Source of the DNA: a virus
Length of the DNA: 64,000 nt
IMG/VR virus record: IMGVR_UViG_3300022821_000012
Location: 1 to 64,000 of that record
Strand: one strand, 5' to 3'
Of this stretch, positions 1 to 64,000 are shown piece after piece (the stretch's first letter is position 1; every line of letters starts with the position of its first letter). The notes under the pieces were generated by a model. It saw nothing but the letters and a program-made list of their open reading frames with translations. It was not told where the DNA came from and made no database searches. A program made the translations under genes and the position numbers.

Positions 1-117
1 ATCAAACACAAACGGCTCGTTGGGGAAATCTTCCCCTCTTGTCCATTGATCTGTTCTATAGCGTGGTAATATTTTCATGTCATCTTCTTCTCCGGTTTGA
101 ATCTTTGCTTCCGTCAT
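1..117 (-). CDS. partial unknown protein running off the left edge
   Basis: An open frame starts at an ATG at 117 and runs off the left end with no stop. The visible N-terminus is hydrophilic (MTEAKIQTGEEDDMKILP). The same frame also opens at an ATG at 180, which overlaps the stop of the next gene by 4 bp, the usual spacing here, so the start could be there. I do not recognise the product. Confidence 0.4.
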   Translation of the reverse strand, partial: MTEAKIQTGEEDDMKILPRYRTDQWTRGEDFPNEPFVFD

Positions 118-176
118 AGTACATATAAGTCTGTTTGCATTTGCTACATTTGAACACATATGGATACCAATCACAT

Positions 177-770
177 TCATATTCTTCCAGTTAATTCACG
201 CATACGCCGGGTGCCGAATACCGCAGCAGTTTCGTTTATATATGAGCTTTCCGAAATAATAAATTGATATTTACGGAAATCTGTATCCGCTTGATGATAT
301 TTTTTTAGATCATTTTTATTTAAAATCTTAAATGACCTACCCGGTTCGTTTTTATTATACACGGATATTGAATGTCCCTGATCTATCAATCTCTCCCAGA
401 TACTAAACCCCTCATTGGATAATTGAACATCACTCATAATTCTAATAGATTTGTGAGTATCTTTCAACACACGGTTGTATAGGTCAGATGCATAGGGCAT
501 TGATCCCTTGTATTTTTTTCCTACCGAATTGACAACATATGATTGTGGCTTCACATCAAATTCTGCTGCTAATAATATTTCACCATTTTTTTCATACCAA
601 TAGGATACCACTTCATTACCCATCTTGAACCAATTATCGCCCAATGATACTTTACTGGTATGTTTTAGGCGATCTTTGATATGGTATTCCAACATATCAA
701 ACAGTTCAAAATCGCCTATATTCTCTGGCATTTCTGTTAGCCAAGTATCGTCAAAACTTTCTCTACTCAT
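177..770 (-). CDS. unknown conserved phage-type protein, possibly GNAT-like
   Basis: The protein has about 197 residues when started at the ATG at 770, which overlaps the DHFR stop by 8 bp; the longer open frame upstream only shadows DHFR. The centre has an alternating beta/alpha pattern, and the motif IRIMSDVQLSNEGFSIWERL followed by GHSISVYN resembles a conserved phage family that I suspect has an acetyltransferase-like fold. That fold is inference; no catalytic residue can be assigned. It is the last gene of the DnaJ-ClpA-ClpP-DHFR operon. Confidence 0.6.
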   Translation of the reverse strand: MSRESFDDTWLTEMPENIGDFELFDMLEYHIKDRLKHTSKVSLGDNWFKMGNEVVSYWYEKNGEILLAAEFDVKPQSYVVNSVGKKYKGSMPYASDLYNRVLKDTHKSIRIMSDVQLSNEGFSIWERLIDQGHSISVYNKNEPGRSFKILNKNDLKKYHQADTDFRKYQFIISESSYINETAAVFGTRRMRELTGRI

Positions 771-1296
771 AATCTGGTATACGTTCCCACGCTTCCATTT
801 TACATTCTGGATGTTCGATTCGCTGAATGCATTCAAAGTTACCAATATGAAGACCAAGATCATGGGTAATATATGTATCGGCTTCAAATACACCTTTAAA
901 TGTCGTTAGGTATATTTTATCACATATATCAAACGTTTGTCTATATATTTCAGCCCCGCCTATGATAAACGTGTCACATGTAACAGGCGGGATGGATAGT
1001 TGGTTGCGTAGATGTAGATTAATAACAAAATTTTTCCAATCATCCCCCAATACCATCGCATAGGCTTCATTGCGTCCAATATCACGCTGTGTTAGAGTTT
1101 TAGAAACGATCAGACTTAAACGGTTCGGCAGGGGTTTGCTCGGCAAACTATCCCACGTCTTTCGCCCCATAACGACATTGTTATTTTTAGTTAGGTTGCG
1201 AAACCATTTCATATCGTGATCACTACGGGGCCACGGTAACGCACCTTTGTTACCGATAGCCCCGTTTTCATCAATGGCTAAGATTGCTGAAATCAT
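763..1296 (-). CDS. folA: dihydrofolate reductase
   Basis: This protein of 177 residues has the DHFR signature order: N-terminal MISAILAIDENGAIGNKGAL with the Met20-type loop and LPW, then VVMGRKTWDSLP for NADPH binding, LSLIVSKT, and FIIGGAEIYRQ near residue 114. It reduces dihydrofolate to tetrahydrofolate to sustain thymidylate synthesis. Phage DHFRs usually accompany a thymidylate synthase, which is not in this window. Its ATG shares one base with the TAA of the preceding gene (TAATG), so translation is probably coupled. The length is normal for the family. Confidence 0.97.
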   Translation of the reverse strand: MISAILAIDENGAIGNKGALPWPRSDHDMKWFRNLTKNNNVVMGRKTWDSLPSKPLPNRLSLIVSKTLTQRDIGRNEAYAMVLGDDWKNFVINLHLRNQLSIPPVTCDTFIIGGAEIYRQTFDICDKIYLTTFKGVFEADTYITHDLGLHIGNFECIQRIEHPECKMEAWERIPDYE

Positions 1297-1700
1297 TATG
1301 CGTACGGATCAGCCCAACCAACCAACTCGTCTTGGTTATCATAGTCTTTCCAAATAATCATATTCGGTAAACTAATGTCAAACTTTTGACGGGCACGTAG
1401 GTCTTCCAATGTACGGTCAAAGTCTTTGACCTCGTAAACCTTCATACCATTCATTTGGTGGTTATCGTTATCAAGGATACGTGATGAGCCATAATACCAC
1501 GTGCCATCCTTTTCACGGAATACAAGCATAAAGTCTGGCTCATAATCCTTTAGTTCACCATCATTTCCTTCTTTAAGAATATCAAGTTCTTTGTCTTTGA
1601 TCTGCTCGATACGCCCCAACGTTTCAATACGCTTCTTTGTTTCTTCGAAGGTTTCCTTATTGCCAGCGGTTACACTGTCTTTTTTACTCTTTTTAACCAT
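1296..1700 (-). CDS. unknown charged phage protein
   Basis: The protein has 134 residues from the ATG at 1700, which overlaps the clpP stop as TAATG; the upstream nine codons of the longest frame are therefore dropped. It starts with a lysine-rich tail (MVKKSKKDS) and a predicted coiled-coil stretch, then a C-terminal part with aromatic and acidic residues (DGTWYYGSSRILDNDN). No known domain is recognised. It lies in the chaperone/protease operon, so a cytoplasmic accessory role is possible but unproven. Confidence 0.75.
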   Translation of the reverse strand: MVKKSKKDSVTAGNKETFEETKKRIETLGRIEQIKDKELDILKEGNDGELKDYEPDFMLVFREKDGTWYYGSSRILDNDNHQMNGMKVYEVKDFDRTLEDLRARQKFDISLPNMIIWKDYDNQDELVGWADPYA

Positions 1701-2254
1701 TAATATGTTTCCTTTATTTTGTCGCAAATACCAAGCGCCAATGCTTCTTCGGCATCAAGCCATACATCGGATTCTGGTAACAACTTCTTGCGAACTTTCT
1801 TTTCTGATAAACCAGTGCACTTAGTGTAATGATCTAATAATCGTCTGCTTGTAAGATTAAACTCTTTTGTTACTGAAAATAGTTCGTGTTCCTTACCACG
1901 TGATCCCCCGCTATATTGATGTGACAAGATAGACGTATTCGGTGTAAGAGTACGGTGACCTTTTTCACCAGCCATGAACATAAGTAAGCCACAACTTGCG
2001 ATCATGCCAATGCCGACTGTGCGGACAGGGATAGAAGAACCCTTCATTGTATCAATCAATGCAAAACAAGCATTTACGTCGCCGCCGGGTGAATTGACAA
2101 TAAGTGTGATATATTTCTTTTTCTTGGCTTGAAGATTTTCTTCAATAATCCATTCGATGACTGGTTTAAGTGACGCTTGTGTAACTTCGGTCATAAAAAG
2201 ATACATACCGTTATCGTTTAGTGACTTCTTTTCATTTTTATTATCTTCAGACAT
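1700..2254 (-). CDS. clpP: ClpP-like serine protease
   Basis: The protein has 184 residues from the ATG at 2254, chosen because it overlaps the upstream stop (ATGTCTGA). The ClpP/crotonase fold shows in LIVNSPGGDVNACFALIDTM. The nucleophile is Ser87 in GMIASCGLLMFMAGEKGHR, His112 is in ILSHQYSGG, and Asp163 lies in ESDVWLDAEEALALGICD, so the triad is complete. The family forms tetradecameric barrels fed by ClpA/ClpX. A ClpA with an IGF loop is encoded in the same operon, so a self-contained phage Clp protease is likely; it could also work with host ATPases. Confidence 0.93.
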   Translation of the reverse strand: MSEDNKNEKKSLNDNGMYLFMTEVTQASLKPVIEWIIEENLQAKKKKYITLIVNSPGGDVNACFALIDTMKGSSIPVRTVGIGMIASCGLLMFMAGEKGHRTLTPNTSILSHQYSGGSRGKEHELFSVTKEFNLTSRRLLDHYTKCTGLSEKKVRKKLLPESDVWLDAEEALALGICDKIKETY

Positions 2255-2573
2255 CTGTTTTGGGTTTCCTTCCCGGTTTGAGTCCGACAGCACGTGGTGT
2301 GCCATCAATATTTAAATCATACGATTGTGCTAATCGTTCTATATTCATTCCGTCAATCCTGTGAATATCTCCATACGTAATAGTATAGGTAATATGTGGA
2401 TCACGGGGGCTAATACCGGAACACCCGGCGTCTTCTACTCGTTGAAGGACTAGTTCTTTATTGATTCTAACCTTCTCGTATCCGATACCTTTGGCATTAA
2501 CGGTGGCATGAACTTTTGTTTCGTATTGAATAATACCAAGCTCACGAAATTTATTAACTAATGTTGTCTTCAT
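2247..2573 (-). CDS. unknown phage protein
   Basis: This is a 108-residue basic protein with no recognised family. It has a beta-rich middle (KVHATVNAKGIGYEKVRI, ITYTITYGDIHRID) and a proline/lysine C-terminus (LKPGRKPKTDV). Its start overlaps the upstream gene by 20 bp and its stop overlaps clpP by 8 bp, so it is translationally coupled inside the Clp operon. The location suggests, but does not prove, a role connected with proteolysis. Confidence 0.7.
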   Translation of the reverse strand: MKTTLVNKFRELGIIQYETKVHATVNAKGIGYEKVRINKELVLQRVEDAGCSGISPRDPHITYTITYGDIHRIDGMNIERLAQSYDLNIDGTPRAVGLKPGRKPKTDV

Positions 2574-3282
2574 TTTCTAACCTATATTCCTCCACTTTTT
2601 TAATTACGTCACCCATTGCGAGTGACATTGCAAACATATCTTTTTTGGTTTTTGCCCACACGAATGGCTGTGAATTATAAAAAAAATACCCTGATGAGGA
2701 TGATAATCTATCCATGGTATAGTCGCTAGTTAAATACCCGTCCGTTTTAATAAGACGCACCAAATCGTCTGCTCGGTCCATTGCCCTGTCGGTAGAAAGA
2801 TACATCTTATAGCGATAGCCACCATGTGGTAGTGTGTCTTTGCGAATAACCACACTTTGATGTTGATCTTCTACCATCGTATGAGAAATATCATTGATAG
2901 TAATCGGCTTGTATCCACGGTTTTTCTTTGCGTAGTTATCAGCCCATGTCTTGACCGTTTCCAGCAGTAACTCAAGTTTATCGTCGCCCTGTATTACAAA
3001 TAGGCTGATACTGATATAATCATCTCGGAATCTACAACCATCTGTTGTGTAGATATCTCTAGCAATTGTTTTGACTTCATGCACAAGATGGTCATATGTT
3101 CCGTATCTACGCCGCCCGTCGATAACATATTCTGAATCAATACGAAATGAAATACGGGTATTGAATTTACTAAACCACATTTTTCCGTGTTCTGACACAC
3201 TATACTTGTGTGAATCTACGATTTTAACAGTATTGATATCGTCCAATGTTTTCTTAATCGATTTCGATAATACCTTGGTCAT
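2554..3282 (-). CDS. unknown phage protein between clpA and clpP
   Basis: The protein has 242 residues, many of them charged and aromatic, and no signal peptide. Stretches such as KMWFSKFNTRISFRI and YLTSDYTMDRLSSSSGYFFY suggest an alpha/beta globular protein. No family is recognised. The start overlaps the clpA C-terminus by 29 bp, so it is co-translated with clpA. An adaptor or substrate-delivery role would fit the location but is speculative. Confidence 0.75.
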   Translation of the reverse strand: MTKVLSKSIKKTLDDINTVKIVDSHKYSVSEHGKMWFSKFNTRISFRIDSEYVIDGRRRYGTYDHLVHEVKTIARDIYTTDGCRFRDDYISISLFVIQGDDKLELLLETVKTWADNYAKKNRGYKPITINDISHTMVEDQHQSVVIRKDTLPHGGYRYKMYLSTDRAMDRADDLVRLIKTDGYLTSDYTMDRLSSSSGYFFYNSQPFVWAKTKKDMFAMSLAMGDVIKKVEEYRLENEDNIS

Positions 3283-5554
3283 TAATGGCCTCTTTTTCTA
3301 AATTTTCAATTGGAAGGGGATTTGTGAAGTCAAATGTGACCTCTTTATCCTTATAGTTTACCACAATAATGCTACCTTTGTCAAGTTTTTCGAACAGCAT
3401 CTTCTTGGCAAGCGGGACTTTGATTTCTTGATCGATGATACGTGCCAATGGACGTGCACCCGTCTTTGGATCAAAGCCACTATCTACAAGGTATTCTACA
3501 AGTTCATCCGTGGTACGAATTTTCATATCACGTTCACTAAGAAGTTCATTAACATCATTCATGAACTTATTGACAATCTTTTTCATCGCCATTTTAGATA
3601 ACTTGCCGAATTTACATACAGCATCGACACGGTTACGGAATTCTGGTGCAAAGTATGCTTCATACTCTTTATCTTCTTCACCTGATTTCTGCAACGCTGC
3701 ACCGGATAATCCGAAGCCGATGTTGTTTTTCTCGTTTGCCGCAGCACCCAAGTTTGATGTCAAAATGATAACACAGTTACGTGCATCTGCTCGTTGACCT
3801 TTGGCACTGGTGACATAACCTTCGTCCATCATTTGCAACAAGATGTTTAGAACATCAGGGTGCGCCTTTTCAACTTCGTCAAAAAGAATGATAGCGTTAG
3901 GATTTTCTTTGATGTCTTTAATCAAAAGACCCGGTGTATCGTCGTGACCTACGTAACCCGCAGGGGCACCAACGAAACGTGCAATGGCGTGTTTCTCTTG
4001 ATATTCACTCATATCATATCGCAACAGTTTCATTGCAAGTTCACGTGACAGCTGTTTCGCCAACTCGGTTTTACCCACACCCGTTGGACCCATAAACATA
4101 AAGGAACCAATCGGCTTGTCGTGTGATTTCAATCCAGCCTTTGCCACGAAGATTTTATCAAGAACTTTATCAACTGAATCATCTTGACCGAACACATTGG
4201 TTTTGATATTGATTTCAATATTTTGCAAGTTCTCGGACTTTTCTTTATCGTCCATTGTATTCATTGGAACACCCGTTGCACGGGCTAACTCCGTCAATAC
4301 ATCAACTTTCTTGATTACGAAGTTCTTATTACCAAGCAACCGTTGCTTTGCACAAGCCGCATCAATCAAATCAATCGCTTTGTCGGGAAGTTTCTTATCG
4401 GCTTGATAACGAACGGAATAATCAACCGCCGCTTCGATGGCATCCTTTTTGATAGCCTTTGCGCCATGATGTTCACGAATATATACCGAAATCGCCGCAA
4501 CAATATCCTTGGCAACTTCTGGCGTTGGTTCATCAACGGTCAAACGATAGAAACGCCGCATCATAGCACGGTCTTTTTCGAATGATGTGGTATATTCATC
4601 CCATGTTGTTGATGCAATAACCTTGATTCCGCCACGACCAAGTGCTGGCTTCAGCATATTGGCGAAATCTGGACCGCCGCCAGTGCCAGCATTGCCAGCA
4701 CCACGCATCGTGTGCGCTTCGTCGATAAACAAGATTGACTTGCCACGTGCTTCAAGTGCTTCAATGGTTTCTTTGATTTTCTCTTCAAACTCACCACGGA
4801 ACTTACAACCTGCAAGCAATGACCCAACATCAAGGTTCCACACCGCCCATCCTACAAGATAGTCAGGCACTTTGCCTTCGTTGATTTTCAATGCCAATCC
4901 TTCTGCAATCGCAGTCTTACCAACGCCGGGATCACCGACCATTAGCACGTTTGACTTTGTGCGTCTTGCAAGAACTTGTGCAATATCATCAAGTTCGGCA
5001 TCACGTCCAATAACGGGATCAATCTTTCCGTTATCTGCCATCTCGTTAAGATTGCTACAGTATTCTTCAAGCAACTCTTGCGCTTGGGTTTCGTTCATTT
5101 TTTTAGATTTATTTGTTGCGCCCTTTTTGTCCTTGGGCTGATACATTTCCATGATATCGTCTTTAGAAGGAAGATATTTAAGAAGATAATATGCGGCGTG
5201 TGAGTTGGTTTCGGCAAGGATGCTCAAATATAGGTCAATGCTATCCATACGGCTTCGACCACTGAACAACACTTGTGTATAGGCACGGTTAAATACACGC
5301 TCAAGGGCATGTGTTCGCTTTGGTGTGCCTGTATGCCGACTGATAAGTTCTGGACGATCCCGCATATAAGTTACTAACTCATCACGAAGTCCTTCAACGT
5401 CAACCTTGACTTCTGCAAGAATGGTTGAAAACTCTCGGTCTTTGATCAACCCGAACAAAAGGTGTTCAAGTGTAACATATTGATGCTTTAGTTTTGCTGC
5501 ATAGTCTTGTGATGCATCAATGATCTTGTTGATATCTGGATTTTCTTCTAACAT
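3254..5554 (-). CDS. clpA: ClpA-type AAA+ unfoldase
   Basis: This 766-residue protein is about the size of E. coli ClpA. In order it has a Clp_N repeat domain (VTLEHLLFGLI near 27), AAA1 with Walker A GDPGVGKT at 207-214 and Walker B ILFIDEAH, and AAA2 with Walker A GPTGVGKT at 489-496 and ILFDEVEKAHP. An IGF tripeptide at 612-614, where ClpA carries its ClpP-docking loop, indicates that it can bind ClpP. No ClpB-type middle domain is seen. It starts 4 bp after dnaJ. It would unfold host or phage proteins for the phage ClpP. Confidence 0.96.
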   Translation of the reverse strand: MLEENPDINKIIDASQDYAAKLKHQYVTLEHLLFGLIKDREFSTILAEVKVDVEGLRDELVTYMRDRPELISRHTGTPKRTHALERVFNRAYTQVLFSGRSRMDSIDLYLSILAETNSHAAYYLLKYLPSKDDIMEMYQPKDKKGATNKSKKMNETQAQELLEEYCSNLNEMADNGKIDPVIGRDAELDDIAQVLARRTKSNVLMVGDPGVGKTAIAEGLALKINEGKVPDYLVGWAVWNLDVGSLLAGCKFRGEFEEKIKETIEALEARGKSILFIDEAHTMRGAGNAGTGGGPDFANMLKPALGRGGIKVIASTTWDEYTTSFEKDRAMMRRFYRLTVDEPTPEVAKDIVAAISVYIREHHGAKAIKKDAIEAAVDYSVRYQADKKLPDKAIDLIDAACAKQRLLGNKNFVIKKVDVLTELARATGVPMNTMDDKEKSENLQNIEINIKTNVFGQDDSVDKVLDKIFVAKAGLKSHDKPIGSFMFMGPTGVGKTELAKQLSRELAMKLLRYDMSEYQEKHAIARFVGAPAGYVGHDDTPGLLIKDIKENPNAIILFDEVEKAHPDVLNILLQMMDEGYVTSAKGQRADARNCVIILTSNLGAAANEKNNIGFGLSGAALQKSGEEDKEYEAYFAPEFRNRVDAVCKFGKLSKMAMKKIVNKFMNDVNELLSERDMKIRTTDELVEYLVDSGFDPKTGARPLARIIDQEIKVPLAKKMLFEKLDKGSIIVVNYKDKEVTFDFTNPLPIENLEKEAINDQGIIEID

Positions 5555-5557
5555 TGT

Positions 5558-6400
5558 TTACTCCGATTTTGCTTTCTTGATAAAATCAAGTTGTTTAGGG
5601 GTTAGATTTTTTGGTGTCTTAACGCTCACTTGGATAAAGATACTTCCCTTCTTTTCTCGGAAACGAAGACCTTCATCTCTTAGATTCAGAACTTGTCCAT
5701 TGTCTGTCCCTGCTGGGATTTTCACTTTCAAGTTCTTTCCTGATAATGTCTGTATTATTTCTTCACACCCAAGAATGGCGTCAAGACTATCGATAACCAT
5801 AGTAGAAACCAAGTCCAACCCTTTCTTTTCAAAGGTTTTATGAGGACTAAGCATTATAGTAACATACAAGTCACCCCTTGTCAATGATGGATTGGCATTA
5901 TCTCCAAGACCAGCGATATGAAGTGTTTCGCCATGTTGAATATAAGGCGGAATGTTGACTTTTACAAGTTCACGTTCACCATTACTCATTCTGATGCTTA
6001 AATGCTTTTCAACAGATACATCGGTTTCATTCATTATAAGTTCGTCAAGTGTTACATTTAGTGTAATGTTCAGATTATGGTTTTTTGTTTGACGTGGACG
6101 AAACCCGCCGCCTCTTGCTGCCATTTGTTCTTCCATTTGGCGTAGAATATCTTCCATTCCTCTACCACTTCTGAACTCTTCAAATCGGTTTTGTTGGCGT
6201 CCACCAAACTGTGAACGTGCATCATATGCCTGTCGTGTCTCAGGGTTCTTTAATGTGTCATACGCTTCGCTGATTTGTTTGAACTGATTTTCATCACCGC
6301 CCAAGTCTGGATGATGCTTTTTAGCCAGTGTCTTGTATGCTTGTTTGATTGTATTGTCCGAAGCGTTTTTTTCTACCCCGAGAACTTGATAATAGTCCAT
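5558..6400 (-). CDS. dnaJ: DnaJ/CbpA-type J-domain co-chaperone
   Basis: The protein has 280 residues. The N-terminal J domain has HPD at 30-32 (KKHHPDLGG) and the typical EAYDTLKNPETRQAYD. A Gly/Arg-rich linker with Gly-Gly-Gly follows, then a DnaJ C-terminal substrate domain (NLNITLNVTLDELI, GDLYVTIMLSPHKTFE). The CxxCxGxG zinc finger of canonical DnaJ is absent, so it is a type II J protein. It would stimulate host DnaK. Position at the head of the clpA/clpP chain suggests delivery of clients to DnaK or Clp. Confidence 0.95.
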   Translation of the reverse strand: MDYYQVLGVEKNASDNTIKQAYKTLAKKHHPDLGGDENQFKQISEAYDTLKNPETRQAYDARSQFGGRQQNRFEEFRSGRGMEDILRQMEEQMAARGGGFRPRQTKNHNLNITLNVTLDELIMNETDVSVEKHLSIRMSNGERELVKVNIPPYIQHGETLHIAGLGDNANPSLTRGDLYVTIMLSPHKTFEKKGLDLVSTMVIDSLDAILGCEEIIQTLSGKNLKVKIPAGTDNGQVLNLRDEGLRFREKKGSIFIQVSVKTPKNLTPKQLDFIKKAKSE

Positions 6401-6403
6401 ATT

Positions 6404-6601
6404 CTATTTACCCATCTGTTTCATTGTGCCATTTCCAGAATATACGATCATTCTCAAGACACTCATACCCGCATGGGTTACATCTGGGTGGTTGCAAGCT
6501 GCTGGGTAATAGGCATTATGCACACAAGTCATGCACCCACGCCTAACATCGTCGGGGGTTTCTTCACGTGCCATAGCTGGCCAAAATAGCTTTTTATTCA
6601 T
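6404..6601 (-). CDS. tiny Cys-rich protein of the MNKxxFW family
   Basis: This 65-residue member of the window's large paralogous family has N-terminal MNKKLFWPAMAREE, then CMTC and a further Cys, and a diverged C-terminus (IVYSGNG in place of WEWDG). I start it at the ATG at 6601 because a terminator lies upstream and a -35/-10 pair (6608-6636) ends just before this ATG. Function is unknown; the Cys pairs suggest metal binding. It immediately precedes dnaJ. Confidence 0.75.
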   Translation of the reverse strand: MNKKLFWPAMAREETPDDVRRGCMTCVHNAYYPAACNHPDVTHAGMSVLRMIVYSGNGTMKQMGK

Positions 6602-6607
6602 TGGAGT

Positions 6608-6636
6608 ATTATACAATAAAAAAGGAGGCTTGTCCA
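6608..6636 (-). promoter_or_regulatory. sigma70-like promoter for the dnaJ-clpA operon
   Basis: On the minus strand, TGGACA (-35) and TATAAT (-10) are separated by 17 bp. The -35 lies in the hairpin of the preceding terminator. The predicted start point falls on or next to the ATG at 6601, so the message would be nearly leaderless. Confidence 0.6.
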
Positions 6637-6645
6637 CCCCCTTTT
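6618..6645 (-). terminator. terminator after the lysis cassette
   Basis: On the minus strand, AAAGG.GG pairs with CC.CCTTT across a short loop and is followed by a run of T. It lies between the last lysis gene and the dnaJ operon and overlaps the operon's -35 box. Confidence 0.6.
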
Positions 6646-6647
6646 AG

Positions 6648-6878
6648 TTATTTTTCTGATGGACAGTTCGCATCATATTTTTTGTTATGTGCGTCTATCG
6701 CTTCAAGGTCTAACCTTATGTTGCGGTCGCCTTTACGAAGACCCGGTTCTAAGGCTGTAATAGTTGCTTCGGATAGGTTGATTGGGTCTGTCCACACGCA
6801 ACCATTCGAAACAATTCCGTCAACCTTTACGGTTACGCAAGCTGTCAAGGAGATCATCATCAGACTGACGACGAACAT
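6648..6878 (-). CDS. outer-membrane spanin-like lipoprotein (Rz1-like)
   Basis: Started at the ATG at 6878, the protein has 76 residues with a lipoprotein signal MFVVSLMMISLTAC, predicted to be lipidated at Cys14. The mature part (GCVWTDPINLS ... DAHNKKYDANC) resembles the small C-WxxPI...HNxxYxxxC proteins at the end of proteobacterial phage lysis cassettes. Its 5' end overlaps the preceding gene in another frame by 59 bp, as in Rz/Rz1 pairs. It would link to the inner-membrane partner and disrupt the outer membrane at lysis. Confidence 0.75.
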   Translation of the reverse strand: MFVVSLMMISLTACVTVKVDGIVSNGCVWTDPINLSEATITALEPGLRKGDRNIRLDLEAIDAHNKKYDANCPSEK

Positions 6879-7059
6879 CGTCCTCAATATCGCCAGCTTC
6901 TTTAGCTCGTTCAACTTCATCTTTAAGTTGCTCCTTTATTACTTTATCTGCGCCTTTTTCAATATTAGTAGCATCACGCTTGCTTGATTCCCAAGCTTTG
7001 ATAACACCACCAACAAGGCTGTCAAATAGTTTTCCAGCAAGGCTCGCTAAAAAGTTCAT
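6820..7059 (-). CDS. inner-membrane spanin-like protein (Rz-like)
   Basis: The protein has 79 residues: a short hydrophobic N-terminal segment (MNFLASLAGKLFDSLVGGVI), then a highly charged helix and a C-terminus DVRRQSDDDLLDSLRNRKG, a pattern common in small lysis proteins of alphaproteobacterial phages. The gene downstream encodes a lipoprotein and overlaps its 3' end, which supports an i-spanin/o-spanin pair. The assignment rests on architecture and location, not on a diagnostic motif. Confidence 0.65.
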   Translation of the reverse strand: MNFLASLAGKLFDSLVGGVIKAWESSKRDATNIEKGADKVIKEQLKDEVERAKEAGDIEDDVRRQSDDDLLDSLRNRKG

Positions 7060-7430
7060 TACTTCTTAGCTGGCACGTCGAGTTTAGTAAGAACCAACTC
7101 TTTTACCTGATCTTCAGACAACTTGAACTTCTTAACAGCGTCAGGAACCTTAGTAAGAACGTATGATGCTGCGTGAGCGACCAATGCATTCTTTGTTTCA
7201 ACTTTAGCCCAATCGGCATCTTTAAGTTCTTCTTCGGCTTTGTGCTTGCCGTAAGTAACGCCACGCTCAATAGCGCCCATAACTACTTCACGAATTTTGT
7301 CTTCGTTTTCTAGTCCAAACTTCTGCTGAACTTTGTATAATGCCCAACTACCAACTGCTAGAACAACACCGCCGAGGCATTGTAGTAGGATGGTTAGAAC
7401 TGGACTTAGATCGATTACTGATGTTTCCAT
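7059..7430 (-). CDS. holin, LL-H/phage_holin_6 type
   Basis: The 123-residue protein has one N-terminal transmembrane segment (VLTILLQCLGGVVLAVGSWALY) and a long charged C-terminal domain with VMGAIERGVTYGKHKAEEEL and a final KLSEDQVKELVLTKLDVP, the layout of the LL-H-type holins. Its stop abuts the next gene's start. It would form membrane lesions to release or activate the lysozyme. It lies between the lysozyme and spanin genes. Confidence 0.8.
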   Translation of the reverse strand: METSVIDLSPVLTILLQCLGGVVLAVGSWALYKVQQKFGLENEDKIREVVMGAIERGVTYGKHKAEEELKDADWAKVETKNALVAHAASYVLTKVPDAVKKFKLSEDQVKELVLTKLDVPAKK

Positions 7431-7450
7431 TTTGATAACTCCTAGTTATA

Positions 7451-7500
7451 TATGTATATTATTTATCTTAGTTAATATGTATATTATTTATCTTAGTTAA
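7451..7500 (-). repeat. perfect 25-bp tandem repeat with late-type box
   Basis: Two perfect copies (7451-7475, 7476-7500) carry GATAAATA on the minus strand at 7460-7467 and 7485-7492, a T4-late-like box. The second copy includes the lysozyme stop codon. The repeat lies just upstream of the holin gene, so the duplicated box could drive late holin transcription. Confidence 0.7.
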
Positions 7501-8177
7501 ACGGTTCGCATACGTTTTACGAGTCGTTCTGCACGATTGGTTACTTGTCGATACCAACGTGAGTTAACCATTTCATCTGCTGCTTTAATCCATTTTGCGT
7601 TATCAATGAAAGCAATGGTTCGTTGGAACTTACCCAAACGATTTCTACCCATATTAAACGCCATATTTGCAGTGATAAGTCTAACTTCTTCGGGTAGGTT
7701 ATCCCAATCTGCGAATAGTTGGCGACAATCATTGATGGATATTTGGATATCTTCTCTGAATGCGTCGTAGCAACGTTCTTTTGATACTGGTGTGCCAACT
7801 GGTTTTCCGTATTCTGGATCACTGGGTTTAACTAAGTGACCAATCCCGAACGTAGGATATCCAAGATGGTCAAGATATATTTCATATTTAATACCTTCGT
7901 CACGCTCTAAGTCGCTACGTAGTTTAACAATAAAGTCTTCTGTAGATATTGTTTGTTTGCGTTCTTTAGCGATATCGGCAGATGCTTTCGTTGCGTCTAC
8001 GGTTGCCTGTTTCTCTGCTTTTTCATCGGCTTCTTGTTGGGTTATTGCTTTTTGGCGTTGTTTTTCACGAACGGCGACTGCCTTTTCTTTTTTCTTTTGT
8101 GCCTTACTGCGGTTAACTTCAAGTTCGCTTTTCTGCTCGGTCTTAAATATATTTTTTAACCAACTGAAAAAACTCAT
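7497..8177 (-). CDS. T4-type lysozyme (GH24 endolysin) with long N-terminal extension
   Basis: The 226-residue protein has a C-terminal T4-lysozyme domain with catalytic Glu94 (ERDEGIKYEI), Asp103 and Thr109 (LDHLGYPTFGIGHL), matching E11/D20/T26 of T4. Further family motifs are AFNMGRNRLGKF and RWYRQVTNRAERLVKRM. The first 80 residues are a hydrophobic start (MSFFSWLKNIF) and a Lys/Glu/Ala-rich helix, absent from T4 lysozyme; this may act as a membrane anchor or signal-arrest segment. It cleaves peptidoglycan at lysis and heads the lysis cassette. Confidence 0.95.
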   Translation of the reverse strand: MSFFSWLKNIFKTEQKSELEVNRSKAQKKKEKAVAVREKQRQKAITQQEADEKAEKQATVDATKASADIAKERKQTISTEDFIVKLRSDLERDEGIKYEIYLDHLGYPTFGIGHLVKPSDPEYGKPVGTPVSKERCYDAFREDIQISINDCRQLFADWDNLPEEVRLITANMAFNMGRNRLGKFQRTIAFIDNAKWIKAADEMVNSRWYRQVTNRAERLVKRMRTV

Positions 8178-8791
8178 CGTCTACCCCTATCTAAAATCTT
8201 AAATCCATTTACAGCAAGCCCTGCGGACATACGCATTTCGTATTGTTCTTTCGTCAAATCCTTATACGGTGTTCGCTTAATATTACTGTTTGTTAACATA
8301 CTTTCTAACGCAAGTGTTTCTTCTTCTTCTTGTGTGTGTATTTCACGATATTTTTGTGGACTCATCGGAACAATGCGTTTCAAGTTATTAACTGTTAACT
8401 CCCATTCTGGAACATTACGCTTACGTGATGCGCCATAACGAAATTTCCATTTATCCACGTTACTGATATTTTTTAATTCTTTAAGGATAAGCATAAGTTG
8501 CTCTGGGAATGTAAGTCTGCGTTCAAACTCTACAAATACCAAATACCAACCATCTTGGAACTCGGCTTTACCAGCTTCTGCATCCAATACGATGTCATAT
8601 CCTTTTTCAAGAAAGCTTTCTAGATCAGCTGCTGCTGCTCGATATTTTACCTTGAAGCTAACTACAATAATCTGATCATCATCGCCCATTTTGGCTTGAA
8701 ACTCATCAATGTGAATTTCATCATGGATAAGATCACGTAGCTCCTGTTCTTTTAACCCTTCGTTAAGTGGTTTATTGATAAAACTATACAT
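8174..8791 (-). CDS. unknown phage protein
   Basis: The 205-residue protein has no signal peptide. Its middle resembles an alpha/beta fold (DDQIIVVSFKVKYRAAAADL, FQDGWYLVFVEFERRLTF), followed by a basic C-terminal half (SRKRNVPEWELTVNNL) ending in DRGRR. It sits between the lysozyme gene and another unknown and shares 4 bp with the former. A structural or virion role is possible, given the late-type promoter upstream of its neighbour, but is not shown. Confidence 0.7.
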   Translation of the reverse strand: MYSFINKPLNEGLKEQELRDLIHDEIHIDEFQAKMGDDDQIIVVSFKVKYRAAAADLESFLEKGYDIVLDAEAGKAEFQDGWYLVFVEFERRLTFPEQLMLILKELKNISNVDKWKFRYGASRKRNVPEWELTVNNLKRIVPMSPQKYREIHTQEEEETLALESMLTNSNIKRTPYKDLTKEQYEMRMSAGLAVNGFKILDRGRR

Positions 8792-9330
8792 TAAAACTCT
8801 AATCCTAATTCTTCGTCGGCTGCATCTTCGATACCGCCTTCTGCTGCACCTTCTTCGTCCAAATCTTCTTCCATAGCCTGATCGATATCTTCCATATTAA
8901 TATTCTGACCTTCAATCTCAATAAATCCTTGACGAATATCGCCAATCAAGTCTTTAGGCATACGAATAGTTACCAACCATATAGGCACACTGCGTTGTTT
9001 TGGTAGTTGTGTACCGGGTTTAAAGTCGTCGGGTGTTTCTACCTTAACTGGTGTTTGTAGCTCTGTTTTTTGGAAATGCACTTTGCAGTTATAATCAAGC
9101 AAACGTCTTGAAGCGGCTGGATCGGGCATTAGTTTGTATGGATACATAAACTGACAAGTAACCCAATACTTCTCAACTTCTGGTCCAGCTACTAGCTCGC
9201 CCTTAATCCAATGCTTGAATGCATATATATCCACACTATCTAGAACACGTTCGAAATCAAGTAATGATGACAGTATACTATCTGTCATATAAAGATTTCG
9301 GGTATTGTCAACTACATTTTTTAAATCCAT
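8791..9330 (-). CDS. unknown phage protein with acidic tail
   Basis: The protein has 179 residues. The first 145 look globular (DSVDIYAFKHWIKGELVAGP, YWVTCQFMYPYKLMPDP). The last 30 are strongly acidic and Ala/Gly-rich (EEDLDEEGAAEGGIEDAADE). No family is recognised. A late-type box (CATAAATA) and a purine-rich ribosome site GAGGGTGA precede the ATG, which suggests late expression together with the downstream gene and lysis cassette. Confidence 0.75.
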   Translation of the reverse strand: MDLKNVVDNTRNLYMTDSILSSLLDFERVLDSVDIYAFKHWIKGELVAGPEVEKYWVTCQFMYPYKLMPDPAASRRLLDYNCKVHFQKTELQTPVKVETPDDFKPGTQLPKQRSVPIWLVTIRMPKDLIGDIRQGFIEIEGQNINMEDIDQAMEEDLDEEGAAEGGIEDAADEELGLEF

Positions 9331-9353
9331 TTGGTGATCACCCTCGTTTTAAG

Positions 9354-9361
9354 TATTTATG
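9354..9361 (-). promoter_or_regulatory. late-type promoter box CATAAATA
   Basis: The minus-strand CATAAATAC lies about 24 nt upstream of the ATG at 9330, leaving room for a normal leader with GAGGGTGA. It matches the recurrent (T/G/C)ATAAATAC element of this window. Confidence 0.6.
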
Positions 9362-9365
9362 CTTT

Positions 9366-9482
9366 TCAATACTTTCTTTCGGGAAAATAATCTTCCATTT
9401 CACCTTCACGATAAAGATCAAGTGTGATACAATGAAGTCCACCATCCCAAAAATATCGGTGTCTAATCCCCCAATCGGTGAG
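9366..9482 (-). pseudogene. C-terminal remnant of an amidinotransferase
   Basis: A 38-codon open stretch without a start codon encodes a peptide containing RHRYFWDGGLHCITLDLYRE. This matches the end of glycine amidinotransferase-like enzymes, including the catalytic Cys, and resembles the end of the complete enzyme at 50669-51688 (GGGIHCCTLDLHRS). A stop codon precedes it and the rest of the gene is gone. It marks deletion of a gene between the transporter and the 9330 gene. Confidence 0.75.
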
Positions 9483-9495
9483 CTAACGTGTATCA

Positions 9496-10536
9496 TTAAT
9501 CAACAAGTTCTTTCTTATACACACTACTTAAACCAAGCACTTCACTATTAAATCTAACCAATGCCCGCAACGATGATTCTGTTACAAAGCTCATAATACG
9601 GTCACGATGTGCATTTCCCACTTCGCCAATCTTCCATTCGTATACACCAACTTTAGATTGGATAATCTTTACTGATTCTGGATCATTAGCCATTTCTGTC
9701 AATGCCTGACGCAATCTTTCAGTATTAGGATTGCCCTTACGCACCCACAATGCCTTCTGTAAACCATCACGGAAGCTTGTAACTAGATTATATGCTGCAT
9801 AAAAATCACTTGATTGTGTATCTAACGATAATGCAGTTATTTTGGTATTGCCAGTGTTTGGATCGGTAGTGTGTTTACCCGATTCAGTATCTAATACACC
9901 GTGGTCAAACCAATATGATGCTTCACCCGATTCAATCATCGGATTAACGTGCTTCTTGAATGCTGCTGGATTTTCACGAGTTGCGGTTAGTTCGCCTCTG
10001 CGGAATGCTAGTCTGCGTTCGCCGCCACTCATTCCTTTAACCCATACCACATTGTCACTGAAACACTTAGCATAATATGCATATGTTTGTGCTTTGCCAT
10101 CATCGCATAACAAAATAGACATAGCCAATGCTTCTGGAACCATACCAGAACCTGCGGCGAATCTAATCTTGCCAGATGCATCCGCTCTCTTGGCTACTAA
10201 AATATTCAAGTTCATTGAACCAATGCTATCATAATCAGCATAGTTATAATCTACTTCTTCTTGTAGAAAACTAACAGCATTACCGCCGTGTGAAATCATC
10301 ACCATATTATCATCGTGCTGCAACTCATTATGAAACTTATTAAAGCCGGGAATGTCTCTTGCACCGGGAATGTGGCGAATAACAATCTTTTCGCCAAGTT
10401 TCTTTTCAAGTTCAGTAGCAACAATCTGTGCCCAAACACTTGTTCCGCCACCGGGTTTCTGTGGCACAACGAATGTGATATCGGCGGATACTGGTGTAGC
10501 CAACACCAAAAATAAGGCTACTAAAAATTTACGCAT
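9496..10536 (-). CDS. tctC: TctC/Bug-family periplasmic substrate-binding protein
   Basis: Started at the ATG at 10536, the protein has 346 residues with a Sec signal peptide MRKFLVALFLVLATPVSA. The mature N-terminus ITFVVPQKPGGGTSVWAQIV is the TctC/Bug nucleus, where P-GGG contacts the carboxylate, and IVIRHIPGARDIPGFNKF follows. It would bind a carboxylate-type solute in the periplasm for the TctA permease encoded immediately upstream, whose end it overlaps by 8 bp. The ligand cannot be predicted. The length is slightly above the usual 320. Confidence 0.87.
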   Translation of the reverse strand: MRKFLVALFLVLATPVSADITFVVPQKPGGGTSVWAQIVATELEKKLGEKIVIRHIPGARDIPGFNKFHNELQHDDNMVMISHGGNAVSFLQEEVDYNYADYDSIGSMNLNILVAKRADASGKIRFAAGSGMVPEALAMSILLCDDGKAQTYAYYAKCFSDNVVWVKGMSGGERRLAFRRGELTATRENPAAFKKHVNPMIESGEASYWFDHGVLDTESGKHTTDPNTGNTKITALSLDTQSSDFYAAYNLVTSFRDGLQKALWVRKGNPNTERLRQALTEMANDPESVKIIQSKVGVYEWKIGEVGNAHRDRIMSFVTESSLRALVRFNSEVLGLSSVYKKELVD

Positions 10537-11953
10537 ATTTGATTTTTCCTTTCTTGAAACTAAATGCGAACACCGCAATGATTATAACCATTAAAATCAA
10601 GAACAGCGGTCTTTCTATGAGGGTAGTGAAATCGTATAGGGTTGTAAGTTGTATCGATAATGCTTCTACTTTGCTTGCTAGAATAAATGCAACCAACAAC
10701 GCCGGTCGTGAATATTTATATCTTTTCATACCCACTCCAAAAAAACTAAAGAATGCCAACACCGCAAAATCTTCCCATCCACCCGTGTATTGCATACACG
10801 CCCATACTATCATTACCAATAACAACGGAAAATAGTATATGTATGGAATACTCGTGATTTTGCATACGGTATTAACGAATATTAATGAAATGATACCAAC
10901 GATTAGGGTGGCGGCAAGAAAACCGATACTCATACTTTGAAAAAACTGTGTGTCATTCATAAGGTCAGGTGAACCCAACTCTATGCCAAGATACGCAAAC
11001 AATCCCATTAGAACCGCTGCGAATGGTGCACCGGGAATACCGAACAATACAGTCGGAATCATACTGGTAGCTTTTTGTGCATTATTAGAGCCTTCAGGTC
11101 CAATCACGCCTTTGATGTTGCCGTTACCAAACTCTTCATTTGGGTTACTTGCAACAGCCTGTGAATACGATAACCAATCACTGACCGATCCGCCAAGACC
11201 CGGCAATAATCCAACAAGCGCACCTATAAATCCACCACGCATCGATAACCATTTGTTATCCCATACTGCCTTCATTCCTTCAATAGTTTCACGTTTTGCA
11301 ACCGTTGTGGTGGCACGGCGTTTCTTAAAACCTTCAAGCAACTCGGGAACCGCAAATAATCCTGCCACCACTGGAATCAACTGGATACCATCTTGTAAAT
11401 AGAACCATCCCATTGTGAAACGGGGGTCATTGGTAGCTGGGTCAACCCCTACTAATCCAAGGAAGATACCAGCACCAATGGCGATTATACTCAATAGTGG
11501 CTTGTCTGTTGAAAGAAACCCCACTGTCGCCAATGCCAATACAGTGAACGCCCATAGTTCTGGTATACCAAAGATTAATATGACTTGACTGTATATAGGA
11601 AGTAACAGGAACACGATAGAACCCCAAAATAATCCGTTGACCGTAGATGTGGTGACGGCGGCAGAAATGGCATAACTTGCCCGACCCTGTTGTGCTAATG
11701 GAAATCCGTCAACCATCGTGGCTGCTGAACTATTGGCACCGGGAATACCCAATAAGATACTGGTGAAACTATCGGCGGTTGTTGAGGCCGCTACCACCGC
11801 CATTAAGAATACCACGCCCGCATATGGGTCAGCCAATAAGAACGGCATTACTGCATACAATGCAACCAATCCTGTGGTCGCACCCGCTGCTGGAACGATA
11901 CCAACTATAAATCCATAAAGAATACCCGCTATTAATGCTGCTGCTATAATCAC
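10529..11953 (-). CDS. tctA: TctA-family tripartite tricarboxylate transporter permease
   Basis: This 474-residue, highly hydrophobic protein has about ten to twelve transmembrane segments. TctA hallmarks are the repeated glycine/proline loops GIVPAAGATTGLVALYAVMP and LVGLLPGLGGSVSDWLSYSQ, plus LLGIPGANSSAATMVDGFPL. It would move a carboxylate across the inner membrane with the TctC-like protein next door. The small TctB subunit gene is not found between or beside them, so either the host supplies it or the phage system works without it. The length is close to normal (about 500). Confidence 0.93.
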   Translation of the reverse strand: MIIAAALIAGILYGFIVGIVPAAGATTGLVALYAVMPFLLADPYAGVVFLMAVVAASTTADSFTSILLGIPGANSSAATMVDGFPLAQQGRASYAISAAVTTSTVNGLFWGSIVFLLLPIYSQVILIFGIPELWAFTVLALATVGFLSTDKPLLSIIAIGAGIFLGLVGVDPATNDPRFTMGWFYLQDGIQLIPVVAGLFAVPELLEGFKKRRATTTVAKRETIEGMKAVWDNKWLSMRGGFIGALVGLLPGLGGSVSDWLSYSQAVASNPNEEFGNGNIKGVIGPEGSNNAQKATSMIPTVLFGIPGAPFAAVLMGLFAYLGIELGSPDLMNDTQFFQSMSIGFLAATLIVGIISLIFVNTVCKITSIPYIYYFPLLLVMIVWACMQYTGGWEDFAVLAFFSFFGVGMKRYKYSRPALLVAFILASKVEALSIQLTTLYDFTTLIERPLFLILMVIIIAVFAFSFKKGKIKYA

Positions 11954-12489
11954 GGCTTATACACTGCCACCCATACATCATCGGTTTTTGGAGATTGTTG
12001 ATGCCACGCTAGATTATGTAATGCCGCAAAATCCAGCATAAGTTGATTCTGTTCTTCGATACGTGCATACATAAGTTTGTCGTTAACGTACCAATCGTAG
12101 TTCGGATATGTAATATTCCATCCACCCGCTTGTTTCCACCAATCAAAACATTGTTCTGAATCTCGCCACACAAAGACAATCCAATCATCGGGGAATACTC
12201 GCTGAATCTCTGGTAGTTTATATACCCATTCGTGTGACTTCAATAATGGAATACCTTCGTCCGAATACGGCTTCTTTAAAATCCAATCATCTACAAGGGC
12301 TGGAAACTCCATACCTGTGCCGAAATATGCACCTATATGACCACTGAACTTGCCGTGGCTGTATTGCCTATATGGCGTTCTGTCCGATGTATCAAATCCG
12401 TGATTCTGCTCGAACTTCTGGGCAACACCGCTCCACTTGCTTCCCGGCGCACCTGTATAGAAGATTTTTTCTGGTAATAATGAAATCAT
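11950..12489 (-). CDS. sulfotransferase-like protein
   Basis: Started at the ATG at 12489, the protein has 179 residues. The N-terminal IFYTGAPGSKWSGVAQ resembles the PAPS-binding P-loop-like strand-loop of sulfotransferases. DDWIVFVWRDSEQCFDWWKQ resembles the second PAPS-contact region with an Arg-Asp-Ser, also seen in such enzymes. The fold assignment is tentative. The gene is divergent from a methyltransferase-like gene across a shared palindromic late-type promoter, which suggests joint late expression. Confidence 0.6.
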   Translation of the reverse strand: MISLLPEKIFYTGAPGSKWSGVAQKFEQNHGFDTSDRTPYRQYSHGKFSGHIGAYFGTGMEFPALVDDWILKKPYSDEGIPLLKSHEWVYKLPEIQRVFPDDWIVFVWRDSEQCFDWWKQAGGWNITYPNYDWYVNDKLMYARIEEQNQLMLDFAALHNLAWHQQSPKTDDVWVAVYKP

Positions 12490-12502
12490 ATAAATATTTA
12501 TA
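12489..12502. promoter_or_regulatory. palindromic bidirectional late-type promoter
   Basis: The sequence TATAAATATTTATA contains TATAAATA on both strands (plus 12489-12496, minus 12495-12502). Each copy ends 5-6 nt before the ATG of the gene it faces (12502 plus, 12489 minus). The symmetric arrangement implies two divergent, nearly leaderless late messages. Confidence 0.75.
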
Positions 12503-13017
12503 TGCATACATTACTTAAAAAATATTTTTCAACAACGTGGTTACAGCGTGATAGGACATTGGATCAATATGAGCATTCAGGTTGGGCATTGCTTGACAAG
12601 ATTGGACACGAACGTGTATTGGATGTTGGCTGCGGCACCAACCCATTTAAAGGAAAACTAGATGTGTATGGCATAGATATCACGGATGTGGGTGCTGATG
12701 AAGTGGTGGCTATTGAAGATTTCAAGCCAAAAGAATATTTCGATGTGGCTTTTTGTCTCGGCAGCATAAACTTCGGTACATATTCCGATATTCGAAATCA
12801 GATAAAATGTGTAGACGACGCATTATGTAGTACCTCCGCCCGAATCTTCTGGCGTTGCAATCCCGGACAACACGATCACGGAAACGATGATTTCAAAGGC
12901 ATACAAGTGTTTGAATGGAGTGAAGATTTATTGCGTCATTTTGCGGCATTATTTGGGTATGACGTTGTTGATTTTCAGCAAGACGGAAAAAGATTGTATT
13001 GTGAATGGAAAAGATAG
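12502..13017 (+). CDS. SAM-dependent methyltransferase-like protein
   Basis: The 171-residue protein has the class I methyltransferase core: motif I VLDVGCGTNPFKG near residue 40, the acidic strand end DVYGIDIT, and later YFDVAFCLGSINFGT at the motif IV position. The substrate is unknown; small proteins of this type often act on small molecules or sugars. The start chosen is the ATG directly after the late-type box. It is one of the few plus-strand genes and is divergent from the sulfotransferase-like gene. Confidence 0.8.
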   Translation: MHTLLKKYFSTTWLQRDRTLDQYEHSGWALLDKIGHERVLDVGCGTNPFKGKLDVYGIDITDVGADEVVAIEDFKPKEYFDVAFCLGSINFGTYSDIRNQIKCVDDALCSTSARIFWRCNPGQHDHGNDDFKGIQVFEWSEDLLRHFAALFGYDVVDFQQDGKRLYCEWKR

Positions 13018-13086
13018 CCCTTTTATCTTTTATATAAATTTATAATATACCTACTTCTAAAACATTTTTTTAAAGTAAATAATATT

Positions 13087-13145
13087 GTGAGCCAAGGTAA
13101 ACGAGGTTTCGCAATAAAAGCACATAGTGTTTACCTTCTGGGTCA
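13087..13145 (+). promoter_or_regulatory. stem-loop in the phoH 5' leader
   Basis: A perfect 9-bp inverted repeat (AAGGTAAAC at 13094-13102, GTTTACCTT at 13129-13137) is extended outward by GTGA.CC pairing with GG.TCAC. The whole element is about 59 nt and lies 27 nt upstream of the phoH start. There is no run of T, so it is not a terminator, and it is too short for a tRNA. It may control translation or stability of phoH mRNA. Confidence 0.5.
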
Positions 13146-13171
13146 CCATATAACAATGGAGAAGAAAACAT

Positions 13172-13888
13172 ATGTCAAGAAGAAAACGCGCACAAAAAGC
13201 ACCAAAAGACAACACCATTCAATTCAATGAATTCGTTCAAAAGAAACAATCCGTTCAAATGATTCCACGTTCACTGAATCAAGAAGAATACATTGACAAT
13301 CTTCTAAATGAAGATAAATTGATTGTGTTCGCTACTGGACCAGCTGGAACAGGTAAAACCCTGTTGGCTGTGATGGCGGCGATTAAAGCGTTCAAAGAAG
13401 GAAAAGTAGAAAAGATCGTTGTGACACGACCAGCAGTTGGCGTTGACGACGAAAAACATGGCTTCTTGCCGGGTGACCTAAATGCAAAGATGGCACCTTG
13501 GACACGACCTATTTTTGATGTATTGGAAGAATATTACTCTGCCAAAAGCATTGAAACATACGTTAATGAAAATGTCATTGAGATTTCACCATTGGCTATG
13601 ATGCGAGGACGAACATTTCGAAATTCATACATCATCGCTGACGAAGTTCAAAATACCACTGAAAACCAGATGAAAATGCTACTAACACGCATTGGAGAAA
13701 ACAGTAAACTTGTCCTAACGGGCGACTTGGCACAAACCGATATTATTAGAAAAAACGGCTTGGTTGAGTTTATTGGACTTATGCAACAGCGTTCGTCTGA
13801 TGTTATTTCACATTCATCGTTTGATAAAACAGACGTACAACGAAGTGAAGCAGTACGAGAAGTATTGCGGATTTATAACGACGATTGA
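13172..13888 (+). CDS. phoH: PhoH-like P-loop ATPase
   Basis: The protein has 238 residues. Walker A is FATGPAGTGKTLLAVMAA near residue 58. It is followed by the PhoH signature VVTRPAVGVDDEKHGFLPGD, the second motif LAMMRGRTFRNSYIIADEVQ (Walker B), then LTGDLAQTD. PhoH-like proteins are among the commonest phage metabolic genes; the role is probably RNA- or nucleotide-related and is not settled. A leader of about 150 nt with a stem-loop precedes it, and a strong terminator follows. Confidence 0.95.
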   Translation: MSRRKRAQKAPKDNTIQFNEFVQKKQSVQMIPRSLNQEEYIDNLLNEDKLIVFATGPAGTGKTLLAVMAAIKAFKEGKVEKIVVTRPAVGVDDEKHGFLPGDLNAKMAPWTRPIFDVLEEYYSAKSIETYVNENVIEISPLAMMRGRTFRNSYIIADEVQNTTENQMKMLLTRIGENSKLVLTGDLAQTDIIRKNGLVEFIGLMQQRSSDVISHSSFDKTDVQRSEAVREVLRIYNDD

Positions 13889-13898
13889 TTCCGATAGC

Positions 13899-13930
13899 AA
13901 AAACCCCGGTCATAACAAACCGGGGTTTTT
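13899..13930. terminator. strong bidirectional Rho-independent terminator
   Basis: AAAAACCCCGG (13899-13909) pairs perfectly with CCGGGGTTTTT (13920-13930) around a 10-nt loop. It ends phoH on the plus strand, and the A-run allows use by minus-strand transcription as well. About 130 bp without a supported gene follow it. Confidence 0.93.
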
Positions 13931-14057
13931 CACGATTGATAACTTTCCCACCATACAAACAACGCCCGACCTTACTTGTGGATTTTGACCTATAGCAAGT
14001 TATCTTTTATGTGACTTCGTGTAAACCATTTTCTAAAAGGGTAAGGTTCGGGTATTC

Positions 14058-14387
14058 TTAATCTAGTCGTGAATCAGCATAAACATCAAGTCCCGTTAGT
14101 TCGCCAAACTTAGCAGCGTATGCTTTTGCGCCAACTTCTTTGATGTCAACATTTTGGACATTAAGTCCGCCGGGATTCCATAGATCATACCGCTTGGGAT
14201 ACACGCTTTTGCGAAAACCCATCTTAACCAGTGCTGCGGCAGTCTTACGGTTGCGACCATCAAGTTTGACTGATACCCAAGCAAAACCACAATAAAAGGC
14301 ATCGCCCGTTTTGTCATAAACTTCTTTGGACGCTTTGGCGGCTTCGAACTTGGCTGCGTAATGTGCATCAACGAGTGCTTTAGTCAT
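14058..14387 (-). CDS. unknown phage protein
   Basis: The protein has 109 residues from the ATG at 14387 (MTKALVDAHYAAKF), which has an upstream AGGAG-like purine stretch GGAGAT. It is alanine- and lysine-rich and probably alpha/beta, with KLDGRNRKTAAALVKMGFRK in the middle. No domain is recognised. It follows the 14410 gene in the same promoter-driven unit. Confidence 0.7.
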   Translation of the reverse strand: MTKALVDAHYAAKFEAAKASKEVYDKTGDAFYCGFAWVSVKLDGRNRKTAAALVKMGFRKSVYPKRYDLWNPGGLNVQNVDIKEVGAKAYAAKFGELTGLDVYADSRLD

Positions 14388-14409
14388 TTTAATATCTCCG
14401 TTTATTGGG

Positions 14410-14829
14410 TTAAGCAATCAAGCCGTTCACGACTTGATCAACAGTAAACTTGTAACGACCGCCTTGTTGACCGACGCCTGAGAATGGATACTTGTAGCGG
14501 GATTTCTTAACACCGACTAGTGTAAAGATACGACCACCGATTTCAAACTGTCGGCCACGAAGCGATGCTGGCAGAACGTTCGTAAAAGCAGTTTCACGAA
14601 TCAGTTCGGCTTCATCGGCGTTTTGGGACATTGCTTCCCAAAACTGTTCTTTTTCGTCGGGAACTGCGGTTACACTAGCGTTCATTGTGACACGGAATGC
14701 TTTATCTTCAAAGCGAATGTTGCCAAGGTCAAATGCTACGCCGTGCTTTTCGCCAACTTCAGCAAGTGCTGCCATAACGTCACTGCGAACTGCGTTTAGG
14801 TTACCACGATTAAATGTCTTGATGGTCAT
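14410..14829 (-). CDS. unknown phage protein
   Basis: The protein has 139 residues. The N-terminal half is helical (DVMAALAEVGEKHGVAFDLG). The C-terminal half is beta-rich with an SH3-like look (GRQFEIGGRIFTLVGVKKSRYKY). I do not recognise the family. A near-consensus sigma70 promoter at 14866-14893 is placed for it, so it is likely an early gene. Confidence 0.75.
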   Translation of the reverse strand: MTIKTFNRGNLNAVRSDVMAALAEVGEKHGVAFDLGNIRFEDKAFRVTMNASVTAVPDEKEQFWEAMSQNADEAELIRETAFTNVLPASLRGRQFEIGGRIFTLVGVKKSRYKYPFSGVGQQGGRYKFTVDQVVNGLIA

Positions 14830-14865
14830 TTTTCAATCTCTCCGTTTGAATCAACTTACTTTTGG

Positions 14866-14893
14866 AGTATAGCAGGATTGTCGGCGTTGTCAA
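14866..14893 (-). promoter_or_regulatory. sigma70-like promoter
   Basis: TTGACA and TATACT are separated by 16 bp on the minus strand, leaving a leader of about 30 nt before the ATG at 14829. It is host-type and probably early. Confidence 0.8.
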
Positions 14894-15030
14894 TCATTAT
14901 TTTGATGTTCGGTGTTATCAAACGGTTCGGGCATAAATCCTGCATAGTTACCATTCCTATCAAAGCACGGGGTTCCGCCATACTCTTCTTGATATTCACG
15001 GAAGGTTTCTTTGCTTACGTGTGATGTTCC
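14890..15030 (-). other. in-frame open extension after the nucleotidase stop
   Basis: Directly after the TAA of the nucleotidase gene, the same frame stays open for 46 codons with protein-like composition (VSKETFREYQEEYGGTPCFD) and ends in TGA. It has no ATG, GTG or TTG until late (ATG near the end). It is either a small gene whose start was mutated, a readthrough extension, or chance. The 3' end overlaps a promoter. Confidence 0.4.
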
Positions 15031-15612
15031 TTACTCTGAAATGATTTCGTAGATTTCTGCCCACGTTTCGATTGGGTGAATGTCGTCGTGTGTGAAGTTT
15101 ACACTGTGTCCGTGCTTAACCAAGATAGTTTCTAGACCCAACTCGTGACCGTCTTTTGCATTGCCGATTGAATCTTCAATCCAGAAACGTCCAGTGTCAC
15201 GGTATTTGGTCAAGTGATGAATCTTGTTTGGTATATCACCAACCAATGTCAGCTTACTAATCGCTGAACCATACAGGTCAGTCAGATTCTTCAACCGACG
15301 CTCGTAAATCTCAGGAGTATCTTCAATGGCGGTGATTACGTGGAACACAAAGCCTTCGCTATGCAACTTCGCAACATACTCTTGTGCGTCACGAAATGGT
15401 GCTAGGCGACCAATGTAATCAGAACGATTGAACTCTTCAACGAATGCAGCGCCTTCAACGCTTGTCACGCCGGGAATACGGTATTCAACTTTATAAACAC
15501 CTTCTGACTCTGGCTCAAGTTCACGATCATGAGTTTCTTTCAGCCACTCTTCAAAGCCGCCAACCCAGTCTGCGACAACTCCATCACAGTCGCACAAAAT
15601 CGTTTTGTTCAT
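15031..15612 (-). CDS. HAD-type 5'(3')-deoxyribonucleotidase
   Basis: The protein has 193 residues from the ATG at 15612 (MNKTILCDCDGVVADW). The DxD nucleophile motif CDCDGVVADW, FHVITAIEDTPEIYERR (HAD motif II region), the Lys near DIPNKIHHL and the acidic FWIEDSIGNAKDG (motif IV) fit the NT5C-like HAD family. It would dephosphorylate nucleotides during host DNA turnover. Phage versions are frequent. It is preceded by an imperfect sigma70-type -35 TTGACA. Confidence 0.85.
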   Translation of the reverse strand: MNKTILCDCDGVVADWVGGFEEWLKETHDRELEPESEGVYKVEYRIPGVTSVEGAAFVEEFNRSDYIGRLAPFRDAQEYVAKLHSEGFVFHVITAIEDTPEIYERRLKNLTDLYGSAISKLTLVGDIPNKIHHLTKYRDTGRFWIEDSIGNAKDGHELGLETILVKHGHSVNFTHDDIHPIETWAEIYEIISE

Positions 15613-15685
15613 ATTGTTTTTTTCCTTGTTTCTCATTACTATGTACTACCAAATGCAGCGGTGTTTGTCAAGCTAAAATGACCTA

Positions 15686-16453
15686 CTATACCACCTTGAC
15701 GTAGTTTAGTTCTGTTTCTTTGGCACGGGTGTAATCGCTAACCTTAGTGCGCTTTACTTTACCCTTAATACGACATGTTTCGCCGAACACTTCGGGTGCC
15801 TTCTGCGACCAGAAAGTAACAGCATTCTCGCCCGTCGAAGCATTATAAACATAGCAACCAAACTTCTCAATGAACTTGCTGGTGATGATTTTAATATCAA
15901 CCTCAATCTTGTCACCGACCACGCCGATATATTCACTTGTATGTGCAAGTTCGTCGATTTCTTCTTGGTGCTTCTTATTGACAGCATCACGTTCAAATGA
16001 ACTAGGCATTGATGCGACGATACCCATATTTCGTGGCGTAACTTCGCCAGAATCAATGATATCATAAATCAACTGCGTGTAATCATTTAACTGACCACCG
16101 AGTGCACTGAACATCAGTTTCTGAAAGTGCTTGATAATCTCGTCAGCCTTGGCATACGTTTCTTCGGTTACATTAAGTTTTGGAATATGATGCTTTTCGC
16201 TATTCCAGTACGTAACTGATTTGTGTCCGAAAAACTCTTTCACGATGTCTTTATTTGCGAATACATATGGTTCGCCATCATACACCCCGTCATATCCTTC
16301 GGGCACTGCTACTGTTTGAACTGTGCCATCAAAAATACGGCGGTTTACTGGATACGCTGCTTTAACGTATCCCAACTTTTCAAAAGAGTTAACATCGCTT
16401 GCTGCGACAGCTACTGCTAAAACTTCACGAAGTGGTAAAGGCTGCTTTTTCAT
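15686..16453 (-). CDS. unknown phage protein with C-terminal OB-like domain
   Basis: The protein has 255 residues. The N-terminal two-thirds are unrecognised. From about residue 165, EYIGVVGDKIEVDIKIITSK through FWSQKAPEVFGETCRIKGKV and KRTKVSDYTRAKETELNYVK resembles an OB-type module found in several phage proteins (IG..GDxxxxxV ... IKGxVKxH ... T.L..V). A role in nucleic-acid binding is plausible but unproven. The gene lies near the clamp loader. Confidence 0.65.
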   Translation of the reverse strand: MKKQPLPLREVLAVAVAASDVNSFEKLGYVKAAYPVNRRIFDGTVQTVAVPEGYDGVYDGEPYVFANKDIVKEFFGHKSVTYWNSEKHHIPKLNVTEETYAKADEIIKHFQKLMFSALGGQLNDYTQLIYDIIDSGEVTPRNMGIVASMPSSFERDAVNKKHQEEIDELAHTSEYIGVVGDKIEVDIKIITSKFIEKFGCYVYNASTGENAVTFWSQKAPEVFGETCRIKGKVKRTKVSDYTRAKETELNYVKVV

Positions 16454-16494
16454 TGTATTGCTCCGTTATGATTTAACTGTAGTATAACGCAAGG

Positions 16495-16818
16495 TTATGT
16501 CAAGCGTTGTTTATCAGATAACCGCAAATAATCATTGATATAGTGTTCGTAGTTTTGAGCATAGTAGTCGTATAACTTGTCGTAATCATTTTCACCGTCA
16601 TTAGCTTTCCAGTTTTTAACGATCCGTTTTTCGTCAACATCGAGAATAACCTGTGCTTCCAGTTCGTCACGTTTACGTAAACCGTCAGTCATTTTCATTG
16701 TTTCGTCCCACTGAATATTACGATCATCATTCATCCAACCTTTGATGTGGGTTGGAACGCCTTTGCGTGGTTTTAATGCGTAATATGCAACGATGTGTCT
16801 GTTTTTTACTCTAGCCAT
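16495..16818 (-). CDS. unknown basic protein
   Basis: The protein has 107 residues, starting MARVKNRHIVAYYALKPRKG, and is rich in Lys, Arg and Asp, with a Tyr-rich C-terminal helix (YDKLYDYYAQNYEHYINDYL). No family is recognised. It directly follows the clamp-loader gene (10 bp apart) and is probably co-transcribed with it; in T4 the gene after gp44 is the small clamp-loader subunit gp62, but no similarity is evident. Confidence 0.65.
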   Translation of the reverse strand: MARVKNRHIVAYYALKPRKGVPTHIKGWMNDDRNIQWDETMKMTDGLRKRDELEAQVILDVDEKRIVKNWKANDGENDYDKLYDYYAQNYEHYINDYLRLSDKQRLT

Positions 16819-16828
16819 TTTATTTCCT

Positions 16829-17743
16829 TTATTTGATTCCTAATAAGTCACCAGCCGTAGCGGTAACGTGAATGTCTGGGTGTGCGATACTCGGAATAGC
16901 CACGATAGCATCACGAATAATCTTGTTTGCACGAAAGTATTGTTCATCGGTTTCAGCAAACAGGTTAACGTTGTTATAAAACCATACGAACATATCTTCA
17001 ATCTCGTCTTGGCGAATGTTATCCGACAATAGCTTAACTGCCTCACGATAACGTGAATCCTTAACCAACTCAACAAACGCCAACTTGATGTCTACCGTTG
17101 TTTCGCTAACTGTCGGAATCTTCAACTTGCCATCAATCGTATTTTGTTGGACCAAGTTCAATGCTTTACGCAAACTTGGATACGTTGCCTTTACGTAGTT
17201 GTCAAGTAAGTCAATGTCAAAGTCTACTTCTTCATTGATTAACACTTCGGCAACACGTGCGGTAAACTCGGTATGATCTTGTTTTTCAATCTTAAAAACC
17301 TGACAACGATCTTGAATCGCTGGCATAATCTTGTGCACGTAGTTACACGTCAGAATGAAACGACAACTTGTATTTTCAACCATCGGGGTTCGTAGGGATG
17401 GTTGGACTGAATGTAGGTTTAGGTAATCAGCCTCATCAATCAATACAATCTTGAAGTTACCGAATGGCATCGTTTGTGTAAAGCCATCAAGTTTGGCATT
17501 GAACTCATCGATTTTACGACCTTCTTTTGAACCATTGAGCATCATTACGTCATACTCATCAATATCTAGTTCGTTGATAAGAACTTTTGCCAATGTGGTT
17601 TTGCCAGTACCCGGTGGACCGTGGAATAGGATATGTGGAATATCCCCTTTCTTAATCCATTCGTTTACTTGTGCTTTTTGTTCGTCACCGTGAAACACAT
17701 AGTCGTCTACGGTTTTCGGTCTGTATTTTTCCGTCCAGAGCAT
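16829..17743 (-). CDS. sliding-clamp loader ATPase (gp44/RFC small subunit-like)
   Basis: The 304-residue protein has the RFC-box start MLWTEKYRPKTVDDYVFHGD, Walker A HILFHGPPGTGKTTLAKVL, Walker B FKIVLIDEADYL, sensor 1 FILTCNYVHKI and the arginine-finger SRC-like motif in MPAIQDRCQVFKI. It hydrolyses ATP to load the sliding clamp on primer-template DNA during replication. The length fits T4 gp44 (319). A perfect sigma70 promoter precedes it, consistent with early expression. Confidence 0.95.
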   Translation of the reverse strand: MLWTEKYRPKTVDDYVFHGDEQKAQVNEWIKKGDIPHILFHGPPGTGKTTLAKVLINELDIDEYDVMMLNGSKEGRKIDEFNAKLDGFTQTMPFGNFKIVLIDEADYLNLHSVQPSLRTPMVENTSCRFILTCNYVHKIMPAIQDRCQVFKIEKQDHTEFTARVAEVLINEEVDFDIDLLDNYVKATYPSLRKALNLVQQNTIDGKLKIPTVSETTVDIKLAFVELVKDSRYREAVKLLSDNIRQDEIEDMFVWFYNNVNLFAETDEQYFRANKIIRDAIVAIPSIAHPDIHVTATAGDLLGIK

Positions 17744-17770
17744 TTATTACCTCTATTAAGTGTGTACATT

Positions 17771-17799
17771 ATTATACGATATATTAAAACTATTGTCAA
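17771..17799 (-). promoter_or_regulatory. consensus sigma70 promoter for the clamp loader
   Basis: TTGACA-N17-TATAAT on the minus strand, a perfect match to both hexamers, with a leader of about 20 nt to the ATG at 17743. Confidence 0.88.
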
Positions 17800-17862
17800 T
17801 AAGATAAATACCATAACAGGAGATTTATCTTATATAAGATAAATACCATAACAGGAGATTTA
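17800..17862 (+). repeat. 28-bp direct repeat with late-type box and ribosome site
   Basis: Two identical copies (17800-17827 and 17835-17862) each hold GATAAATA followed by ACAGGAGATTTA, that is a late-type promoter box plus Shine-Dalgarno sequence. Only the second copy is next to the ATG at 17867. The duplication gives the gene two tandem late boxes and two ribosome sites. Confidence 0.75.
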
Positions 17863-17866
17863 CCAA

Positions 17867-18550
17867 ATGAGAGTTAACGACTTTAGAACACTGCTTGAAG
17901 GCTTCAATGATATCGAAGAAGCGGGCACCCGTGACCCCAGTATAGATTATAAAGAAGAGGGTAAATCAAAAGCAGATAAAGTCATTGGTGATATCACCAA
18001 AGTTACTGCAATGGTAAAAGGCACAACTTCTGAAAAGCTAACTAAACTATCGAAGCGTTATCTTGTTCTGGATCGTGCCACCAAAGAGTTCACCAAACGC
18101 CGTGAACTTGTTAAAGAAGAAGAAATGCGTCCTATCTTTGACTTATTATTTGCCGCCGAAGATGCTGCTTTGACCCGTGTTATTGAAACAGTATCCCTTA
18201 CTGTTCAAATGGGCAAGGATGTAGAAGCATCGACGACCGAAGAAGAAGTGTTAGATACCGAGAAGTTTATGGGTGAACTTATTCAACTTCTTGACAAAGA
18301 CCTTATTCCAGTAGTTTTGAAACTAAAAGAAAAACATACTAAGCTTGAAAAGAAAGTCAAAAAGGGAAAGATCGGTGCTATTACACAGCCCAAAATGAAG
18401 AAAGAAAGTATCGTTCACGAAGGTGTTGCCGATACACTTAAAAAGTATATGTCACAACTATTAAAGTGGACCCAAACTGAACTTATGGACTTCGATGAAG
18501 ACTTCGCACAAATCCAACAAAACTATAACGGTCGCCGCCCTAAGTTTTAA
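17867..18550 (+). CDS. unknown, possibly capsid-associated helical protein
   Basis: The protein has 227 residues, rich in Lys/Glu/Leu and largely alpha-helical (coiled-coil stretch PVVLKLKEKHTKLEKKVKKG). Its N-terminus MRVNDFRTLLEG resembles the short capsid-targeting peptide of T4 internal proteins, with a possible L-x-E/G processing site. The other half ends in NYNGRRPKF. It is late-type promoted and convergent with the GroES-like gene, sharing stop codon bases. A scaffold or packaged internal-protein role is inference. Confidence 0.7.
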   Translation: MRVNDFRTLLEGFNDIEEAGTRDPSIDYKEEGKSKADKVIGDITKVTAMVKGTTSEKLTKLSKRYLVLDRATKEFTKRRELVKEEEMRPIFDLLFAAEDAALTRVIETVSLTVQMGKDVEASTTEEEVLDTEKFMGELIQLLDKDLIPVVLKLKEKHTKLEKKVKKGKIGAITQPKMKKESIVHEGVADTLKKYMSQLLKWTQTELMDFDEDFAQIQQNYNGRRPKF

Positions 18551-18915
18551 TACGCAGTAGCCGTATCGGTGCTTGCAACGTAAGCATCATCGGGCACATC
18601 GTCTTGCACACCAAGAATATCATCTGGGTCTGCCATACGAACTTCTTGCATATTGCCATCAACTTCATACTGAATACCACGTGACCATCGCCCGTGCGCT
18701 ACTAATACCCATTGTCCCGGCTCAACAGAATCTTGTTCTGGACCAACGGCTAAAACCTTGCCCCAACGTGGACGAATACCACGCTGCTTACCATCATCGC
18801 CCATCAAAATAAGACCAGCTTTAGTAGTGCGTTCGCCAAAGTTCATATCATAGATTAGGATATTCTTTTTAATCGGGGTGATTGTTCCACGTACAATAGT
18901 GTTATTCACTGGCAT
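18547..18915 (-). CDS. GroES/gp31-like co-chaperonin
   Basis: The protein has 122 residues. The GroES beta-barrel pattern is visible: TPIKKNILIYDMNFGERTTK, a mobile-loop-like TTKAGLILMGDDGKQRGIRP, then WGKVLAVGPEQDSVEPGQWV and HGRWSRGIQYEVDG. It is closer to phage T4 gp31-type proteins than to bacterial GroES in the roof region. It would cap host GroEL to fold the phage capsid protein. The acidic C-terminal tail after residue 100 is extra. Confidence 0.88.
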   Translation of the reverse strand: MPVNNTIVRGTITPIKKNILIYDMNFGERTTKAGLILMGDDGKQRGIRPRWGKVLAVGPEQDSVEPGQWVLVAHGRWSRGIQYEVDGNMQEVRMADPDDILGVQDDVPDDAYVASTDTATAY

Positions 18916-19177
18916 TTGGCGTTTCCTTTACTTCTTCTGCTGGCGCAGCAACATCTTCATCAGGTGTCAACTGATTTGGTGTCTGCGATTTATCGGTATT
19001 CTTGTAATGTTGTTTCATAATCTCATCACGAGTGCGAGTAATATTACCCGACGAATCGATTTCATCGCCCCGTGCATTCACACTGACATTACCAACTGCT
19101 CGGACTTTCTCGTTTTTTAATACAAAGCTTTGCATATCTAATGCCTTGCCTTGTGCTGTTCTATACTCTTTTCCCAT
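18902..19177 (-). CDS. small conserved phage protein of unknown function
   Basis: The protein has 91 residues: MGKEYRTAQGKALDMQSFVL, then NVSVNARGDEIDSSGNITRT and an acidic Pro/Ala tail. The pattern A-G-K-x-(L/V)DM ... G.V.VNARGDEI is one I recognise as a small conserved gene of large myoviruses, without a known role. It shares 14 bp with the GroES-like gene and its start overlaps the upstream stop. Confidence 0.75.
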   Translation of the reverse strand: MGKEYRTAQGKALDMQSFVLKNEKVRAVGNVSVNARGDEIDSSGNITRTRDEIMKQHYKNTDKSQTPNQLTPDEDVAAPAEEVKETPNASE

Positions 19178-19686
19178 TATCTTAAAAACTCCTTAATATC
19201 TAGTTCGTAAAAGAGGCTGTCGATTTTGTGGGTTCCGATTAAGTATAACACGTAACTGGCTACACTTGACCCACGACCAACCCCCCATACTATTTTATTT
19301 TTTCGCATCGTATCTACGAAATATTTTAGGTATTGTAATAACCCAAACATATCACGTTCTTGAAATAGTAATAGTTCTTCTGCACATCGTTGCAGTTCGG
19401 CATCGGTTTTACATTGACCCAATACCCATTCGGCGATATCCATATCTTTATATTCTTCTGGCATTCGCCAACGACGATTTATATCATCGTGACTTTCGGT
19501 GCCTTCTAACGATCCAAGCTGCAATAACGGCTCTTCAAAATGTGCCTCTGCTGCCGTACGGTATGAATGATACATAACCGTATCAACCGTTTGAAACAAT
19601 GATAAGTCTAAGTCTGGATTCTTGTATAGCTCGTTTAGTAAATCTTCTTCGTCAAAATATACAAAACCGTTACAATCTGTCAACAT
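19177..19686 (-). CDS. DNA polymerase III alpha-like fragment protein
   Basis: The protein has 169 residues. The last 40, VWGVGRGSSVASYVLYLIGT with IDSLFYELDIKEFL, match the nucleotide-binding region of DnaE-type polymerases (GPGRGSSAGSLVAY...DPL.Y.L.FERFL). The rest of DnaE, including the catalytic aspartates, is absent, so it cannot be a polymerase alone. Similar short DnaE-like proteins occur in other large myoviruses. The role is unknown. Confidence 0.7.
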   Translation of the reverse strand: MLTDCNGFVYFDEEDLLNELYKNPDLDLSLFQTVDTVMYHSYRTAAEAHFEEPLLQLGSLEGTESHDDINRRWRMPEEYKDMDIAEWVLGQCKTDAELQRCAEELLLFQERDMFGLLQYLKYFVDTMRKNKIVWGVGRGSSVASYVLYLIGTHKIDSLFYELDIKEFLR

Positions 19687-19858
19687 TATGTTCTACTAAC
19701 TCTTTTTCTAGTTCTCTTCTAAGTATAGCATATTTGGCTTCTTGCTGTCTATAAAATAAGGTAGCATTAATACAACTATTGCGGACGTGTTTATCGTAGT
19801 CTTTTTCATCTACCCAAAAAACACTATTAATACCCATACCGTTATGCATTTTAATCAT
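19670..19858 (-). CDS. small unknown protein
   Basis: The protein has 62 residues from the ATG at 19858 (MIKMHNGMGINSVFWVDEKD), which overlaps the upstream stop by 8 bp. The C-terminal half is a charged helix (LRRELEKELVEHNVDRL). It overlaps the DnaE-like gene start by 17 bp. It belongs to the same tightly packed unit; no function is recognised. Confidence 0.6.
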   Translation of the reverse strand: MIKMHNGMGINSVFWVDEKDYDKHVRNSCINATLFYRQQEAKYAILRRELEKELVEHNVDRL

Positions 19859-20492
19859 CGGTATCATTTGGTTTTCCTTCTACAATCTTTGGTCTAAACT
19901 TCTTTACGTCGATAATCTTGCCTTCTTTTTCTTTATCACCGTCCCACGTCAATCCAATATGTTCCCAGTTAAACTCTTGGTCATGGATTGATAGTTCATC
20001 GTCTTTTTCAATGATTATATCCATCGTGGATATGTCGGGTCTACCCCACCAAGCACACTTGCCCGGTAAAATATCTTCAGTAAGAATATCAGGATATTCG
20101 AATGTTTCTGAATCGAATACGTATTCAAGGTTTCCCATAGTGCTGGACAGTGACATATTCGTAATAAAGCATCGTTGTTCAAGAATAGCCGATAGTTTAC
20201 TATGAAGTATGATCGTAAACAACTGATCGTATGGATCATCTGGTAGAAACATCACGTTTGTTACGTAGGTTTCCATCAGCTTTTCTAAGTTTTTGTTTTC
20301 AAAACTACTAAGAATACTCCCGCTTACAATAGTTTCGCAAAATACACGTAATCGTTCTAATGCGATAGCCTGTTCCTCAACGTGTTTTGTGTTGGGAATA
20401 AGTTCAATCTTTAAAGAGTATCCATTAGGTATGAGTTCATCTTCTAACGCCAATGTTGTTAGAAAATCAGTCTTCCATATGATGTTGGTCAT
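19851..20492 (-). CDS. unknown phage protein
   Basis: The protein has 213 residues, predominantly alpha-helical, with a Cys/Trp-containing centre (EDILPGKCAWWGRPDISTMD) and an acidic C-terminus (KIVEGKPNDTDD). No signal peptide or known domain is seen. It overlaps its neighbours by a few bases on both sides, and stands with the DnaE-like and MazG genes in a likely early replication and nucleotide block. Confidence 0.7.
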   Translation of the reverse strand: MTNIIWKTDFLTTLALEDELIPNGYSLKIELIPNTKHVEEQAIALERLRVFCETIVSGSILSSFENKNLEKLMETYVTNVMFLPDDPYDQLFTIILHSKLSAILEQRCFITNMSLSSTMGNLEYVFDSETFEYPDILTEDILPGKCAWWGRPDISTMDIIIEKDDELSIHDQEFNWEHIGLTWDGDKEKEGKIIDVKKFRPKIVEGKPNDTDD

Positions 20493-20731
20493 TTAATGTT
20501 AACATTATCCGAAAAGAAATCAGTGCCCAATGCTTCTTCGATTTCTTTATCGTGTTCGGCTTGACGCTGCAACATTTCTGCATTGTAGTCGTCAATAAGG
20601 GCATAGATTTGTGATGCTAAATAGGGATTTGCACGTGAAGCATACGCATATTTGCTATGTAACTCACCAAGCTTCATAGTAAGTTCTTCGTCGCTCAAAT
20701 CGGTTAGTTTGTTTACTAGTGGATGTGACAT
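20489..20731 (-). CDS. small conserved phage protein
   Basis: The protein has 80 residues from the ATG at 20731 (MSHPLVNKLTDLSDEELTMK). The HPLVNKLxDLSDEEL...KxxELxxKY...NPYLAxQIxxLIDDYxxEM pattern is a recurrent small helical protein of T4-like and jumbo phages that I recognise without a function. A late-type box ends 4 nt before the ATG, so the message may be leaderless. Confidence 0.7.
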   Translation of the reverse strand: MSHPLVNKLTDLSDEELTMKLGELHSKYAYASRANPYLASQIYALIDDYNAEMLQRQAEHDKEIEEALGTDFFSDNVNIK

Positions 20732-20735
20732 ACTG

Positions 20736-20743
20736 TATTTATG
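20736..20743 (-). promoter_or_regulatory. late-type box 4 nt from an ATG
   Basis: CATAAATA on the minus strand is followed by CAGT and the ATG at 20731. With T4 geometry, transcription would start at or beside the A of the start codon. Confidence 0.6.
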
Positions 20744-20744
20744 C

Positions 20745-21152
20745 CTATATATCACCCTCTTTGCGATTTTCACTGTAATATGGGTTAAACTCGCCGCCGG
20801 GATACCGTGCTTGAAGTTTTTCTACATTCATATTAATGATGTCGTTAGGGTCTTCGCCCAATGCGATACACGCTTGCATCCAATACCAAATGACATCACC
20901 TAGCTCTCGCTTCATGTGATATATGGTATCTTCATCCATAGGTTTGCCTTGGAAGATACATTTCTTGATGATTTCGTTGAACTCACCTCCTTCGCTTGAC
21001 ATACCAATACCAGCCGTAAGAAGGTTTGACATTTTTACACCAGATTCTGCTTGTAGGCGGAGAATGGTGTTAATCATTTTGGCAGCATCGCTGCTTTCGT
21101 CGCTAGTGACTTCATCTACGAAGTCTTTGTATTTGTTTAAATCAATGTTCAT
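20745..21152 (-). CDS. mazG: MazG-like nucleotide pyrophosphohydrolase
   Basis: The protein has 135 residues with the all-alpha NTP-PPase pattern: GMSSEGGEFNEIIKKCIFQG holds the ExxE pair, and YHMKRELGDVIWYWMQACIA holds the ExxD pair that binds Mg. It would hydrolyse non-canonical or signalling nucleotides; phage MazGs are common in marine myoviruses. Its C-terminal end overlaps the late-type region of the gene downstream. Confidence 0.88.
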   Translation of the reverse strand: MNIDLNKYKDFVDEVTSDESSDAAKMINTILRLQAESGVKMSNLLTAGIGMSSEGGEFNEIIKKCIFQGKPMDEDTIYHMKRELGDVIWYWMQACIALGEDPNDIINMNVEKLQARYPGGEFNPYYSENRKEGDI

Positions 21153-21447
21153 TTATTTTCCTTAGATTTTCATTTACTTCTTTGGCATATACGTGGATAG
21201 TATAGCCTTCTAGTGGTTCATACTTGACGTATTCCAATAGATCATCAAAATAATATGCGTCATTACAGATGACCTGATACACAGGCTCCTTAGAGTCATG
21301 TTTTTTGGCAAGTGCATTCATTGCGATGTAGCCGCCAAACTCAACGGGATGGTCACTTAGCCAGTTCATAACATAGTGTTTGAACATAGGGGTATGATTT
21401 ACACACACGCCGGGGTTTGGCTCAAAGTATAATATAACTTGTTCCAT
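21142..21447 (-). CDS. unknown phage protein
   Basis: The protein has 101 residues with an alternating beta/alpha pattern (MEQVILYFEPNPGVCVNHTP; VYQVICNDAYYFDDLLEYVK; GYTIHVYAKEV). No family is recognised. It overlaps mazG by 11 bp and the upstream gene by 26 bp, in a unit driven by the promoter at 21664-21692. Confidence 0.65.
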   Translation of the reverse strand: MEQVILYFEPNPGVCVNHTPMFKHYVMNWLSDHPVEFGGYIAMNALAKKHDSKEPVYQVICNDAYYFDDLLEYVKYEPLEGYTIHVYAKEVNENLRKINEH

Positions 21448-21631
21448 TTTGTTCTTTCGTTAGTTGTTCAATACGTTCTTTGGCGTGAAGTTTAAGTTTT
21501 TTCTCATCAACCAATCGTTTCTTGGCGGATGAACTACGGTCGGTTTCACGCAGTTTTTCAAGACGGCGCACCCTTTCGGAATGCATTGCGAATTTGGTAG
21601 TATAATGGTCGAGTTCTTTTTGTTTGTCCAT
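21422..21631 (-). CDS. small coiled-coil protein
   Basis: The protein has 69 residues from the ATG at 21631 (MDKQKELDHYTTKFAMHSER). It is almost entirely charged and helical, with heptad-like spacing (RVRRLEKLRETDRSSSAKKR). It is first in the transcription unit behind a sigma70-type promoter. Function is unknown. Confidence 0.65.
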   Translation of the reverse strand: MDKQKELDHYTTKFAMHSERVRRLEKLRETDRSSSAKKRLVDEKKLKLHAKERIEQLTKEQNGTSYIIL

Positions 21632-21663
21632 ATTAACTCCCAAATTCCACGCTTTGAATACCC

Positions 21664-21692
21664 AGTATACTACACTGGCGGAGTCAAGTCAA
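21664..21692 (-). promoter_or_regulatory. sigma70-like promoter
   Basis: TTGACT-N17-TATACT on the minus strand (a second, overlapping TTGACT lies 5 bp closer). It lies upstream of the genes from 21631 down through mazG. Confidence 0.75.
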
Positions 21693-21693
21693 C

Positions 21694-23388
21694 TTAAATC
21701 TTGGATAAACGTGTGATGTCTTGAAGGAGTTTGTCCGTTTTTTTGGATTCGGTCATTTTAAACTCACGCTCAAAATAATCAAGGGCTTTTGCCATATCAA
21801 CACTTGCTTGATTAGTTAATGTTTCAAGATATTTATCCTGCCCATCTTCATCATTGATAAGTTGCTCACTGGAATATGAACCAAACATTTCTCTATAATC
21901 GTAACCTTCTTCTTGATATCCCCAACCCAACATAATGATGTCGTAAATCCTTCCTTCAAACTCATCATCGTAATCAGACCCACTTGCTTCAAGTGCATCC
22001 AATAACGTGTCAACGGATACAATAAGTTGGATTTCACTGTCATAGTTAACAATCCTCACTTGAAGTGAGGATGGATTAAAAGCAGTATATTGTATATATT
22101 TAACAGCACGTTCTTTTAGATTTTTAATAATCTCATCTTGGCTTCCCTCGCCGATTTTGAATGCTTTTTCAAAAGAATCAATCATAAGATTATAGTATCG
22201 ATGTCCTTCTCTTTCAAGTCTCCAAAATGCACGTTGTGGGTCGTCTGTATTACCCGCCGCCTGAAAGATTTTGTCCTGATAATATGGTTCCAATAATTCA
22301 ATCATTTTGGCATAATAATCATCGGGAATATCGGTTGGTTCAAAATCAGTTAGTTCACCCAGCATATCTGGGTCTTCGATAATATTGATCAATGTGTGAA
22401 CCGGGTGATCGCTATTAAGTTTATCATTTGCAAAATCAGCAACATCACTGAAATCTTCAATCATAATATCTTGACGAGTATCAGTGCTTGATTTATCCAT
22501 CTGTTGAAAATTATGCGGTGCGACACCTTCATCACGTAGCGCATCGTAAAGAACATTAAGGTTGTCTTTCGTAACACCGCCCTCTTTACGTATATCTCGA
22601 ATAATAGTAAAACTTGGTGGCAATAGATCACGTTCTTGAAATACATCAAAGATTGTTGGATGTTCTTCGAAGAAGGTTCCCAACTGAATTTGATGATCCT
22701 GTTCATCCATATATTGCTTTGATTCAAAATGGAATTGCCATCTTGAATTCGTTGGTTTATGTAAAATGATATACATTGGTCCCTGTGCGCTATACTGGTT
22801 GTGATAACTATCATTGTCAGCCGCAGTCGTGCACCATTTTGTATTTTTACCGAAATAGCAACTTGCCTTATGCGAATGTGGAATAATTATCTTATATTCT
22901 TTGTCGTTGAATACAAGTTCAGCATCACCGCTGGCATACATTTCCTGTTCAATACTAACCTTCTTTTCCTTCTTACTGGAAAGAACGTCCGACGCTACTG
23001 TTTCGGTATAGGAAGCAACTGCGTCAACGAATTGATCTAAGTTTTTAAATCGATTGATATCACGGTGTTCTGGATTTAGCTTTTTCTTTACAGCTAGTTT
23101 AGCATAGATTGTTAATGCTGGTGTGATTTTTGATGGGATATCTTCGAGGCGTTGAATACCACCTTTAAGGTATCTGGTAATCATCCAGTTTACGTATTTT
23201 TTATTCTGCGTTGGGTCTTGTTCAGCAAGCCAATCGGTCCAGTTTTCACCTTCTTCGCCAATCTTATCTTTATACATACCGAATGAGTTATCTCGGTTCA
23301 TTCGTTTCATCAATACTTCATTATTGTAGTCGTAGTATTCAATAAGAATATTTTCAAGTAGTTTTATTTTATTCAATATATCACGCAT
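21694..23388 (-). CDS. large phage protein with KWCT-type domain
   Basis: The protein has 564 residues from the ATG at 23388, which overlaps the upstream stop by 8 bp. Near residue 180 it carries the motif ASCYFGKNTKWCTTAADN followed by QGPMYIILHK and WQFHF. This GKxTKWCT...GPLYII block is a recurrent but uncharacterised domain in phage and plasmid proteins. The rest is acidic and helical. No enzymatic residue can be assigned. It is paired with the zincin protease gene upstream. Confidence 0.7.
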   Translation of the reverse strand: MRDILNKIKLLENILIEYYDYNNEVLMKRMNRDNSFGMYKDKIGEEGENWTDWLAEQDPTQNKKYVNWMITRYLKGGIQRLEDIPSKITPALTIYAKLAVKKKLNPEHRDINRFKNLDQFVDAVASYTETVASDVLSSKKEKKVSIEQEMYASGDAELVFNDKEYKIIIPHSHKASCYFGKNTKWCTTAADNDSYHNQYSAQGPMYIILHKPTNSRWQFHFESKQYMDEQDHQIQLGTFFEEHPTIFDVFQERDLLPPSFTIIRDIRKEGGVTKDNLNVLYDALRDEGVAPHNFQQMDKSSTDTRQDIMIEDFSDVADFANDKLNSDHPVHTLINIIEDPDMLGELTDFEPTDIPDDYYAKMIELLEPYYQDKIFQAAGNTDDPQRAFWRLEREGHRYYNLMIDSFEKAFKIGEGSQDEIIKNLKERAVKYIQYTAFNPSSLQVRIVNYDSEIQLIVSVDTLLDALEASGSDYDDEFEGRIYDIIMLGWGYQEEGYDYREMFGSYSSEQLINDEDGQDKYLETLTNQASVDMAKALDYFEREFKMTESKKTDKLLQDITRLSKI

Positions 23389-24334
23389 TTTTTGCTCCAA
23401 GGGTCAAAAGACCTTCCATCCATTCTTTTGGTTTACCATCCAATGAGTTATTTACATAGAATGAAAATATTTCACAGAACCATTCTTCGTGATCTTTCTG
23501 AGAATAACTAGTCGGAAACCAATCTGATTTATTGATGTAGTCAGTGGTTTTCGGTGGACTCATATCAACACCTTCTATTTTCCATTTTCCACCAAGAATA
23601 AACGCTGGTGTTCCCGTTAATGTGCCGCCGTGTAAAGCATTAAGAACTAGCTGTTCAGAAGATACGGCTGTAATAGTAAACGGGGAGTTGCTCTTATATG
23701 TTCGTTTCCTGCCAAGATAATGCACTTCTTGACCTACTTTAAGTTGTGGAATAATACCTGCCATATACTCATCACGTGTGCTTTGGTGAATATTGCTATA
23801 TTTTTCAACGCCTTTAATCTTTTCAAACATATTTTTGATATGGGTATGATGTTTATCGGTCATATACTCATACCAGAATTTATGCCCATATTCGTGAATG
23901 ATTGTATAGATTACTTCCTGTGTTTTCTTAGCAGAATATTGGATGATAATATTACGGGAAGACTTATTATATGTCCCGATTGTTTTGCCGGGAAGTTTGC
24001 TAAAACGAATGTCACTATCATCAATAAGAAAGTTTAGTTTTTTTGCATCTAATAGGTTTTCAAAGACATCAAGCAATGATAACATATTTTTCTTTACGGA
24101 TTCTCTGATATTATCAGGAAAGAATACTCTGGCATCGTGATATGCAACGTAGTCATTGTCATCAAAGTCAGTCGGTGCATCACCCAGATAACGCTCAAAA
24201 GTCTCGGATGGCATACTAAGGTCAACAGTGAGATACTTAAAAAGTTCTACACGACTTGTTAACTCTTTTGTTTTGTAGAAACCCGTTTCATCAATCGAAT
24301 GCAATGCATACGGATCGTCTTCAAGCTTAATCAC
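23381..24334 (-). CDS. zincin metalloprotease-like protein, C-terminal part of a split gene
   Basis: The protein has 317 residues from a GTG. It holds a zinc-binding HEYGH at 147-151 (VIYTIIHEYGHKFWYEYM) and a downstream acidic helix (HEEWFCEIFSFYVNN) that can give the third ligand, a gluzincin-like arrangement. The GTG is a plain in-frame Val codon: removing one copy of the 32-bp duplication at 24389-24452 fuses this frame to the 24385-24615 frame. So the true protein was probably about 400 residues with the start at 24615. Substrate unknown. Confidence 0.8.
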   Translation of the reverse strand: MIKLEDDPYALHSIDETGFYKTKELTSRVELFKYLTVDLSMPSETFERYLGDAPTDFDDNDYVAYHDARVFFPDNIRESVKKNMLSLLDVFENLLDAKKLNFLIDDSDIRFSKLPGKTIGTYNKSSRNIIIQYSAKKTQEVIYTIIHEYGHKFWYEYMTDKHHTHIKNMFEKIKGVEKYSNIHQSTRDEYMAGIIPQLKVGQEVHYLGRKRTYKSNSPFTITAVSSEQLVLNALHGGTLTGTPAFILGGKWKIEGVDMSPPKTTDYINKSDWFPTSYSQKDHEEWFCEIFSFYVNNSLDGKPKEWMEGLLTLGAKNA

Positions 24335-24384
24335 GTTAATGAGGGTTGACCTATCATAATCGTTACCACGGCGCTGATATACCT

Positions 24385-24615
24385 TTAAAAGTTCAAGGGT
24401 TTTCTTTGGTTTGAAAATAAAAGTTCAAGGGTTTTCTTTGGTTTGAAAATAACAGCGGTAAATGTGCCCGATTCTACGGTGCTGGAATTGTACCAGTCAT
24501 CGTTGAAAACTATAAGATACGGAACTTGTGCCTTACTACTTCCATAGAATGCAATACCACGTTCAGTCTCTCGTAGATAACTATAGGTGTATGCTTCTTC
24601 TAGAACCTTGGACAT
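24385..24615 (-). pseudogene. N-terminal part of the split zincin gene
   Basis: This 76-codon frame starts MSKVLEEAYTYSYLRETERG and breaks off shortly after entering a 32-bp tandem duplication; its last 11 residues are an out-of-frame reading of the second copy. With a single copy, the frame continues through KTLELLKVYQRRGNDYDRS into the metalloprotease. The fragment holds no catalytic residue. It is either a recent frameshift or an assembly error. Confidence 0.75.
24389..24452. repeat. perfect 32-bp tandem duplication inside a gene
   Basis: 24389-24420 is repeated exactly at 24421-24452. Since 32 is not a multiple of 3, it shifts the frame and cuts the metalloprotease gene in two. Confidence 0.95.
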
Positions 24616-24625
24616 TTTTCAGTCC

Positions 24626-25354
24626 TTAGTATGCACTAATCGCAGCACGTTTCCAAATAACTGTCGAACCATCATATGTTCCAGTGCATACATATACGTA
24701 TGATGCATCTGCGGCAATCTTGCCTGCAACGTCGCCTGCTACACCAACGTTTACTGGTGTGCGTTGAGCAACCTGATCACCCGAAGATCGGGTTAAGTCT
24801 TGGATAGCAATGACTGCTCCACTGTCATGGGTTGTAAATTCTAGAATATATGTTCCAGTTGCATCAAACGTAATAATATTCGATGCATATCCCTGAATGT
24901 ATGCGGTGCCTACAGTAACAGTAGCCGGTAATGTAACCGTATGGGCAATGCTAGAGATAGAAACTTCAACACGCATACGTCCAAGTTTACCAGATGCAGG
25001 AAAGTTTGAAAATGCAAATGATAATGAACCACTCGATGATACCGTTTGATATCCACCCTCAGTGTAGTTGAATGTAACCGTTCCGCTTGTTGAACCTTTA
25101 GCAAGACGTGTCTCCGAGAAGTCACGGATTTCAAAGTCTTTAAGAAGCGCACCGCCACCAGCGTTATCAATCGTTGTGCCATCCAATGCCGATTTTAGCA
25201 TTACCTTACTTTGAAGGTCTTCAATCTCAGTTTTTGCTTCAGTAAAGTTGTTCTTAGTATTGGTTGCGTTATCTCTAAACCCCTGTGATGAATTATCTTG
25301 TCCGGCAACTGGGAAAGTTCCGTCTATATTGTTCGGATTTATGTTACTTGCCAT
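24626..25354 (-). CDS. tail-fibre-like structural protein
   Basis: The protein has 242 residues. The N-terminus ASNINPNNIDGTFPVAGQDN with NSSQGFRDN is a fibre/attachment N-terminal pattern that I recognise from marine myoviruses. The middle is Ser/Thr/Gly-rich beta structure. The C-terminus (CTGTYDGSTVIWKRAAISAY) is shared with the fibre at 28914-29441. It is transcribed from a TATAAATA box 23 nt upstream, with GGAG before the ATG, as expected for a late structural gene. Confidence 0.82.
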   Translation of the reverse strand: MASNINPNNIDGTFPVAGQDNSSQGFRDNATNTKNNFTEAKTEIEDLQSKVMLKSALDGTTIDNAGGGALLKDFEIRDFSETRLAKGSTSGTVTFNYTEGGYQTVSSSGSLSFAFSNFPASGKLGRMRVEVSISSIAHTVTLPATVTVGTAYIQGYASNIITFDATGTYILEFTTHDSGAVIAIQDLTRSSGDQVAQRTPVNVGVAGDVAGKIAADASYVYVCTGTYDGSTVIWKRAAISAY

Positions 25355-25377
25355 TTTTTATATATCTCCATTTGTAG

Positions 25378-25385
25378 TATTTATA
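25378..25385 (-). promoter_or_regulatory. late-type promoter TATAAATA
   Basis: TATAAATAC on the minus strand lies 23 nt upstream of the fibre gene ATG at 25354, with a normal leader containing GGAG. Confidence 0.7.
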
Positions 25386-25392
25386 CATGTAT

Positions 25393-25683
25393 TTAGCAAT
25401 TTATTGCCTTTGGCAATATTATCATTTGTAAATTCCACGGCACATGCAATCCACAAACTGTTTCGCCCTGTAATGGGATTATATGATCAACATGGTGTTT
25501 TTGTTCTAAAATCTTTTCTCTATTATTTTCTCGGTATTGCTTACCTCGTATTGCTATTTCCTCTTTATTGTTTTCATAGCGTATCTTATCCTGCGCCGCC
25601 AGTTTTTCTTTATTGGCTTTACGATATTCTCGCTTATACGCAGCAAGTTTTTCTTTTTTCTTTTCTTCTTCGGGTAAATACAT
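25393..25683 (-). CDS. HNH homing-endonuclease-like protein
   Basis: The protein has 96 residues. A Lys/Glu-rich DNA-binding helix (repeated YREN/YRKAN segments) precedes a C-terminal HNH core [20 protein letters not shown] with WNLQM. The HNH-type HHVDH...N..L pattern is clear, though the domain is short. It lies between a fibre and a kinase gene, and its 5' leader is shared with the GIY-YIG gene at 47170, which suggests mobile behaviour. Confidence 0.85.
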
Positions 25684-25751
25684 TTGCTGATACTCCTTTT
25701 CAGTATTAGAGTAAGCGGATGTTGTCGCATCGTGGCTTACATTCTATTTAT
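25684..25751 (-). promoter_or_regulatory. conserved structured leader of the HNH gene
   Basis: The leader is closely similar to that of the GIY-YIG gene at 47103-47169: box ATAAATA, then GTAAGC (25735-25740) pairing with GCTTAC (25711-25716) around an 18-nt loop, then TTACTCTAA and AAAGGAG-TATCAGCAA before the ATG. In the other copy the last pair is T-A instead of C-G, a compensatory change. Confidence 0.6.
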
Positions 25752-25754
25752 GTT

Positions 25755-25762
25755 GATAAATA
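25755..25762 (+). promoter_or_regulatory. late-type box for the P-loop kinase gene
   Basis: GATAAATAC on the plus strand lies 20 nt before the ATG at 25783, with an AAGGAA ribosome site between. Confidence 0.65.
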
Positions 25763-25782
25763 CTTCAAATAAGGAAACACTT

Positions 25783-26457
25783 ATGCGAATTAATCAAATC
25801 ATTGAAACTATTATAACCGAAGGACCACACGATCCGAGCATCTTCAAGGCTATATTCCTTGCTGGCGGTGGTGGTTCAGGAAAAGGTATGATTGCCCGCC
25901 AAACCACACAGGGAATGGGATTTAAAACAGTTAATAGCGATGATGTATTTGAATATCTTATGCGTAAGAACAATCTAAGTTTACGTATGCCTCCTGAAGA
26001 AACAGAAAAACGGGATGCTGTTCGTAAGCAAGCACAAGACATCACTGCAAATCGCCTTGGTAACTACATTGAAGGTCGCCTTGGGTTGATTATTGATAGC
26101 ACAGCTGCCGATATCACTAAATCGACGCAGATTAAAGATCGTCTAGAAGCGTTGGGCTATGAAACAAAGATGATTTTTGTTAATACTGACCTTCAGGTAG
26201 CATTGGATCGAAATGACCAGCGCAATCGTCGTGTTCCGGTAGATATTGTAACTGATGCGTGGACTAGCACCCAGAAAAACAAAGCAACCTTCCAGACGTT
26301 GTTCGGCAATGAGGATTTTTACAGTGTTAATAATTCATCGTTGATGACACCAGAACGTAGTCAAGAGCTTACCGATACTATGTGGAAGCCTATCAAACAA
26401 TGGACTGAAACGCCAGTGCATAATCCTGTCGCTACGAAATGGTTAGCATCCATTTAA
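25783..26457 (+). CDS. zeta-toxin-like P-loop kinase, possibly packaged
   Basis: The protein has 224 residues from the ATG at 25783; the longer frame upstream lacks a ribosome site. Walker A is IFLAGGGGSGKGMIARQTTQ. It is followed by FKTVNSDDVFEYLM, a zeta-toxin/AAA_33-type substrate Asp, IIDSTAADI, and the lid RNDQRNRRVPVDIVTDAW with Arg residues. The N-terminus MRINQIIETIITEG has an I-x-E/G site like T4 capsid-targeting peptides. The family phosphorylates small substrates or RNA; the substrate here is unknown. It converges on the Ig-domain protein gene. Confidence 0.8.
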   Translation: MRINQIIETIITEGPHDPSIFKAIFLAGGGGSGKGMIARQTTQGMGFKTVNSDDVFEYLMRKNNLSLRMPPEETEKRDAVRKQAQDITANRLGNYIEGRLGLIIDSTAADITKSTQIKDRLEALGYETKMIFVNTDLQVALDRNDQRNRRVPVDIVTDAWTSTQKNKATFQTLFGNEDFYSVNNSSLMTPERSQELTDTMWKPIKQWTETPVHNPVATKWLASI

Positions 26458-28880
26458 CCTAGTATTTTACTATCAATATTTGTCAATGGGAATTTCAAGA
26501 AAGAATCGCCATCATCACGACTGGATTTATACAAGAATGAATCGGTTATAAATCGTGTAGACCCGCCATCGAAGAAGGTTTCATCCGCAGCATTGACACT
26601 TAGATCAAACGTAGTCTCTGTTTCTGTTCCCCACTCATCATTAGCGATATCAAAGTTCACAGTCATATCATTATCCCAGATATATCTGTCAATAATAAAT
26701 TCAATATCTTTCAAGTCAATATCGGTGCGACGTTTAATATTGAAAATGATTTCATCTGCCGAACCCGGTGTAACGTATGCAATAACAACGGCAGGAGTGA
26801 ATCCAAGTATGCTTCCATTTTCTTGTTTAGAACGCATCCATAGTGGAAGACTAGTCAGTGCAAGTTGCCCTACGTTATCCAATAGTTGTTGGTTCATATT
26901 CTCAAAGGAGTTTGGATAGAATACGTGTTGATCACTATCACCAGCGTCAATGCCATCGTAGTCTCCTGTAAGGTTTGTGTCAGATACTAACGCAGGATTA
27001 CTCCATATATCGTTATGGTTTTCATAAAAATCAATACTCAATCCTGTTGATTGTTTTAATGAGTTTGCTTCGGTATCCAATACATCAAGATATACAACTT
27101 CATACTGAACCACGCCGTCACGAACTGCTCGTGCCTTTTTAATTTCTCCAAATGCAACACGTTTATTGTAATGGTTTTTAGCGATTGCCGATATCATTTC
27201 AGCAGGAAGACTAGGGTTTAATCCCGTACTAAGAATGATTCTTATATCCTGCTGTTTTCCATAATAATAATCATTCTGGCGATAGATCAAATCTGGTGGA
27301 AAGTCATCGGGTGAGTTAATAAGAGAAGACCATATGTCACGTTGCTCTACCTTTGGATATGCTTTTGCCCACAGATTTTCATACGGAATAAAATCGCCGG
27401 GATCAATAACTATGGTAAACGTTTTAAAAGCAGATACATCGCCATCGGAATCAAAAGCTTCTACTGTAAATGTATATGTGCGTTCAAACGTGGTTTCATT
27501 AATAACGAAGCTCTCGGAATCAAATGATGTTGTTCCGCCATCTATCATAAACGTTTTAAATGCTGGTCGTCCGACAATAAGTCCATCCAAGTTAAGGTTT
27601 AATCCTTGTGGCAACTTACTATTTGATCTTGATTTCAAGCGATACTGTAAATTTTTATTTAAGGTATTGGTAGCTTCTATAGAAATAGTGCTGATTTCAC
27701 CCACGGCAATGGTGCCTATATCTTCGGGCGTAATCCAGTTAACTATCGAACGAATATCGCCAACAATTGTCATCGTGAAGAATTTAAAATCGCTTTTATA
27801 TGTTGAATCATTTGCTTTAAGAACACGCACGGTGAATGTATATTCGGTTTGCGTTGCTGCTAGATTTGGTATATAGCCATATAACCAACCTGTTGTTGAA
27901 TCCAAAACAAGACCCGGCGGCAGTTCAAGATCGCCAACATCAAATCCGTTTATTTCGCCGTCGAATCCTAAATCGTTATCGTAACCTTCGCCACCACCTA
28001 CACCTAGACTATATTCGATTGGATCGCCATCGAAATCCATTCCAGTGAATTGGTATGCGAAATAGTTGTCGTGTGTGACTATTCCAATATCTGCTTCAGC
28101 CGTTAATAATACTGGTGGACGAAGCGAATTTTGGTCAGTAGTAAACGGAAATCCTGCCATATCTGCGGTAAGATCAGCGTTGTCGGCGGTAAATGTATTG
28201 CCAGCATACACGTATATTGTATAATTTCCAGCAACTGTTGATTTACCATCTGTCACTGCAACTGTGAATTGAAAGTTTTTATTTTGCGCAATCGTGCGGA
28301 AATCAAAGCTATTCACATCAAATGCGTTGGCATCAAACCCCGGTGTTCCCGTAAGCAATGGCGTAGGTTCGATGTATCCAGTAATATAACCATCATTACT
28401 AATCGTTACGCCCGGTGGTAATTCACCATCTAAAATTCTAAAAGTAAGTGTATCGTCGGGATCAGCATCGGTGGCAACAATCTGTTCATTTACATATTGC
28501 CCATCACGGTATATACCAAGTTCTCCGTCAGCTGTAAGAATAAGGGGGTCATCTTGTCCCACAACAGTCAATTCAAATGTGCGGTCACTCACGATACCAT
28601 CATAACTTGTCGCACGTAGGACAAATCTAGATGTTACATTTTGACCAACGTTTGTAGGAACACCTGCAATAAAGATTTCACAACTTGGACGCCCTTCCAT
28701 CAGACCTTCTCGTGTAATACGTAGACCAGTTGGCATTGTTCCTGATTGTAAGTTAAATCTTGGTTGCAATTCGTCGCTAGGGGCTTCAGGGTCTTCTACA
28801 ATAACCTGAAAGTCATAAAACTCAGCTTCCTGAATTTTTCCTAAATCACCTGCTGGTGTTACCCATACTGGAATTCCCAT
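26454..28880 (-). CDS. large structural protein with Ig-like (He_PIG) repeats
   Basis: The protein has 808 residues. It has repeated cadherin/Ig-like modules with the signature LPPGLxxxxxGxxxGxP: PTGLRITREGLMEGRPS, LPPGVTISNDGYITGYI, LPPGLVLDSTTGWLYGY, LPQGLNLNLDGLIVGRP. Each ends in (Y/F)TFTV. The C-terminal 280 residues are a different domain (FPPDLIYRQNDYYYGKQQDI). It is probably a virion tail or baseplate protein contacting the host surface. A GATAAATA late box and AAGGGG ribosome site precede it. Confidence 0.85.
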   Translation of the reverse strand: MGIPVWVTPAGDLGKIQEAEFYDFQVIVEDPEAPSDELQPRFNLQSGTMPTGLRITREGLMEGRPSCEIFIAGVPTNVGQNVTSRFVLRATSYDGIVSDRTFELTVVGQDDPLILTADGELGIYRDGQYVNEQIVATDADPDDTLTFRILDGELPPGVTISNDGYITGYIEPTPLLTGTPGFDANAFDVNSFDFRTIAQNKNFQFTVAVTDGKSTVAGNYTIYVYAGNTFTADNADLTADMAGFPFTTDQNSLRPPVLLTAEADIGIVTHDNYFAYQFTGMDFDGDPIEYSLGVGGGEGYDNDLGFDGEINGFDVGDLELPPGLVLDSTTGWLYGYIPNLAATQTEYTFTVRVLKANDSTYKSDFKFFTMTIVGDIRSIVNWITPEDIGTIAVGEISTISIEATNTLNKNLQYRLKSRSNSKLPQGLNLNLDGLIVGRPAFKTFMIDGGTTSFDSESFVINETTFERTYTFTVEAFDSDGDVSAFKTFTIVIDPGDFIPYENLWAKAYPKVEQRDIWSSLINSPDDFPPDLIYRQNDYYYGKQQDIRIILSTGLNPSLPAEMISAIAKNHYNKRVAFGEIKKARAVRDGVVQYEVVYLDVLDTEANSLKQSTGLSIDFYENHNDIWSNPALVSDTNLTGDYDGIDAGDSDQHVFYPNSFENMNQQLLDNVGQLALTSLPLWMRSKQENGSILGFTPAVVIAYVTPGSADEIIFNIKRRTDIDLKDIEFIIDRYIWDNDMTVNFDIANDEWGTETETTFDLSVNAADETFFDGGSTRFITDSFLYKSSRDDGDSFLKFPLTNIDSKILG

Positions 28881-28897
28881 TTATATCCCCTTTAGGG

Positions 28898-28905
28898 TAT
28901 TTATC
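28898..28905 (-). promoter_or_regulatory. late-type promoter GATAAATA
   Basis: GATAAATACC on the minus strand, 17 nt from the ATG at 28880, with AAAGGGG as ribosome site in between. Confidence 0.65.
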
Positions 28906-28913
28906 AGTTTTAC

Positions 28914-29441
28914 TTAGAAAGCGGACAGCGTAGAACGAACCCAAATCACGGTCGAACCATCATATACACCCGTGCAATAATAGAAGAAACTATTGTCTAC
29001 TGCAACGTCGCCTGTTGTGTCGCCGGGACTTCCCACTGATGATGCTGGGGTGTATGTGGTTGAAATATTATATCTGTCTGCGCCGATATTAAGTGAGGAT
29101 AATGTTCCCACGGATGTGATTGTTGGTTGAGCGGCAGTTGTTACTGTTGCCGCTGTTGTTGCCGTATCCGCATTACCAGTTAGGGCACCAGTCACATTAC
29201 CAACCAAACTACCGCTGGCAATAGTCACATTGCCCGTTCCGTTTGGATCAAGAATAATAGCTCCATTTGAATCTTCTGAAGAAATAGTATTACCTATAAA
29301 GTTGAGGTTACTAAGCGTTGTGCCGCCTAACTCGGTATAGATTTCCGAAAAGTTGTCGTTTACTTTATCAAACGCAACACGAAGATCATCGCCCGTTCCG
29401 TCATTTGCTGCTGCGCCGATACCAATAGTTTGTTTAGCCAT
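28914..29441 (-). CDS. tail-fibre-like structural protein
   Basis: The protein has 175 residues. The N-terminus KQTIGIGAAANDGTGDDLRV with FDKVNDNFSEIYTELG is a common fibre/fibritin-type head in marine myoviruses. The middle is a low-complexity Thr/Ala/Gly shaft, and the C-terminal module CTGVYDGSTVIWVRSTLSAF matches that of the 24626-25354 fibre. A late box and CAGGAG ribosome site precede it. It likely trimerises, but no tip domain is recognised. Confidence 0.82.
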   Translation of the reverse strand: MAKQTIGIGAAANDGTGDDLRVAFDKVNDNFSEIYTELGGTTLSNLNFIGNTISSEDSNGAIILDPNGTGNVTIASGSLVGNVTGALTGNADTATTAATVTTAAQPTITSVGTLSSLNIGADRYNISTTYTPASSVGSPGDTTGDVAVDNSFFYYCTGVYDGSTVIWVRSTLSAF

Positions 29442-29460
29442 GTGAGACTCCTGTTTCTAG

Positions 29461-29468
29461 TATTTATC
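29461..29468 (-). promoter_or_regulatory. late-type promoter for the fibre gene
   Basis: GATAAATACT on the minus strand, about 19 nt upstream of the ATG at 29441, with CAGGAG between. Confidence 0.65.
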
Positions 29469-29477
29469 TTTTTCCGT

Positions 29478-29485
29478 GATAAATA
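29478..29485 (+). promoter_or_regulatory. late-type box 4 nt from the protease ATG
   Basis: GATAAATATAATATG on the plus strand: the box ends 4 nt before the ATG at 29490, with no room for a Shine-Dalgarno sequence. Confidence 0.55.
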
Positions 29486-29489
29486 TAAT

Positions 29490-30488
29490 ATGCGTATATT
29501 AATCATAATGGCAATTTTATTGCTACCATTCCAGTCATTTGCACATAGCAACGAGGAATTTTTGGATACGGTTGAAAATGTAAGAAGTTCAATCGTCTTG
29601 GTTGAATCCAAGAGAGAAGGCGTAATACCCGGTTCAGCGTTGGACAAATACCTAAATAAAAACAAACCAAACCGAGAACCGGTCAGTGTAGGCACAGGAT
29701 TCGTCATTGACGGGCAATATATCATCACAAATAACCACGTGATTGATAAAGCTAAAGTCATTACAATAAGTTTTGAAAATTCCACAAAACGACATATAGC
29801 AAAATTGATTGGCACTGATGCACTATCTGATATTGCAGTATTGCGTGTTGAAAAGGGTATGCCAAAAACCATACCAATGAAATGGGGCGATAGTGATAAA
29901 CTACGTGCTGGACAAGAAGTATGGGCGATGGGTCATCCACGTGGATTAATGTATACAGTGTCAAAAGGCGTAGTTAGTCATATTCATCGTCGTATATCAA
30001 GCGGTTGGCAGACAGTAGTTCAAAGCGACGTGTCTATTAACCAAGGAAATAGCGGTGGACCATTAATGGATATGGCAGGTAATGTTATCGCTATCAATAC
30101 ATTAATCCTATCGAAAGACGGCGGTAGCGACGGGTTGAGCATGAGTGTGGATAGCAAGTTGGCGCTGTATGTCATTAAGAAGTTGATTGAGAATGGACGT
30201 ATCGATAGACCAAGGATAGGCACAGGACTTGACTATAATCCTGCGCTGGGTAGGGTGTTTGTCAATATGGTTGAACCTAGTTCAGCTGCTGAAACGGCTG
30301 GCGTTAAAATAGGCGATGTTATTATTGAAGCCGATGGTGCAAATATCGAAAGCGTAGATGACTTGTTCGACGTATTGCAATACAAGTTACCATACGAAGA
30401 TTTCAAGCTAATGATTATGCGAGATGAAGTTGTAATGCATATCGATATGCAGCTAGGATTAATGGAACCAGCGTCAGATACTAAATGA
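29490..30488 (+). CDS. secreted HtrA/DegP-like serine protease with PDZ domain
   Basis: The protein has 332 residues from the ATG at 29490. A signal peptide MRILIIMAILLLPFQSFA is followed by a trypsin-like domain with His83 (YIITNNHVID), Asp114 (TDALSDIAVLRV) and Ser188 (INQGNSGGPLMD), so the triad is complete. A PDZ domain follows (VFVNMVEPSSAAETAGVKIG). It would act in the periplasm, perhaps on envelope proteins or on phage-encoded exported proteins. A phage-borne DegP is unusual. The plus-strand gene is divergent from the fibre gene. Confidence 0.92.
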   Translation: MRILIIMAILLLPFQSFAHSNEEFLDTVENVRSSIVLVESKREGVIPGSALDKYLNKNKPNREPVSVGTGFVIDGQYIITNNHVIDKAKVITISFENSTKRHIAKLIGTDALSDIAVLRVEKGMPKTIPMKWGDSDKLRAGQEVWAMGHPRGLMYTVSKGVVSHIHRRISSGWQTVVQSDVSINQGNSGGPLMDMAGNVIAINTLILSKDGGSDGLSMSVDSKLALYVIKKLIENGRIDRPRIGTGLDYNPALGRVFVNMVEPSSAAETAGVKIGDVIIEADGANIESVDDLFDVLQYKLPYEDFKLMIMRDEVVMHIDMQLGLMEPASDTK

Positions 30489-30797
30489 CGTTGCACATCC
30501 ACAAGATGATGTTGCGATAGGATTTGAAAACGCAAAGCGTGAACCCATCACATCAATCTTATAGTCAATCTCTGTACCAGCGACAGCGAATACGCTAGCC
30601 TTATCAAGAACGATTTTAACACCATCGAAGTCGATTACTTCATCACCTTCATTGGCATCGTCTAACTTAGTTTCTTTTAAAAGATAGTTAAAACCAGCAC
30701 ATCCACCACCAGATGCACCGAAAATGAATGCTTCAAATCCATTGTCTTCCATCATTGTCGTAAACTGCTTTTTAGCATTTTCGGTTATTGTAATCAT
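30474..30797 (-). CDS. A-type Fe-S cluster carrier (IscA/ErpA/HesB family)
   Basis: The protein has 107 residues. The three conserved cysteines are present: Cys33 in GASGGGCAGFNYLL, and Cys99/Cys101 in SSCGCATSFSI. The family takes clusters from IscU and delivers them to apoproteins. In a phage it may support Fe-S enzymes during infection. It overlaps the 3' end of the convergent protease gene by 15 bp and the next gene by 4 bp. Confidence 0.95.
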   Translation of the reverse strand: MITITENAKKQFTTMMEDNGFEAFIFGASGGGCAGFNYLLKETKLDDANEGDEVIDFDGVKIVLDKASVFAVAGTEIDYKIDVMGSRFAFSNPIATSSCGCATSFSI

Positions 30798-31030
30798 TTG
30801 TAAATACTTCCTTTTTGTCCCGGTTCATTACTGTTAGTACATGCACGTGCATGATGCGTGTGATGCGGGCACCGTTTATTGCCGCAGATTTCACATGCAT
30901 ACAGAAAGTTGGGCGACATCATCATACCTGCACTTGGACGGGCGCAACTAACACACCCGCAGTTTTCTGGTGCAAACGGTGCTTTTAAATCGTCCCAAAA
31001 CTGTTCTTTATCTTTGTCTTTGTCCATCAT
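30794..31030 (-). CDS. tiny Cys-rich protein of the MNKxxFW family
   Basis: The protein has 78 residues: [20 protein letters not shown], then CGCVSC, CEIC and C-P-H-H-T-H-H-A motifs. It keeps the family's FW head and Cys pairs but lacks the WEWDG end. The extra His/Cys residues strengthen the idea of a small zinc protein. It is sandwiched between IF-1 and the Fe-S carrier by ATGA overlaps on both sides. Confidence 0.8.
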
Positions 31031-31248
31031 TTATGCCTATAAGTTACTCGACCTTTTGAAACGTCATATGGTGACACTTCGATTTTAACCTTATCGCCCA
31101 ATACCAACTTGATTTTGAACTTGCGCATCTTTCCGCTAAGATATGCCAGAACTATGTGTTCCGAATTATCCACTTTGATTTTAAACATACTTTGTGGTAA
31201 AACGTCAATGATTTCACCCTCTAATTCTAGCAATTCTTCTTTAGCCAA
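31027..31248 (-). CDS. infA: translation initiation factor IF-1
   Basis: The protein has 73 residues, nearly the 72 of E. coli IF-1, and colinear with it: start [20 protein letters not shown], then [20 protein letters not shown] with [13 protein letters not shown], then [16 protein letters not shown]. The OB-fold and the SGKMRK and SKGR loops that contact 16S rRNA are kept. The start codon is TTG. It would bind the 30S A site and assist IF-2/IF-3 during infection. It lies with a tiny Cys-rich gene and the Fe-S carrier. Confidence 0.96.
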
Positions 31249-31250
31249 TG

Positions 31251-31415
31251 TTAAGTTTTATCCTTTAATTCTTGATAACGATGTGCCAAAAACTGTTTGA
31301 CAATCTCTAAGTTTTTGTCGGCATCTGCTGCCCACGGTGTGTTAACGCTTGTTGCTGATACACGATGTAAAATACGCTCACAGCCTGTCATTTCGATATA
31401 TTCTAAACTATCCAT
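31251..31415 (-). CDS. small unknown protein upstream of infA
   Basis: The protein has 54 residues: [20 protein letters not shown], then [20 protein letters not shown], helical. Its TAA lies 2 bp before the infA TTG, so the two are translationally coupled. It has a GGAGATG ribosome site. No family is recognised. Confidence 0.6.
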
Positions 31416-31430
31416 TTTTCATCTCCGCAC

Positions 31431-31474
31431 AAAAAAAGAGGTCAACAGCATCTTTGAATGGGCTGTTGTACCTC
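31431..31474 (-). terminator. Rho-independent terminator
   Basis: On the minus strand, GAGGTACAACAGC pairs with GCTGTTGACCTC (one bulge) and is followed by TTTTTTT. It ends the unit 31715-31509. Confidence 0.8.
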
Positions 31475-31508
31475 GCAAATAGTAGTATTCTAGTCGATCA
31501 TATTGTAT

Positions 31509-31718
31509 TTATCTTGCCTCGATTTTTTCTTTATTTTCACGGATTCCATTTGGTAACTGCAAGCGGCAGTCAAAATAACTGACGGATATATCACGTTTCG
31601 CATTCATTTTCTGCATCATACGGTCACAATGCCCATATACAGAAAACTTACCAAGTGGTTTCAAGTCTACGACAGGATTACCGGTTAAAACAGATATTAG
31701 CACAAGTGACCAAATCAT
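31509..31718 (-). CDS. small exported or membrane-anchored protein
   Basis: The protein has 69 residues: a short hydrophobic start MIWSLVLISVLTGNPVVDLK, then a polar domain with two Cys (GHCDRMMQKM, YFDCRLQLPN) that could form a disulfide. A signal peptide or anchor is likely. The start overlaps the upstream stop by 4 bp; a terminator follows. Function unknown. Confidence 0.6.
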   Translation of the reverse strand: MIWSLVLISVLTGNPVVDLKPLGKFSVYGHCDRMMQKMNAKRDISVSYFDCRLQLPNGIRENKEKIEAR

Positions 31719-31873
31719 TTATTAGCTTCTGCTGCCTGACCGTTCATTTCAATAATACGGGCGGCTTCTTCACGCTTGGGGTTTTGGTTGACCAAAATAG
31801 AGTTGATTTCGGACATAAATGCTGCCATTTCGCTGGCGCTAATGTTGTCGCTGGTGTCCATATAAATCTGCAT
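31715..31873 (-). CDS. small unknown protein
   Basis: The protein has 52 residues, MQIYMDTSDNISASEMAAFM, then EINSILVNQNPKREEAARII, acidic and helical. It is the first gene after a near-perfect sigma70 promoter at 31900-31928, with AAAAGGAAGAG as ribosome site. It ends in an ATGA overlap with the next gene. No family recognised. Confidence 0.65.
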   Translation of the reverse strand: MQIYMDTSDNISASEMAAFMSEINSILVNQNPKREEAARIIEMNGQAAEANK

Positions 31874-31899
31874 TTTCTCTTCCTTTTCATTATGATGTA

Positions 31900-31928
31900 A
31901 CTATACCCACAAATCAGTAGATTGTCAA
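31900..31928 (-). promoter_or_regulatory. sigma70-like promoter
   Basis: TTGACA-N17-TATAGT on the minus strand, about 20 nt of leader to the ATG at 31873. The rest of the 190-bp gap to 32062 contains an A/T-rich stretch with a plus-strand TATAAT at about 32019-32024, a weaker promoter candidate for the next gene. Confidence 0.8.
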
Positions 31929-32061
31929 CCCATAAATATGTATTATATCAAATACTCGTAATAATAGTCAATATGTTTATATAATCTTTTATATTGAAAT
32001 CACCACCTGTGCGCATGGTATAATAGTTTATAAATTCAATCACACAGAAAGAGACATTTTA

Positions 32062-32643
32062 ATGACTAAACAATTAATAACAAAGAATTTTCTACCGCAA
32101 TCCTTAATTTACAATGTGTTGGATAAAAAAGGTCCATGCGATCATCCATATTTTAATCAAGATGATTATAACAGTTGTATAACAGAACACTATGGGGTAT
32201 CTCATAGTAGATTCGAAAAAACGTATCATGTACCGTGTGTTTATATCGGTGGTTCTGGACACCTAATATATGGATTATCTGAATCGAGTGGCGGTTTCCC
32301 AATTATAGATATACAAAATCCAATTAAATTCTCGTTCGAAGGAACCGCAAGTAAAGTTGGACAATCCAATGATATGGGTGCGATATATAGAGGAAGAAAT
32401 CAATCAGGATCGTCTTGGGGCTTTGGCGCATTATTACACACACAAGACAGTCGAATGCTAGAAAAACTTGTGTCTATAGCAGCGAAAAATTATCACATCG
32501 GAAAAGACCTTGTTTCTGATAACCAACAAGAACTATATGCATTCACTGGCGCTCGGGCACCAATAGATTTTTTGGCGGTCGTGTTAGCAGACCCCGATGT
32601 GGCTAATTTAGTTACAGATGTTACGAAGTTCTATAAAAAATAA
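32062..32643 (+). CDS. unknown phage protein
   Basis: The protein has 193 residues. It is globular, mixed alpha/beta (VPCVYIGGSGHLIYGLSESS; GFGALLHTQDSRMLEKLVSI). No known domain is recognised. AGAAAGAGA lies upstream as a ribosome site, and a candidate -10 TATAAT about 40 nt before. It heads a short plus-strand stretch with a restriction-modification-like pair downstream. Confidence 0.7.
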   Translation: MTKQLITKNFLPQSLIYNVLDKKGPCDHPYFNQDDYNSCITEHYGVSHSRFEKTYHVPCVYIGGSGHLIYGLSESSGGFPIIDIQNPIKFSFEGTASKVGQSNDMGAIYRGRNQSGSSWGFGALLHTQDSRMLEKLVSIAAKNYHIGKDLVSDNQQELYAFTGARAPIDFLAVVLADPDVANLVTDVTKFYKK

Positions 32644-32780
32644 GATTTAGCCATTTCAAAGGCTGTCTCTGGGTCATATCCATATTCAATAAATACAGAG
32701 ATAATTAAATCTTCCATATCGCCGCCATCTTGTAGAAACTTTTCTACTTCTTTAAGATCAAGATCGATATCTTCTAACAT
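32631..32780 (-). CDS. small acidic protein
   Basis: The protein has 49 residues, MLEDIDLDLKEVEKFLQDGG, then DLIISVFIEYGYDPETAFEM, all helical and acidic. It overlaps the convergent 32062 gene by 13 bp. A tandem repeat upstream carries two copies of a possible sigma70 promoter pointing at it. Such small acidic proteins can be regulators, but nothing specific is seen. Confidence 0.55.
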   Translation of the reverse strand: MLEDIDLDLKEVEKFLQDGGDMEDLIISVFIEYGYDPETAFEMAKSYFL

Positions 32781-32802
32781 TTACGAGGTTCCTATGTGCC
32801 TA

Positions 32803-32888
32803 ATTGTTAAATGAAGTGTAATCTATTAAATCAATGATGTCAATCATTGTTAAATGAAGTGTAATCTATTAAATCAATAATGTCAATC
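32803..32888 (-). repeat. 43-bp tandem repeat with duplicated promoter-like sequence
   Basis: Two copies (32803-32845, 32846-32888) differ by one base. On the minus strand each holds TTGACA and, 17 bp on, TACACT, so the small gene at 32631 would have two promoters. Confidence 0.65.
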
Positions 32889-32909
32889 ATTTTTGGAAAG
32901 GATAAATAA

Positions 32910-33458
32910 ATGACAAAAGTATTAAGCACTTACAATAAGGACTTCCGTGGCGGTATTCAAGCGGGAACTACAGCATACGACACGGATTCTAAAAGACTGG
33001 ACGAAATGTTAAAGAATACAAAGTCCATGACCATTGAAGGATATACATGCAAATCTTCAATCACTGGCAATGGCATCTTTGGCAAAGATGGATGCGTTGG
33101 TATGTCACCCGATGGCGGGATGTGGTTCGATAAGGATGACCAACTAGTATTGGTTGCCGAAGCAAAGAAACAAGGTCCAGTAGGAAATGCATGTGAGCGT
33201 TGGTTTAAAAATCGGGCGGTTGCACAGCATATAAATCCAGACGTTATGTATGTTACTTTTTGTAGCGGCACAGGTACTCTACCAAAGTCAACCATGTATC
33301 GCACATTCAACGTAGCGTTGGCTATTGACGAAGCTGTGTTTAAAGACACCCGTGTGTGGAATGAACTGTATACAAAAGGCAGTTCTTTCTTCGGTCACGA
33401 AGAAGGGTTCACACAAGAATACGTTAATAGTATTATCGAAAAGGCATTAAAACAGTGA
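32910..33458 (+). CDS. EcoRI-like type II restriction endonuclease
   Basis: The protein has 182 residues. It has a PD-(D/E)xK core SPDGGMWFDKDDQLVLVAEA continuing KKQG, with Asp68, Glu84 and Lys86 as catalytic residues, then GNACERWFKNRAVAQHI. This corresponds to EcoRI PDGG...VLVAEAKHQG...GNAIERxxKN. It is much shorter than EcoRI (277), lacking most of the C-terminal region. It overlaps the methylase gene by 4 bp, as restriction-modification pairs often do. It may degrade host or competitor DNA. Confidence 0.82.
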   Translation: MTKVLSTYNKDFRGGIQAGTTAYDTDSKRLDEMLKNTKSMTIEGYTCKSSITGNGIFGKDGCVGMSPDGGMWFDKDDQLVLVAEAKKQGPVGNACERWFKNRAVAQHINPDVMYVTFCSGTGTLPKSTMYRTFNVALAIDEAVFKDTRVWNELYTKGSSFFGHEEGFTQEYVNSIIEKALKQ

Positions 33459-34315
33459 AACCATTATACATATGGGCTGGCGGCAAGAACAAAATGCTCA
33501 AGCATTACCAGCCATTCTTTCCGAATGGTGTAAAAACATACTCCGAACCCTTCTTTGGTGGCGGAGCTATGTTTTTACACGTCATTAAACGCTATGATCC
33601 AAAAACTTGTTATATCAATGACATTAACCAATCATTGATAAACATTTACATTGCGATTAAGAATAACTACAGCGAGTTTACGAATACCATTAACGCATAC
33701 GAAGCGAAATACCTTCCGTTATCCAAAGAAGATCGTAAAAAATACTACTATGATATTCGACAGGAACACGCATATGATTATCAGAAGTGGTCAATGCCAG
33801 AAGAAGCGGCAACTTTGTATTTTCTTATGAAGACCGGGTTTAATGGTATATGGCAAATTAACAAAAACACCAATAATCGCTATGGCACACCGAGTGGGTT
33901 ACTAACCCAAACAACTGCGGTATATGATAGAGAAGTTATGGAATGTTGGCACACACTATTATCTAATAAGAATATCGTGATCACGTGTGGGGATTGGTCT
34001 AATGTTCCAATATCTGATTTTACATTCTATGATCCACCATATCGTAATTCGTTCGCCGATTATAATGCGGCATTCGCCGATAGTGAAACCGAAAAACTCA
34101 TTGGCGTTGTAGAGAATAATTATAACGTATGGTTGTGTAATCGGGATTCTGGCGACGGGTTCTTTGATAATAGGGCAGCTAGAGTTCATAGGTTCCCAGT
34201 CACATATACTGCCGGTCGTCGCAAGGTGGTCGAAGGCGGTCACGAAGCAAAGAAAGCTACTGAGATTCTTATGTACAACTCAAAAGATGACAGGTTTTCA
34301 TCATTGTTTGAATAA
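33455..34315 (+). CDS. dam: Dam-type N6-adenine DNA methyltransferase
   Basis: The protein has 286 residues from a GTG overlapping the nuclease stop. Class D12 features: KPLYIWAGGKNKMLKHYQPF (SAM-binding start), YSEPFFGGGAMFLHV (FxGxG motif I), YINDINQSLINIY, and catalytic FYDPPYRNSFADYNAAF (DPPY). It transfers methyl to adenine, probably protecting phage DNA from the neighbouring EcoRI-like nuclease. The recognition site cannot be read from sequence. A Dam-only role in phage DNA packaging is an alternative. Confidence 0.93.
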   Translation: MKPLYIWAGGKNKMLKHYQPFFPNGVKTYSEPFFGGGAMFLHVIKRYDPKTCYINDINQSLINIYIAIKNNYSEFTNTINAYEAKYLPLSKEDRKKYYYDIRQEHAYDYQKWSMPEEAATLYFLMKTGFNGIWQINKNTNNRYGTPSGLLTQTTAVYDREVMECWHTLLSNKNIVITCGDWSNVPISDFTFYDPPYRNSFADYNAAFADSETEKLIGVVENNYNVWLCNRDSGDGFFDNRAARVHRFPVTYTAGRRKVVEGGHEAKKATEILMYNSKDDRFSSLFE

Positions 34316-34319
34316 TAGC

Positions 34320-34347
34320 TTGACATATATACTAGGTATGGTAATAT
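34320..34347 (+). promoter_or_regulatory. sigma70-like promoter
   Basis: TTGACA-N16-TAATAT on the plus strand, followed 26 nt later by AAAGGAG and the ATG at 34374. Confidence 0.75.
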
Positions 34348-34373
34348 ACTAACTTAAACACAAAGGAGTTATT

Positions 34374-34577
34374 ATGTATCACACAGAAGCAGAACTTGAG
34401 CCATATGCCATTGAAGCAATCAAAGCTAACAATGGGTACATCACTACTGACCGTTTGAAAGAATATATCAAATCGAAAGTTGATCTTCTTCCCGGCGATA
34501 ATGAAACTATCGCTTCTCGTTCCAAAGCTACTAACGAGACAGAACTAAAATCAGAAGCAGAAGCAATGATGATTTAA
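34374..34577 (+). CDS. small protein resembling a restriction-enzyme winged-helix domain
   Basis: The protein has 67 residues: AIEAIKANNGYITTDRLKEY, then LLPGDNETIASRSKATNETE. The pattern AI...NGxITTxxLxxxI....P has the look of the N-terminal winged helix of Mrr-like nucleases and some HNH enzymes, here with nothing following. It stands just after the restriction-modification-like pair, with its own promoter, so a controller or truncated accessory is possible. Low certainty on function. Confidence 0.6.
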   Translation: MYHTEAELEPYAIEAIKANNGYITTDRLKEYIKSKVDLLPGDNETIASRSKATNETELKSEAEAMMI

Positions 34578-34602
34578 TATAGTTTAAAGGATTAGATTAA
34601 CG

Positions 34603-34631
34603 AAAACCCAGCTTTTATGCTGGGTTTTTTT
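34603..34631. terminator. bidirectional Rho-independent terminator
   Basis: AAAACCCAGC pairs perfectly with GCTGGGTTTT around a 6-nt loop (34613-34618) and is flanked by A and T runs. It separates the convergent 34374 gene and CCA gene, whose stop lies in its loop and stem. Confidence 0.92.
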
Positions 34632-35805
34632 GTTGGATTAACTGATCTTTACTCAACGTAAAGTCACTGTCTTCCCAACGCTTACGCATTGCTGCCAACG
34701 CCGCACCCATTTCTTTGCCGGATGTCATACCAGTTGCCAACAGGTCTTTTCCAGTGACGGGAAATTCTGGTGCTTTCCAACGCTTCAATGAATTCGCCAA
34801 TTTACTTTTGCCTTGGTAGTGCAATACTGCACGAATCTTGCTTGGTTGTGCCTTTGGTTTAGACATCAAACGCTTTGCATTTTCTACTGTGATATTGATG
34901 TCACGGTTAGCAACAATGAATTCAATCATATCATTTTCGTTATTGCTAAACTTCCAACGCTTTCGTAGTGTCTTCAATTGATTCATATCGTCAACCAACG
35001 ATGCTGCCAGTAGGTTGTAATTGTTAGTGATTTGCTTTACACGAGTAAATTCATTCAAGTTATTCATCGGCAATCCGATAGCATCTGCCACACCAGTATT
35101 ATCCATCATCTTCAAGATTTCTTCGGCGTGATTACCTGACAGGATTTTAGTCAATTCCATCCATACACGCTCACCGGAGATACCAGTCAATCCTTCTGCC
35201 TTTTCGGCGACTTTGGACAATGTTTCTTTATCCCATTGCGGGGTAGGCATACGGCCTTGAAAACGGAAGAAGCGCAGGATACGCAGGAAGTCTTCTTCCA
35301 TACGCTGACCAGCATCGCCAACAAACTTAGCCTTACCAGCCTTCAAGTCTTCAACACCACCGAAGTAGTCAAACAGGTTACCATCCAAGTCCATTGACAT
35401 AGCGTTGAACGTCAAGTCACGGCGTTCAGCATCAACTTTCCAATCTGTGGTAAACTCTACATCAGCGTGGCGACCATCAGTTTCTGAATCGATACGCAAG
35501 GTTGTGATTTCAATAGGCTCACCGTCCAATACAACGGTCAACGTGCCGTGTTCTAAGCCTGTAGGCACCCACGAGATACCCGCACGGTCAAACACTTCAA
35601 TCATTTGATCAGGGGTGGCGTCTGTCGCCATATCAATGTCTTTGGGGTCTTTACCTAATACCAAGTCACGGACTGCACCGCCGACAATACGGATTTCAAA
35701 ACCGCCTTTACGCATAACATCGTCAAGATGCGTTACTGCTGGTGTCAATAGATGCTGAAACTTTGACTGGCTCATTTTCGCCTCGGTGAATTCGTTTGCT
35801 CTCAT
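34615..35805 (-). CDS. cca: CCA-adding tRNA nucleotidyltransferase
   Basis: The protein has 396 residues from the ATG at 35805. The nucleotidyltransferase head is IRIVGGAVRDLVLGKDPKDI with DMATDATPDQM (GG...RD...DxD), then ERRDLTFNAMSMDLDG (RRD motif) and EEDFLRILRFFRFQGR, the class II poly(A)/CCA pattern. It repairs or completes tRNA 3' ends. The frame stays open to an ATG at 35943, but a promoter at 35829-35856 and the MRANEFTEAK start support 35805. That N-terminus also resembles a capsid-targeting peptide. Confidence 0.94.
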   Translation of the reverse strand: MRANEFTEAKMSQSKFQHLLTPAVTHLDDVMRKGGFEIRIVGGAVRDLVLGKDPKDIDMATDATPDQMIEVFDRAGISWVPTGLEHGTLTVVLDGEPIEITTLRIDSETDGRHADVEFTTDWKVDAERRDLTFNAMSMDLDGNLFDYFGGVEDLKAGKAKFVGDAGQRMEEDFLRILRFFRFQGRMPTPQWDKETLSKVAEKAEGLTGISGERVWMELTKILSGNHAEEILKMMDNTGVADAIGLPMNNLNEFTRVKQITNNYNLLAASLVDDMNQLKTLRKRWKFSNNENDMIEFIVANRDINITVENAKRLMSKPKAQPSKIRAVLHYQGKSKLANSLKRWKAPEFPVTGKDLLATGMTSGKEMGAALAAMRKRWEDSDFTLSKDQLIQQKNPA

Positions 35806-35827
35806 AATGTGTTTGCTCTCATAATGT
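35794..35827. repeat. 17-bp tandem duplication over the cca start
   Basis: 35794-35810 is repeated exactly at 35811-35827, duplicating the ATG-AGA-GCA-AAC start region on the minus strand. The upstream copy reads MRANTL and stops. Confidence 0.85.
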
Positions 35828-35943
35828 GATACTACCATACTGATCTTAACTGTCAAGGTATTTATATAAGTTTCGGGCAAACCATTATCAATAGCGAGTG
35901 ATAGTTGGTCAAGTAAACGTTCGCATTCCTGTACAGGTTTCAT
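35806..35943 (-). other. possible small upstream gene in frame with cca
   Basis: The frame from the ATG at 35943 reads MKPVQECER, then LSLAIDNGLPETYINTLTVK, and continues into cca only because of the 17-bp duplication. A TATAAATA box lies 5 nt before this ATG. It looks like an independent small helical protein that has been fused to cca, or whose end was lost. The cca enzyme does not need it. Confidence 0.45.
35829..35856 (-). promoter_or_regulatory. sigma70-like promoter for cca
   Basis: TTGACA-N16-TAGTAT on the minus strand, about 24 nt from the ATG at 35805. Confidence 0.75.
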
Positions 35944-35948
35944 AAGAA

Positions 35949-35956
35949 TATTTATA
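35949..35956 (-). promoter_or_regulatory. late-type box 5 nt from an ATG
   Basis: TATAAATATTCTTATG on the minus strand: a perfect T4-late octamer with 5 nt before the ATG at 35943. Confidence 0.65.
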
Positions 35957-35966
35957 AAAACGGCGG

Positions 35967-36323
35967 TTAAAGTTTTTCTATAGACTTACGTAGATTCTCA
36001 CCATCATCGGTGGTGCCACTCCACACAACATTGTCGGATGTGCTGCCATTAAGTGCCTTGACCATTTGTGATCCAATGCTCTTGCGACGGAACTCTGGCA
36101 ATACCTCAATCATTTGAATCTGGGTTTCGCCCTGATAACTTACCCATTCGATGTAACCATAGATGCCCGGTCCTTCGACTTGTTTTGCATCGAAGCCTCG
36201 TTGGTATTTTGTCGGGTCATATGCCCACAACACACCGTTTGTCTGTCCAGAGTGTGAATCTGTGACGCCACTATAGAACTTCAAGGATGGAATCTCTTTT
36301 TGGTCAAACTCGAATATACGCAT
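35967..36323 (-). CDS. GNAT-family acetyltransferase
   Basis: The protein has 118 residues. Motif A of the GNAT fold is clear: QIQMIEVLPEFRRKSIGSQM with R-R-K-S-I-G-x for acetyl-CoA pyrophosphate. YGYIEWVSYQG forms the preceding strand. The protein is short, ending soon after motif B. It starts MRIFEFDQKEIPSL, the same MRxxE head as three other proteins here. Substrate unknown. It overlaps the next upstream stop by one base. Confidence 0.8.
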   Translation of the reverse strand: MRIFEFDQKEIPSLKFYSGVTDSHSGQTNGVLWAYDPTKYQRGFDAKQVEGPGIYGYIEWVSYQGETQIQMIEVLPEFRRKSIGSQMVKALNGSTSDNVVWSGTTDDGENLRKSIEKL

Positions 36324-37228
36324 TACATCACAAATATGCGGCCAATAGATTGGCTAAACATATTTTCTACATAATATTCAAGGTCACGTGATAATGTTTG
36401 AATCATTTGATTTGACATATCTTCATCATTGCGAAGATAAATCCCATCTGCGTCATTACCCCAAGCCTTCGTTAAAATGATTTTCTGCGGAATCGGATTA
36501 AATGTTATTTTTCCAGTGATAATGTATTGTGCAATGACTTCATTCAAAAACTCGAAATCAGCACGAAGTTTTTTATTTCTTGCCGAACGAAAGGTGCCAA
36601 TCTCTTCAAAAAACTTTTTACGTATCTTTTCATATCTTACCGTCGATGTTCTGTCATTTCCATATTTATCAGTAGATGGCGGCGTATACCCATAACTTGT
36701 CTTTAAAATATCGGCAACGGTATCGTTAATGGAACGCTCGGCTTCACTATATTCATTGATGTCCCTACCACCTTGCCATTTGCCACGTGCCATTGCGTGT
36801 GCAAGACGATGTGCCATAATCCAAGGCGTCATAGGAACCTTCTCGGCACCCTTGTTGTTTGTGTATAAAATAGTAATACCGTCTTCGTGTTGTGGAATGT
36901 GTGGGGCAATGGCTGGCATTTGTGTCTCAAGCCATTCACGAGTTACTACGCCGACCTCTGTGTGATCCCTTGCTTCTTTGCTATTAACCACATAAACATA
37001 TACATCTTCGCCAATCTTTTCCCACTTTTTCTTTAACTGCTGAACTGCTTTTGGATTCGTTGTAAGAACACGATCACGTTTATCAGTGAAACTTGATGAC
37101 CGCTTTGCAAATGCTTCTGGGTCTTTACTGATAGCCGTTGGGTCACCCCGCTGACTGGATGGTTCATCGCTTATTGTCTGATAGTCACTAATAGGTGCTT
37201 CGCCGACAGCTATTTCTGATATGCGCAT
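36323..37228 (-). CDS. unknown phage protein with degenerate zincin-like motif
   Basis: The protein has 301 residues. MTPWIMAHRLAHAMARGKWQ contains H-R-L-A-H, like a metalloprotease HExxH with Arg in place of the catalytic Glu, and EAERSINDTVADIL follows as an acidic helix, so an inactive zincin-type fold is possible. The N-terminus MRISEIAVGEAPIS resembles a capsid-targeting peptide. A TATAAATA late box and GAGG ribosome site precede it, consistent with a late, perhaps virion-packaged protein. All functional points are inference. Confidence 0.65.
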   Translation of the reverse strand: MRISEIAVGEAPISDYQTISDEPSSQRGDPTAISKDPEAFAKRSSSFTDKRDRVLTTNPKAVQQLKKKWEKIGEDVYVYVVNSKEARDHTEVGVVTREWLETQMPAIAPHIPQHEDGITILYTNNKGAEKVPMTPWIMAHRLAHAMARGKWQGGRDINEYSEAERSINDTVADILKTSYGYTPPSTDKYGNDRTSTVRYEKIRKKFFEEIGTFRSARNKKLRADFEFLNEVIAQYIITGKITFNPIPQKIILTKAWGNDADGIYLRNDEDMSNQMIQTLSRDLEYYVENMFSQSIGRIFVM

Positions 37229-37249
37229 TCTAAATCCTCACTGATATGT

Positions 37250-37257
37250 TATTTATA
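37250..37257 (-). promoter_or_regulatory. late-type promoter TATAAATA
   Basis: Perfect octamer on the minus strand, 21 nt from the ATG at 37228 with GAGG between. Confidence 0.72.
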
Positions 37258-37258
37258 C

Positions 37259-37295
37259 AAAAAGGACGGCACCCGTAGGAACCGCCCTTTTCTAA
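37259..37295 (-). terminator. terminator after the LPP20-like gene
   Basis: On the minus strand, AAAAGGGCGG pairs with CCGTCCTTTTT (one mismatch) around CACC/GGTG-containing loop sequence, followed by T. It lies just upstream of the late box at 37250. Confidence 0.7.
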
Positions 37296-37309
37296 TATAT
37301 CAATGTTCG

Positions 37310-37906
37310 TTATTGTGCTACTTGTTTTTCAAGCTCTTTATACAAAGAAGCTTTACGCTTATCACGTTCAGCAAGCTGTTGCTGTTGAATAACACGTTTC
37401 AATACTTTATTGATTTCTTCGTCACCGTATTCCAATAGGATATATGTTTGATACACCCCACCCGATTTAGCTACGATTTCTTTGTTGGCAATACGATAAC
37501 CGTATACCGCAGTGTTACGAACAACGTTTTTGGTCGCCCGTTCCATTTCTTCAAAGACCGTTGGATCATCGCTGGACCCAATCTCGGTGGCAAACTCACG
37601 AATAACTTCGCTCAACTCACCAGCCATGCGGTCTGCAAGCTGACGTTTTGCCGATAGGGTTGCTTTGGTAAGGGACATATCCAGACTTTTGGATGCACCC
37701 GAACCCACTGTATATACAGCGATATTGCTCTGTGGTGGATCAATAAACCAGTCTGGAATATTGTCTACCTGTTCTTGAATGGCTTCTTGTTTCGCTTCTT
37801 GTGCGTCAAGATAGGCTTGATAACGGGCTTCTGGCGAACCGGGGTCTGCCGCACATCCAGCCAAGAACATTACACCGGCAACTGCCGATAGAAGTTTAGT
37901 ATTCAT
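37310..37906 (-). CDS. LPP20-like lipoprotein
   Basis: The protein has 198 residues. A lipoprotein signal MNTKLLSAVAGVMFLAGCAA gives a lipidated Cys18. IPDWFIDPPQ, then YTVGSGASKSLDMSLTKATL, match the LPP20 family pattern (PxWF..P...YGVG...S...A...A..DA). These are outer-membrane-anchored periplasmic proteins of unclear role. In a phage it might alter the envelope, for instance against superinfection, but this is speculation. A sigma70 promoter and a terminator bracket it as a single-gene unit. Confidence 0.8.
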   Translation of the reverse strand: MNTKLLSAVAGVMFLAGCAADPGSPEARYQAYLDAQEAKQEAIQEQVDNIPDWFIDPPQSNIAVYTVGSGASKSLDMSLTKATLSAKRQLADRMAGELSEVIREFATEIGSSDDPTVFEEMERATKNVVRNTAVYGYRIANKEIVAKSGGVYQTYILLEYGDEEINKVLKRVIQQQQLAERDKRKASLYKELEKQVAQ

Positions 37907-37944
37907 AGTGATATCCTCTTTATTGTTAAAGTTTAACTGTAATC

Positions 37945-37974
37945 ATTATACACACATTGGTATCGTTATGTCAA
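37945..37974 (-). promoter_or_regulatory. sigma70-like promoter
   Basis: TTGACA-N18-TATAAT on the minus strand upstream of the lipoprotein gene. Confidence 0.78.
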
Positions 37975-37979
37975 GTCTT

Positions 37980-38294
37980 TTATTCACTTAGTTCATAAAT
38001 AAATTTTAACTTGTCATATGCATTTTTGTATTTCGGATCGTCTTTTAGATAAAAATACAGTTTCAATAACATATCAAGTTCAGCAGGATCACAAGTTTCT
38101 GATGGTAATACACCGCATTCGCCAGTATATCGATTCTTCTCAATACATACCCGTCGCCCTTCCCAAGCATCATCACCAAAGCCATGCCGTATAGAAATAA
38201 TAACGTCAGAATGCATCATTGTATCTATAACTGATTTACCTTTGCCAGTGCCGCCAGAAATGACGTTCATTGCACCTGATTTGATTCCGTTCAT
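37980..38294 (-). CDS. unknown protein with P-loop-like start, paralogue of the next gene
   Basis: The protein has 104 residues. The C-terminal 60 residues match the gene at 38291 (LKxDPKYKxAYDKLKFxYELSE), so the two are tandem duplicates. The N-terminus GAMNVISGGTGKGKSVIDTM contains a Walker-A-like GxxGKGKS that the paralogue lacks. Whether it binds nucleotide is unknown. ATGA overlap with the upstream gene. Confidence 0.65.
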   Translation of the reverse strand: MNGIKSGAMNVISGGTGKGKSVIDTMMHSDVIISIRHGFGDDAWEGRRVCIEKNRYTGECGVLPSETCDPAELDMLLKLYFYLKDDPKYKNAYDKLKFIYELSE

Positions 38295-38527
38295 TCACTT
38301 AACTCATACATGAACTTTAACTTATCATATGCATCTTTGTATTTTGGATCATTCTTTAATCCGATAAACATCTTCCAAAGCATTTTCAACTCGTCGGGTG
38401 GATATGCAACTGGATCAAGATTACCTGTCCTGCCTTGTCTATTCTTGTCAACGGATACCCTAGATACCCCGTCTTCTTCATAAATGGATACAATGAATTT
38501 AGCACGATATGCTGATGATAGTGACAT
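38291..38527 (-). CDS. unknown protein, tandem paralogue
   Basis: The protein has 78 residues from the ATG at 38527 (MSLSSAYRAKFIVSIYEEDG). The end LKNDPKYKDAYDKLKFMYEL is almost identical to that of the gene at 37980. The N-terminal part is different, indicating duplication with replacement of the head. It overlaps the exported-protein gene stop by a few bases. Confidence 0.65.
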   Translation of the reverse strand: MSLSSAYRAKFIVSIYEEDGVSRVSVDKNRQGRTGNLDPVAYPPDELKMLWKMFIGLKNDPKYKDAYDKLKFMYELSE

Positions 38528-38528
38528 T

Positions 38529-39065
38529 TTAGTAACGATCCATTTCAACCCAACGGTTTGGGCGTAGTTGACACATAATGACAGTCCATTGATATAGGTC
38601 ACGACCTTCTACTACGGTTTCAAAATAGCGGTCGCACGTTTTTCCTTGGTATACAAATCTATTGCCACTGATTTTAGATAAGCCTTCTAAACCAGTTAAA
38701 TCCTTTTCTTTATTTGAATCATCACAAACAAGTTCAGCCTTGCTACGGATTTGTTGTGGATATAACTCTTCAAGCATTAACTTTTTACCAGTTTCATATG
38801 CCACTGCACACGCTTTGCCTTCATCTTTATGGAATACATAAGACCCAAGACCCTGATGCCAGTTGCCATCGACTTGTGCCTCGAATGAAACCATACACTT
38901 CTGCTTGTTTTCACGCCACGGAACAACGTTCTTTGTAATGTTACGAACGCTTTCAATAGTGCCTAGTTGCTTTGCATTAGTGGTTTCTTTTAAGACGCAC
39001 TCGGCAGCTACAGGTGTAGCAAACAAGACACTTGCAAGAATACTATACTTTAAGATTTTCGCCAT
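38529..39065 (-). CDS. secreted Cys-containing protein
   Basis: The protein has 178 residues from the ATG at 39065. The signal peptide MAKILKYSILASVLFATPVA is followed by a cleavage site AAE-C. The mature part has five or more Cys (CVLKET, KCMVSF, ACAVAYE, LVCDDS, TCDRYF, IMCQLR), likely disulfide-bonded in the periplasm. No family recognised. It belongs to a block of exported phage proteins (37-45 kb). Confidence 0.72.
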   Translation of the reverse strand: MAKILKYSILASVLFATPVAAECVLKETTNAKQLGTIESVRNITKNVVPWRENKQKCMVSFEAQVDGNWHQGLGSYVFHKDEGKACAVAYETGKKLMLEELYPQQIRSKAELVCDDSNKEKDLTGLEGLSKISGNRFVYQGKTCDRYFETVVEGRDLYQWTVIMCQLRPNRWVEMDRY

Positions 39066-39123
39066 TGGGAATATCATCCGTAAAATTGGTCCAAATTTGT
39101 GACTTCAACTCGCCTCTTTGATG

Positions 39124-39408
39124 TCATAGTTCAGTCTCTTTAAATAACTGATTGGTTAGGCGTCCGCTTTCACGTTCAACAAAATGTTCAAACTTAGCGA
39201 TAGCAATAGTCGCCGCAATCTTTAACTGATCGTCGGTTGCTTGAAACGTATCATCATCCATGCCCAAATCATCGGCAGGAATAGCGAATGAAACCGTGCT
39301 GTCGCCTACTGGAAATTGAAAAGTGAATTCAAACTTCGGCATAGGGTGATACGCATAATTAATTAGCGGTAATAGTTCACTAAGGTAGTCTACATTTTTA
39401 TCACTCAT
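39124..39408 (-). CDS. unknown acidic protein
   Basis: The protein has 94 residues with a beta-rich middle (PKFEFTFQFPVGDSTVSFAI) and a C-terminal helix. An AAAGGAAAC ribosome site precedes it. No family recognised. It lies between a lipoprotein and an exported protein. Confidence 0.6.
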   Translation of the reverse strand: MSDKNVDYLSELLPLINYAYHPMPKFEFTFQFPVGDSTVSFAIPADDLGMDDDTFQATDDQLKIAATIAIAKFEHFVERESGRLTNQLFKETEL

Positions 39409-39427
39409 GGTGTGTTTCCTTTAAAAG

Positions 39428-39739
39428 TTACGGGCATTGGGTTCTTAAATCCCAAATCAAATTTTTAGCAATCTTATCATATTCACGATCAGCGAGTGCC
39501 TTCTGTTGTGTATAGGTGCCGTTGATAGCCCCCATCAATCCACTAAGCATTCCACGTGTATGGTAGGTTGCAGATAAACGATCCCATTCGGTTGACATTT
39601 GCGTTTCAAGAAACTTGATTTGCGCTTCTTTATTTGCACAATCAATCTTCATATAACGAAGGTCATAAATATCCATACGATGGGTAGAAGAACATCCCGC
39701 AAGGGTTGCTACTACTAGCAATGCTGCTGCGATCTTCAT
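39428..39739 (-). CDS. small lipoprotein
   Basis: The protein has 103 residues from the ATG at 39739: MKIAAALLVVATLAGCSSTH gives a lipobox LAGC with Cys16. The mature part is helical and polar (KFLETQMSTEWDRLSATYHT; QQKALADREYDKIAKNLIWD). No family recognised. Its ATG overlaps the stop of a small membrane protein gene. Confidence 0.7.
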   Translation of the reverse strand: MKIAAALLVVATLAGCSSTHRMDIYDLRYMKIDCANKEAQIKFLETQMSTEWDRLSATYHTRGMLSGLMGAINGTYTQQKALADREYDKIAKNLIWDLRTQCP

Positions 39740-39864
39740 GATAGCAACATAAATACAAGTGGCACGACAATCAGTAAAATGCCGCAAATGTTTTCGATGC
39801 GTTCGTCTTTTTTCATTTCTTCCTCGTCAGATTCTGGTTCAGTTACATTATCATCATTATACAT
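39736..39864 (-). CDS. small single-pass membrane protein
   Basis: The protein has 42 residues: an acidic N-terminus (TEPESDEEEMKKDERIEN) and a C-terminal transmembrane segment ICGILLIVVPLVFMLLS. Too short for routine gene finding. Both ends overlap neighbours by 4-8 bp (ATGTATAA, ATGA), supporting a real gene. Confidence 0.6.
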   Translation of the reverse strand: MYNDDNVTEPESDEEEMKKDERIENICGILLIVVPLVFMLLS

Positions 39865-40093
39865 TATCGTCGTCTGTTGTCAATCGTTTTCTTTCTAGAA
39901 TATCCGCAAATATTTTTTTTGGGTCTGTTTTTTCTTCTTTTTCTTTTTGCTTACGCTCTTTATATTTAATAGCCGACACTTCTCGCATACAGGACTTACA
40001 CCAAGATTGGTAATATCCAGTGGCTTTAATAAAGAAGAATTCGGTGGCTATTTCCTGTTCGATTTCACATCTAGGGCATTTTTTTTGATCCAT
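39857..40093 (-). CDS. zinc-ribbon protein
   Basis: The protein has 78 residues. Two Cys pairs, CPRC at the start and CKSC in YYQSWCKSCMREVSAIKYK, form a zinc ribbon like that seen at the head of some HNH proteins. The C-terminal half is a Lys/Glu helix. No nuclease residues follow. It may bind nucleic acid. Confidence 0.65.
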   Translation of the reverse strand: MDQKKCPRCEIEQEIATEFFFIKATGYYQSWCKSCMREVSAIKYKERKQKEKEEKTDPKKIFADILERKRLTTDDDNV

Positions 40094-40671
40094 TAGAACT
40101 CTATTTCAATTTCACTAATAGCTGCATAGTTTGCTTTCTTCTTTTTTGATATACTATTAAGTAATGTCCAACTTGATGCTATACCATCTGACCGCAACTT
40201 ATCACTTTTCTGTGTGAACTGTGAGTTTGATGGATCAAGAAAAGCCAAAATATCTGCTTCAGTATTATCGGGATATGAATCAATCCATTTTTTGCAGTTG
40301 AATGCAAACTCACGCTTGGTTTGCGACCACCAACTATGATAAACACTTTCACAAGATTCAGTATACTTACTGCCGACCAAATGATTGTTGGCAGCGTCAT
40401 CAAACAATGCTTCCTTCATCAATGGTGTAGGACGGATAAACCAACGGTAATCAGATACCAATGCCACAAATGTGCGATGCGTGAACATACGTGTTTTTGT
40501 TAATACATAAAGATGTTCTACACCTTTGACATCCAAGGTGACCATAGTAGGTTGCTCGGATAGTGATGCCCACATCGATTCCTTTTTCCACATTGAATCG
40601 ATTGGCACAAAGCTACTCGAATCGTTATCTGAATCTGAATCTGGTAGTGATACATTAATATTAAATGCCAT
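40093..40671 (-). CDS. unknown phage protein
   Basis: The protein has 192 residues, starting MAFNINVSLPDSDSDNDSSS (a disordered Ser/Asp head), then a Trp-rich globular part (HTRFVALVSDYRWF-like region, YHSWWSQTKREFAFNCKKWI). No family recognised. It shares a base with the zinc-ribbon gene and is 3 bp from the nucleotidyltransferase-like gene. Confidence 0.65.
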   Translation of the reverse strand: MAFNINVSLPDSDSDNDSSSFVPIDSMWKKESMWASLSEQPTMVTLDVKGVEHLYVLTKTRMFTHRTFVALVSDYRWFIRPTPLMKEALFDDAANNHLVGSKYTESCESVYHSWWSQTKREFAFNCKKWIDSYPDNTEADILAFLDPSNSQFTQKSDKLRSDGIASSWTLLNSISKKKKANYAAISEIEIEF

Positions 40672-40673
40672 AA

Positions 40674-41225
40674 TTAATACCCCGGATCATTGCGAAAATC
40701 ATATTGTAAATCAGAATCTGCGGAAAGCTTTGTAAGTGTTTCCTGTTTAATCTTGTAGCCGTATGCATAATATTTCACAAGGCGTTTCAGAATCGATTTC
40801 GGACGGTAGCTCACAATGTCAATGTCGTCTTCGTTCCAATCAGGATTGCCCCACGCCGAATAGCCATCTGAAATAAGTTGGGCTTGTGCGAAATCAAAGT
40901 CATTAACTACATCAAGTGGATTTTGAAACCACTGCTTCTTGATAAGTTGGACATCAATATCATCCGCACGGTATGTGACTGCGTTCTCGGAATCAAAGGC
41001 TACGCTGAACCCAGCGTCGGTTAGTCGATCCGCAATGATTTTTGATTGCTCTTGACTAGAACAATATACATCAAAATCCGACTTAACTGTTCTGCATTGT
41101 AGTAGTTGCCTAATGGCACCGCCCGCTACCCACGGACCTTTTTCAAAGTCTGGTCTAACATAATAGAATACGTGGGCTTGTTGGGGGGATACAGTGATCC
41201 CCCCAAGATGTGTTAACTCTTTCAT
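40674..41225 (-). CDS. nucleotidyltransferase-fold protein
   Basis: The protein has 183 residues. GPWVAGGAIRQLLQCRTVKS followed by DFDVYCSS is the pol-beta-type nucleotidyltransferase nucleus (GG..R......SDxD). DIDVQLIKKQ supplies the third acidic strand. It is shorter than CCA enzymes and lacks their RNA-binding part. Small phage proteins of this fold are frequent, with unknown targets. Confidence 0.75.
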   Translation of the reverse strand: MKELTHLGGITVSPQQAHVFYYVRPDFEKGPWVAGGAIRQLLQCRTVKSDFDVYCSSQEQSKIIADRLTDAGFSVAFDSENAVTYRADDIDVQLIKKQWFQNPLDVVNDFDFAQAQLISDGYSAWGNPDWNEDDIDIVSYRPKSILKRLVKYYAYGYKIKQETLTKLSADSDLQYDFRNDPGY

Positions 41226-41392
41226 AGTGGTGATGTGCCAGTCAATAAACGGTTCACTGCGGCTTCTGCTTGATAGTCTTCGGTGTTGTCAACATTGTTT
41301 CTAACAAACCGAACAGCAGCATCGTGGTCTAGTTGAAGTCCGAAGATAGCCTCGTCGGCAGCGTCGTGTAGTTCTTTTTCAAAAGCATCCAT
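41222..41392 (-). CDS. small unknown protein
   Basis: The protein has 56 residues: MDAFEKELHDAADEAIFGLQ, then DHDAAVRFVRNNVDNTEDYQ. It is acidic and helical. It is the first gene of a unit after a sigma70 promoter, with an AGGAGAAA ribosome site and ATGA coupling to the nucleotidyltransferase-like gene. Confidence 0.7.
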   Translation of the reverse strand: MDAFEKELHDAADEAIFGLQLDHDAAVRFVRNNVDNTEDYQAEAAVNRLLTGTSPL

Positions 41393-41431
41393 ACTATTTC
41401 TCCTATAAAGGTTGGTTTAACTCAATGAACT

Positions 41432-41460
41432 ATTATACTACATTAGGAAGGGTTAGTCAA
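41432..41460 (-). promoter_or_regulatory. sigma70-like promoter
   Basis: TTGACT-N17-TATAAT on the minus strand, heading the unit that starts at 41392. Confidence 0.8.
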
Positions 41461-41465
41461 CATTA

Positions 41466-41855
41466 TTATGATTGTCTTAGTGTAAGATTTACAGCAAAAA
41501 GGTCACGTTGTTTTTTCAATCGAATGATAAAACCTTGTCTGCCGCCATCAAGCATCGGATATTGCCATTTTCTAATACCAATCTTATTCTTCTTACATTT
41601 TTCAAGGAGTTCTATAAACTTGTCACCTTGTCTGCCGCCAATCCTCGCATATTGCCAGTTTTTAATACCAATCTTATTCTTCTTACAGTATTCAAGGATT
41701 TCTATAAACTCGTCATAATCTGCCGTTATGATGTTAGGCTCCCAGTCATTAACTATCGTTCGCTGATCCACCCCCAACCACCAGCTGGGAACATCACGCT
41801 TGTTTTGTTTATCGGGATCATACGAAGATTCCCACGCTTTTGATTTTTTACTCAC
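41466..41855 (-). CDS. unknown protein with two internal repeats
   Basis: The protein has 129 residues from the GTG at 41855, which overlaps the upstream stop by 8 bp; the long upstream extension is a shadow of the lipoprotein gene. Residues in FIEILEYCKKNKIGIKNWQY and FIELLEKCKKNKIGIRKWQY are two copies of a 28-30 residue unit ending GGRQG, so it is a repeat protein. A possible binding role is inference. Confidence 0.7.
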   Translation of the reverse strand: MSKKSKAWESSYDPDKQNKRDVPSWWLGVDQRTIVNDWEPNIITADYDEFIEILEYCKKNKIGIKNWQYARIGGRQGDKFIELLEKCKKNKIGIRKWQYPMLDGGRQGFIIRLKKQRDLFAVNLTLRQS

Positions 41856-42213
41856 GGACACATTCCTCTGTTCCATTAACCAAATCATAACAAATCTTTT
41901 CAGTGACACATACGCCACCATCACAAATGCTGTAGATGCGCTTGTTGCCTGTTCGTGCTGGTGGTGGCGGTGCCTCACGTACGCTGCGGTCACCATGAAT
42001 ATCAAGTTCAAGGCATTCATAACTGTATGCCGTTTCGCAACGTTTACGGAATTGCCACATCTGAAAGTCCCTACCCTTTTGACCAGTCTTGCCAGCCCAC
42101 GATTTTGGTTGGTTTTCTTCCCACTGAAGTTGTCGCTCGTAACTTGATAACTCACGCACACAACCCGTTAAAACGATTGCAGCCATTGTAATGGTTACAA
42201 CAATAGTTTTCAT
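41848..42213 (-). CDS. lipoprotein
   Basis: The protein has 121 residues from the ATG at 42213. MKTIVVTITMAAIVLTGCVR gives lipobox LTGC with Cys18. The mature part has further Cys pairs (CETAYSYEC, CDGGVCVTEKIC) and a Pro-rich stretch (APPPPARTG). Probably an outer-membrane or periplasmic lipoprotein. Function unknown. Confidence 0.75.
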   Translation of the reverse strand: MKTIVVTITMAAIVLTGCVRELSSYERQLQWEENQPKSWAGKTGQKGRDFQMWQFRKRCETAYSYECLELDIHGDRSVREAPPPPARTGNKRIYSICDGGVCVTEKICYDLVNGTEECVRE

Positions 42214-42563
42214 TTCCAATACTCCACTTTTTTATAGTCAGCCGATAGGTCAAAGAACATTCGGGATTTTTCGTCATCTATTACGAAATCAATATCATCG
42301 ATTTGAACATCAGCACATTCTGTTAGATATGCAACCAGTATTTTTTCAAACCCGTCCATATTAGAAATCGTTACACGACGATTATATACTTCGGCTTTGT
42401 CAACCCCAAACATTTCTATGTCTGCGGTCGATGCGTAGCGAAAAATGAACTCCAAATCTTCACGAACGTGCTGTATTCTTTCTTCACGATCCGATGCGAC
42501 ATACTCATAGTAATCCAACCGGAATATATTTGAGTCTGATAAATATCGTAGTTCGCCGTTCAT
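42210..42563 (-). CDS. unknown phage protein
   Basis: The protein has 117 residues, acidic, alpha/beta (EDLEFIFRYASTADIEMFGV; DVQIDDIDFVIDDEKSRMFF). No family recognised. Overlaps the phosphoesterase gene by 4 bp and the lipoprotein gene by 4 bp. Confidence 0.65.
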   Translation of the reverse strand: MNGELRYLSDSNIFRLDYYEYVASDREERIQHVREDLEFIFRYASTADIEMFGVDKAEVYNRRVTISNMDGFEKILVAYLTECADVQIDDIDFVIDDEKSRMFFDLSADYKKVEYWK

Positions 42564-43312
42564 ATCTCTACTGTCAAATCCTCGTCAAAGTTAGGATTAA
42601 GTTCGCTCCCTTTGTAACCTCTCGGATTACATACCACACGTGTGTCGCCGACCATATAATCAAATGAATCGTGAACGTGACCGTGGCAGAATAATGCCGG
42701 TTTCGTGTCCAATATAAGGTCAGACAAATCACTGGCATAACATCCAGACAACTTATCGCCTCGGAATCTTGCGTGAATACTCTTATACGTTGGTGCGTGA
42801 TGCGTTACAACCACGTCGCCTTCCTTAACGTTATCAGCAAGGAACATCTTTGACACGTTATGTCTGGTGTGAATACCCTGTGGTTTAATAATCGAATACT
42901 TCTCGTCACGGATTTGCCTGTAATCATTCATCGACGATTGTGCAGCGTGATACGTAAGTGGATCGCCTTTATTAAAATCAGACCACAATGTGCAGCCGTG
43001 GAAATTTACACCATCCAGCATCACTGAACTATCATCAAGGACATGCACATTACTTGGTAGACTTTCGACAGTATGACGTTTCACGCTATCAAAGTTACTC
43101 TTATAAAACTCATGATTGCCGTATACATAGACAACGTGCGGAAAATGTTTAGACATTTCCACAATCCATTGCACACGGCTTTTAGTAGTGATATCCCCCG
43201 CCAGAACAAGCACATCTGCCCCATTCCAGTTTGGGTTGTAAAGTGCGTCACAAAACTCCATTGGAGTATTGTCAAATTCGAGATGAACGTCACTGAGTAA
43301 GCGTATTTTCAT
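42560..43312 (-). CDS. calcineurin-type metallophosphoesterase
   Basis: The protein has 250 residues. The metal-site motifs are all present and in order: SDVHLEF, LVLAGDITTKS, VYVYGNHEFYKS, VVVTHHAPTYKS, LFCHGHVHDSFDY. The family cleaves phosphodiesters or phosphomonoesters using two metals; the substrate is unknown. Length typical. Shares one base with the upstream stop (43312). Confidence 0.93.
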   Translation of the reverse strand: MKIRLLSDVHLEFDNTPMEFCDALYNPNWNGADVLVLAGDITTKSRVQWIVEMSKHFPHVVYVYGNHEFYKSNFDSVKRHTVESLPSNVHVLDDSSVMLDGVNFHGCTLWSDFNKGDPLTYHAAQSSMNDYRQIRDEKYSIIKPQGIHTRHNVSKMFLADNVKEGDVVVTHHAPTYKSIHARFRGDKLSGCYASDLSDLILDTKPALFCHGHVHDSFDYMVGDTRVVCNPRGYKGSELNPNFDEDLTVEI

Positions 43313-43536
43313 TACATCGCTTCTGCGTTAAGGTCGTAGAACTCGGTGTCGCCGTAGTTTGAAATCACTGGAACATTGCGACCGTTGACAGTTGCTTCGG
43401 CGATAAGTGCACCGTCTTCATTGGTCACAACATTGCGAACAACTCGGGACAACTCAGCGAAACCTTCGCTGGTGTTCAATGCATTGTCAAAGAACTTTGC
43501 GTTCTGTGCGGCGGTGATAAAAACGGTAACTTTCAT
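43312..43536 (-). CDS. small unknown protein
   Basis: The protein has 74 residues: MKVTVFITAAQNAKFFDNAL, then VTNEDGALIAEATVNGRNVP, a small beta/alpha protein. It has GGGAGAACCC as a ribosome region and a sigma70 promoter upstream. No family recognised. Confidence 0.68.
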   Translation of the reverse strand: MKVTVFITAAQNAKFFDNALNTSEGFAELSRVVRNVVTNEDGALIAEATVNGRNVPVISNYGDTEFYDLNAEAM

Positions 43537-43564
43537 TTGGGTTCTCCCTATTGATTACTTATAC

Positions 43565-43592
43565 ATAATAGCAGAATCGGTATGAATGTCAA
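43565..43592 (-). promoter_or_regulatory. sigma70-like promoter
   Basis: TTGACA-N16-TATTAT on the minus strand upstream of the 43536 gene; it overlaps the 3' end of a small membrane protein gene. Confidence 0.72.
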
Positions 43593-43723
43593 GAAGTTTT
43601 TTTGTGCCATACACAACTAACTCTTATGTCTCCCTTATCAAGTTTAATGGCAAATATTGTATCTGGATTAAATGCTGTCGTATTGAAAATCAATAGTCCT
43701 GCTACACAAGCTATTCCTAGCAT
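43589..43723 (-). CDS. small exported or membrane protein
   Basis: The protein has 44 residues: a hydrophobic start MLGIACVAGLLIFNTTAFNP that could be a signal or anchor, and a short polar end with a Cys (RVSCVWHKKTS). It begins 1 bp after the upstream stop, suggesting coupling. Weakly supported because of its length. Confidence 0.45.
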   Translation of the reverse strand: MLGIACVAGLLIFNTTAFNPDTIFAIKLDKGDIRVSCVWHKKTS

Positions 43724-43724
43724 A

Positions 43725-44027
43725 TTACACAGTCCTCACTTCTACTGTAATGGATTGGACTTCAACCACTTTCCATTCCTGTTCCCGATCTTTCCAATTT
43801 TTAACGCAATCGGCGTTGGATTGGTCGCCGTCACGAACATATAGCTCATACAACTTCTTTCCACTCGCCACATTTTTATCGGCACGATCTTGGTGATATT
43901 TTCTAGCCTTTTCAGCACCTTTTTCATTTTCGTATCTTTTTGCTAATTCAATATTTTTTGGATCAGCCGTATTAGCGTTACTTGTAATCAAGTATTTCCC
44001 GCTCATTATATCTTTAATTACAAACAT
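43725..44027 (-). CDS. unknown phage protein
   Basis: The protein has 100 residues from the ATG at 44027 (MFVIKDIMSGKYLITSNANT). The centre is a Lys/Arg/Glu helix with a small beta-rich head and tail (WKVVEVQSITVEVRTV). Promoter at 44058-44086. No family recognised. Confidence 0.65.
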   Translation of the reverse strand: MFVIKDIMSGKYLITSNANTADPKNIELAKRYENEKGAEKARKYHQDRADKNVASGKKLYELYVRDGDQSNADCVKNWKDREQEWKVVEVQSITVEVRTV

Positions 44028-44057
44028 TCTAAATCTCCATTTCATTTATTATTATGG

Positions 44058-44086
44058 AGTATACGCAAAAAAATAGGGACTGTCAA
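44058..44086 (-). promoter_or_regulatory. sigma70-like promoter embedded in a terminator
   Basis: TTGACA-N17-TATACT on the minus strand. The TTGACA lies in the loop of the pstS terminator hairpin, and the -10 follows the T run. Confidence 0.78.
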
Positions 44087-44097
44087 GCCCCTATTTC
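44067..44097 (-). terminator. terminator after pstS
   Basis: On the minus strand, AAATAGGG pairs with CCCTATTT around a 10-nt loop, followed by a T run. Confidence 0.85.
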
Positions 44098-44113
44098 CTT
44101 ATATCGTATATGA

Positions 44114-45118
44114 TTATTTAACTTTTCGTTTTCGAACAGTTCCTTCTGGTGCCGGGATAAGACCCTTATCAGAAAGATATCCGTATTCACCCGTTGCCTT
44201 TTCACTGATAAACTCACTAACATATTCTTCAATACCAGCTATACTGCCAACGTGCTGTTCTTTCACATAAAAGAACAATGACCTAGACACTGGATAAGAA
44301 CCATCAGAGATGTTTTCAAATGTTGGCAACACACCATTGATGTGTGAACCTTGAACCTTATCACTGTTATTCTCTAGAAAGCTAAATCCAAAGATACCAA
44401 CAGCATTCTTATTAGCCGATAGCTTTTGAACAATCAAGTTGTCGTTCTCGCCAGCTTCTACATAAGCACCATCTTCACGTAGACCATGTGCTACTGCTTT
44501 GAACTTTTTCTTATCTGTCTTGCGAAGTTCTTTCAATGAAGGGAATGTCTTTGCGCCTTTTTCCATAACCAATTCAAGGAACGCATCTCGTGTACCTGAC
44601 GTTGGTGGCGGTCCTAATATTTCAATCTTAATTTCTGGTAAGTTAATACCAATGTCATTCCATGTTTCATTTGGATTAGCGATTAACTCGCCATTTGCAT
44701 CAGGAATAAACTTAGCTAAAGCCAAGAATAAATCACGAACGGTTAAGTCAAGATGTGTTGCTCCCTTTGCGTTAGCGATAGCAATACCATCAAAGCCAAC
44801 TAAAACCTCGGTTACATCAGTCACGCCGTTCTTTGCGCATAGTTTGATTTCAGAAGGTTTGATTTGTCTTGATGCGTTCGTAATGTCTGGGAATTGTGTT
44901 CCAACACCACTGCAAAATAGTTTCAAGCCGCCGCCTGATCCCGTAGATTCGACGACTGGTGTTTTGAAGGAGGTTGTATTGCCGAATGATTCAGCAACGG
45001 TAGTTGAAAATGGGTAAACGGTAGAACTGCCTACGATGCGAATTTGGTCACGTGCTTCAGCAGTTGTTGCCACAAGCAAAAATGCCGTTGCGGCGACGGC
45101 TAGTAGATTTAGTTTCAT
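44114..45118 (-). CDS. pstS: PstS phosphate-binding protein
   Basis: The protein has 334 residues. The signal peptide MKLNLLAVAATAFLLVATTA is followed by the PstS start IRIVGSSTVYPFSTTVAESF. TGSGGGLKLFCSGVG, ITNASRQIKPSE and GTRDAFLEL are the phosphate-contact loops. It would bind phosphate in the periplasm for the host PstCAB transporter. Phage pstS genes are known from marine myoviruses, where they are induced by host phosphate starvation. Pho-box-like repeats lie upstream. Confidence 0.96.
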   Translation of the reverse strand: MKLNLLAVAATAFLLVATTAEARDQIRIVGSSTVYPFSTTVAESFGNTTSFKTPVVESTGSGGGLKLFCSGVGTQFPDITNASRQIKPSEIKLCAKNGVTDVTEVLVGFDGIAIANAKGATHLDLTVRDLFLALAKFIPDANGELIANPNETWNDIGINLPEIKIEILGPPPTSGTRDAFLELVMEKGAKTFPSLKELRKTDKKKFKAVAHGLREDGAYVEAGENDNLIVQKLSANKNAVGIFGFSFLENNSDKVQGSHINGVLPTFENISDGSYPVSRSLFFYVKEQHVGSIAGIEEYVSEFISEKATGEYGYLSDKGLIPAPEGTVRKRKVK

Positions 45119-45161
45119 TTGTTGATTTCCTTTAAATGATTATTCCTTATTATATCACAAA

Positions 45162-45169
45162 TATTTATA
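45162..45169 (-). promoter_or_regulatory. late-type box upstream of pstS
   Basis: TATAAATA on the minus strand, 43 nt before the pstS ATG; a TATAAT at about 45151 may serve as an alternative sigma70 -10. Confidence 0.5.
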
Positions 45170-45176
45170 TACTTGC

Positions 45177-45206
45177 AATTTAAGGTTTTGTTACACATTT
45201 GTTAAG
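45177..45206 (-). promoter_or_regulatory. Pho-box-like triple repeat upstream of pstS
   Basis: Three 8-bp units on the minus strand, CTTAACAA, TGTAACAA and CTTAAATT (45199-45206, 45188-45195, 45177-45184), have exact 3-bp spacers, an 11-bp period. Tandem 8-bp units with 3-bp gaps are the layout of PhoB-type boxes in marine cyanobacteria and their phages. Confidence 0.65.
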
Positions 45207-45212
45207 GTTTTA

Positions 45213-45449
45213 TTATGTCGATACCCCATCCCATTTCCAAAACGGGAAAGAGTTATTCGAGGCGGGTCTACCTAAAGAACACCCCTCATCTTCGGTGCGA
45301 GTAGGATGAAAGCAGGGTCCATCTGGTTCAGAATACATATGATCTTTGTTATAGGTAGGATCGCCGTCATATATGCAGGTACTACAGTTCTTATTTTGTG
45401 GCATATGCAATGCTTCCCAAAACTTTTCTTTCTTAGTCTTGTTTTTCAA
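45213..45449 (-). CDS. tiny Cys-rich protein of the MNKxxFW family
   Basis: The protein has 78 residues from a TTG at 45449, 8 nt after GGAGG inside the end of purS. The head KNKTKKEKFWEALHMPQNKN is followed by CSTC and two more Cys, and the tail is FPFWKWDG. It overlaps purS by 17 bp. Function unknown. Confidence 0.8.
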   Translation of the reverse strand: MKNKTKKEKFWEALHMPQNKNCSTCIYDGDPTYNKDHMYSEPDGPCFHPTRTEDEGCSLGRPASNNSFPFWKWDGVST

Positions 45450-45648
45450 TGGTAAAATCCTCCATAACTGGATTGACAATGTGTTTAACAATCTCGTTAA
45501 TATCATCATCTGTTTCAATGTAAAATACCTTACCGATGCGGGTGCTTTTTAGCATATCGAATCCCATACCGTGTAGGGCATTGGTTACAGCCACGCCAGC
45601 ATTGTCACGAATACCGTCACGTAATGTTGTCGTTATTTTATATCTCAT
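45433..45648 (-). CDS. purS: PurS subunit of FGAM synthetase
   Basis: The protein has 71 residues. MRYKITTTLRDGIRDNAGVA, NALHGMGFDMLKSTRIGKVF and IVNPVMEDFTIE match the PurS pattern (xVxLKxGVxDPxGxAVxxAL..LGF..V...RxGK...NPVIEDYxIE). PurS bridges PurL and PurQ in bacteria with the split enzyme. The phage gene is alone here; purQ and purL are not in the window. It may boost purine synthesis using host partners. Confidence 0.9.
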   Translation of the reverse strand: MRYKITTTLRDGIRDNAGVAVTNALHGMGFDMLKSTRIGKVFYIETDDDINEIVKHIVNPVMEDFTIEKQD

Positions 45649-45712
45649 CAAATTCCCCTTTTAATGTTGCCCAAAAGAACTTGTCACCTTCTATTTTTTT
45701 CATGTTCATTCC
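45641..45712 (-). other. micro-ORF resembling a family head only
   Basis: A 23-codon frame MNMKKIEGDKFFWATLKGEF, then DEI, stops inside the purS start (GATATAA). It keeps the family's KxFWxxL head but has no Cys core. It may be a decayed copy or a translational lead for purS. Confidence 0.4.
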
Positions 45713-45835
45713 CTTATTCCATCCCATTCCCACATACATGGTTCGCATGTTGTAGTTATGCGTTGACCCATCTGTTTTTTACAATAAATCTGTGCGTTTG
45801 CATAAATCCTGCCAAAACTTTTCTTTATCGTCCAT
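45713..45835 (-). pseudogene. frameshifted member of the Cys-rich family
   Basis: From the ATG at 45835 the frame reads MDDKEKFWQDL and soon stops. The next frame then encodes the rest of a family member: YANAQIYCKKQMGQRITTTC with EPCMWEWDGIRE. One base near 45805-45811 separates the two halves. Either a real frameshift or a base error. Its ATG overlaps the end of the member at 45825-46016. Confidence 0.7.
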
Positions 45836-46016
45836 AACAATGTTCGCCATTCCACTCCCAATACTCGTCACGCCCCCCACTACATATTGTCATGCCCACT
45901 GGATTCATACAATCGCTTAGTAAACCCGATGAAGCGAAATGAATACAGTTGCGGCAACCTCGTCTATTCAACGGCGGCTTTGATAAATCCTGCCAAAACT
46001 TTTCCCTGTCGTTCAT
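45825..46016 (-). CDS. tiny Cys-rich protein of the MNKxxFW family
   Basis: The protein has 63 residues from the ATG at 46016, which overlaps the upstream HNH stop (ATGA). MNDREKFWQDLSKPPLNRRG, CRNC and two further Cys, then YWEWNGEHCYGR. The head is nearly identical to that of the frameshifted neighbour (EKFWQDL), so the pair is a recent duplication. Confidence 0.82.
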   Translation of the reverse strand: MNDREKFWQDLSKPPLNRRGCRNCIHFASSGLLSDCMNPVGMTICSGGRDEYWEWNGEHCYGR

Positions 46017-46294
46017 TTCCCGTGGTATTGCCACATTACTGCATTGCATCTGGCATGAACCGCACCTTCGGTCATACCAGTATCATGATCATGCTGTAAG
46101 TGAACAGGATGCTTAAAGAAGTTCGGCGGGAATAACCGACGATTAACATCTGTATCCATAATCTCAGTGGTAGGATTATCGGTAAGTGCGTTCTCACACC
46201 ACCAACATTTTCCGTCTTGAATGCGAATGTATTCTTCACGGACTTCACGACGCTCGCGTGCACCGATTCTCGTATAGTTTATAGGTAGTTTCAT
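46013..46294 (-). CDS. endonuclease VII-like HNH nuclease
   Basis: The protein has 93 residues. IQDGKCWWCENAL gives the first zinc pair, HLQHDHDTGMTEGAVHARCN the HNH core (DHDxxTG...C..CN), as in the recombination endonuclease VII family. It may act in junction resolution or as a homing enzyme. The promoter at 46337-46366 serves it. Confidence 0.82.
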   Translation of the reverse strand: MKLPINYTRIGARERREVREEYIRIQDGKCWWCENALTDNPTTEIMDTDVNRRLFPPNFFKHPVHLQHDHDTGMTEGAVHARCNAVMWQYHGK

Positions 46295-46308
46295 TTAGTA
46301 TTCTCCAT

Positions 46309-46350
46309 AAAAAAAGCCCATACCAGTTTATATACTAGTATAGGGCTTTT
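46309..46350. terminator. bidirectional terminator
   Basis: AAAAGCCCATAC pairs with GTATAGGGCTTTT (one bulge) across a 14-nt loop, with A and T runs outside. It ends the tiny-gene unit (46973-46370) and overlaps the -10 of the next promoter. Confidence 0.8.
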
Positions 46351-46366
46351 GATGTGGTGTTGTCAA
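46337..46366 (-). promoter_or_regulatory. sigma70-like promoter overlapping a terminator
   Basis: TTGACA-N18-TATACT on the minus strand, with the -10 inside the terminator hairpin. It serves the HNH gene at 46294. Confidence 0.7.
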
Positions 46367-46369
46367 GAC

Positions 46370-46543
46370 TTATTTGCTTTGTGCAGATACCTTCTTGAAT
46401 GCAATAAGACCTTCTTTTGCAGCTTTGCGCTGTGCTTCAAGACCTTGTTCAATCGCACTGAAATAGTTGCTCTGCATCTTTTCCATTGCTGTTACGAAAC
46501 CTTCGGGTGTGAAAGCTTTTTGCATATCTTCTAATTTAAACAT
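46370..46543 (-). CDS. small phasin-like helical protein
   Basis: The protein has 57 residues: MFKLEDMQKAFTPEGFVTAM, then MQSNYFSAIEQGLEAQRKAA with KEGLIAFKKVSAQSK. The amphipathic helix with repeated E/Q/A/K resembles the phasin signature, but the protein is very short. It lies in a series of tiny coupled genes (46973-46370) before a terminator. Confidence 0.62.
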   Translation of the reverse strand: MFKLEDMQKAFTPEGFVTAMEKMQSNYFSAIEQGLEAQRKAAKEGLIAFKKVSAQSK

Positions 46544-46676
46544 TCTTAATTCTCTCCTGTTTGAGTTGTTCTAGTCGTTCTCTTGTAATACCCGCACGTG
46601 ACAATGCTGTACGTGTACGGGCTTGAATGAATTCCTCACTAATGAAGTATCCACCAATTCTTTTAAATATATTCAT
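46536..46676 (-). CDS. tiny unknown protein
   Basis: The protein has 46 residues: MNIFKRIGGYFISEEFIQAR, then ALSRAGITRERLEQLKQERI. It begins like its neighbour (MNLF/MNIF) and is helical and basic. Its end overlaps the next ATG by 8 bp, and it carries GGAGAG for the next gene. Confidence 0.6.
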   Translation of the reverse strand: MNIFKRIGGYFISEEFIQARTRTALSRAGITRERLEQLKQERIKNV

Positions 46677-46827
46677 AGTCTCTTGCCTCTTTTCCAAGCA
46701 TTCTCACGATGCTCAAGATCATAAATGTCCTTGGCTCCTTTAAAGCGTTAGAGTAAGTCAAGATATAACTCGTATCTGTCATTTCTTTGCGCTTAAATAG
46801 CGAAATGATTCCATTAAATAAATTCAT
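46663..46827 (-). CDS. tiny unknown protein, possibly disrupted
   Basis: The 54-codon frame starts MNLFNGIISLFKRKEMTDTS. After the 25-bp inverted-repeat sequence the protein-like reading is in another frame (KDIYDLEHRENAWKRGKRL), whose TGA overlaps the next ATG in the usual ATGA manner. So the gene probably lost its frame at the repeat, or two tiny genes were joined there. Confidence 0.5.
   Translation of the reverse strand: MNLFNGIISLFKRKEMTDTSYILTYSNALKEPRTFMILSIVRMLGKEARDYEYI
46734..46758 (-). repeat. 25-bp inverted repeat, left arm
   Basis: This sequence is the exact reverse complement of 47138-47162 in the GIY-YIG leader, about 380 bp away. The right arm contains the leader's stem 3' side and ribosome site. 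Confidence 0.9.
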
Positions 46828-46838
46828 AGTTATATCCC

Positions 46839-46973
46839 CTACCAGAAAAAACGCATACCATACAGATATGCCGGTGATGGCTTCTGGTGGTGCTTGTATT
46901 CTTCACGAAATTCTGTGCGAAGATACGTATCGTAATCCCGCTGTTGCGGATGCTTCTTCTTTAAACCAAACAT
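46839..46973 (-). CDS. tiny unknown protein
   Basis: The protein has 44 residues: MFGLKKKHPQQRDYDTYLRT, then EEYKHHQKPSPAYLYGMRFF with a final W. A perfect AGGAGAG ribosome site lies 6 nt before the ATG. It is basic and rich in His and Tyr, first of the tiny-gene series. Function unknown. Confidence 0.62.
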   Translation of the reverse strand: MFGLKKKHPQQRDYDTYLRTEFREEYKHHQKPSPAYLYGMRFFW

Positions 46974-47102
46974 TTTGTCTCTCCTACGTGTTGTTAAAGT
47001 GTTAATGTGTTTTCATTGTTCTTATTATAACATTATTTAGTAGGTAAGTCTATCAAATCACCATGTTGATGTTGCTATGCAGCATTGCGGCGGGAACATA
47101 GC

Positions 47103-47169
47103 TAAATAAAGATGTAAGTCACGATACTGAAATATCCACTTACTCTAACGCTTTAAAGGAGCATCAGCA
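47103..47169 (+). promoter_or_regulatory. conserved structured leader of the GIY-YIG gene
   Basis: TAAATAAAG, then GTAAGT (47114-47119) pairing with ACTTAC (47138-47143) around 18 nt, then TTACTCTAA and AAAGGAGCATCAGCA before the ATG. It matches the HNH leader at 25684-25751 in order and spacing, with a compensatory base-pair change in the stem. Confidence 0.62.
47138..47162 (+). repeat. 25-bp inverted repeat, right arm
   Basis: Exact inverse of 46734-46758, lying immediately before the GIY-YIG gene and including its ribosome site. Confidence 0.9.
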
Positions 47170-47625
47170 ATGTCAAATATTTATACTATATATAAAATCA
47201 CCAATCAAATCAACAACAAATCTTATATAGGATTTACATCATATTCACCGCAGCATAGATGGTCATCACACAAAGTAGCCGCAAATCGTGGGGGGAAATC
47301 ACTGTTCCAAGCAGCTATTGTGAAGCATGGTCCTGAAAACTTCATTGTTGAAACCATCTACCAAAGCCTCGACGAAGATCATACTTTGAACACAATGGAA
47401 CCTCACTTCATCAATGAATACAATACATTCCATGGTGATGGATATAACAGCACGGCGGGTGGCGGAAGTAAACGAAAGGGGAAAAAAGCTGACCCTGAAT
47501 TTGTAAAATTACAGCAGCAACTAGGAAAACTAATATTTGCACATATGATACATAATGGTGCTATGCCTCATCCTGATGCGGAGTTATTAAACTTTTTACG
47601 AACCTACATATATATAGGCAAGTAG
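47170..47625 (+). CDS. GIY-YIG homing endonuclease
   Basis: The protein has 151 residues. The nuclease core is IYTIYKITNQINNKSYIGFT (the YI...YIG pair), then HRWSSHKV with the catalytic Arg, HGPENFIVETIY and ETMEP-like E in LNTMEPHFINEYNTF (Glu), GYNSTAGGG. The C-terminal part is likely a DNA-binding extension. It lies in a short plus-strand island, consistent with insertion. Confidence 0.93.
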   Translation: MSNIYTIYKITNQINNKSYIGFTSYSPQHRWSSHKVAANRGGKSLFQAAIVKHGPENFIVETIYQSLDEDHTLNTMEPHFINEYNTFHGDGYNSTAGGGSKRKGKKADPEFVKLQQQLGKLIFAHMIHNGAMPHPDAELLNFLRTYIYIGK

Positions 47626-47712
47626 AACAAAACGGTAGTAACCATAATTTATGAGCGTAACCGGATTGCTACATCTTATTGTATCACTTTTCCTCACAGG
47701 GGTCAAAACTTT

Positions 47713-47720
47713 TATAAATA
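47713..47720 (+). promoter_or_regulatory. late-type box 4 nt from the sbmA-like ATG
   Basis: TATAAATACGGTATG on the plus strand: a perfect octamer, then CGGT, then the ATG at 47725. No Shine-Dalgarno can fit in such a message. Confidence 0.72.
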
Positions 47721-47724
47721 CGGT

Positions 47725-48684
47725 ATGATAAAATCGTTTTTCTGCTCACCGCAATGGCGTCTATGGGCTTGGGGTGGTTTATTACTACTCTTCGTCTCAT
47801 TATCTTTCCAAGTGTATCTTACAGTTCAAATAAATGAATGGTATGGTTCATTCTATAATATTTTACAAAAGGCAACTGAGCATGATATTCAAGAGTTTTG
47901 GGATAGCCTGATGACATTCTTTTATCTTGCGATGCCATATGTCGCTGTCGTTACGGTGACAAACTGGTTCACCAGAATGTATGCTATGCGATGGCGTGAG
48001 GCAATAACATTCAGTTACATCCCACGATGGCGGCTGGTTATGAGGGAGATAGAAGGTGCCAGTCAGCGTATTCAAGAAGATACGTATCGCTTCGCCCGGA
48101 TCGTTGAAACGCTCGGGCTACAAGTTGTTCGGGCATTTATGATGGTCATTGCTTTTATTCCAATCCTTTGGACACTTTCCGGAGGGGTGAGTATTGAGCC
48201 ATTTGCCAGTATTCCCGGTAGTCTTGTATGGCTTGCCATTGCTGTTAGTTTTGGTGGCATTATTGTTTCATGGTTTGTTGGATGGTTCCTTCCCGGTCTT
48301 GAATACAATAACCAAAGGGTAGAAGCACGGTTCCGTAAAGAGTTGGTGTATGCAGAGGATGACAAACTACGATACGGCTACGAAGAAACATTGATTGATC
48401 TATTCAGTGGCATTAAGGTAAACTATCAAAGACTATTTAATCATTATGGTTACTTTGATCTATGGACAAATATACTAGGGCAGTTTATGGTCATTGCACC
48501 TTACCTCGTTATGGGGCCTAGCCTGTTCACCGGTGCCATCTTATTGGGAACGCTGGTTCAAGTGTCCAATGCATTTCAGAAGGTGTATCAGGCGTTTAGT
48601 TTGCCCATAGAAAACTGGACACAGATAACAGAACTACGAAGTATATGGAAACGACTAAAAGAGTTTGAAGAAAACATTTCTTAA
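47725..48684 (+). CDS. SbmA/BacA-family peptide transporter
   Basis: The protein has 319 residues with about six transmembrane segments. Family signatures are INEWYGSFYNILQKAT, FRWREA-like MRWREAITFSYIPRWR, EGASQRIQEDTYRFARIVET, and FLPGLEYNNQRVEARFRKEL with VYAEDD. This is the SbmA/BacA permease core (importer of peptides such as microcins, driven by proton gradient). It is slightly shorter than SbmA (406), lacking the first two segments. A phage-encoded copy is unusual; it may import nutrients or alter peptide sensitivity. Confidence 0.9.
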   Translation: MIKSFFCSPQWRLWAWGGLLLLFVSLSFQVYLTVQINEWYGSFYNILQKATEHDIQEFWDSLMTFFYLAMPYVAVVTVTNWFTRMYAMRWREAITFSYIPRWRLVMREIEGASQRIQEDTYRFARIVETLGLQVVRAFMMVIAFIPILWTLSGGVSIEPFASIPGSLVWLAIAVSFGGIIVSWFVGWFLPGLEYNNQRVEARFRKELVYAEDDKLRYGYEETLIDLFSGIKVNYQRLFNHYGYFDLWTNILGQFMVIAPYLVMGPSLFTGAILLGTLVQVSNAFQKVYQAFSLPIENWTQITELRSIWKRLKEFEENIS

Positions 48685-48687
48685 CGA

Positions 48688-48906
48688 TTATTCATTATAG
48701 GTTTTGCCATCCCATTCCCATTGGTTATAAGAGGTGGTAGAGGGATGCTTGTAGGATGTGCATCTGGACAGTAGGCTTGTCCCGGCAATGTCGGGATGGG
48801 AGCATCCAATCCCACTCTCATATTTACATGTATTGCATCCATATTCATTAAATACAGGCTCAGTCAATGTATTCCAGAACTCTTCTTTTTCTTTATTCAT
48901 ACTCAT
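48688..48906 (-). CDS. tiny Cys-rich protein of the MNKxxFW family
   Basis: The protein has 72 residues from the ATG at 48906 (or 48900): MSMNKEKEEFWNTLTEPVFN, then CNTC, two more Cys, and QWEWDGKTYNE. It converges on the sbmA-like gene. It is closely similar to the next member (EKEEFWNTLTxPVFxxYGCxTCKY), so the pair is a tandem duplication. Confidence 0.85.
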   Translation of the reverse strand: MSMNKEKEEFWNTLTEPVFNEYGCNTCKYESGIGCSHPDIAGTSLLSRCTSYKHPSTTSYNQWEWDGKTYNE

Positions 48907-49132
48907 AATCGTGATAGGTTTCACCATCCCACGCCCATAGATTATTGTTAGTCATGGATGGATGAATCCATGAATTGCAAACATCATACCGTATATTATC
49001 GGGGTGCCGACACTCCCCCTTCTTCGTGACATTTTCTTTATATTTGCAGGTTCCACATCCATAAGCCTTAAATACAGGATCGGTCAATGTATTCCAGAAC
49101 TCTTCTTTTTCGCTATTCATATTAATACTCAT
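48893..49132 (-). CDS. tiny Cys-rich protein of the MNKxxFW family
   Basis: The protein has 79 residues from the ATG at 49132 (an alternative at 49120 gives MNSEKEEFW): NSEKEEFWNTLTDPVFKAYG, CGTC, C-R-H-P-D and a fourth Cys, and LWAWDGETYHDYEYE. The end overlaps the next member by 14 bp. Confidence 0.85.
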   Translation of the reverse strand: MSINMNSEKEEFWNTLTDPVFKAYGCGTCKYKENVTKKGECRHPDNIRYDVCNSWIHPSMTNNNLWAWDGETYHDYEYE

Positions 49133-49412
49133 CATCAGGCATAGTTTTACCATCCCATTCCCATGCATTGTCTTTATGCATTAGATCGTTCGGGGGCGTG
49201 GTTTGGCACACCATACAGGGTTTGTAATCGTACGTCTGGTCATGGTCCGCCCCCCATCCTTTAGGATTACCATGCTCGGCGTATTTACAAGAGGCGCAAG
49301 TGTGCCTGTGAAATATAGGTTGACTCAATGCTTGCCAGAATTCTTCTTTATTCATTCGTTTGGCTTTTACAGTGGGTTCTGAGAGGGCCTTGAAAAATTG
49401 TTGTTTGTTCAT
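49122..49412 (-). CDS. Cys-rich family member with duplicated head
   Basis: The protein has 96 residues and carries two family heads in a row: MNKQQFFKALSEPTVKAK and then MNKEEFWQALSQPIFHRH. One normal core follows (CASC, CMVC) and AWEWDGKTMPDDEY. The double head looks like unequal recombination between two neighbouring copies. Confidence 0.82.
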   Translation of the reverse strand: MNKQQFFKALSEPTVKAKRMNKEEFWQALSQPIFHRHTCASCKYAEHGNPKGWGADHDQTYDYKPCMVCQTTPPNDLMHKDNAWEWDGKTMPDDEY

Positions 49413-49612
49413 TAGCCGATCAGTGCGGAAATGAAGTTGAAGACGACATAGGATATAAACACCATGCCAGTGACTACCATTAGCGGCGCGAGGGTCATCG
49501 CCATCGCCATAATCTTATCAATATTGCTGCCATTTTCCCCATTCATCAAAACACGAATCATGCTGGTCACAATCATTAACAATAATGCTAGAGTTATAGG
49601 GGTGGTAATCAT
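49412..49612 (-). CDS. small two-span membrane protein
   Basis: The protein has 66 residues from the ATG at 49612 with an AGGAG ribosome site. Two hydrophobic segments, PITLALLLMIVTSMIRVLM and TLAPLMVVTGMVFISYVVF, flank a short acidic loop (NGENGSNID). It is holin-like in size, but there is a holin in the lysis cassette already; function unknown. Confidence 0.7.
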   Translation of the reverse strand: MITTPITLALLLMIVTSMIRVLMNGENGSNIDKIMAMAMTLAPLMVVTGMVFISYVVFNFISALIG

Positions 49613-49634
49613 TTGTATCTCCTTATCTTTACAG

Positions 49635-49663
49635 AGTATACGTAGAAATCTATCGGTTGTCAA
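49635..49663 (-). promoter_or_regulatory. sigma70-like promoter
   Basis: TTGACA-N17-TATACT on the minus strand, upstream of the membrane protein gene and the Cys-rich genes behind it. It overlaps the end of the 49650 gene. Confidence 0.8.
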
Positions 49664-49928
49664 CCCATTTTAATGAGAAGTACATAATATCTTTAGGGCT
49701 TTTGAAATCAATAACCCATTCGGGTAGGCATCCTACTGTGTGGGTTTTTACGAAATCTGCTTCTTGTTGTTTGAGATAAACTTCGATATCGGATTCGGTT
49801 TTAATCATTTCGGGGGTAAGATTGGTGTGGTCAACGTATGAACGACCATAATAATAGTGGGTTCCGGCATCTAGCCAGCACTTGAACTTTTGTGCGTGAT
49901 TTTTGACTTGACTTATGCGTACCTTCAT
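49650..49928 (-). CDS. unknown phage protein
   Basis: The protein has 92 residues from the ATG at 49928: MKVRISQVKNHAQKFKCWLD, then YYYGRSYVDHTNLTPEMIKT, then EWVIDFKSPKDIMYFSLKWV. A small alpha/beta protein of unknown family. The gene lies between the promoter above and a Rossmann-type protein gene. Confidence 0.6.
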   Translation of the reverse strand: MKVRISQVKNHAQKFKCWLDAGTHYYYGRSYVDHTNLTPEMIKTESDIEVYLKQQEADFVKTHTVGCLPEWVIDFKSPKDIMYFSLKWVDNR

Positions 49929-49946
49929 CAATATATATTTATCCTA

Positions 49947-50636
49947 TTAAAACTCCGCCGTAACAATATGTTGAAATGTTTTACTATATACACCCTTATA
50001 TAAGGGTTCTTTATGGACATTATATTTTTTTACACCGTTGTCAAATAAGAACTTGGCAAGCTGTTTGAAATACATCGTTCGTCTATTATATGGTCCATGC
50101 ATTGTGGTTACATGATTTTCGTCAGTAATGTAAGTGTAATGTGTCCACGCCTGTCGATCATTATTATCCCATTTGCGATGATGCAATACCACTCGTTCGT
50201 CATTACCAGTTTTGATATAAAATGGTTCTTCAAAAATCCTATTAGTGGTATTTTTATAATCCATCACTGTGGTCACAAAATATTTTTTAGTGTAGCTGGC
50301 AAATAGTTTAACCTTGGCTTGTTGTTTATCGTTACTATCGCAATACGTGGTGGCTTGATCCATAGCCAATACCAAATCGTATTTCTGGGTAGGTTCTGTA
50401 ATATACACAATATTTTTATGTAGAAATAATCGGTCATCAATTATATATACCTTATACCCAAGGTCAGCAAGACCATAGGCAACAAGGCTATTGCCAACAC
50501 TCAGCACGGTAGTAAAATCCTGTTTGATAACGGACAATACCATATGCGTTTTGATAGCAGCAAGTTCACTTAACTTTGCAACATCAGTAATAGATGTAAA
50601 GTCTACAGCAATTGCCGTAAATTCGGTAGTGTTCAT
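49947..50636 (-). CDS. Rossmann-fold methyltransferase-like protein
   Basis: The protein has 229 residues. VLSVGNSLVAYGLADLGYKV and YIIDDRLFLH resemble motif I and the acidic strand of SAM-dependent methyltransferases, and KYDLVLAMDQATTY the motif IV region; but the usual GxGxG is degenerate. The C-terminal half is basic and Tyr-rich. It may be an inactive or diverged methyltransferase. It lies next to the amidinotransferase gene. Confidence 0.6.
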   Translation of the reverse strand: MNTTEFTAIAVDFTSITDVAKLSELAAIKTHMVLSVIKQDFTTVLSVGNSLVAYGLADLGYKVYIIDDRLFLHKNIVYITEPTQKYDLVLAMDQATTYCDSNDKQQAKVKLFASYTKKYFVTTVMDYKNTTNRIFEEPFYIKTGNDERVVLHHRKWDNNDRQAWTHYTYITDENHVTTMHGPYNRRTMYFKQLAKFLFDNGVKKYNVHKEPLYKGVYSKTFQHIVTAEF

Positions 50637-50668
50637 TATTATTATTATTCCTTATACCGCTACTGTAT

Positions 50669-51688
50669 TTAGCTACGATGTAAGTCAAGTGTGCAACAAT
50701 GAATCCCTCCACCAAGTGTTCGTGCCATATCCATTGGCGTGTCAATAACCTCAATGCCGTGCGCTTCAAGTCGTTTTTTAATGTATGGTTGTCCTGATTC
50801 CATCAACACCAAACCCGGCTCAATAACCAATAAGTTCAATGCAATCCACTTAGACGCATACGGGTAGTCTTTGAAATATTGTGCCACAACTTCTTCTTCG
50901 GTAATGTAAATCTTTTCCCAATCCTTAAAGACCTTCGGGCAGTTGCTTTCATTTACACGATTGGCATTAAGCATAACCAATCCTTCTTTAAGCGGACAAA
51001 TAGTGCTATCGATATGAGCATAACTATATAGGTTATCAAGAATATGAACGGTCTTATCAGGTAGCATTTGCTGTAACCATTCGCCGCCACGATAGTTACC
51101 TGTCTCACTTACAAGGTATAGTAGATCATCATTCACCCTGCATACGTTTGCTGCGTCGAAGATAGGATAGTCTTCGGTAAGTATCATCTTGTTATTGTCG
51201 TGGTCAAGTTTGAAATCATCATCGAATAATGCTGGTTTAGGTGCACTGAACCATACTGCCCCATCCTTTATTGCATCTCGTTTAATGTGTTCGTATCCTT
51301 GGAACTCATACCAACGGCTTCTATACGCCATTGGTGTTTCAATGACACGGTTGCCGACTACTAGTAGAACGTCACGTGGACAATAGCCATACATACCGTC
51401 GGTTTCCCAATAGTAGTTGTTATGTGTTTCACGGTAGTCAAGTTTCGCTGGGACTCGTGTTTTGATTCCATATTGCTCAAGACGAAGAACGATATCCATA
51501 AGGTTCTCGGTCGCCTTAGTTTTAACTTTCTTATCAAAGTTTCCTTGTGGCAACGATGTTTCTTTCCATTTAGTAGTGATGGATTGCATACTGAATAAAG
51601 GGTCTTCGGTAGGGAAACGGGCAAAGTTGGATACACCAACCACCACATCATGTAACTTATCCCATTCGTTATTGCTATTTACTATCAT
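50669..51688 (-). CDS. glycine amidinotransferase-like enzyme
   Basis: The protein has 339 residues from the ATG at 51688 (a TTG at 51694 is possible). Family motifs are EWDKLHDVVVGV, an acidic DNNYYWETDG-like core, YPIFDAANVCRVNDDLLYLV (catalytic Asp region), YAHIDSTICPL (His) and the C-terminal Cys in LGGGIHCCTLDLHRS. It transfers an amidino group from arginine to an amine acceptor, or acts as a hydrolase. It is an unusual phage enzyme. A C-terminal remnant of a second copy lies at 9366. Confidence 0.88.
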   Translation of the reverse strand: MIVNSNNEWDKLHDVVVGVSNFARFPTEDPLFSMQSITTKWKETSLPQGNFDKKVKTKATENLMDIVLRLEQYGIKTRVPAKLDYRETHNNYYWETDGMYGYCPRDVLLVVGNRVIETPMAYRSRWYEFQGYEHIKRDAIKDGAVWFSAPKPALFDDDFKLDHDNNKMILTEDYPIFDAANVCRVNDDLLYLVSETGNYRGGEWLQQMLPDKTVHILDNLYSYAHIDSTICPLKEGLVMLNANRVNESNCPKVFKDWEKIYITEEEVVAQYFKDYPYASKWIALNLLVIEPGLVLMESGQPYIKKRLEAHGIEVIDTPMDMARTLGGGIHCCTLDLHRS

Positions 51689-51875
51689 CTTCAATCTCGG
51701 TTACCAACAATCGCATCAGTTCTTCTTCTATATCTTTGCCCCACGCACTAATACTTCCATCCGAATATTCTACCTCTACGTGATGTCCATCATCGTAATA
51801 TGATACTATATATGGTTTTGGTTCTGGTGGGTCGGCGCAGAGTTCTTCCCAAAACAGTTCTTTATCTTTATTCAT
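51675..51875 (-). CDS. chimera: Cys-family head on a different domain
   Basis: The protein has 66 residues from the ATG at 51875: the family head MNKDKELFWEELCADPPEPK, then an unrelated small beta domain IVSYYDDGHHVEVEYSDGSI and an acidic helix EEELMRLLVTEIEDDSK. The Cys core and WEWDG end are absent. It overlaps its neighbours in the standard way (8 and 14 bp). Confidence 0.75.
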   Translation of the reverse strand: MNKDKELFWEELCADPPEPKPYIVSYYDDGHHVEVEYSDGSISAWGKDIEEELMRLLVTEIEDDSK

Positions 51876-52107
51876 CTTTTCCATTCCATTCCCAATTATC
51901 TTTATATAATGCTCGGGTGGCTCCACTGATTGGGTGTGAAATGCTAGCACAATCAGGGTCTAGCATACGACCATTTTCAGATTTGGTGTCACACACAACA
52001 GAGTAATTTCCCATACCCATATTCGCAAAATGATCAAGATGTTTACAGTTACGGCAGTTATGGTGTGTTGGTTCACGCAATGCTTTCCAAAACTTTTCTT
52101 TATTCAT
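51868..52107 (-). CDS. tiny Cys-rich protein of the MNKxxFW family
   Basis: The protein has 79 residues: MNKEKFWKALREPTHHNCRN, then CKHLDHF, two more Cys (VVCDTKS, DPDCAS) and NWEWNGKDE. Standard member with CxxC plus a second spaced pair. It begins one base before the cupin gene's stop. Confidence 0.85.
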   Translation of the reverse strand: MNKEKFWKALREPTHHNCRNCKHLDHFANMGMGNYSVVCDTKSENGRMLDPDCASISHPISGATRALYKDNWEWNGKDE

Positions 52108-52108
52108 T

Positions 52109-52615
52109 TTAAGTCGCTTTGGTCCATCCTGTCACCTGTAATGTATATCGGGGTTCAATCCCGATGTTTGCGGCAGAATGCTTATTATCGTTCTGCCAAA
52201 CGACATAATCACCAGCTTTCCAGTTAAGACATTCGCCATCAATCTCAAAGATGTGTCCCGGCTTTCGATCCTCTAAGAAGATCACTGCACGATTAATATT
52301 CTCGTTGTGCCATAACTCGTAAGCCTGTTTATATCGTGCGTACAGGTCTGCGTGTTCTGGTAGAATAACGCCTGTTTCCATCACATAATAACTTGTTCCA
52401 ACATCATTCCAATGACGGAAATGTTCTTTGACTAGGTTATTCCAAGACGGTTGTTCCTTGCGGAAATCAGCCATCTTGCCTACATAGTATTTGTGGGTAT
52501 AACCGTCTTTCTTCCATTGATTCAACAACTCAGGGTCATTGAATGCTTCTCGTTGATAATCTAAAAACTTATATTCATCGTCCCAAAACGGTGTCATCTT
52601 TTCTATTTTATGCAT
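52109..52615 (-). CDS. cupin / 2-oxoglutarate oxygenase-like protein
   Basis: The protein has 168 residues from the ATG at 52615, overlapping the upstream stop. VMETGVILPEHADLYARYKQ starts a double-stranded beta-helix, and KAGDYVVWQNDNKHSAANIG with PRYTLQVTGW ends it. The His/Arg pair in HSAANIGIEPRYTL resembles aspartyl/asparaginyl hydroxylase-type enzymes. The substrate is unknown. Its head EKMTPFWDDEYKF faintly resembles the Cys-family head. It lies among surface-sugar genes. Confidence 0.65.
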   Translation of the reverse strand: MHKIEKMTPFWDDEYKFLDYQREAFNDPELLNQWKKDGYTHKYYVGKMADFRKEQPSWNNLVKEHFRHWNDVGTSYYVMETGVILPEHADLYARYKQAYELWHNENINRAVIFLEDRKPGHIFEIDGECLNWKAGDYVVWQNDNKHSAANIGIEPRYTLQVTGWTKAT

Positions 52616-52844
52616 TTTTTCTATCCCATTCCCATAATCTTTTTGCTTTATACGTGTTAAAAGGTCTGCTACTTGTGTTTGCAACCGATGAGTAAATATA
52701 ATCATTATGAACATCGCACATTAATCCAGCCCGCAATGAACACGATGTGGTGCTAACCGTAGCTTCGTTAAAGAAACAGTTATCACACGTTCTTTTTGTT
52801 GGCTGGGTTAGCGCATTCCAAAACTCTTGTTTACTGTCATCCAT
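52608..52844 (-). CDS. tiny Cys-rich protein of the MNKxxFW family
   Basis: The protein has 78 residues: MDDSKQEFWNALTQPTKRTC, DNC, then C-S-L-R and C-D-V-H, and the tail RLWEWDRKNA with Arg in place of Gly after Asp. Its stop overlaps the cupin gene start, its start the DegT gene stop. Confidence 0.83.
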   Translation of the reverse strand: MDDSKQEFWNALTQPTKRTCDNCFFNEATVSTTSCSLRAGLMCDVHNDYIYSSVANTSSRPFNTYKAKRLWEWDRKNA

Positions 52845-53451
52845 TGATAGTTATATCTCGCAAATCAGGATAGTTGAATGGCGGCGGGGATTTGATATCA
52901 CCATCATCCAACATCCGCATACCTTTTATTGCCCATTCAGGACGCATATGATAATGATAACCAATATCAAATACATTTTGGTCAGCCCATTTATCATAGG
53001 TATGAATGTTACGACCATCATATGCCATACGTTTTAAGGTAGCGTAGTCGTCAGCGTTATCTAATAGTATAGCACCACCTGCGCCGATTTGCAATGGTTT
53101 TCCGTGCCCAAAACTAAGGCATTGCTTTTCACGTGGACGGAACATTCCTTCTTCAAATAATCTTGCCGAATCGTATACACTTGGAATGACATCGTATTCG
53201 CCATCTTCTTCCCAATCAATATCCTTAAAGAAATAGTTCTTGTTAATCTTTTTTAACATCATCGGAATACTTAGATATGTTCGGGCTGGCAATGTGACAT
53301 CCCACATTGTATATTCGTGCCGTAAGCACAGTTCCAATGCGTGTGTGCAACAATCTGTTAACACCACATAAGGTGCGCCAGTATATTCCGACAGCATATC
53401 CTCAAAATCTAATAATGCGTCAAACGGGTTTTCATAATCTTCTATAATCAT
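52837..53451 (-). CDS. DegT/DnrJ/EryC1-type aminotransferase-like protein
   Basis: The protein has 204 residues. FEDMLSEYTGAPYVVLTDCC with THALELCL is the N-terminal sugar-aminotransferase pattern. CLSFGHGKPLQIGAGGAILL holds the PLP Lys (SFxxxK...GGAI). The family makes amino sugars, but this protein is about half the usual 370 residues and lacks most of the C-terminal domain, so activity is doubtful. It belongs to the 50-58 kb sugar/surface block. Confidence 0.78.
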   Translation of the reverse strand: MIIEDYENPFDALLDFEDMLSEYTGAPYVVLTDCCTHALELCLRHEYTMWDVTLPARTYLSIPMMLKKINKNYFFKDIDWEEDGEYDVIPSVYDSARLFEEGMFRPREKQCLSFGHGKPLQIGAGGAILLDNADDYATLKRMAYDGRNIHTYDKWADQNVFDIGYHYHMRPEWAIKGMRMLDDGDIKSPPPFNYPDLRDITING

Positions 53452-53672
53452 TCTCTTTCACCATCCCATTCCCATTGTTGTTTATAATGAATAAGTTCAT
53501 ATGTAGTGTGGTCCAATACATCTCTGTTATAGCATAGCCATTTGCCATTTCCCCAAAACGGGCTTTCATCAATACTGCATTTAACAGTAACATAATCGCC
53601 TTTAAACTGACAGTTCATACAAGACTTTTCAGTTGGACCAGCCAATAACTTCCAGAACTTTTCCTTACTCAT
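53448..53672 (-). CDS. tiny Cys-rich protein of the MNKxxFW family
   Basis: The protein has 74 residues: MSKEKFWKLLAGPTEKSCMN, then C-Q-F-K, KCSIDES and LCYNRDV, and the tail QQWEWDGERE. Coupled by 4-8 bp overlaps to the SGNH gene before and the DegT gene after. Confidence 0.85.
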   Translation of the reverse strand: MSKEKFWKLLAGPTEKSCMNCQFKGDYVTVKCSIDESPFWGNGKWLCYNRDVLDHTTYELIHYKQQWEWDGERE

Positions 53673-54411
53673 TTAGAATCTCCATAAAATGTGGTTCCAT
53701 AATGTCAGCAGCGGCAACATGTGCTTCTTCAAGAGGGTGTCCGTATTGCCCCTTTTCAAAGTTGTGTGCATTAGCCCAATATACAAATCCTGTGTCGCCA
53801 TAATCGTGCGGAAACCATTTAAACTTATTCCAGTCAATGCTGTCGTATAGACTTCTACAAATAGATGGACCATTATTCTTTAATGTATTCCAATGTTTGA
53901 AATCGTTCCATCGTTCAGCACAAGAAAACATATACGGGATGTTTCTATTATTCAAATATTCCTGTAGCAATAGGATTTGTGTAAGTGTGTTGTCAAGTTC
54001 ATTCATACTATCAAGCATACGATATTCAACTTCTGCCCACTTGTCGGTGCCGAAGTTTTTGATGCGTTGAACATACTCATCGCCAAAGCACGATGCTACC
54101 GTTTTATCAGACAAGTTTAGGTGTGCGGGTGTTAGGGTATACCAAGGACTATTCTGCTCTTTAGTATCAAATGAACAAATGTAATCATAGCGTGAAAGAT
54201 ATGACCATTGAACTATTACCGCAACATTGTCGTCTATCGTTGATACCCTATCAATAATGCGTTTGGCGATATATCTGTTACCTGCGCCGGGATAGCCTTC
54301 GTTGATATACTCAAATCCACGGCGTTCGGCAATATTTCCAGTCCACGTATTATCAGTATTTTGTAACTCTGCGCCTTGTATCAGGCTACATCCACCAGCT
54401 ATTAGTTTCAT
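53665..54411 (-). CDS. SGNH/GDSL-like hydrolase
   Basis: The protein has 248 residues from the ATG at 54411. MKLIAGGCSLIQGAELQNTD holds the G-x-S nucleophile block, INEGYPGAGNRYIAKRIIDR the G/N block, IVQWSYLSRYD the third strand, and GQYGHPLEEAHVAAADI the D/G-H-P...H block. This resembles the SGNH esterases found in phage surface-modification loci. It may remove acyl groups from sugars or lipids. Confidence 0.75.
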   Translation of the reverse strand: MKLIAGGCSLIQGAELQNTDNTWTGNIAERRGFEYINEGYPGAGNRYIAKRIIDRVSTIDDNVAVIVQWSYLSRYDYICSFDTKEQNSPWYTLTPAHLNLSDKTVASCFGDEYVQRIKNFGTDKWAEVEYRMLDSMNELDNTLTQILLLQEYLNNRNIPYMFSCAERWNDFKHWNTLKNNGPSICRSLYDSIDWNKFKWFPHDYGDTGFVYWANAHNFEKGQYGHPLEEAHVAAADIMEPHFMEILNE

Positions 54412-54605
54412 TCGCCATTCCATTCCCATTTATCAACGCTATTGTCAAGATGCAATCCACGTGAACAATACTTGTTTTCTGGCCAATGCGCCATGTCCAA
54501 ATCTTGAATAAAGCATTCAAGACCATTCTTCTTAATACAGTTCGAACATGTTCGTTGATCATTTGGCGGGATTGTCAATGCTCGCCAAAACTCATCCTTA
54601 TTCAT
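54408..54605 (-). CDS. tiny Cys-rich protein of the MNKxxFW family
   Basis: The protein has 65 residues: MNKDEFWRALTIPPNDQRTC, SNC, LECFIQD, YCSRGLH, and KWEWNGE. It is inserted between the intein-bearing dehydrogenase C-part and the SGNH gene, with ATGA overlaps to both. Confidence 0.85.
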   Translation of the reverse strand: MNKDEFWRALTIPPNDQRTCSNCIKKNGLECFIQDLDMAHWPENKYCSRGLHLDNSVDKWEWNGE

Positions 54606-55123
54606 CTAGTATTTCCATACCAATATGTCTTATGTTGTGAACGTACTTGACGCCAAGGGTCAACAACCACAGAATCTTCTGCGCCTTCGTTAAACGTATC
54701 TTGCGGATGTGCCATTAGATATACAGCAGGTTCGTCAAGGATTACATCATATTGCACATCATCAATATATGATCCAACAAGAATAGAACTTGACCCATCT
54801 TCGTAATCCACACCGGGCTTATAACTTTTGCCCATAATCACAACAGGTAGATTGTAACTAACTAGTTTGTCTGCCATATTCTTGGCTTGTTGTTCACGGG
54901 CATTCATTACCGCATCAAACAAATCGTAGCCAAGATTTAGGTCTTTTGCCATCCAACGTAAAGCAATGTTGTCACGTGGGTGACAATTATGAATTACGAT
55001 TCCAGTGTCAGCACACATATAAAATTGATCATCTTTATTTTCATGATTGGGTTCCACTTCTAAATTGTAAACATCACCATTGTATTCAGTTATTTCAATA
55101 TTTGTAATTCGTTCAGTTGTCAT
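54602..55123 (-). CDS. intein-C half plus C-extein of the nucleotide-sugar dehydrogenase
   Basis: The protein has 173 residues. Residues 1-46 are an intein C-half: NGDVYNLEVEPNHENK then MCADTGIVIHN, with the terminal His-Asn of block G. Splicing joins at Cys47 (CHPRDNIALRWMAKDLNLGY), the dehydrogenase's catalytic Cys. The remainder is the C-terminal UDP-binding domain (VVIMGKSYKPGVDYEDGSS). Its partner is encoded at 55991-57064. The start overlaps the homing endonuclease stop by 4 bp. Confidence 0.93.
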   Translation of the reverse strand: MTTERITNIEITEYNGDVYNLEVEPNHENKDDQFYMCADTGIVIHNCHPRDNIALRWMAKDLNLGYDLFDAVMNAREQQAKNMADKLVSYNLPVVIMGKSYKPGVDYEDGSSSILVGSYIDDVQYDVILDEPAVYLMAHPQDTFNEGAEDSVVVDPWRQVRSQHKTYWYGNTR

Positions 55124-55935
55124 ATTTTAATTCCTAAGTTTTCTAAATCTCGTTTAAATAATAATTTAATTGGATTATTTGGGTGTTGTTCTTTTAGTAG
55201 ATCAAACTTGGTTGGTTCTTTGCTGTGCCAGTAATCAGATTTAACATCTATATAGCACTTCCATTCATTCACATAAAAATCAGGATAATAATTTCGTTCT
55301 TTACCATTTGCATCCACATAAGGGATACGTCCTATATGACAACTAAATGTCATATTGTTTCTATCTAACCATTTAATAAATGCTAATTCCCATGTTCCTT
55401 GAACTTTGTACAATTCACCATTCGAATGGACGTAATCATGCCAAACACATTTTCCTGTTGTATTAGCGCCTATATATTTTCCGTCCTCCCATGCTTTTTT
55501 TGATCCTAATGAATATTTCTTTCTTTCTTCTTTTGTCATTCGTTCTGAACGGGTTTTTCCTACCTTTTTTTGTGTTTCTGGATTTTTCATTGGGTTATTA
55601 TCTCCAATCATTCTTCCAGTTTTAGCACAAATATTTTTCATCATTATTGACATTTCCTGTCGTTTTTTTGGGTCACTCCACACCTTTTTTAATGCGTCTG
55701 ACATCTTTTTTATTTTCTCCGGACGGTTGTTTAATATCGACCGCCAACATTTATTACAATAATCCTTGTCAAACAGATCAACCTTTGTCATCTTGGTGTA
55801 ATGTGATAAATCTCGTTCGTGTATTAGATCGCATTTGTCGCATTTCAATCGGATCATCTTTGTACTACAATAAACAGTCTTGTTTTTTTTCTTATCTATC
55901 CATGAATATTTTCGTCTAAATTCTTCTACTATCAT
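55120..55935 (-). CDS. free-standing homing endonuclease in the fractured gene
   Basis: The protein has 271 residues. A zinc-finger-like start (CDKCDLIHERD, YCNKCW) is followed by NUMOD3-type DNA-binding repeats (GDNNPMKNPETQKKVGK, YSLGSKKAWEDGKYIG). The C-terminal Vsr/PD-(D/E)xK-like nuclease is WELAFIKWLDRNNMTF, YYPDFYVNEWKCYIDVKSDY. It resembles the endonucleases known between split-intein halves in marine metagenomes. It has its own late box and ribosome site. Confidence 0.88.
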   Translation of the reverse strand: MIVEEFRRKYSWIDKKKNKTVYCSTKMIRLKCDKCDLIHERDLSHYTKMTKVDLFDKDYCNKCWRSILNNRPEKIKKMSDALKKVWSDPKKRQEMSIMMKNICAKTGRMIGDNNPMKNPETQKKVGKTRSERMTKEERKKYSLGSKKAWEDGKYIGANTTGKCVWHDYVHSNGELYKVQGTWELAFIKWLDRNNMTFSCHIGRIPYVDANGKERNYYPDFYVNEWKCYIDVKSDYWHSKEPTKFDLLKEQHPNNPIKLLFKRDLENLGIKI

Positions 55936-55953
55936 TATGTATCTCCTATACTT

Positions 55954-55961
55954 TATTTATA
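55954..55961 (-). promoter_or_regulatory. late-type promoter for the homing endonuclease
   Basis: TATAAATA on the minus strand, 18 nt before the ATG at 55935, with TAGGAGA between. It makes the endonuclease and intein-C part transcribable independently of the N-part. Confidence 0.72.
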
Positions 55962-55990
55962 CAAAAATACATAACAAGTACCGTTATCAC

Positions 55991-57064
55991 CTATAAAATA
56001 AATAATTTATCTGTTTCTTTGATGTCTTCTGCCTTTATAATAATTCGTTTTCTTTTTCGTTCTACTGGAATTAAATGATCTTTTGTAACTGATATTTTCT
56101 TTCCAGATTCGGTAGTAAAAGTATACAATGGGCCGCTATATTCTCGCATAGTAACATCGGCAATTTTCTTTTGGTCTTTCTTTGTTCCTGCCCAATTCAT
56201 TGAATCTACGATATAATATTCAGTGTCGTTAAATGTGTTATATAACTCGCTGATTTCAATATGTGCGTCATTTACATTAATTTTAAAGTCAGATTTAACA
56301 CAAGCACCCCCATCGCCCATGCCAGCCTTCATATACATAGGTGACATAATACGGTGTGTTGAATGCGCAATGGCATCTGTAACTACATCAACATTGATAT
56401 TGCCTTGCTTTTCAGCAACGTCTTGAATCATATTCACAAGACCGATTTTTGTAGAAATGAATGTATTGTAGAAAATCTTCACGCATTCCATTTCATCCCA
56501 TGTTCCGACAACATAACGTGGGTCATTATCCATAACGGTTTCATAGAAATCAATCAACTCTCGTGCTTCAGTTGTTTCATCGCCATCTTTAGTACCAATC
56601 ATTACCATTTCTGGATTGACCATATCCCATCCAACTGTTCCCATAGCGATTAGGTATGGATTGTATACAAAGCGATTACGTGGAATCACATCAATAAGCT
56701 CACGGCGAACTGTGCCGGGTAGCACGGTCGATACAAGGACCACCAGTGTCTGGCGATTACTATAACGATTAACTTCTTTCATCACATCTTTAACAATGGT
56801 GTAGTCAAAATCTTTTGGTGGCAAATGCGCAGTTGGGTATCGACCATCATAAGATTCTTCGTGGGGTGTTGGAACTGCGATAAATAAAATATCAGGGCGG
56901 TTACTGTAGTCGTGGTGTATTAAATCTTTGATTGATTCCACACTAGTAACCAAATCTGACTTGAACCCTTGGATATCATAACCGGTAACAGTATGACCTT
57001 TTTTAGCAATTTCTTCAGCGCACGGCAAACCAAGTTTACCAAGCCCTATAAACGATATTTTCAT
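55991..57064 (-). CDS. N-extein of a nucleotide-sugar dehydrogenase plus intein-N half
   Basis: The protein has 357 residues. Residues 1-254 are the N-part of a UDP-glucose/GDP-mannose dehydrogenase: NAD-binding KISFIGLGKLGLPCAEEIAK, LFIAVPTP, VLVSTVLPGTVRRELIDVI, FYNTFISTKIGLVNMI, and the end KAGMGDGGA. Cys255 begins a 103-residue intein N-half: CVKSDFKINVNDAHIEISEL, block B GPLYTFTTESGKKISVTKDH (TxxH), ending in its own stop. Trans-splicing with 54602-55123 gives an active enzyme (GDGGA-CHPRD). Confidence 0.95.
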   Translation of the reverse strand: MKISFIGLGKLGLPCAEEIAKKGHTVTGYDIQGFKSDLVTSVESIKDLIHHDYSNRPDILFIAVPTPHEESYDGRYPTAHLPPKDFDYTIVKDVMKEVNRYSNRQTLVVLVSTVLPGTVRRELIDVIPRNRFVYNPYLIAMGTVGWDMVNPEMVMIGTKDGDETTEARELIDFYETVMDNDPRYVVGTWDEMECVKIFYNTFISTKIGLVNMIQDVAEKQGNINVDVVTDAIAHSTHRIMSPMYMKAGMGDGGACVKSDFKINVNDAHIEISELYNTFNDTEYYIVDSMNWAGTKKDQKKIADVTMREYSGPLYTFTTESGKKISVTKDHLIPVERKRKRIIIKAEDIKETDKLFIL

Positions 57065-57077
57065 ATTGGAGTGTCCT

Positions 57078-58142
57078 TTGTATGATGTTCTTAATTATAG
57101 CATTTCCATAGCTGAATTTCTATATAAAAATGGGTTTGGCATATATAAAAATGTATATTTTGAAGACCCCGGCACGGTTACCGATTGTTATTTAGACATT
57201 CAGGTGAGTCATTCGGCGAATAGTGTAAAGTCATCCTTTATAAATATATTCGCCGCCAATGAACCAAACTTTTCATATGATAAAATACCACAACTGAGAA
57301 CTGCGAGAGGTTCCAAGAAGAAACTAATCCTTATTAGTGATTACAACAATGACTATAAGCAAACATTTGAAGGGTGCGGGTCGTTCGAAACAGTTTATTT
57401 TTTCTTTCAAGGATATTTAGCATTACGGTGGTATAGAAACTATAGACATTATAAACCATTCGACACCTTTGAATATAAGTATAACAGTTCAAGTCGTATC
57501 ATAGAAGGTATGCGAGATTATCGTTTGTATCTATCAAGCATCCTGCCCGACCCACATACCAATCAAGTAAGCTGCTCAGATATATGTCCATTCAGCAACA
57601 AAACCATTGACGAAATATTGGATAACCAATACTGCTTTTTAAACGAACATCAAAAGGCATCTGTGCGTAAAGCAAGCTTCCCATATCGGTATGATCACTT
57701 AGATAATCCTATCCCAAATACAAGTTTTGAGATTGATTGGGTCACGCAATCTAAATCATTCCTTCATGTAGTAAACGAAACAGTTTTTTATGAGAAATTC
57801 AATCACTTAACGGAAAAGATATTCAAACCCATCGCACTACAACGTCCATTCGTATTAACATCAACACCCGGTTCATTAGCTTATTTGAAACGATATGGCT
57901 TCCAGTCATTTGACAAATGGTGGGATGAAAGTTATGACCTTGAACTTAACCCACGCCGCAGACTTGATATGATCGCAGAAGTTGTAAAGTATGTCAACTC
58001 ATTATCTATGGATGATCTACACACAATGTATCATGATATGAAACCTATCCTAGAGCATAATAACAATCTATTTTACGGAGAGTTCGAAGATAGTATCCTC
58101 CAAGAACTAATAGTTAACTATCAACGGGCAGTCTATTCGTAA
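57078..58142 (+). CDS. glycosyltransferase-like protein
   Basis: The protein has 354 residues from a TTG at 57078, 6 nt after GGAG; a TTG at 57066 is also possible. FLHVVNETVFYEKFNHLTEK, IFKPIALQRPFVLTSTPGSL and YGFQSFDKWWDESYD form the LTEKxxKP...RPF...G.L..LK..GF pattern of fucosyltransferase-like (GT10-type) and phage glycosyltransferases. It is divergent from the dehydrogenase with about 13 bp between, so sugar precursor and transferase may act together on virion, host surface or DNA. Confidence 0.78.
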   Translation: MYDVLNYSISIAEFLYKNGFGIYKNVYFEDPGTVTDCYLDIQVSHSANSVKSSFINIFAANEPNFSYDKIPQLRTARGSKKKLILISDYNNDYKQTFEGCGSFETVYFFFQGYLALRWYRNYRHYKPFDTFEYKYNSSSRIIEGMRDYRLYLSSILPDPHTNQVSCSDICPFSNKTIDEILDNQYCFLNEHQKASVRKASFPYRYDHLDNPIPNTSFEIDWVTQSKSFLHVVNETVFYEKFNHLTEKIFKPIALQRPFVLTSTPGSLAYLKRYGFQSFDKWWDESYDLELNPRRRLDMIAEVVKYVNSLSMDDLHTMYHDMKPILEHNNNLFYGEFEDSILQELIVNYQRAVYS

Positions 58143-58417
58143 TGTTTATATATGTAATAGGTGGCGTGGATGGACCACAAAAAATAGGGTTCAGCAATGA
58201 TGTTGATACAAGGTTAGCTGCACTACAGACAGGTAATCCCACTAAACTAAAAATACATTATTATGCGGAAGTGCCAGAGAAACAAGTTCGCCTTATAGAA
58301 TCAGAAATACACAAAGCAAACCGTCACACTAGGGTATCAGGTGAATGGTTTGATATCACACCAGATGAAGCCATTGCCGAAGTGCAATACGGTGTTATAC
58401 GTTGGTGTGATGATTAA
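58142..58417 (+). CDS. T5orf172/GIY-YIG-like small protein
   Basis: The protein has 91 residues. IYVIGGVDGPQKIGFSNDVD, RLAALQTGNPTKLKIHYYAE, then ESEIHKANRHTRVSGEWFDI match the T5orf172 (GIY-YIG superfamily) pattern (YV....xxKIGxSxDxxxRLxxLQTGNP...GEWF). It overlaps the glycosyltransferase stop by one base. A nicking or DNA-associated role is likely but untested. Confidence 0.85.
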   Translation: MFIYVIGGVDGPQKIGFSNDVDTRLAALQTGNPTKLKIHYYAEVPEKQVRLIESEIHKANRHTRVSGEWFDITPDEAIAEVQYGVIRWCDD

Positions 58418-60630
58418 TCATCATTTTTCTTAGTATCAAATAAGTCTTTGTTTAGTAATTATGGTTATTATCGTAGTCGTGTAAATCATCTGGCAGGTCA
58501 ACTTTACTTTCGCCATCGCCCCAGTTCATTGTATCATCATCTTCTGTAGGTGTATGATCTGTCCATCCATTGCCGTTGCTTTCATCAGATGCTTCAGCAT
58601 TCACCCAATCGTTTTGAACATCACCATCACGTTCTAATCCAAATACGAAGTCGGCTTCTTCATCGTTCTTTTGCGAATCCTTCGCATCGCCTTCAGCAGA
58701 CCCATCGTTCTTTTCCATTCCCGAATCTTTGCCTTCGCCGCTTCCTTTCCCAGAACCGCTTCCAGATTTTGAGCCACCTTTTCCGTGTCCTGAATCGTCG
58801 TTATCTTTGCCATCTTTATCCTTGCCTTTTCCAGAACCAGAATCCTTTCCATGACCCGAACCTGAACCAGTATCTTTATCTTTTCCAGAGCCAGAATCCT
58901 TTCCATGTCCTGAACCAGACCCTGATCCACTTCCTGAACCTGAACCGTGTCCCGATCCACCGCCATTAGGGTCTTCGTAGTTTTCTTCACCTTCATCAGT
59001 TAAATCATCTTCAGTCGTTAGGTTCACTGTTGAACTTACTTCATCGTCACCGTCAGTGATTGTATATCCAAATGATGTCTCGCCATTCCAATTCTCGTCA
59101 GGCGTAAATGTAAACAGTTGTTCGTTAGCATCGTATGTCAATGTGCCGTTAGATGGCTGATCAAACGATACCAAATCCAATACATCACCATCAAGATCAT
59201 AATCATTTTCAAGAATATCATCAAGGTAAAACTGCGTAGCTTGATCTTCTACACCAGTAAAGGCATCTTCATCAGCGAATGGTGTTGTGTCTTGGTCAAT
59301 GATTTCATCACGTTCAATGAATGTTTCATCTGTTGTTGTTTCGGTAGTAATAATCGGATCACCAACCACCGTTTCAGTTGTTCCATCGGAATAGGTCAAC
59401 GTGGTTGTTGGTGTCGTTGTATTTGTTACAGTCGTTGTAACCGATGTTGTGTCAGTGAACTCACGTGTGGTGACTTCAGTTGTCGTTCCATCTTCATTTT
59501 GAACAGTAACAGTCACATCTTCATACGTGGTCGTAACAGCAGGGTCAGTAACATCAGTTGACGTTACAGTATCATTTGTGGTAACAATCTCTGGATATTC
59601 GTAATCTGTATTGATTGCTTCAACATTTGTATCAACCGTCACGTTATCACTACTCACCACATCAGCGGCAGGATTGCCATATTCTGTTTCCGTTGTTCCA
59701 TCTGAATACGTCACAGTATACACAGGCGTAGTGGTTGTGGTCGTAGTGGTTGTTATCGTTGTGGTTGTAGTGGTATCTTCATATGTTGAAAGTTTTTCAC
59801 GGTCATTGTCGTAATCAATCTCACGCTCAGTATATGTTTCTGATTGAACATCAACCACAGGATCACCGACAACCACGTTAACGTCTTGAACATATTCAAC
59901 CGTTACCGCCGCATTCTCAAAGGTTGTGAAAGTATCAACGTGTTCTACTTCACGTGTTTATCAACAGAAGTTTCGTCCGTATAATTTCTAGTAACGGTTA
60001 CATCTTCTTCATTGTTTTCTAAATCGTTGGTACGTGAAGTTACGTCTTCATACGTGGTTTCGGTAACAGGATCACTTACAACCGTTACGGTTTCGACTTG
60101 CTGCGTTGTCTCGTATGTAGGTTCTTCGTATGATGTTTCACTGTTAACACTTGCATCACTCGTTTGGTCAACGGTAGAATCTTGGCTAGTAACTGTCGGG
60201 TCAGATTCAGTCATGCTTACCACGTTACCATCTGCATCAGTAATAGTAGTTACTTCAACTTCGTATTGTGTTGTAGTTACAGTGGTTTCGTATGTGTTAG
60301 TGGTAGTTGTATCGGTTGTAACAACTTCACGATTGTTTTCAAGGTCATTAGAACGTGACGAAACGGCGTCAGTGCTAGTATCAACCAGCACTGGATCGCC
60401 TGTTTCTGTTTCACTATATGTGCGTGTGGTTACTGTTACAGTTAGACTGCCATTGCTGGTGCCAGAACCATCACCATCGCCAGAAGATGGATCGTCGCCC
60501 CCACCGTCACCGTTTCCAGTTGTGTCTCCATCTTCACCTTCATCTGTTCCAGTGTCGTCGTCGGTAGTGCTTCCTGTGCTTGTAGTATCGCCACCGTCAT
60601 TAGTGGTGCCGCTAGTGCTAGGGTTTCCAT

Positions 60631-60966
60631 TTACTTGTTCTCCATCTGTGATTGTTTCTCGTTTAACATTTCCAGTGTCGCCACTGAGTTCGGAACCATC
60701 TGTTCCCGTACTTCCACCAGTCTCTCGTATCGTCCCTCTGGCGGGTCCATCGCTACGGATTTCGTCTGGGTTGTCGCTGTTGATAATATCCCGAGGATTG
60801 TCATTGTCATCAATGCGACCATCATGGATACTACTAGTAATGTGTTGTCCGTTGCTTTCTCCACCATTTGATCAATGCGACCATCATGGATACTACTAGT
60901 AATGTGTTGTCCGTTGCTTTCTCCACCATTTGATTCCCTGTACTGTACCACTAAATCATCTATCAT
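60631..60966 (-). CDS. alternative reading: small membrane protein overlapping the adhesin head
   Basis: In the sequence as given, the ATG at 60966 runs through the 62-bp duplication into a frame of 111 residues with a transmembrane-like segment (TLLVVSMMVALMTMTILGIL) and an amphipathic tail (GRYERLVEVREQMVPNSVAT). With one copy of the duplication it would start at MVEKATDN with an AGGGA site. It looks protein-like, but its third-base composition is less typical than the overlapping frame. One of the two is a shadow. Confidence 0.45.
   Translation of the reverse strand: MIDDLVVQYRESNGGESNGQHITSSIHDGRIDQMVEKATDNTLLVVSMMVALMTMTILGILSTATTQTKSVAMDPPEGRYERLVEVREQMVPNSVATLEMLNEKQSQMENK
60810..60933. 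repeat. perfect 62-bp tandem duplication
   Basis: 60810-60871 is repeated exactly at 60872-60933. It changes the reading frame by two bases between the ATG at 60966 and the downstream adhesin frame. Confidence 0.95.
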
Positions 60967-60970
60967 TTTT

Positions 60971-61205
60971 TTAATACTCCACTACGTAAGATGTGTATGG
61001 ACATTTCGGGTCAGGAAAATTACCAGTTCGCATCACAATCGGTGTAACTTTAATCACCTGCCGTAAGTTGTAATCGTCTAACTCAACAACTTCAGTTACA
61101 GGCGTAAAGGTTTGATGGACTGTGCCCACCGCCTTCCCAGTTTTTGAAGGGTTTGGTCGTTAGTTGGATTGTCGTGCCTTTGAAAATATCTCGTTGGTAT
61201 AACAT
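60971..61205 (-). pseudogene. small gene with a one-base frameshift
   Basis: The first frame reads MLYQRDIFKGTTIQLTTKPF with KNWEGG and then loses sense. The second frame continues TVHQTFTPVTEVVELDDYNL and VIKVTPIVMRTGNFPDPKCP to a stop. The switch is at GGCGGTGGGCAC, one G too many for a single frame. The whole would be about 77 residues. An AATAAATA box lies 2 nt before the ATG. Confidence 0.65.
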
Positions 61206-61207
61206 GG

Positions 61208-61215
61208 TATTTATT
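61208..61215 (-). promoter_or_regulatory. late-type box 2 nt from an ATG
   Basis: AATAAATACCATG on the minus strand; one of the recurrent box-ATG pairs without room for a leader. Confidence 0.5.
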
Positions 61216-61227
61216 CCTTATGGTGTT

Positions 61228-61641
61228 TTAAGGGTGAAGTGGAAAGTTGCCCAGAACTGCTTTAACCATCGGGTTAGCACGATCTGCGAAAACATAAGCA
61301 CACGTATCAACTGGCAGGAAGTGTGTCGTGTCACCATCCCGTAGAGGGTAGGTTGGATCGTGAACAACACCAGAAACCAAACCCATAACTTCAGAAGTTT
61401 CTACAGCTTGGCGCATCTGCTTTTCGTTAACAGCTAGAACCAGAACAGTGCCGAAACCTTGTTCGGTTTCCAATTTCCATTGCGGAAACAATTGACCAAG
61501 ATTGAAGTCAGGCAACGCTTCGTTAGCATGTTTTACGAAAGCGTTACTTGCGTGACTAGCTTGCGCCATTGCTTTGCCAGCGTTCATGCTTTCCATGTCA
61601 TTCCGCATCAGAATGTATAGCGTCGGTAGTGTTTCAGTCAT
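61228..61641 (-). CDS. PTH2-like peptidyl-tRNA hydrolase
   Basis: The protein has 137 residues. TLYILMRNDMESMNAGKAMA with QASHASNAFV corresponds to the PTH2 active-site start (RxDLxMxxGKxAAQxxHA). VLVLAVNEKQMRQAVETSEV and MGLVSGVVHDPTYP follow the family's beta/alpha order, and the end AYVFADRANPMV is diverged. It would free peptides from tRNA, or bind tRNA otherwise. With IF-1 and the CCA enzyme it forms a phage translation-support set. Confidence 0.75.
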   Translation of the reverse strand: MTETLPTLYILMRNDMESMNAGKAMAQASHASNAFVKHANEALPDFNLGQLFPQWKLETEQGFGTVLVLAVNEKQMRQAVETSEVMGLVSGVVHDPTYPLRDGDTTHFLPVDTCAYVFADRANPMVKAVLGNFPLHP

Positions 61642-61642
61642 T

Positions 61643-61840
61643 TTATTTTCCTTTCTTTACCATCTCTATTAACGAAAAACCCAGTCCAATAATAGTCGCC
61701 AGTGCAAATGACGGCAACATAAAGACCCAAACGTACCACGGATCGGGTCCGCCGCATTTACCTTTAGTCTCCCAAGACCAAAAGAAGAAAACGACAGATG
61801 CAACTGTCCAAGTCGTCAGACCTAAAATTAACCAGATCAT
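61643..61840 (-). CDS. small two-span membrane protein
   Basis: The protein has 65 residues: IWLILGLTTWTVASVVFFFW, then VWVFMLPSFALATIIGLGFS, separated by a short polar loop with Cys and Pro. The C-terminus is lysine-rich (MVKKGK). Its start overlaps the next gene's stop. Function unknown. Confidence 0.7.
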   Translation of the reverse strand: MIWLILGLTTWTVASVVFFFWSWETKGKCGGPDPWYVWVFMLPSFALATIIGLGFSLIEMVKKGK

Positions 61841-62055
61841 ATTGCTTGAACTTTAAGCTGTGCAAAATAGCTTTTTGTTGCTGCGAAGTGCGCAGTACGA
61901 TTTGGGTTCATCGGGGTAGGGCAACTAATCGTCACCCAATCAATCATATTATGTGCTGCATTCTTGGCCTTGTTGAAACTTTTGATGGTTCCAACCAACT
62001 GACCAGCTGCGCTTGACCAAGTAACTTTCTGACCTACTTCAAAACCGTTTACCAT
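61837..62055 (-). CDS. small SH3/Tudor-like protein
   Basis: The protein has 72 residues: FEVGQKVTWSSAAGQLVGTI with KSFNKAKN resembles small SH3/TUDOR-like barrels (GxxVxWxxxxGxxxGxI). The end is SYFAQLKVQAI. A ribosome site AAAAGGAATA lies upstream. A nucleic-acid or protein-binding role is only suggested by fold. Confidence 0.62.
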   Translation of the reverse strand: MVNGFEVGQKVTWSSAAGQLVGTIKSFNKAKNAAHNMIDWVTISCPTPMNPNRTAHFAATKSYFAQLKVQAI

Positions 62056-62146
62056 GTGTGTATTCCTTTTCCTTATTGTTCATTAAAGTAACATGGACAA
62101 TAAGTTAAGTCAAGTCTTTTTTAGACATAAGATAAATCCTTTTCAG

Positions 62147-62320
62147 TCATTTCATTTTCGTGTAAGTCTTTTTATTCCATACCCATTCATTTAATCGGGT
62201 AGGTGAACAAGTTACGGGTTTTGGCATAAATCGTGATATACACGCACGTGAATAAAAGCAGTTATTACAACTCTTTTCAAATGATAGTCGCTTCCAAAAC
62301 AGTTCTTTATCTTTATTCAT
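62147..62320 (-). CDS. tiny Cys-rich protein of the MNKxxFW family
   Basis: The protein has 57 residues from the ATG at 62320: MNKDKELFWKRLSFEKSCNN, C-F-Y-S, ACISRF, VTCSPTR, and EWVWNKKTYTKMK, a variant tail. First of a run of six family genes at the right end of the window. Confidence 0.82.
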   Translation of the reverse strand: MNKDKELFWKRLSFEKSCNNCFYSRACISRFMPKPVTCSPTRLNEWVWNKKTYTKMK

Positions 62321-62805
62321 TTGGTTACGATTTCCCATAGTTTTTGCCAGTCGCTGCTGTTATATCCCGGTTTATCATACTGTTGGTTATAGCCACCCCA
62401 AAAGTTTAGTCTACCCTTCTCGTTAACCTTACTAAACGTTCCAGCAACAAACCCTCCACCAATCAGCGCAAGATATTGTGTACTATCTGTTTTGATATCA
62501 GGATGGCTATCTTTTCCACCAGCAAGCATATCTACTTCAACAAGTGTTACATTCTTTCTAGTCCACGTGTCATAATCACGCCGCCGTTGTTCAGCCCGCT
62601 GTTCATTTTCAATATTAATACGATCAATGTATGACGGAAGGTTAGGAAACCGTTTTATAATACTGTTAAAAGTATGATGATGTTCGGCTTCCCGTAGATT
62701 AGAATACCCAAACCATTTTTCAAGTTCAAGTCCGAACTCTTCGGTATTCCAATAATCACGGCGTATCGGTGCTTGCAATGCTTCCCAAAACTTTTCTTTA
62801 TTCAT
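62317..62805 (-). CDS. chimera: Cys-family head on an unrelated domain
   Basis: The protein has 162 residues from the ATG at 62805. The head MNKEKFWEALQAPIRRDYW is that of the family, but no Cys follows. Instead there is a helical, charged section (RINIENEQRAEQRRRDYDTW) and a glycine-rich end with GGGFVAGTFSKVNEKGRLNF. It shows that the head is a mobile module, or that the upstream gene end was replaced. Function unknown. Confidence 0.75.
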   Translation of the reverse strand: MNKEKFWEALQAPIRRDYWNTEEFGLELEKWFGYSNLREAEHHHTFNSIIKRFPNLPSYIDRINIENEQRAEQRRRDYDTWTRKNVTLVEVDMLAGGKDSHPDIKTDSTQYLALIGGGFVAGTFSKVNEKGRLNFWGGYNQQYDKPGYNSSDWQKLWEIVTK

Positions 62806-62972
62806 TTGTCGCCGTTCCATTCCCAGTTATCTTCTTGATAACTAAGGGTTGCCATAATTTCTGGATCGTGTTCGTGACACGTCACACACCAATTCTCGTA
62901 TTTGAACTTGCAATTAAAGCAACCTTTTTTAGTAGGCTCACTTAACGCATTGATAAACTCAGTCTTATTCAT
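62802..62972 (-). CDS. tiny Cys-rich protein of the MNKxxFW family
   Basis: The protein has 56 residues, too short for usual cutoffs. MNKTEFINALSEPTKKGCFN, CKFKYEN, C-V-T-C-H-E-H-D-P-E and DNWEWNGDK. It closely resembles the member at 63531 (EFIxALSEP, CHEHDPE, EDNWEWNGDK). ATGA overlaps at both ends. Confidence 0.85.
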   Translation of the reverse strand: MNKTEFINALSEPTKKGCFNCKFKYENWCVTCHEHDPEIMATLSYQEDNWEWNGDK

Positions 62973-63310
62973 TTATCACGTCTTCCTTTATGTCTACCCA
63001 TTTTCGCCTTTGCTTGACGGGCACGTTTGCCTTCAAGTTTGTTCGGAATGTGCTCTCGGGTGCTTAGAATCTCATACACCGCATCGGATACACCTTCCCG
63101 ACTATGATATTCATCATCATCACTATACTCATTCCTAAAATAACCATATCGCATATTGAGAAGCGCTTTGGTAGGTGTGTCTTTAAACTCTTTCAGCGCA
63201 TTTCTCTTCGCCCTTTTATATTTTTTGGCATATTCACGACGCCGTTTCTCGAATTCAATGTCATTACTTGAAGCCGTTAATCCAAATATAAAATCTTCTT
63301 TACATATCAT
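62969..63310 (-). CDS. unknown basic protein
   Basis: The protein has 113 residues, rich in Arg and Lys (FEKRRREYAKKYKRAKRNAL; GKRARQAKAKMGRHKGRRDK), with an acidic Asp-Glu stretch in the middle. Nucleic-acid binding is likely from charge only. It lies between family members, sharing 4 bp with each. Confidence 0.65.
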   Translation of the reverse strand: MICKEDFIFGLTASSNDIEFEKRRREYAKKYKRAKRNALKEFKDTPTKALLNMRYGYFRNEYSDDDEYHSREGVSDAVYEILSTREHIPNKLEGKRARQAKAKMGRHKGRRDK

Positions 63311-63534
63311 CGGTCATTGTCCTCTGTGTTAACTCCATCCCATTCCCAATGTGGGTATATACTCTTCGGGTGACTGTCACTCACCATGCGGGATACAACA
63401 ATGCATTCATCCTCGTCCTGTAGTAGCACCCTCCCACAACTTTCGGCACCATCTGGTTCTAAGTGCTTACATGTGCCGCACCCGATTTCAGGCGATACCA
63501 TTGATTCCCAAAACTGTTCTTTATCTTTATTCAT
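63307..63534 (-). CDS. tiny Cys-rich protein of the MNKxxFW family
   Basis: The protein has 75 residues from the ATG at 63534: MNKDKEQFWESMVSPEIGCG, TCKHLEP, SCGRVLL, ECIVVSR, and HWEWDGVNTEDNDR. Four cysteines in two pairs, like most members. Confidence 0.84.
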   Translation of the reverse strand: MNKDKEQFWESMVSPEIGCGTCKHLEPDGAESCGRVLLQDEDECIVVSRMVSDSHPKSIYPHWEWDGVNTEDNDR

Positions 63535-63734
63535 TTGTCGCCGTTCCATTCCCAGTTGTCTTCTGGATACAGGTCAGGTTTATTTATCATTTCTGGATCG
63601 TGTTCGTGACACTTCCCACACTTGTTATTATATCCATCCTCTGGCATTGTGCCAGACCGTCTGGCAAACTTACAGTTCAGACAACTTTTATCATACGGTT
63701 CAGATAAAGCCTTGATAAACTCATTCTTATTCAT
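63531..63734 (-). CDS. tiny Cys-rich protein of the MNKxxFW family
   Basis: The protein has 67 residues from the ATG at 63734: MNKNEFIKALSEPYDKSCLN, CKFARRS, KCGKCHEHDPE, DNWEWNGDK. Close paralogue of the 62802 gene. It overlaps the next member by 8 bp. Confidence 0.86.
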   Translation of the reverse strand: MNKNEFIKALSEPYDKSCLNCKFARRSGTMPEDGYNNKCGKCHEHDPEMINKPDLYPEDNWEWNGDK

Positions 63735-63930
63735 CAAAAGTTCCATCCCATTCCCAAAAAGGATAAGTTTGGACCACATTAATAAGAAATATAGCGCATT
63801 CTTCTTCGCCAGTTTCACGTAGACGATAGCATGTATCATTAAAATACTCTCGGTGTCTACAGTTAGAACAACGAGGTTCTGGTATCGGATTGGTTAAAAT
63901 ATTCCAAAACTGGTGTTCTTTTTTATTCAT
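63727..63930 (-). CDS. tiny Cys-rich protein of the MNKxxFW family
   Basis: The protein has 67 residues: MNKKEHQFWNILTNPIPEPR, CSNCRHREYF, DTCYRLR, EECAIFL, FWEWDGTFDE. It heads the run of family genes. The -10 of its promoter ends 6 nt before the ATG, so the message would be practically leaderless. Confidence 0.86.
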   Translation of the reverse strand: MNKKEHQFWNILTNPIPEPRCSNCRHREYFNDTCYRLRETGEEECAIFLINVVQTYPFWEWDGTFDE

Positions 63931-63936
63931 TGATAA

Positions 63937-63965
63937 AAGATAACAGAATAGATTGATTATGTCAA
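63937..63965 (-). promoter_or_regulatory. sigma70-like promoter
   Basis: TTGACA-N17-TATCTT on the minus strand; the expected start point coincides with the ATG at 63930. Confidence 0.65.
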
Positions 63966-64000
63966 GGGGTTATTATTGTGGGTTGACGGCACGGAAACAA

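Follow-up and report, generated by a model that had tools for sequence, protein, structure and literature searches.

A phage gene for a nucleotide-sugar dehydrogenase, split by a putative mobile trans-splicing element

The window, 64,000 nucleotides of the IMG/VR virus record IMGVR_UViG_3300022821_000012, very probably carries a mobile trans-splicing element lodged in a phage gene for a nucleotide-sugar dehydrogenase of the UDP-glucose type (UGDH), a reading that we base on sequence comparison. In the mechanism that we propose, the N part and the C part of the enzyme would be translated separately as two precursor proteins, their intein halves (IntN and IntC) would dock to form one Hint fold, and Cys1 of the intein together with the +1 Cys would carry out class 1 protein splicing, releasing an intact dehydrogenase of 381 residues. 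During mixed infection the nuclease of the element would cut intein-free alleles at the conserved codons for GG(A/G/S)-CHPRDNIA, and repair would copy in the whole element along with a few tens of flanking bases.

The locus and its host enzyme

On the minus strand the order is UGDH-like residues 1-254 with a 103-residue IntN, then the nuclease, then a 46-residue IntC with dehydrogenase residues 255-381, and all coordinates of the three-gene series proposed in a first-pass annotation were borne out. The host protein is divided between two ORFs, each of which also encodes one half of the intein, and a separate nuclease ORF lies between the halves:

55991-57064, minus strand: ORF of 357 aa, N-extein plus IntN
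56303-57064, minus strand: UGDH-like N-extein, residues 1-254, ending in ...GMGDGGA (TIGR03026, phrog_9148, PF03721, PF00984)
55994-56302, minus strand: IntN, 103 residues, with Cys1 and block B TxxH (T73 and H76 of IntN), stop codon at 55991-55993 (TIGR01445, profile against intein structures, PF14890)
55954-55961, minus strand: TATAAATA, late-promoter-like box; the nuclease start follows 26 nt downstream (likeness to a T4-type late promoter motif)
55120-55935, minus strand: ORF of 271 aa, free-standing nuclease with an N-terminal CxxC...CxxC and a PD-(D/E)XK-type domain at about residues 160-271 (profile against 1m0d, conserved residues, fold comparison)
55131-55137, minus strand: TTAGGAA, Shine-Dalgarno-like site within the nuclease 3' end, before the C-part start (sequence)
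55120-55123, minus strand: ATGA, overlap of the C-part start and the nuclease stop (sequence)
54602-55123, minus strand: ORF of 173 aa, IntC plus C-extein
54986-55123, minus strand: IntC, 46 residues, VYNLEVEP... with a His-Asn end (TIGR01443; HN then CHPRD in alleles)
54602-54985, minus strand: UGDH-like C-extein, 127 residues, first residue the +1 Cys (CHPRD), stop codon at 54602-54604 (phrog_9148, joined exteins aligned with 1mfz)

Because the same order recurs at the same site in 26 different contigs, chance or misassembly is an unlikely source of the arrangement.

The N part matched TIGR03026 with 124 bits, below the whole-protein cut-off of 189.8 since it is a fragment, and phrog_9148 with E 2.5e-71, the two matches spanning residues 1-265 and 1-267, respectively; it also matched PF03721 and PF00984. 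The C part matched phrog_9148 from residue 46 (E 9e-22). Once the intein parts are removed, 254 + 127 = 381 residues remain, and their alignment with structurally characterised GDP-mannose and UDP-glucose dehydrogenases, 1mfz included, spans the junction. With an NAD domain, a central domain and the Cys of a GGxC motif all present, the host gene is by these features a nucleotide-sugar dehydrogenase, its substrate type being predicted as UDP-glucose.

The point of insertion immediately precedes the codon for the Cys of the GGxC motif, a conserved residue that is thus the +1 splicing residue. We take this Cys to be the catalytic Cys of the dehydrogenase family, and therefore no active enzyme would be expected before splicing. 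The dehydrogenase central domain occurs in one copy both in the record of the window and in its 230 kb assembly. A second dehydrogenase, which reads through its own GGAC site, was found in one of 12 records (G054, the phage of allele L104), and the split copy there may therefore be dispensable.

Two subunits that work together unspliced are a highly improbable reading of this arrangement, although there is a precedent in the nrdA gene of Aeromonas phage Aeh1, described in an excerpt of PMC3653736 as functional despite being coded in two pieces. Each dehydrogenase fragment is joined at the break to an intein half that has the splicing residues, and the break itself falls within the GGxC active-site loop.

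Intein halves and selection on the element

The split intein had been called at first pass from its motifs, with a search against intein profiles proposed as a check, and in that search both halves matched NCBIfam intein models above their cut-offs. TIGR01445 (intein_Nterm) matched from N-part residue 255 with 36.3 bits (cut-off 24.5), and TIGR01443 (intein_Cterm) matched marginally at C-part residues 17-47 with 15.7 bits (cut-off 15.6); the latter model was matched by all seven IntC members at E<=1, the best at 0.00043. Scores against PF14890 lay below its cut-off of 35.8 (33.2 bits for the N part, 12 bits for the C part, and 35.5 bits for the window's IntN searched among the family members), and six of six IntN members matched it at E<=0.1. 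A profile of the six IntN sequences matched the MJ0781 intein (2jmz, E 1.8e-8) and split NrdJ-1 (8ubs, E 0.005), whose host genes differ from the one described here. In an AlphaFold model of the N part the IntN region, modelled without IntC, was poor (pLDDT about 30-45).

Class 1 inteins start with Cys or Ser, carry TxxH in block B, end in His-Asn and are followed by Cys, Ser or Thr at +1. The half sizes and the motifs recognised earlier (Cys1, TxxH, VYNLEVE, His-Asn then Cys) hold, and, beside the profile matches on both halves, the splicing residues are kept across alleles: Cys1, the block B Thr, the terminal HN and the +1 Cys are present in 16 of 16, as is HN followed by CHPRD, and the block B His in 15 (L094 has Gln).

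It might be proposed that the gene is decayed, a dehydrogenase pseudogene broken by insertion of the nuclease, with the intein halves left as non-splicing remnants. Intein-bearing nrdA genes of Campylobacter phages have indeed been read as degenerating (excerpt of PMC3653736), and constraint on IntN is weaker in some pairs, with dN/dS of 0.451 for the window and L003 and 0.155 for the window and L095 (dS 1.3-1.5). Nevertheless decay is very unlikely, given that the splicing residues persist and that the coding parts of the 26 contigs, or 16 alleles, have no internal stop, those flagged in five IntC rows sitting upstream of the start codon. Moreover, between L104 and L105 dN/dS was low, at 0.078 for IntN, 0.077 for the nuclease and 0.042 for IntC (41 codons used, from a slice that opened upstream of the C-part start codon and contained a stop), so that both halves and the nuclease resemble the exteins.

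The nuclease and its predicted coupling to the host gene

The free-standing endonuclease of the first-pass annotation stands as an ORF, 265-281 aa long across alleles, and its family can now be refined. A nuclease profile matched T7 endonuclease I (1m0d) at E 2.7e-7, and Pfam Phage_endo_I gave 25.5 bits, below its cut-off of 29.1. The PD and (D/E)xK residues align with those of T7 endonuclease I (1m0d, 1fzr), the Glu falling just before the local alignment, and E183, D219, D230 and K232 are kept in all 16 alleles and in the relative at locus L114; the four Cys are kept in 16 of 16. By sequence the nuclease is nearest to T7 endonuclease I, of the PD-(D/E)XK type, from which it differs in an extra Cys-rich and helical N-terminal region and in its location in an intein element. 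T7 endonuclease I is a junction resolvase. The phage homing nuclease F-CphI, related to the Holliday-junction resolvase Endo VII, is likewise resolvase-related, but is of another catalytic family and is described outside any intein element (excerpt of PMC6083498).

Structural comparison gave a restriction-endonuclease-like fold, with TnsA at Z 8.9 over 107 residues (rmsd 2.5-2.6); T7 endonuclease I was absent among the structural matches listed for the model, and Foldseek with the model returned no match at E<=0.001. I-Bth0305I (3r3p) ranked seventh with Z 6.5 and Vsr (1cw0) gave Z 6.1, matches that may reflect just the superfamily fold in common. The EDxHD nuclease family was reportedly introduced with fractured genes, and its motif is said to be an invariant His after the PD motif. 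The nuclease departs from this EDxHD (Vsr-like) motif: among seven aligned nucleases no invariant His follows D219, and at position 237 the 16 alleles have Y, H, F or L.

At locus L114 a close relative of the nuclease lies free beside an intein-free UGDH gene. Among the 80 matches kept of 193 confirmed in a distant-nuclease profile scan, every close full-length relative is located within a UGDH gene or next to one. A search with intein_Nterm, a model that would overlook very short IntN halves, covered 45 of the 51 loci without a full element (L114, L116-L165) and gave matches in four of the 45 records, none near the nuclease. In INPHARED the nuclease search yielded 38 records, each at <=35% identity and none with 80% query coverage.

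The nuclease stop and the start of the C part share bases in 14 of 16 alleles. Given this overlap, and a ribosome site inside the nuclease gene, production of the enzyme's C part would depend on an intact nuclease frame, and this dependence would protect the nuclease from loss. Upstream, the box TATAAATA, which we liken to a T4-type late promoter motif, was compared across alleles with the L094 row left out. Short inverted repeats in the gap after the N-part stop seemed recurrent, but six folded gaps gave z from -1.2 to +1.2, and a hairpin there was rejected.

The separate start of the C part, placed as it is over the nuclease stop, also bears on whether the frames might be united before or during translation by a self-splicing intron or translational bypass. 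While phage genes do contain introns (excerpt of PMC3653736), positions 53000-58500 gave no Rfam match at E<=1, and joining at the RNA level, which would leave the intein motifs unexplained, is exceedingly improbable.

Distribution and spread of the element

The same element, its frames unbroken, occupies the same site in at least 26 IMG/VR contigs (at least 16 distinct alleles), three of them the window's own phage at 100%. These 26 were picked for presence of the nuclease; in loci found by IntN alone it was present in 18 of 18. Empty alleles exist at this site as well, the 72 intein-free phage relatives (first-scan hits L009-L080) all reading straight through it, with L025 ending 12 residues on. 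An INPHARED search with the N part returned 27 records, none spanning the whole IntN; most alignments stop at or before residue 261, and three extend to 269-291 at 23-26% identity. Scanning cellular genomes with the alignment of C parts turned up 13 stretches. The one confirmed is a Hint domain, which belongs to a repetitive Omnitrophota protein and not to UGDH.

Alleles L001 and L005 share 312/312 nucleotides of IntN, 806/807 of the nuclease and 131/131 of IntC (99.9% over the coding parts), whereas their exteins are 69-84% identical, and dS is 1.56 for the N-extein and 0 for the element. The near-identity stops upstream at the intein edge and downstream about 33 nt past the intein. In the span from 1978 nt upstream to 1150 nt downstream of the site, the empty allele L053 has, away from the site itself, 1 mismatch in 3048 nt against the filled alleles L002 and L001. 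Beside the site it differs from L002 at 6 positions in the first 15 nt of the C-extein and from L001 at 9 in the first 28 nt, all of the L005 type. The base at -1 is unlike both L053 and L005, and L005 is therefore not the exact donor. Past 1150 nt downstream L053 diverges more (99.2% over 2623 nt with L001, 98.2% over 1050 nt with L002), and repeat copy number differs also. Such crowding of differences beside the site is as expected of co-conversion; the pair is silent on gain versus loss, as L053 could have been made by conversion from a third empty phage.

Identities of element and exteins also conflict, at 94 versus 80% for L104/L105, 51 versus 86% for L008/L105, 76 versus 51% for L003/L096 and 57 versus 40% for the window and L085. 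On the extein tree, drawn without L094 (whose contig lacks the N-extein) and with the places of L085 and L096 unsure on long branches, accounting for the fractured label takes 6 changes, with 6 forced by starred branches.

Phages recombine freely, and the activity of the nuclease is a prediction, so it was not unreasonable to consider that the split intein is no longer mobile and that the similarity of alleles stems from ordinary recombination. This is unlikely, as longer exchanges would carry exteins along, whereas the near-identity of L001 and L005 is tightly bounded and the differences that set L053 apart from L002 and L001 lie mainly next to the site. These comparisons lend direct support to horizontal spread of the element with flank co-conversion.

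Fractured genes, which Dassa et al. 2009 are said to have described in phage metagenomes, reportedly combine inteins split at the canonical position with a free-standing homing endonuclease, in helicase, RNR and IMPDH hosts. The likeness to them noted at first pass holds for the order of N-extein plus IntN, free nuclease and IntC plus C-extein. Here the host is instead a nucleotide-sugar dehydrogenase, and the nuclease is nearest to T7 endonuclease I, with no invariant His past the PD motif. The dehydrogenase had been thought an unfamiliar host, which stands for the split form and its nuclease but not for cis inteins: a 'udp' allele is known in the same kind of enzyme, the UDP-glucose 6-dehydrogenase of Halobacteria, Methanocaldococcus and others, though in cellular genes and listed as an ordinary intein allele (excerpt of PMC4071816). 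Within the reach of our searches, the split dehydrogenase host, the T7 endonuclease I-nearest nuclease and the empty/filled pair are new.

We offer more tentatively, as a possibility at somewhat less than even weight, that this is an active, now-spreading trans-splicing element built on a nuclease of T7 endonuclease I lineage, which may keep itself in place through its catalytic-Cys site and through the C-part start and ribosome site in the nuclease frame; locus L114 suggests that the nuclease might have targeted UGDH first and joined the split intein later. Split inteins of fractured genes have given protein-ligation tools such as gp41-1. The spread of two-piece intein elements has so far been hard to see, and here one family supplies 16 alleles of a split-intein pair together with a nuclease and its likely target. 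The close similarity of the phages in the empty/filled pair allows the conversion tract to be followed at single-base resolution, and homing of a trans-splicing element would become directly testable in vitro.

Organization of the split dehydrogenase gene

The first-pass annotation had proposed that three genes in series encode a dehydrogenase divided by a split intein, and the three reading frames were found in that arrangement:

55991-57064, minus strand: N part, 357 aa, with the N-extein followed by a 103-residue intein half (IntN)
55120-55935, minus strand: free-standing nuclease, 271 aa
54602-55123, minus strand: C part, 173 aa, with a 46-residue intein half (IntC) followed by the C-extein

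Both dehydrogenase assignments held: residues 1-254 of the first frame match nucleotide-sugar dehydrogenases (TIGR03026, phrog_9148) and make up the first two thirds of such an enzyme, and the match picks up again at residue 46-47 of the third. The proposed halves also matched intein profiles, IntN from Cys255 (TIGR01445, intein_Nterm; 36.3 bits, cut-off 24.5) and IntC, marginally, at residues 17-47 (TIGR01443, intein_Cterm; 15.7 bits, cut-off 15.6). PF14890 fell below its cut-off on both, by little for IntN and by far for IntC, and a profile of six IntN sequences matched the PDB inteins MJ0781 (E 1.8e-8) and split NrdJ-1 (E 0.005).

Joined, the exteins comprise 381 residues and align continuously across the junction with GDP-mannose and UDP-glucose dehydrogenases. 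In this alignment the +1 Cys coincides with the GGSC cysteine, the catalytic residue of the enzyme family, and the precursor should therefore be inactive before the predicted splicing. At the level of sequence, a split-intein element in a phage gene for a UDP-glucose-dehydrogenase-type enzyme (UGDH) is confirmed and well supported, with splicing and cleavage as its predicted activities.

One dehydrogenase central domain was found in the window's record (100,210 bases), one in the 230 kb assembly of its phage, and one in 11 of 12 fractured records tested; G054, the record of the phage carrying locus L104, has two. The second dehydrogenase of that phage (L104 1-459; G054 11900-12190), some 4 kb away from the split gene, is of another type with an uninterrupted GGACFPKD site.

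Recurrence and mobility of the element

Loci were collected from IMG/VR with single-sequence queries (N part, nuclease) and with alignments (nuclease, IntN). Selection for the presence of IntN, nuclease, IntC and C-extein gave 53 loci on 26 contigs, representing 16 distinct alleles; independent of this rule, the nuclease was present in 18 of 18 loci found by IntN alone. The splicing residues named in the annotation recur, with Cys1, the block B Thr and His-Asn followed by CHPRD in all 16 alleles and the block B His in 15 (Gln in L094), and no stop codons interrupt the coding parts of the fractured loci examined. At least 599 relatives matched the N part, of which the scan kept the best 80, a sample unsuitable for estimating frequencies. 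Eight of the 80 are fractured (two from the window's own phage), and the remaining 72 continue uninterrupted across the site, L025 stopping 12 residues past it. In the L104/L105 comparison, dN/dS was 0.078 in IntN, 0.077 in the nuclease and 0.042 in IntC; IntN constraint was weaker between the window and L003 (0.451) or L095 (0.155), and several other values were not calculable owing to saturated dS.

Comparison of two filled alleles, L001 and L005, shows at the sequence level that the element moves independently of the gene in which it sits. Their exteins are 69-84% identical and their flanks 52-64%, whereas the element is nearly invariant (IntN 312/312, nuclease 806/807 and IntC 131/131 nt; short spacer 46/47 nt plus a 5-nt gap), with dS of 1.56 in the N-extein vs 0 in the element.

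The phage represented by L001 and L002 also has an empty allele, L053. From 1978 nt upstream to 1150 nt downstream, L053 differs from each filled allele at 1 position in 3048 nt away from the site, but at 6 positions within the first 15 nt of the C-extein from L002 and 9 within the first 28 nt from L001; the base at -1 also differs. Within the first 60 nt, all differences of L001 and L002 from L053 are L005-type bases, and the tract has one end per allele, without interleaving, a pattern that reads as co-conversion with two tract lengths. Farther downstream the alleles are less alike (L053 vs L001, 99.2% over 2623 nt; vs L002, 98.2% over 1050 nt), and a repeat-copy difference is also seen there. 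Taken alone, the L053 pair could also reflect loss of the element from L053, with a third, empty phage as the source of conversion; it is the L001/L005 comparison that shows movement. Element and extein identities disagree in other pairs as well: 94 vs 80% for L104/L105, 51 vs 86% for L008/L105, 76 vs 51% for L003/L096 and 57 vs 40% for the window and L085. A quick tree built from 84 extein rows requires six changes of the fractured label, six of them forced by starred branches; shuffled labels need a mean of 13.8, so the fractured label is still the more clustered.

The nuclease and its candidate expression signals

A profile of seven nucleases matched T7 endonuclease I structures (1m0d, E 2.7e-7). 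E183, D219, D230 and K232 are kept in 16/16 alleles, as are the cysteines C32, C35, C60 and C63, and all of these residues also occur in L114, a free-standing relative. The AlphaFold model (mean pLDDT 77, pTM 0.42) contains a restriction-endonuclease-like domain at ~160-271 and resembles TnsA (Z 8.9), the homing enzyme I-Bth0305I (Z 6.5) and Vsr (Z 6.1). EDxHD/Vsr is the family introduced with fractured genes (PMC12350094). The EDxHD motif has an invariant His after the PD motif; because none is invariant there, the window nuclease does not fit EDxHD/Vsr by motif, while a remote kinship through the common fold is possible. A parallel case is F-CphI (PMC6083498), a homing nuclease with a resolvase, Endo VII, among its relatives.

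The L114 nuclease (48% identity over residues 99-267) directly follows a UGDH gene that belongs to another type and has an intact GSCFPKD site. Its C-terminus repeats the end of this adjoining intein-free enzyme (L114 1-1477; DW..KGRAV), as if it had been captured together with a piece of its target gene. An intein_Nterm match was present in 4 of 45 records that hold L114 or a more distant relative, in no case near the nuclease.

In 14/16 alleles (exceptions L085 and L095) the start codon of the C part, ATG, overlaps the stop codon of the nuclease, TGA, and a TAGGAAT stretch lies within the nuclease 3' end in 13. A TATAAATA box, mildly enriched in the window (12 vs 6.1; 3/100 shuffles equally high), stands 26 nt upstream of the window nuclease start. 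Among ORFs with an ATG start and at least 80 aa, chosen greedily, 16/82 have NATAAATA in the 60 nt upstream vs 3/82 for the opposite strand, and 6 of the 11 usable gaps preceding the nuclease also contain it. The box is likely a T4-type late promoter; the window's phage has a T4-type portal. The nuclease and the C half may thus be expressed together, at a late stage.

Other inteins, small genes and known systems

Phage UGDH genes in L087 (1824-3956; also L088) and L183 (from 3371) carry a contiguous intein-like insert at a different conserved site (KVFYN / TFISAK); L087 has both inserts in one gene, L183 the contiguous one only. In the 230 kb assembly, DNA polymerase B is broken at YGDTD/SVYFS by another split intein, with no nuclease between its halves (L187 2038-2583 and 2692-3681), whose position and Ser nucleophile are reminiscent of the Aes123 PolB1 intein, and the T4-type portal protein gp20 contains a contiguous intein with an HNH-like region (L188 2135-5077). 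The phage of L085 has a second fractured gene, a Clp-like ATPase interrupted at Walker A (GPTGVGK; L189 1566-4952, minus strand), with a short apparent IntN, a long IntC and a free 376-aa ORF that does not clearly resemble the UGDH nuclease; it looks like an atypically split intein. Near the fractured gene, a 91-aa T5orf172/MUG113 protein (58142-58417, plus strand) is possibly another mobile nuclease. Thirteen window ORFs between larger genes begin with M...FW..L; 11 are 57-79 aa, most have C..C and a WEWDG-like end, and neither of two tested matched Pfam.

Locations of M...FW..L ORFs in the window
45779-46016, minus strand
48688-49355, minus strand
51675-52107, minus strand
52608-52844, minus strand
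53448-53672, minus strand
54408-54605, minus strand
62147-62805, minus strand
63727-63930, minus strand

The fractured genes reportedly described by Dassa et al. in 2009 have the gene order of the window element, as had been claimed. UGDH may be a new host for the split form, no report of which appeared among the matches listed from open-licence literature, itself weak evidence of absence, but not for cis inteins, which are known there as allele 'udp' (7 halobacterial, 2 bacterial and 6 other euryarchaeal; PMC4071816). Judged by sequence comparison, what appears to be new is the split host gene and the different type of nuclease, with a homing record that seems unusually clear.
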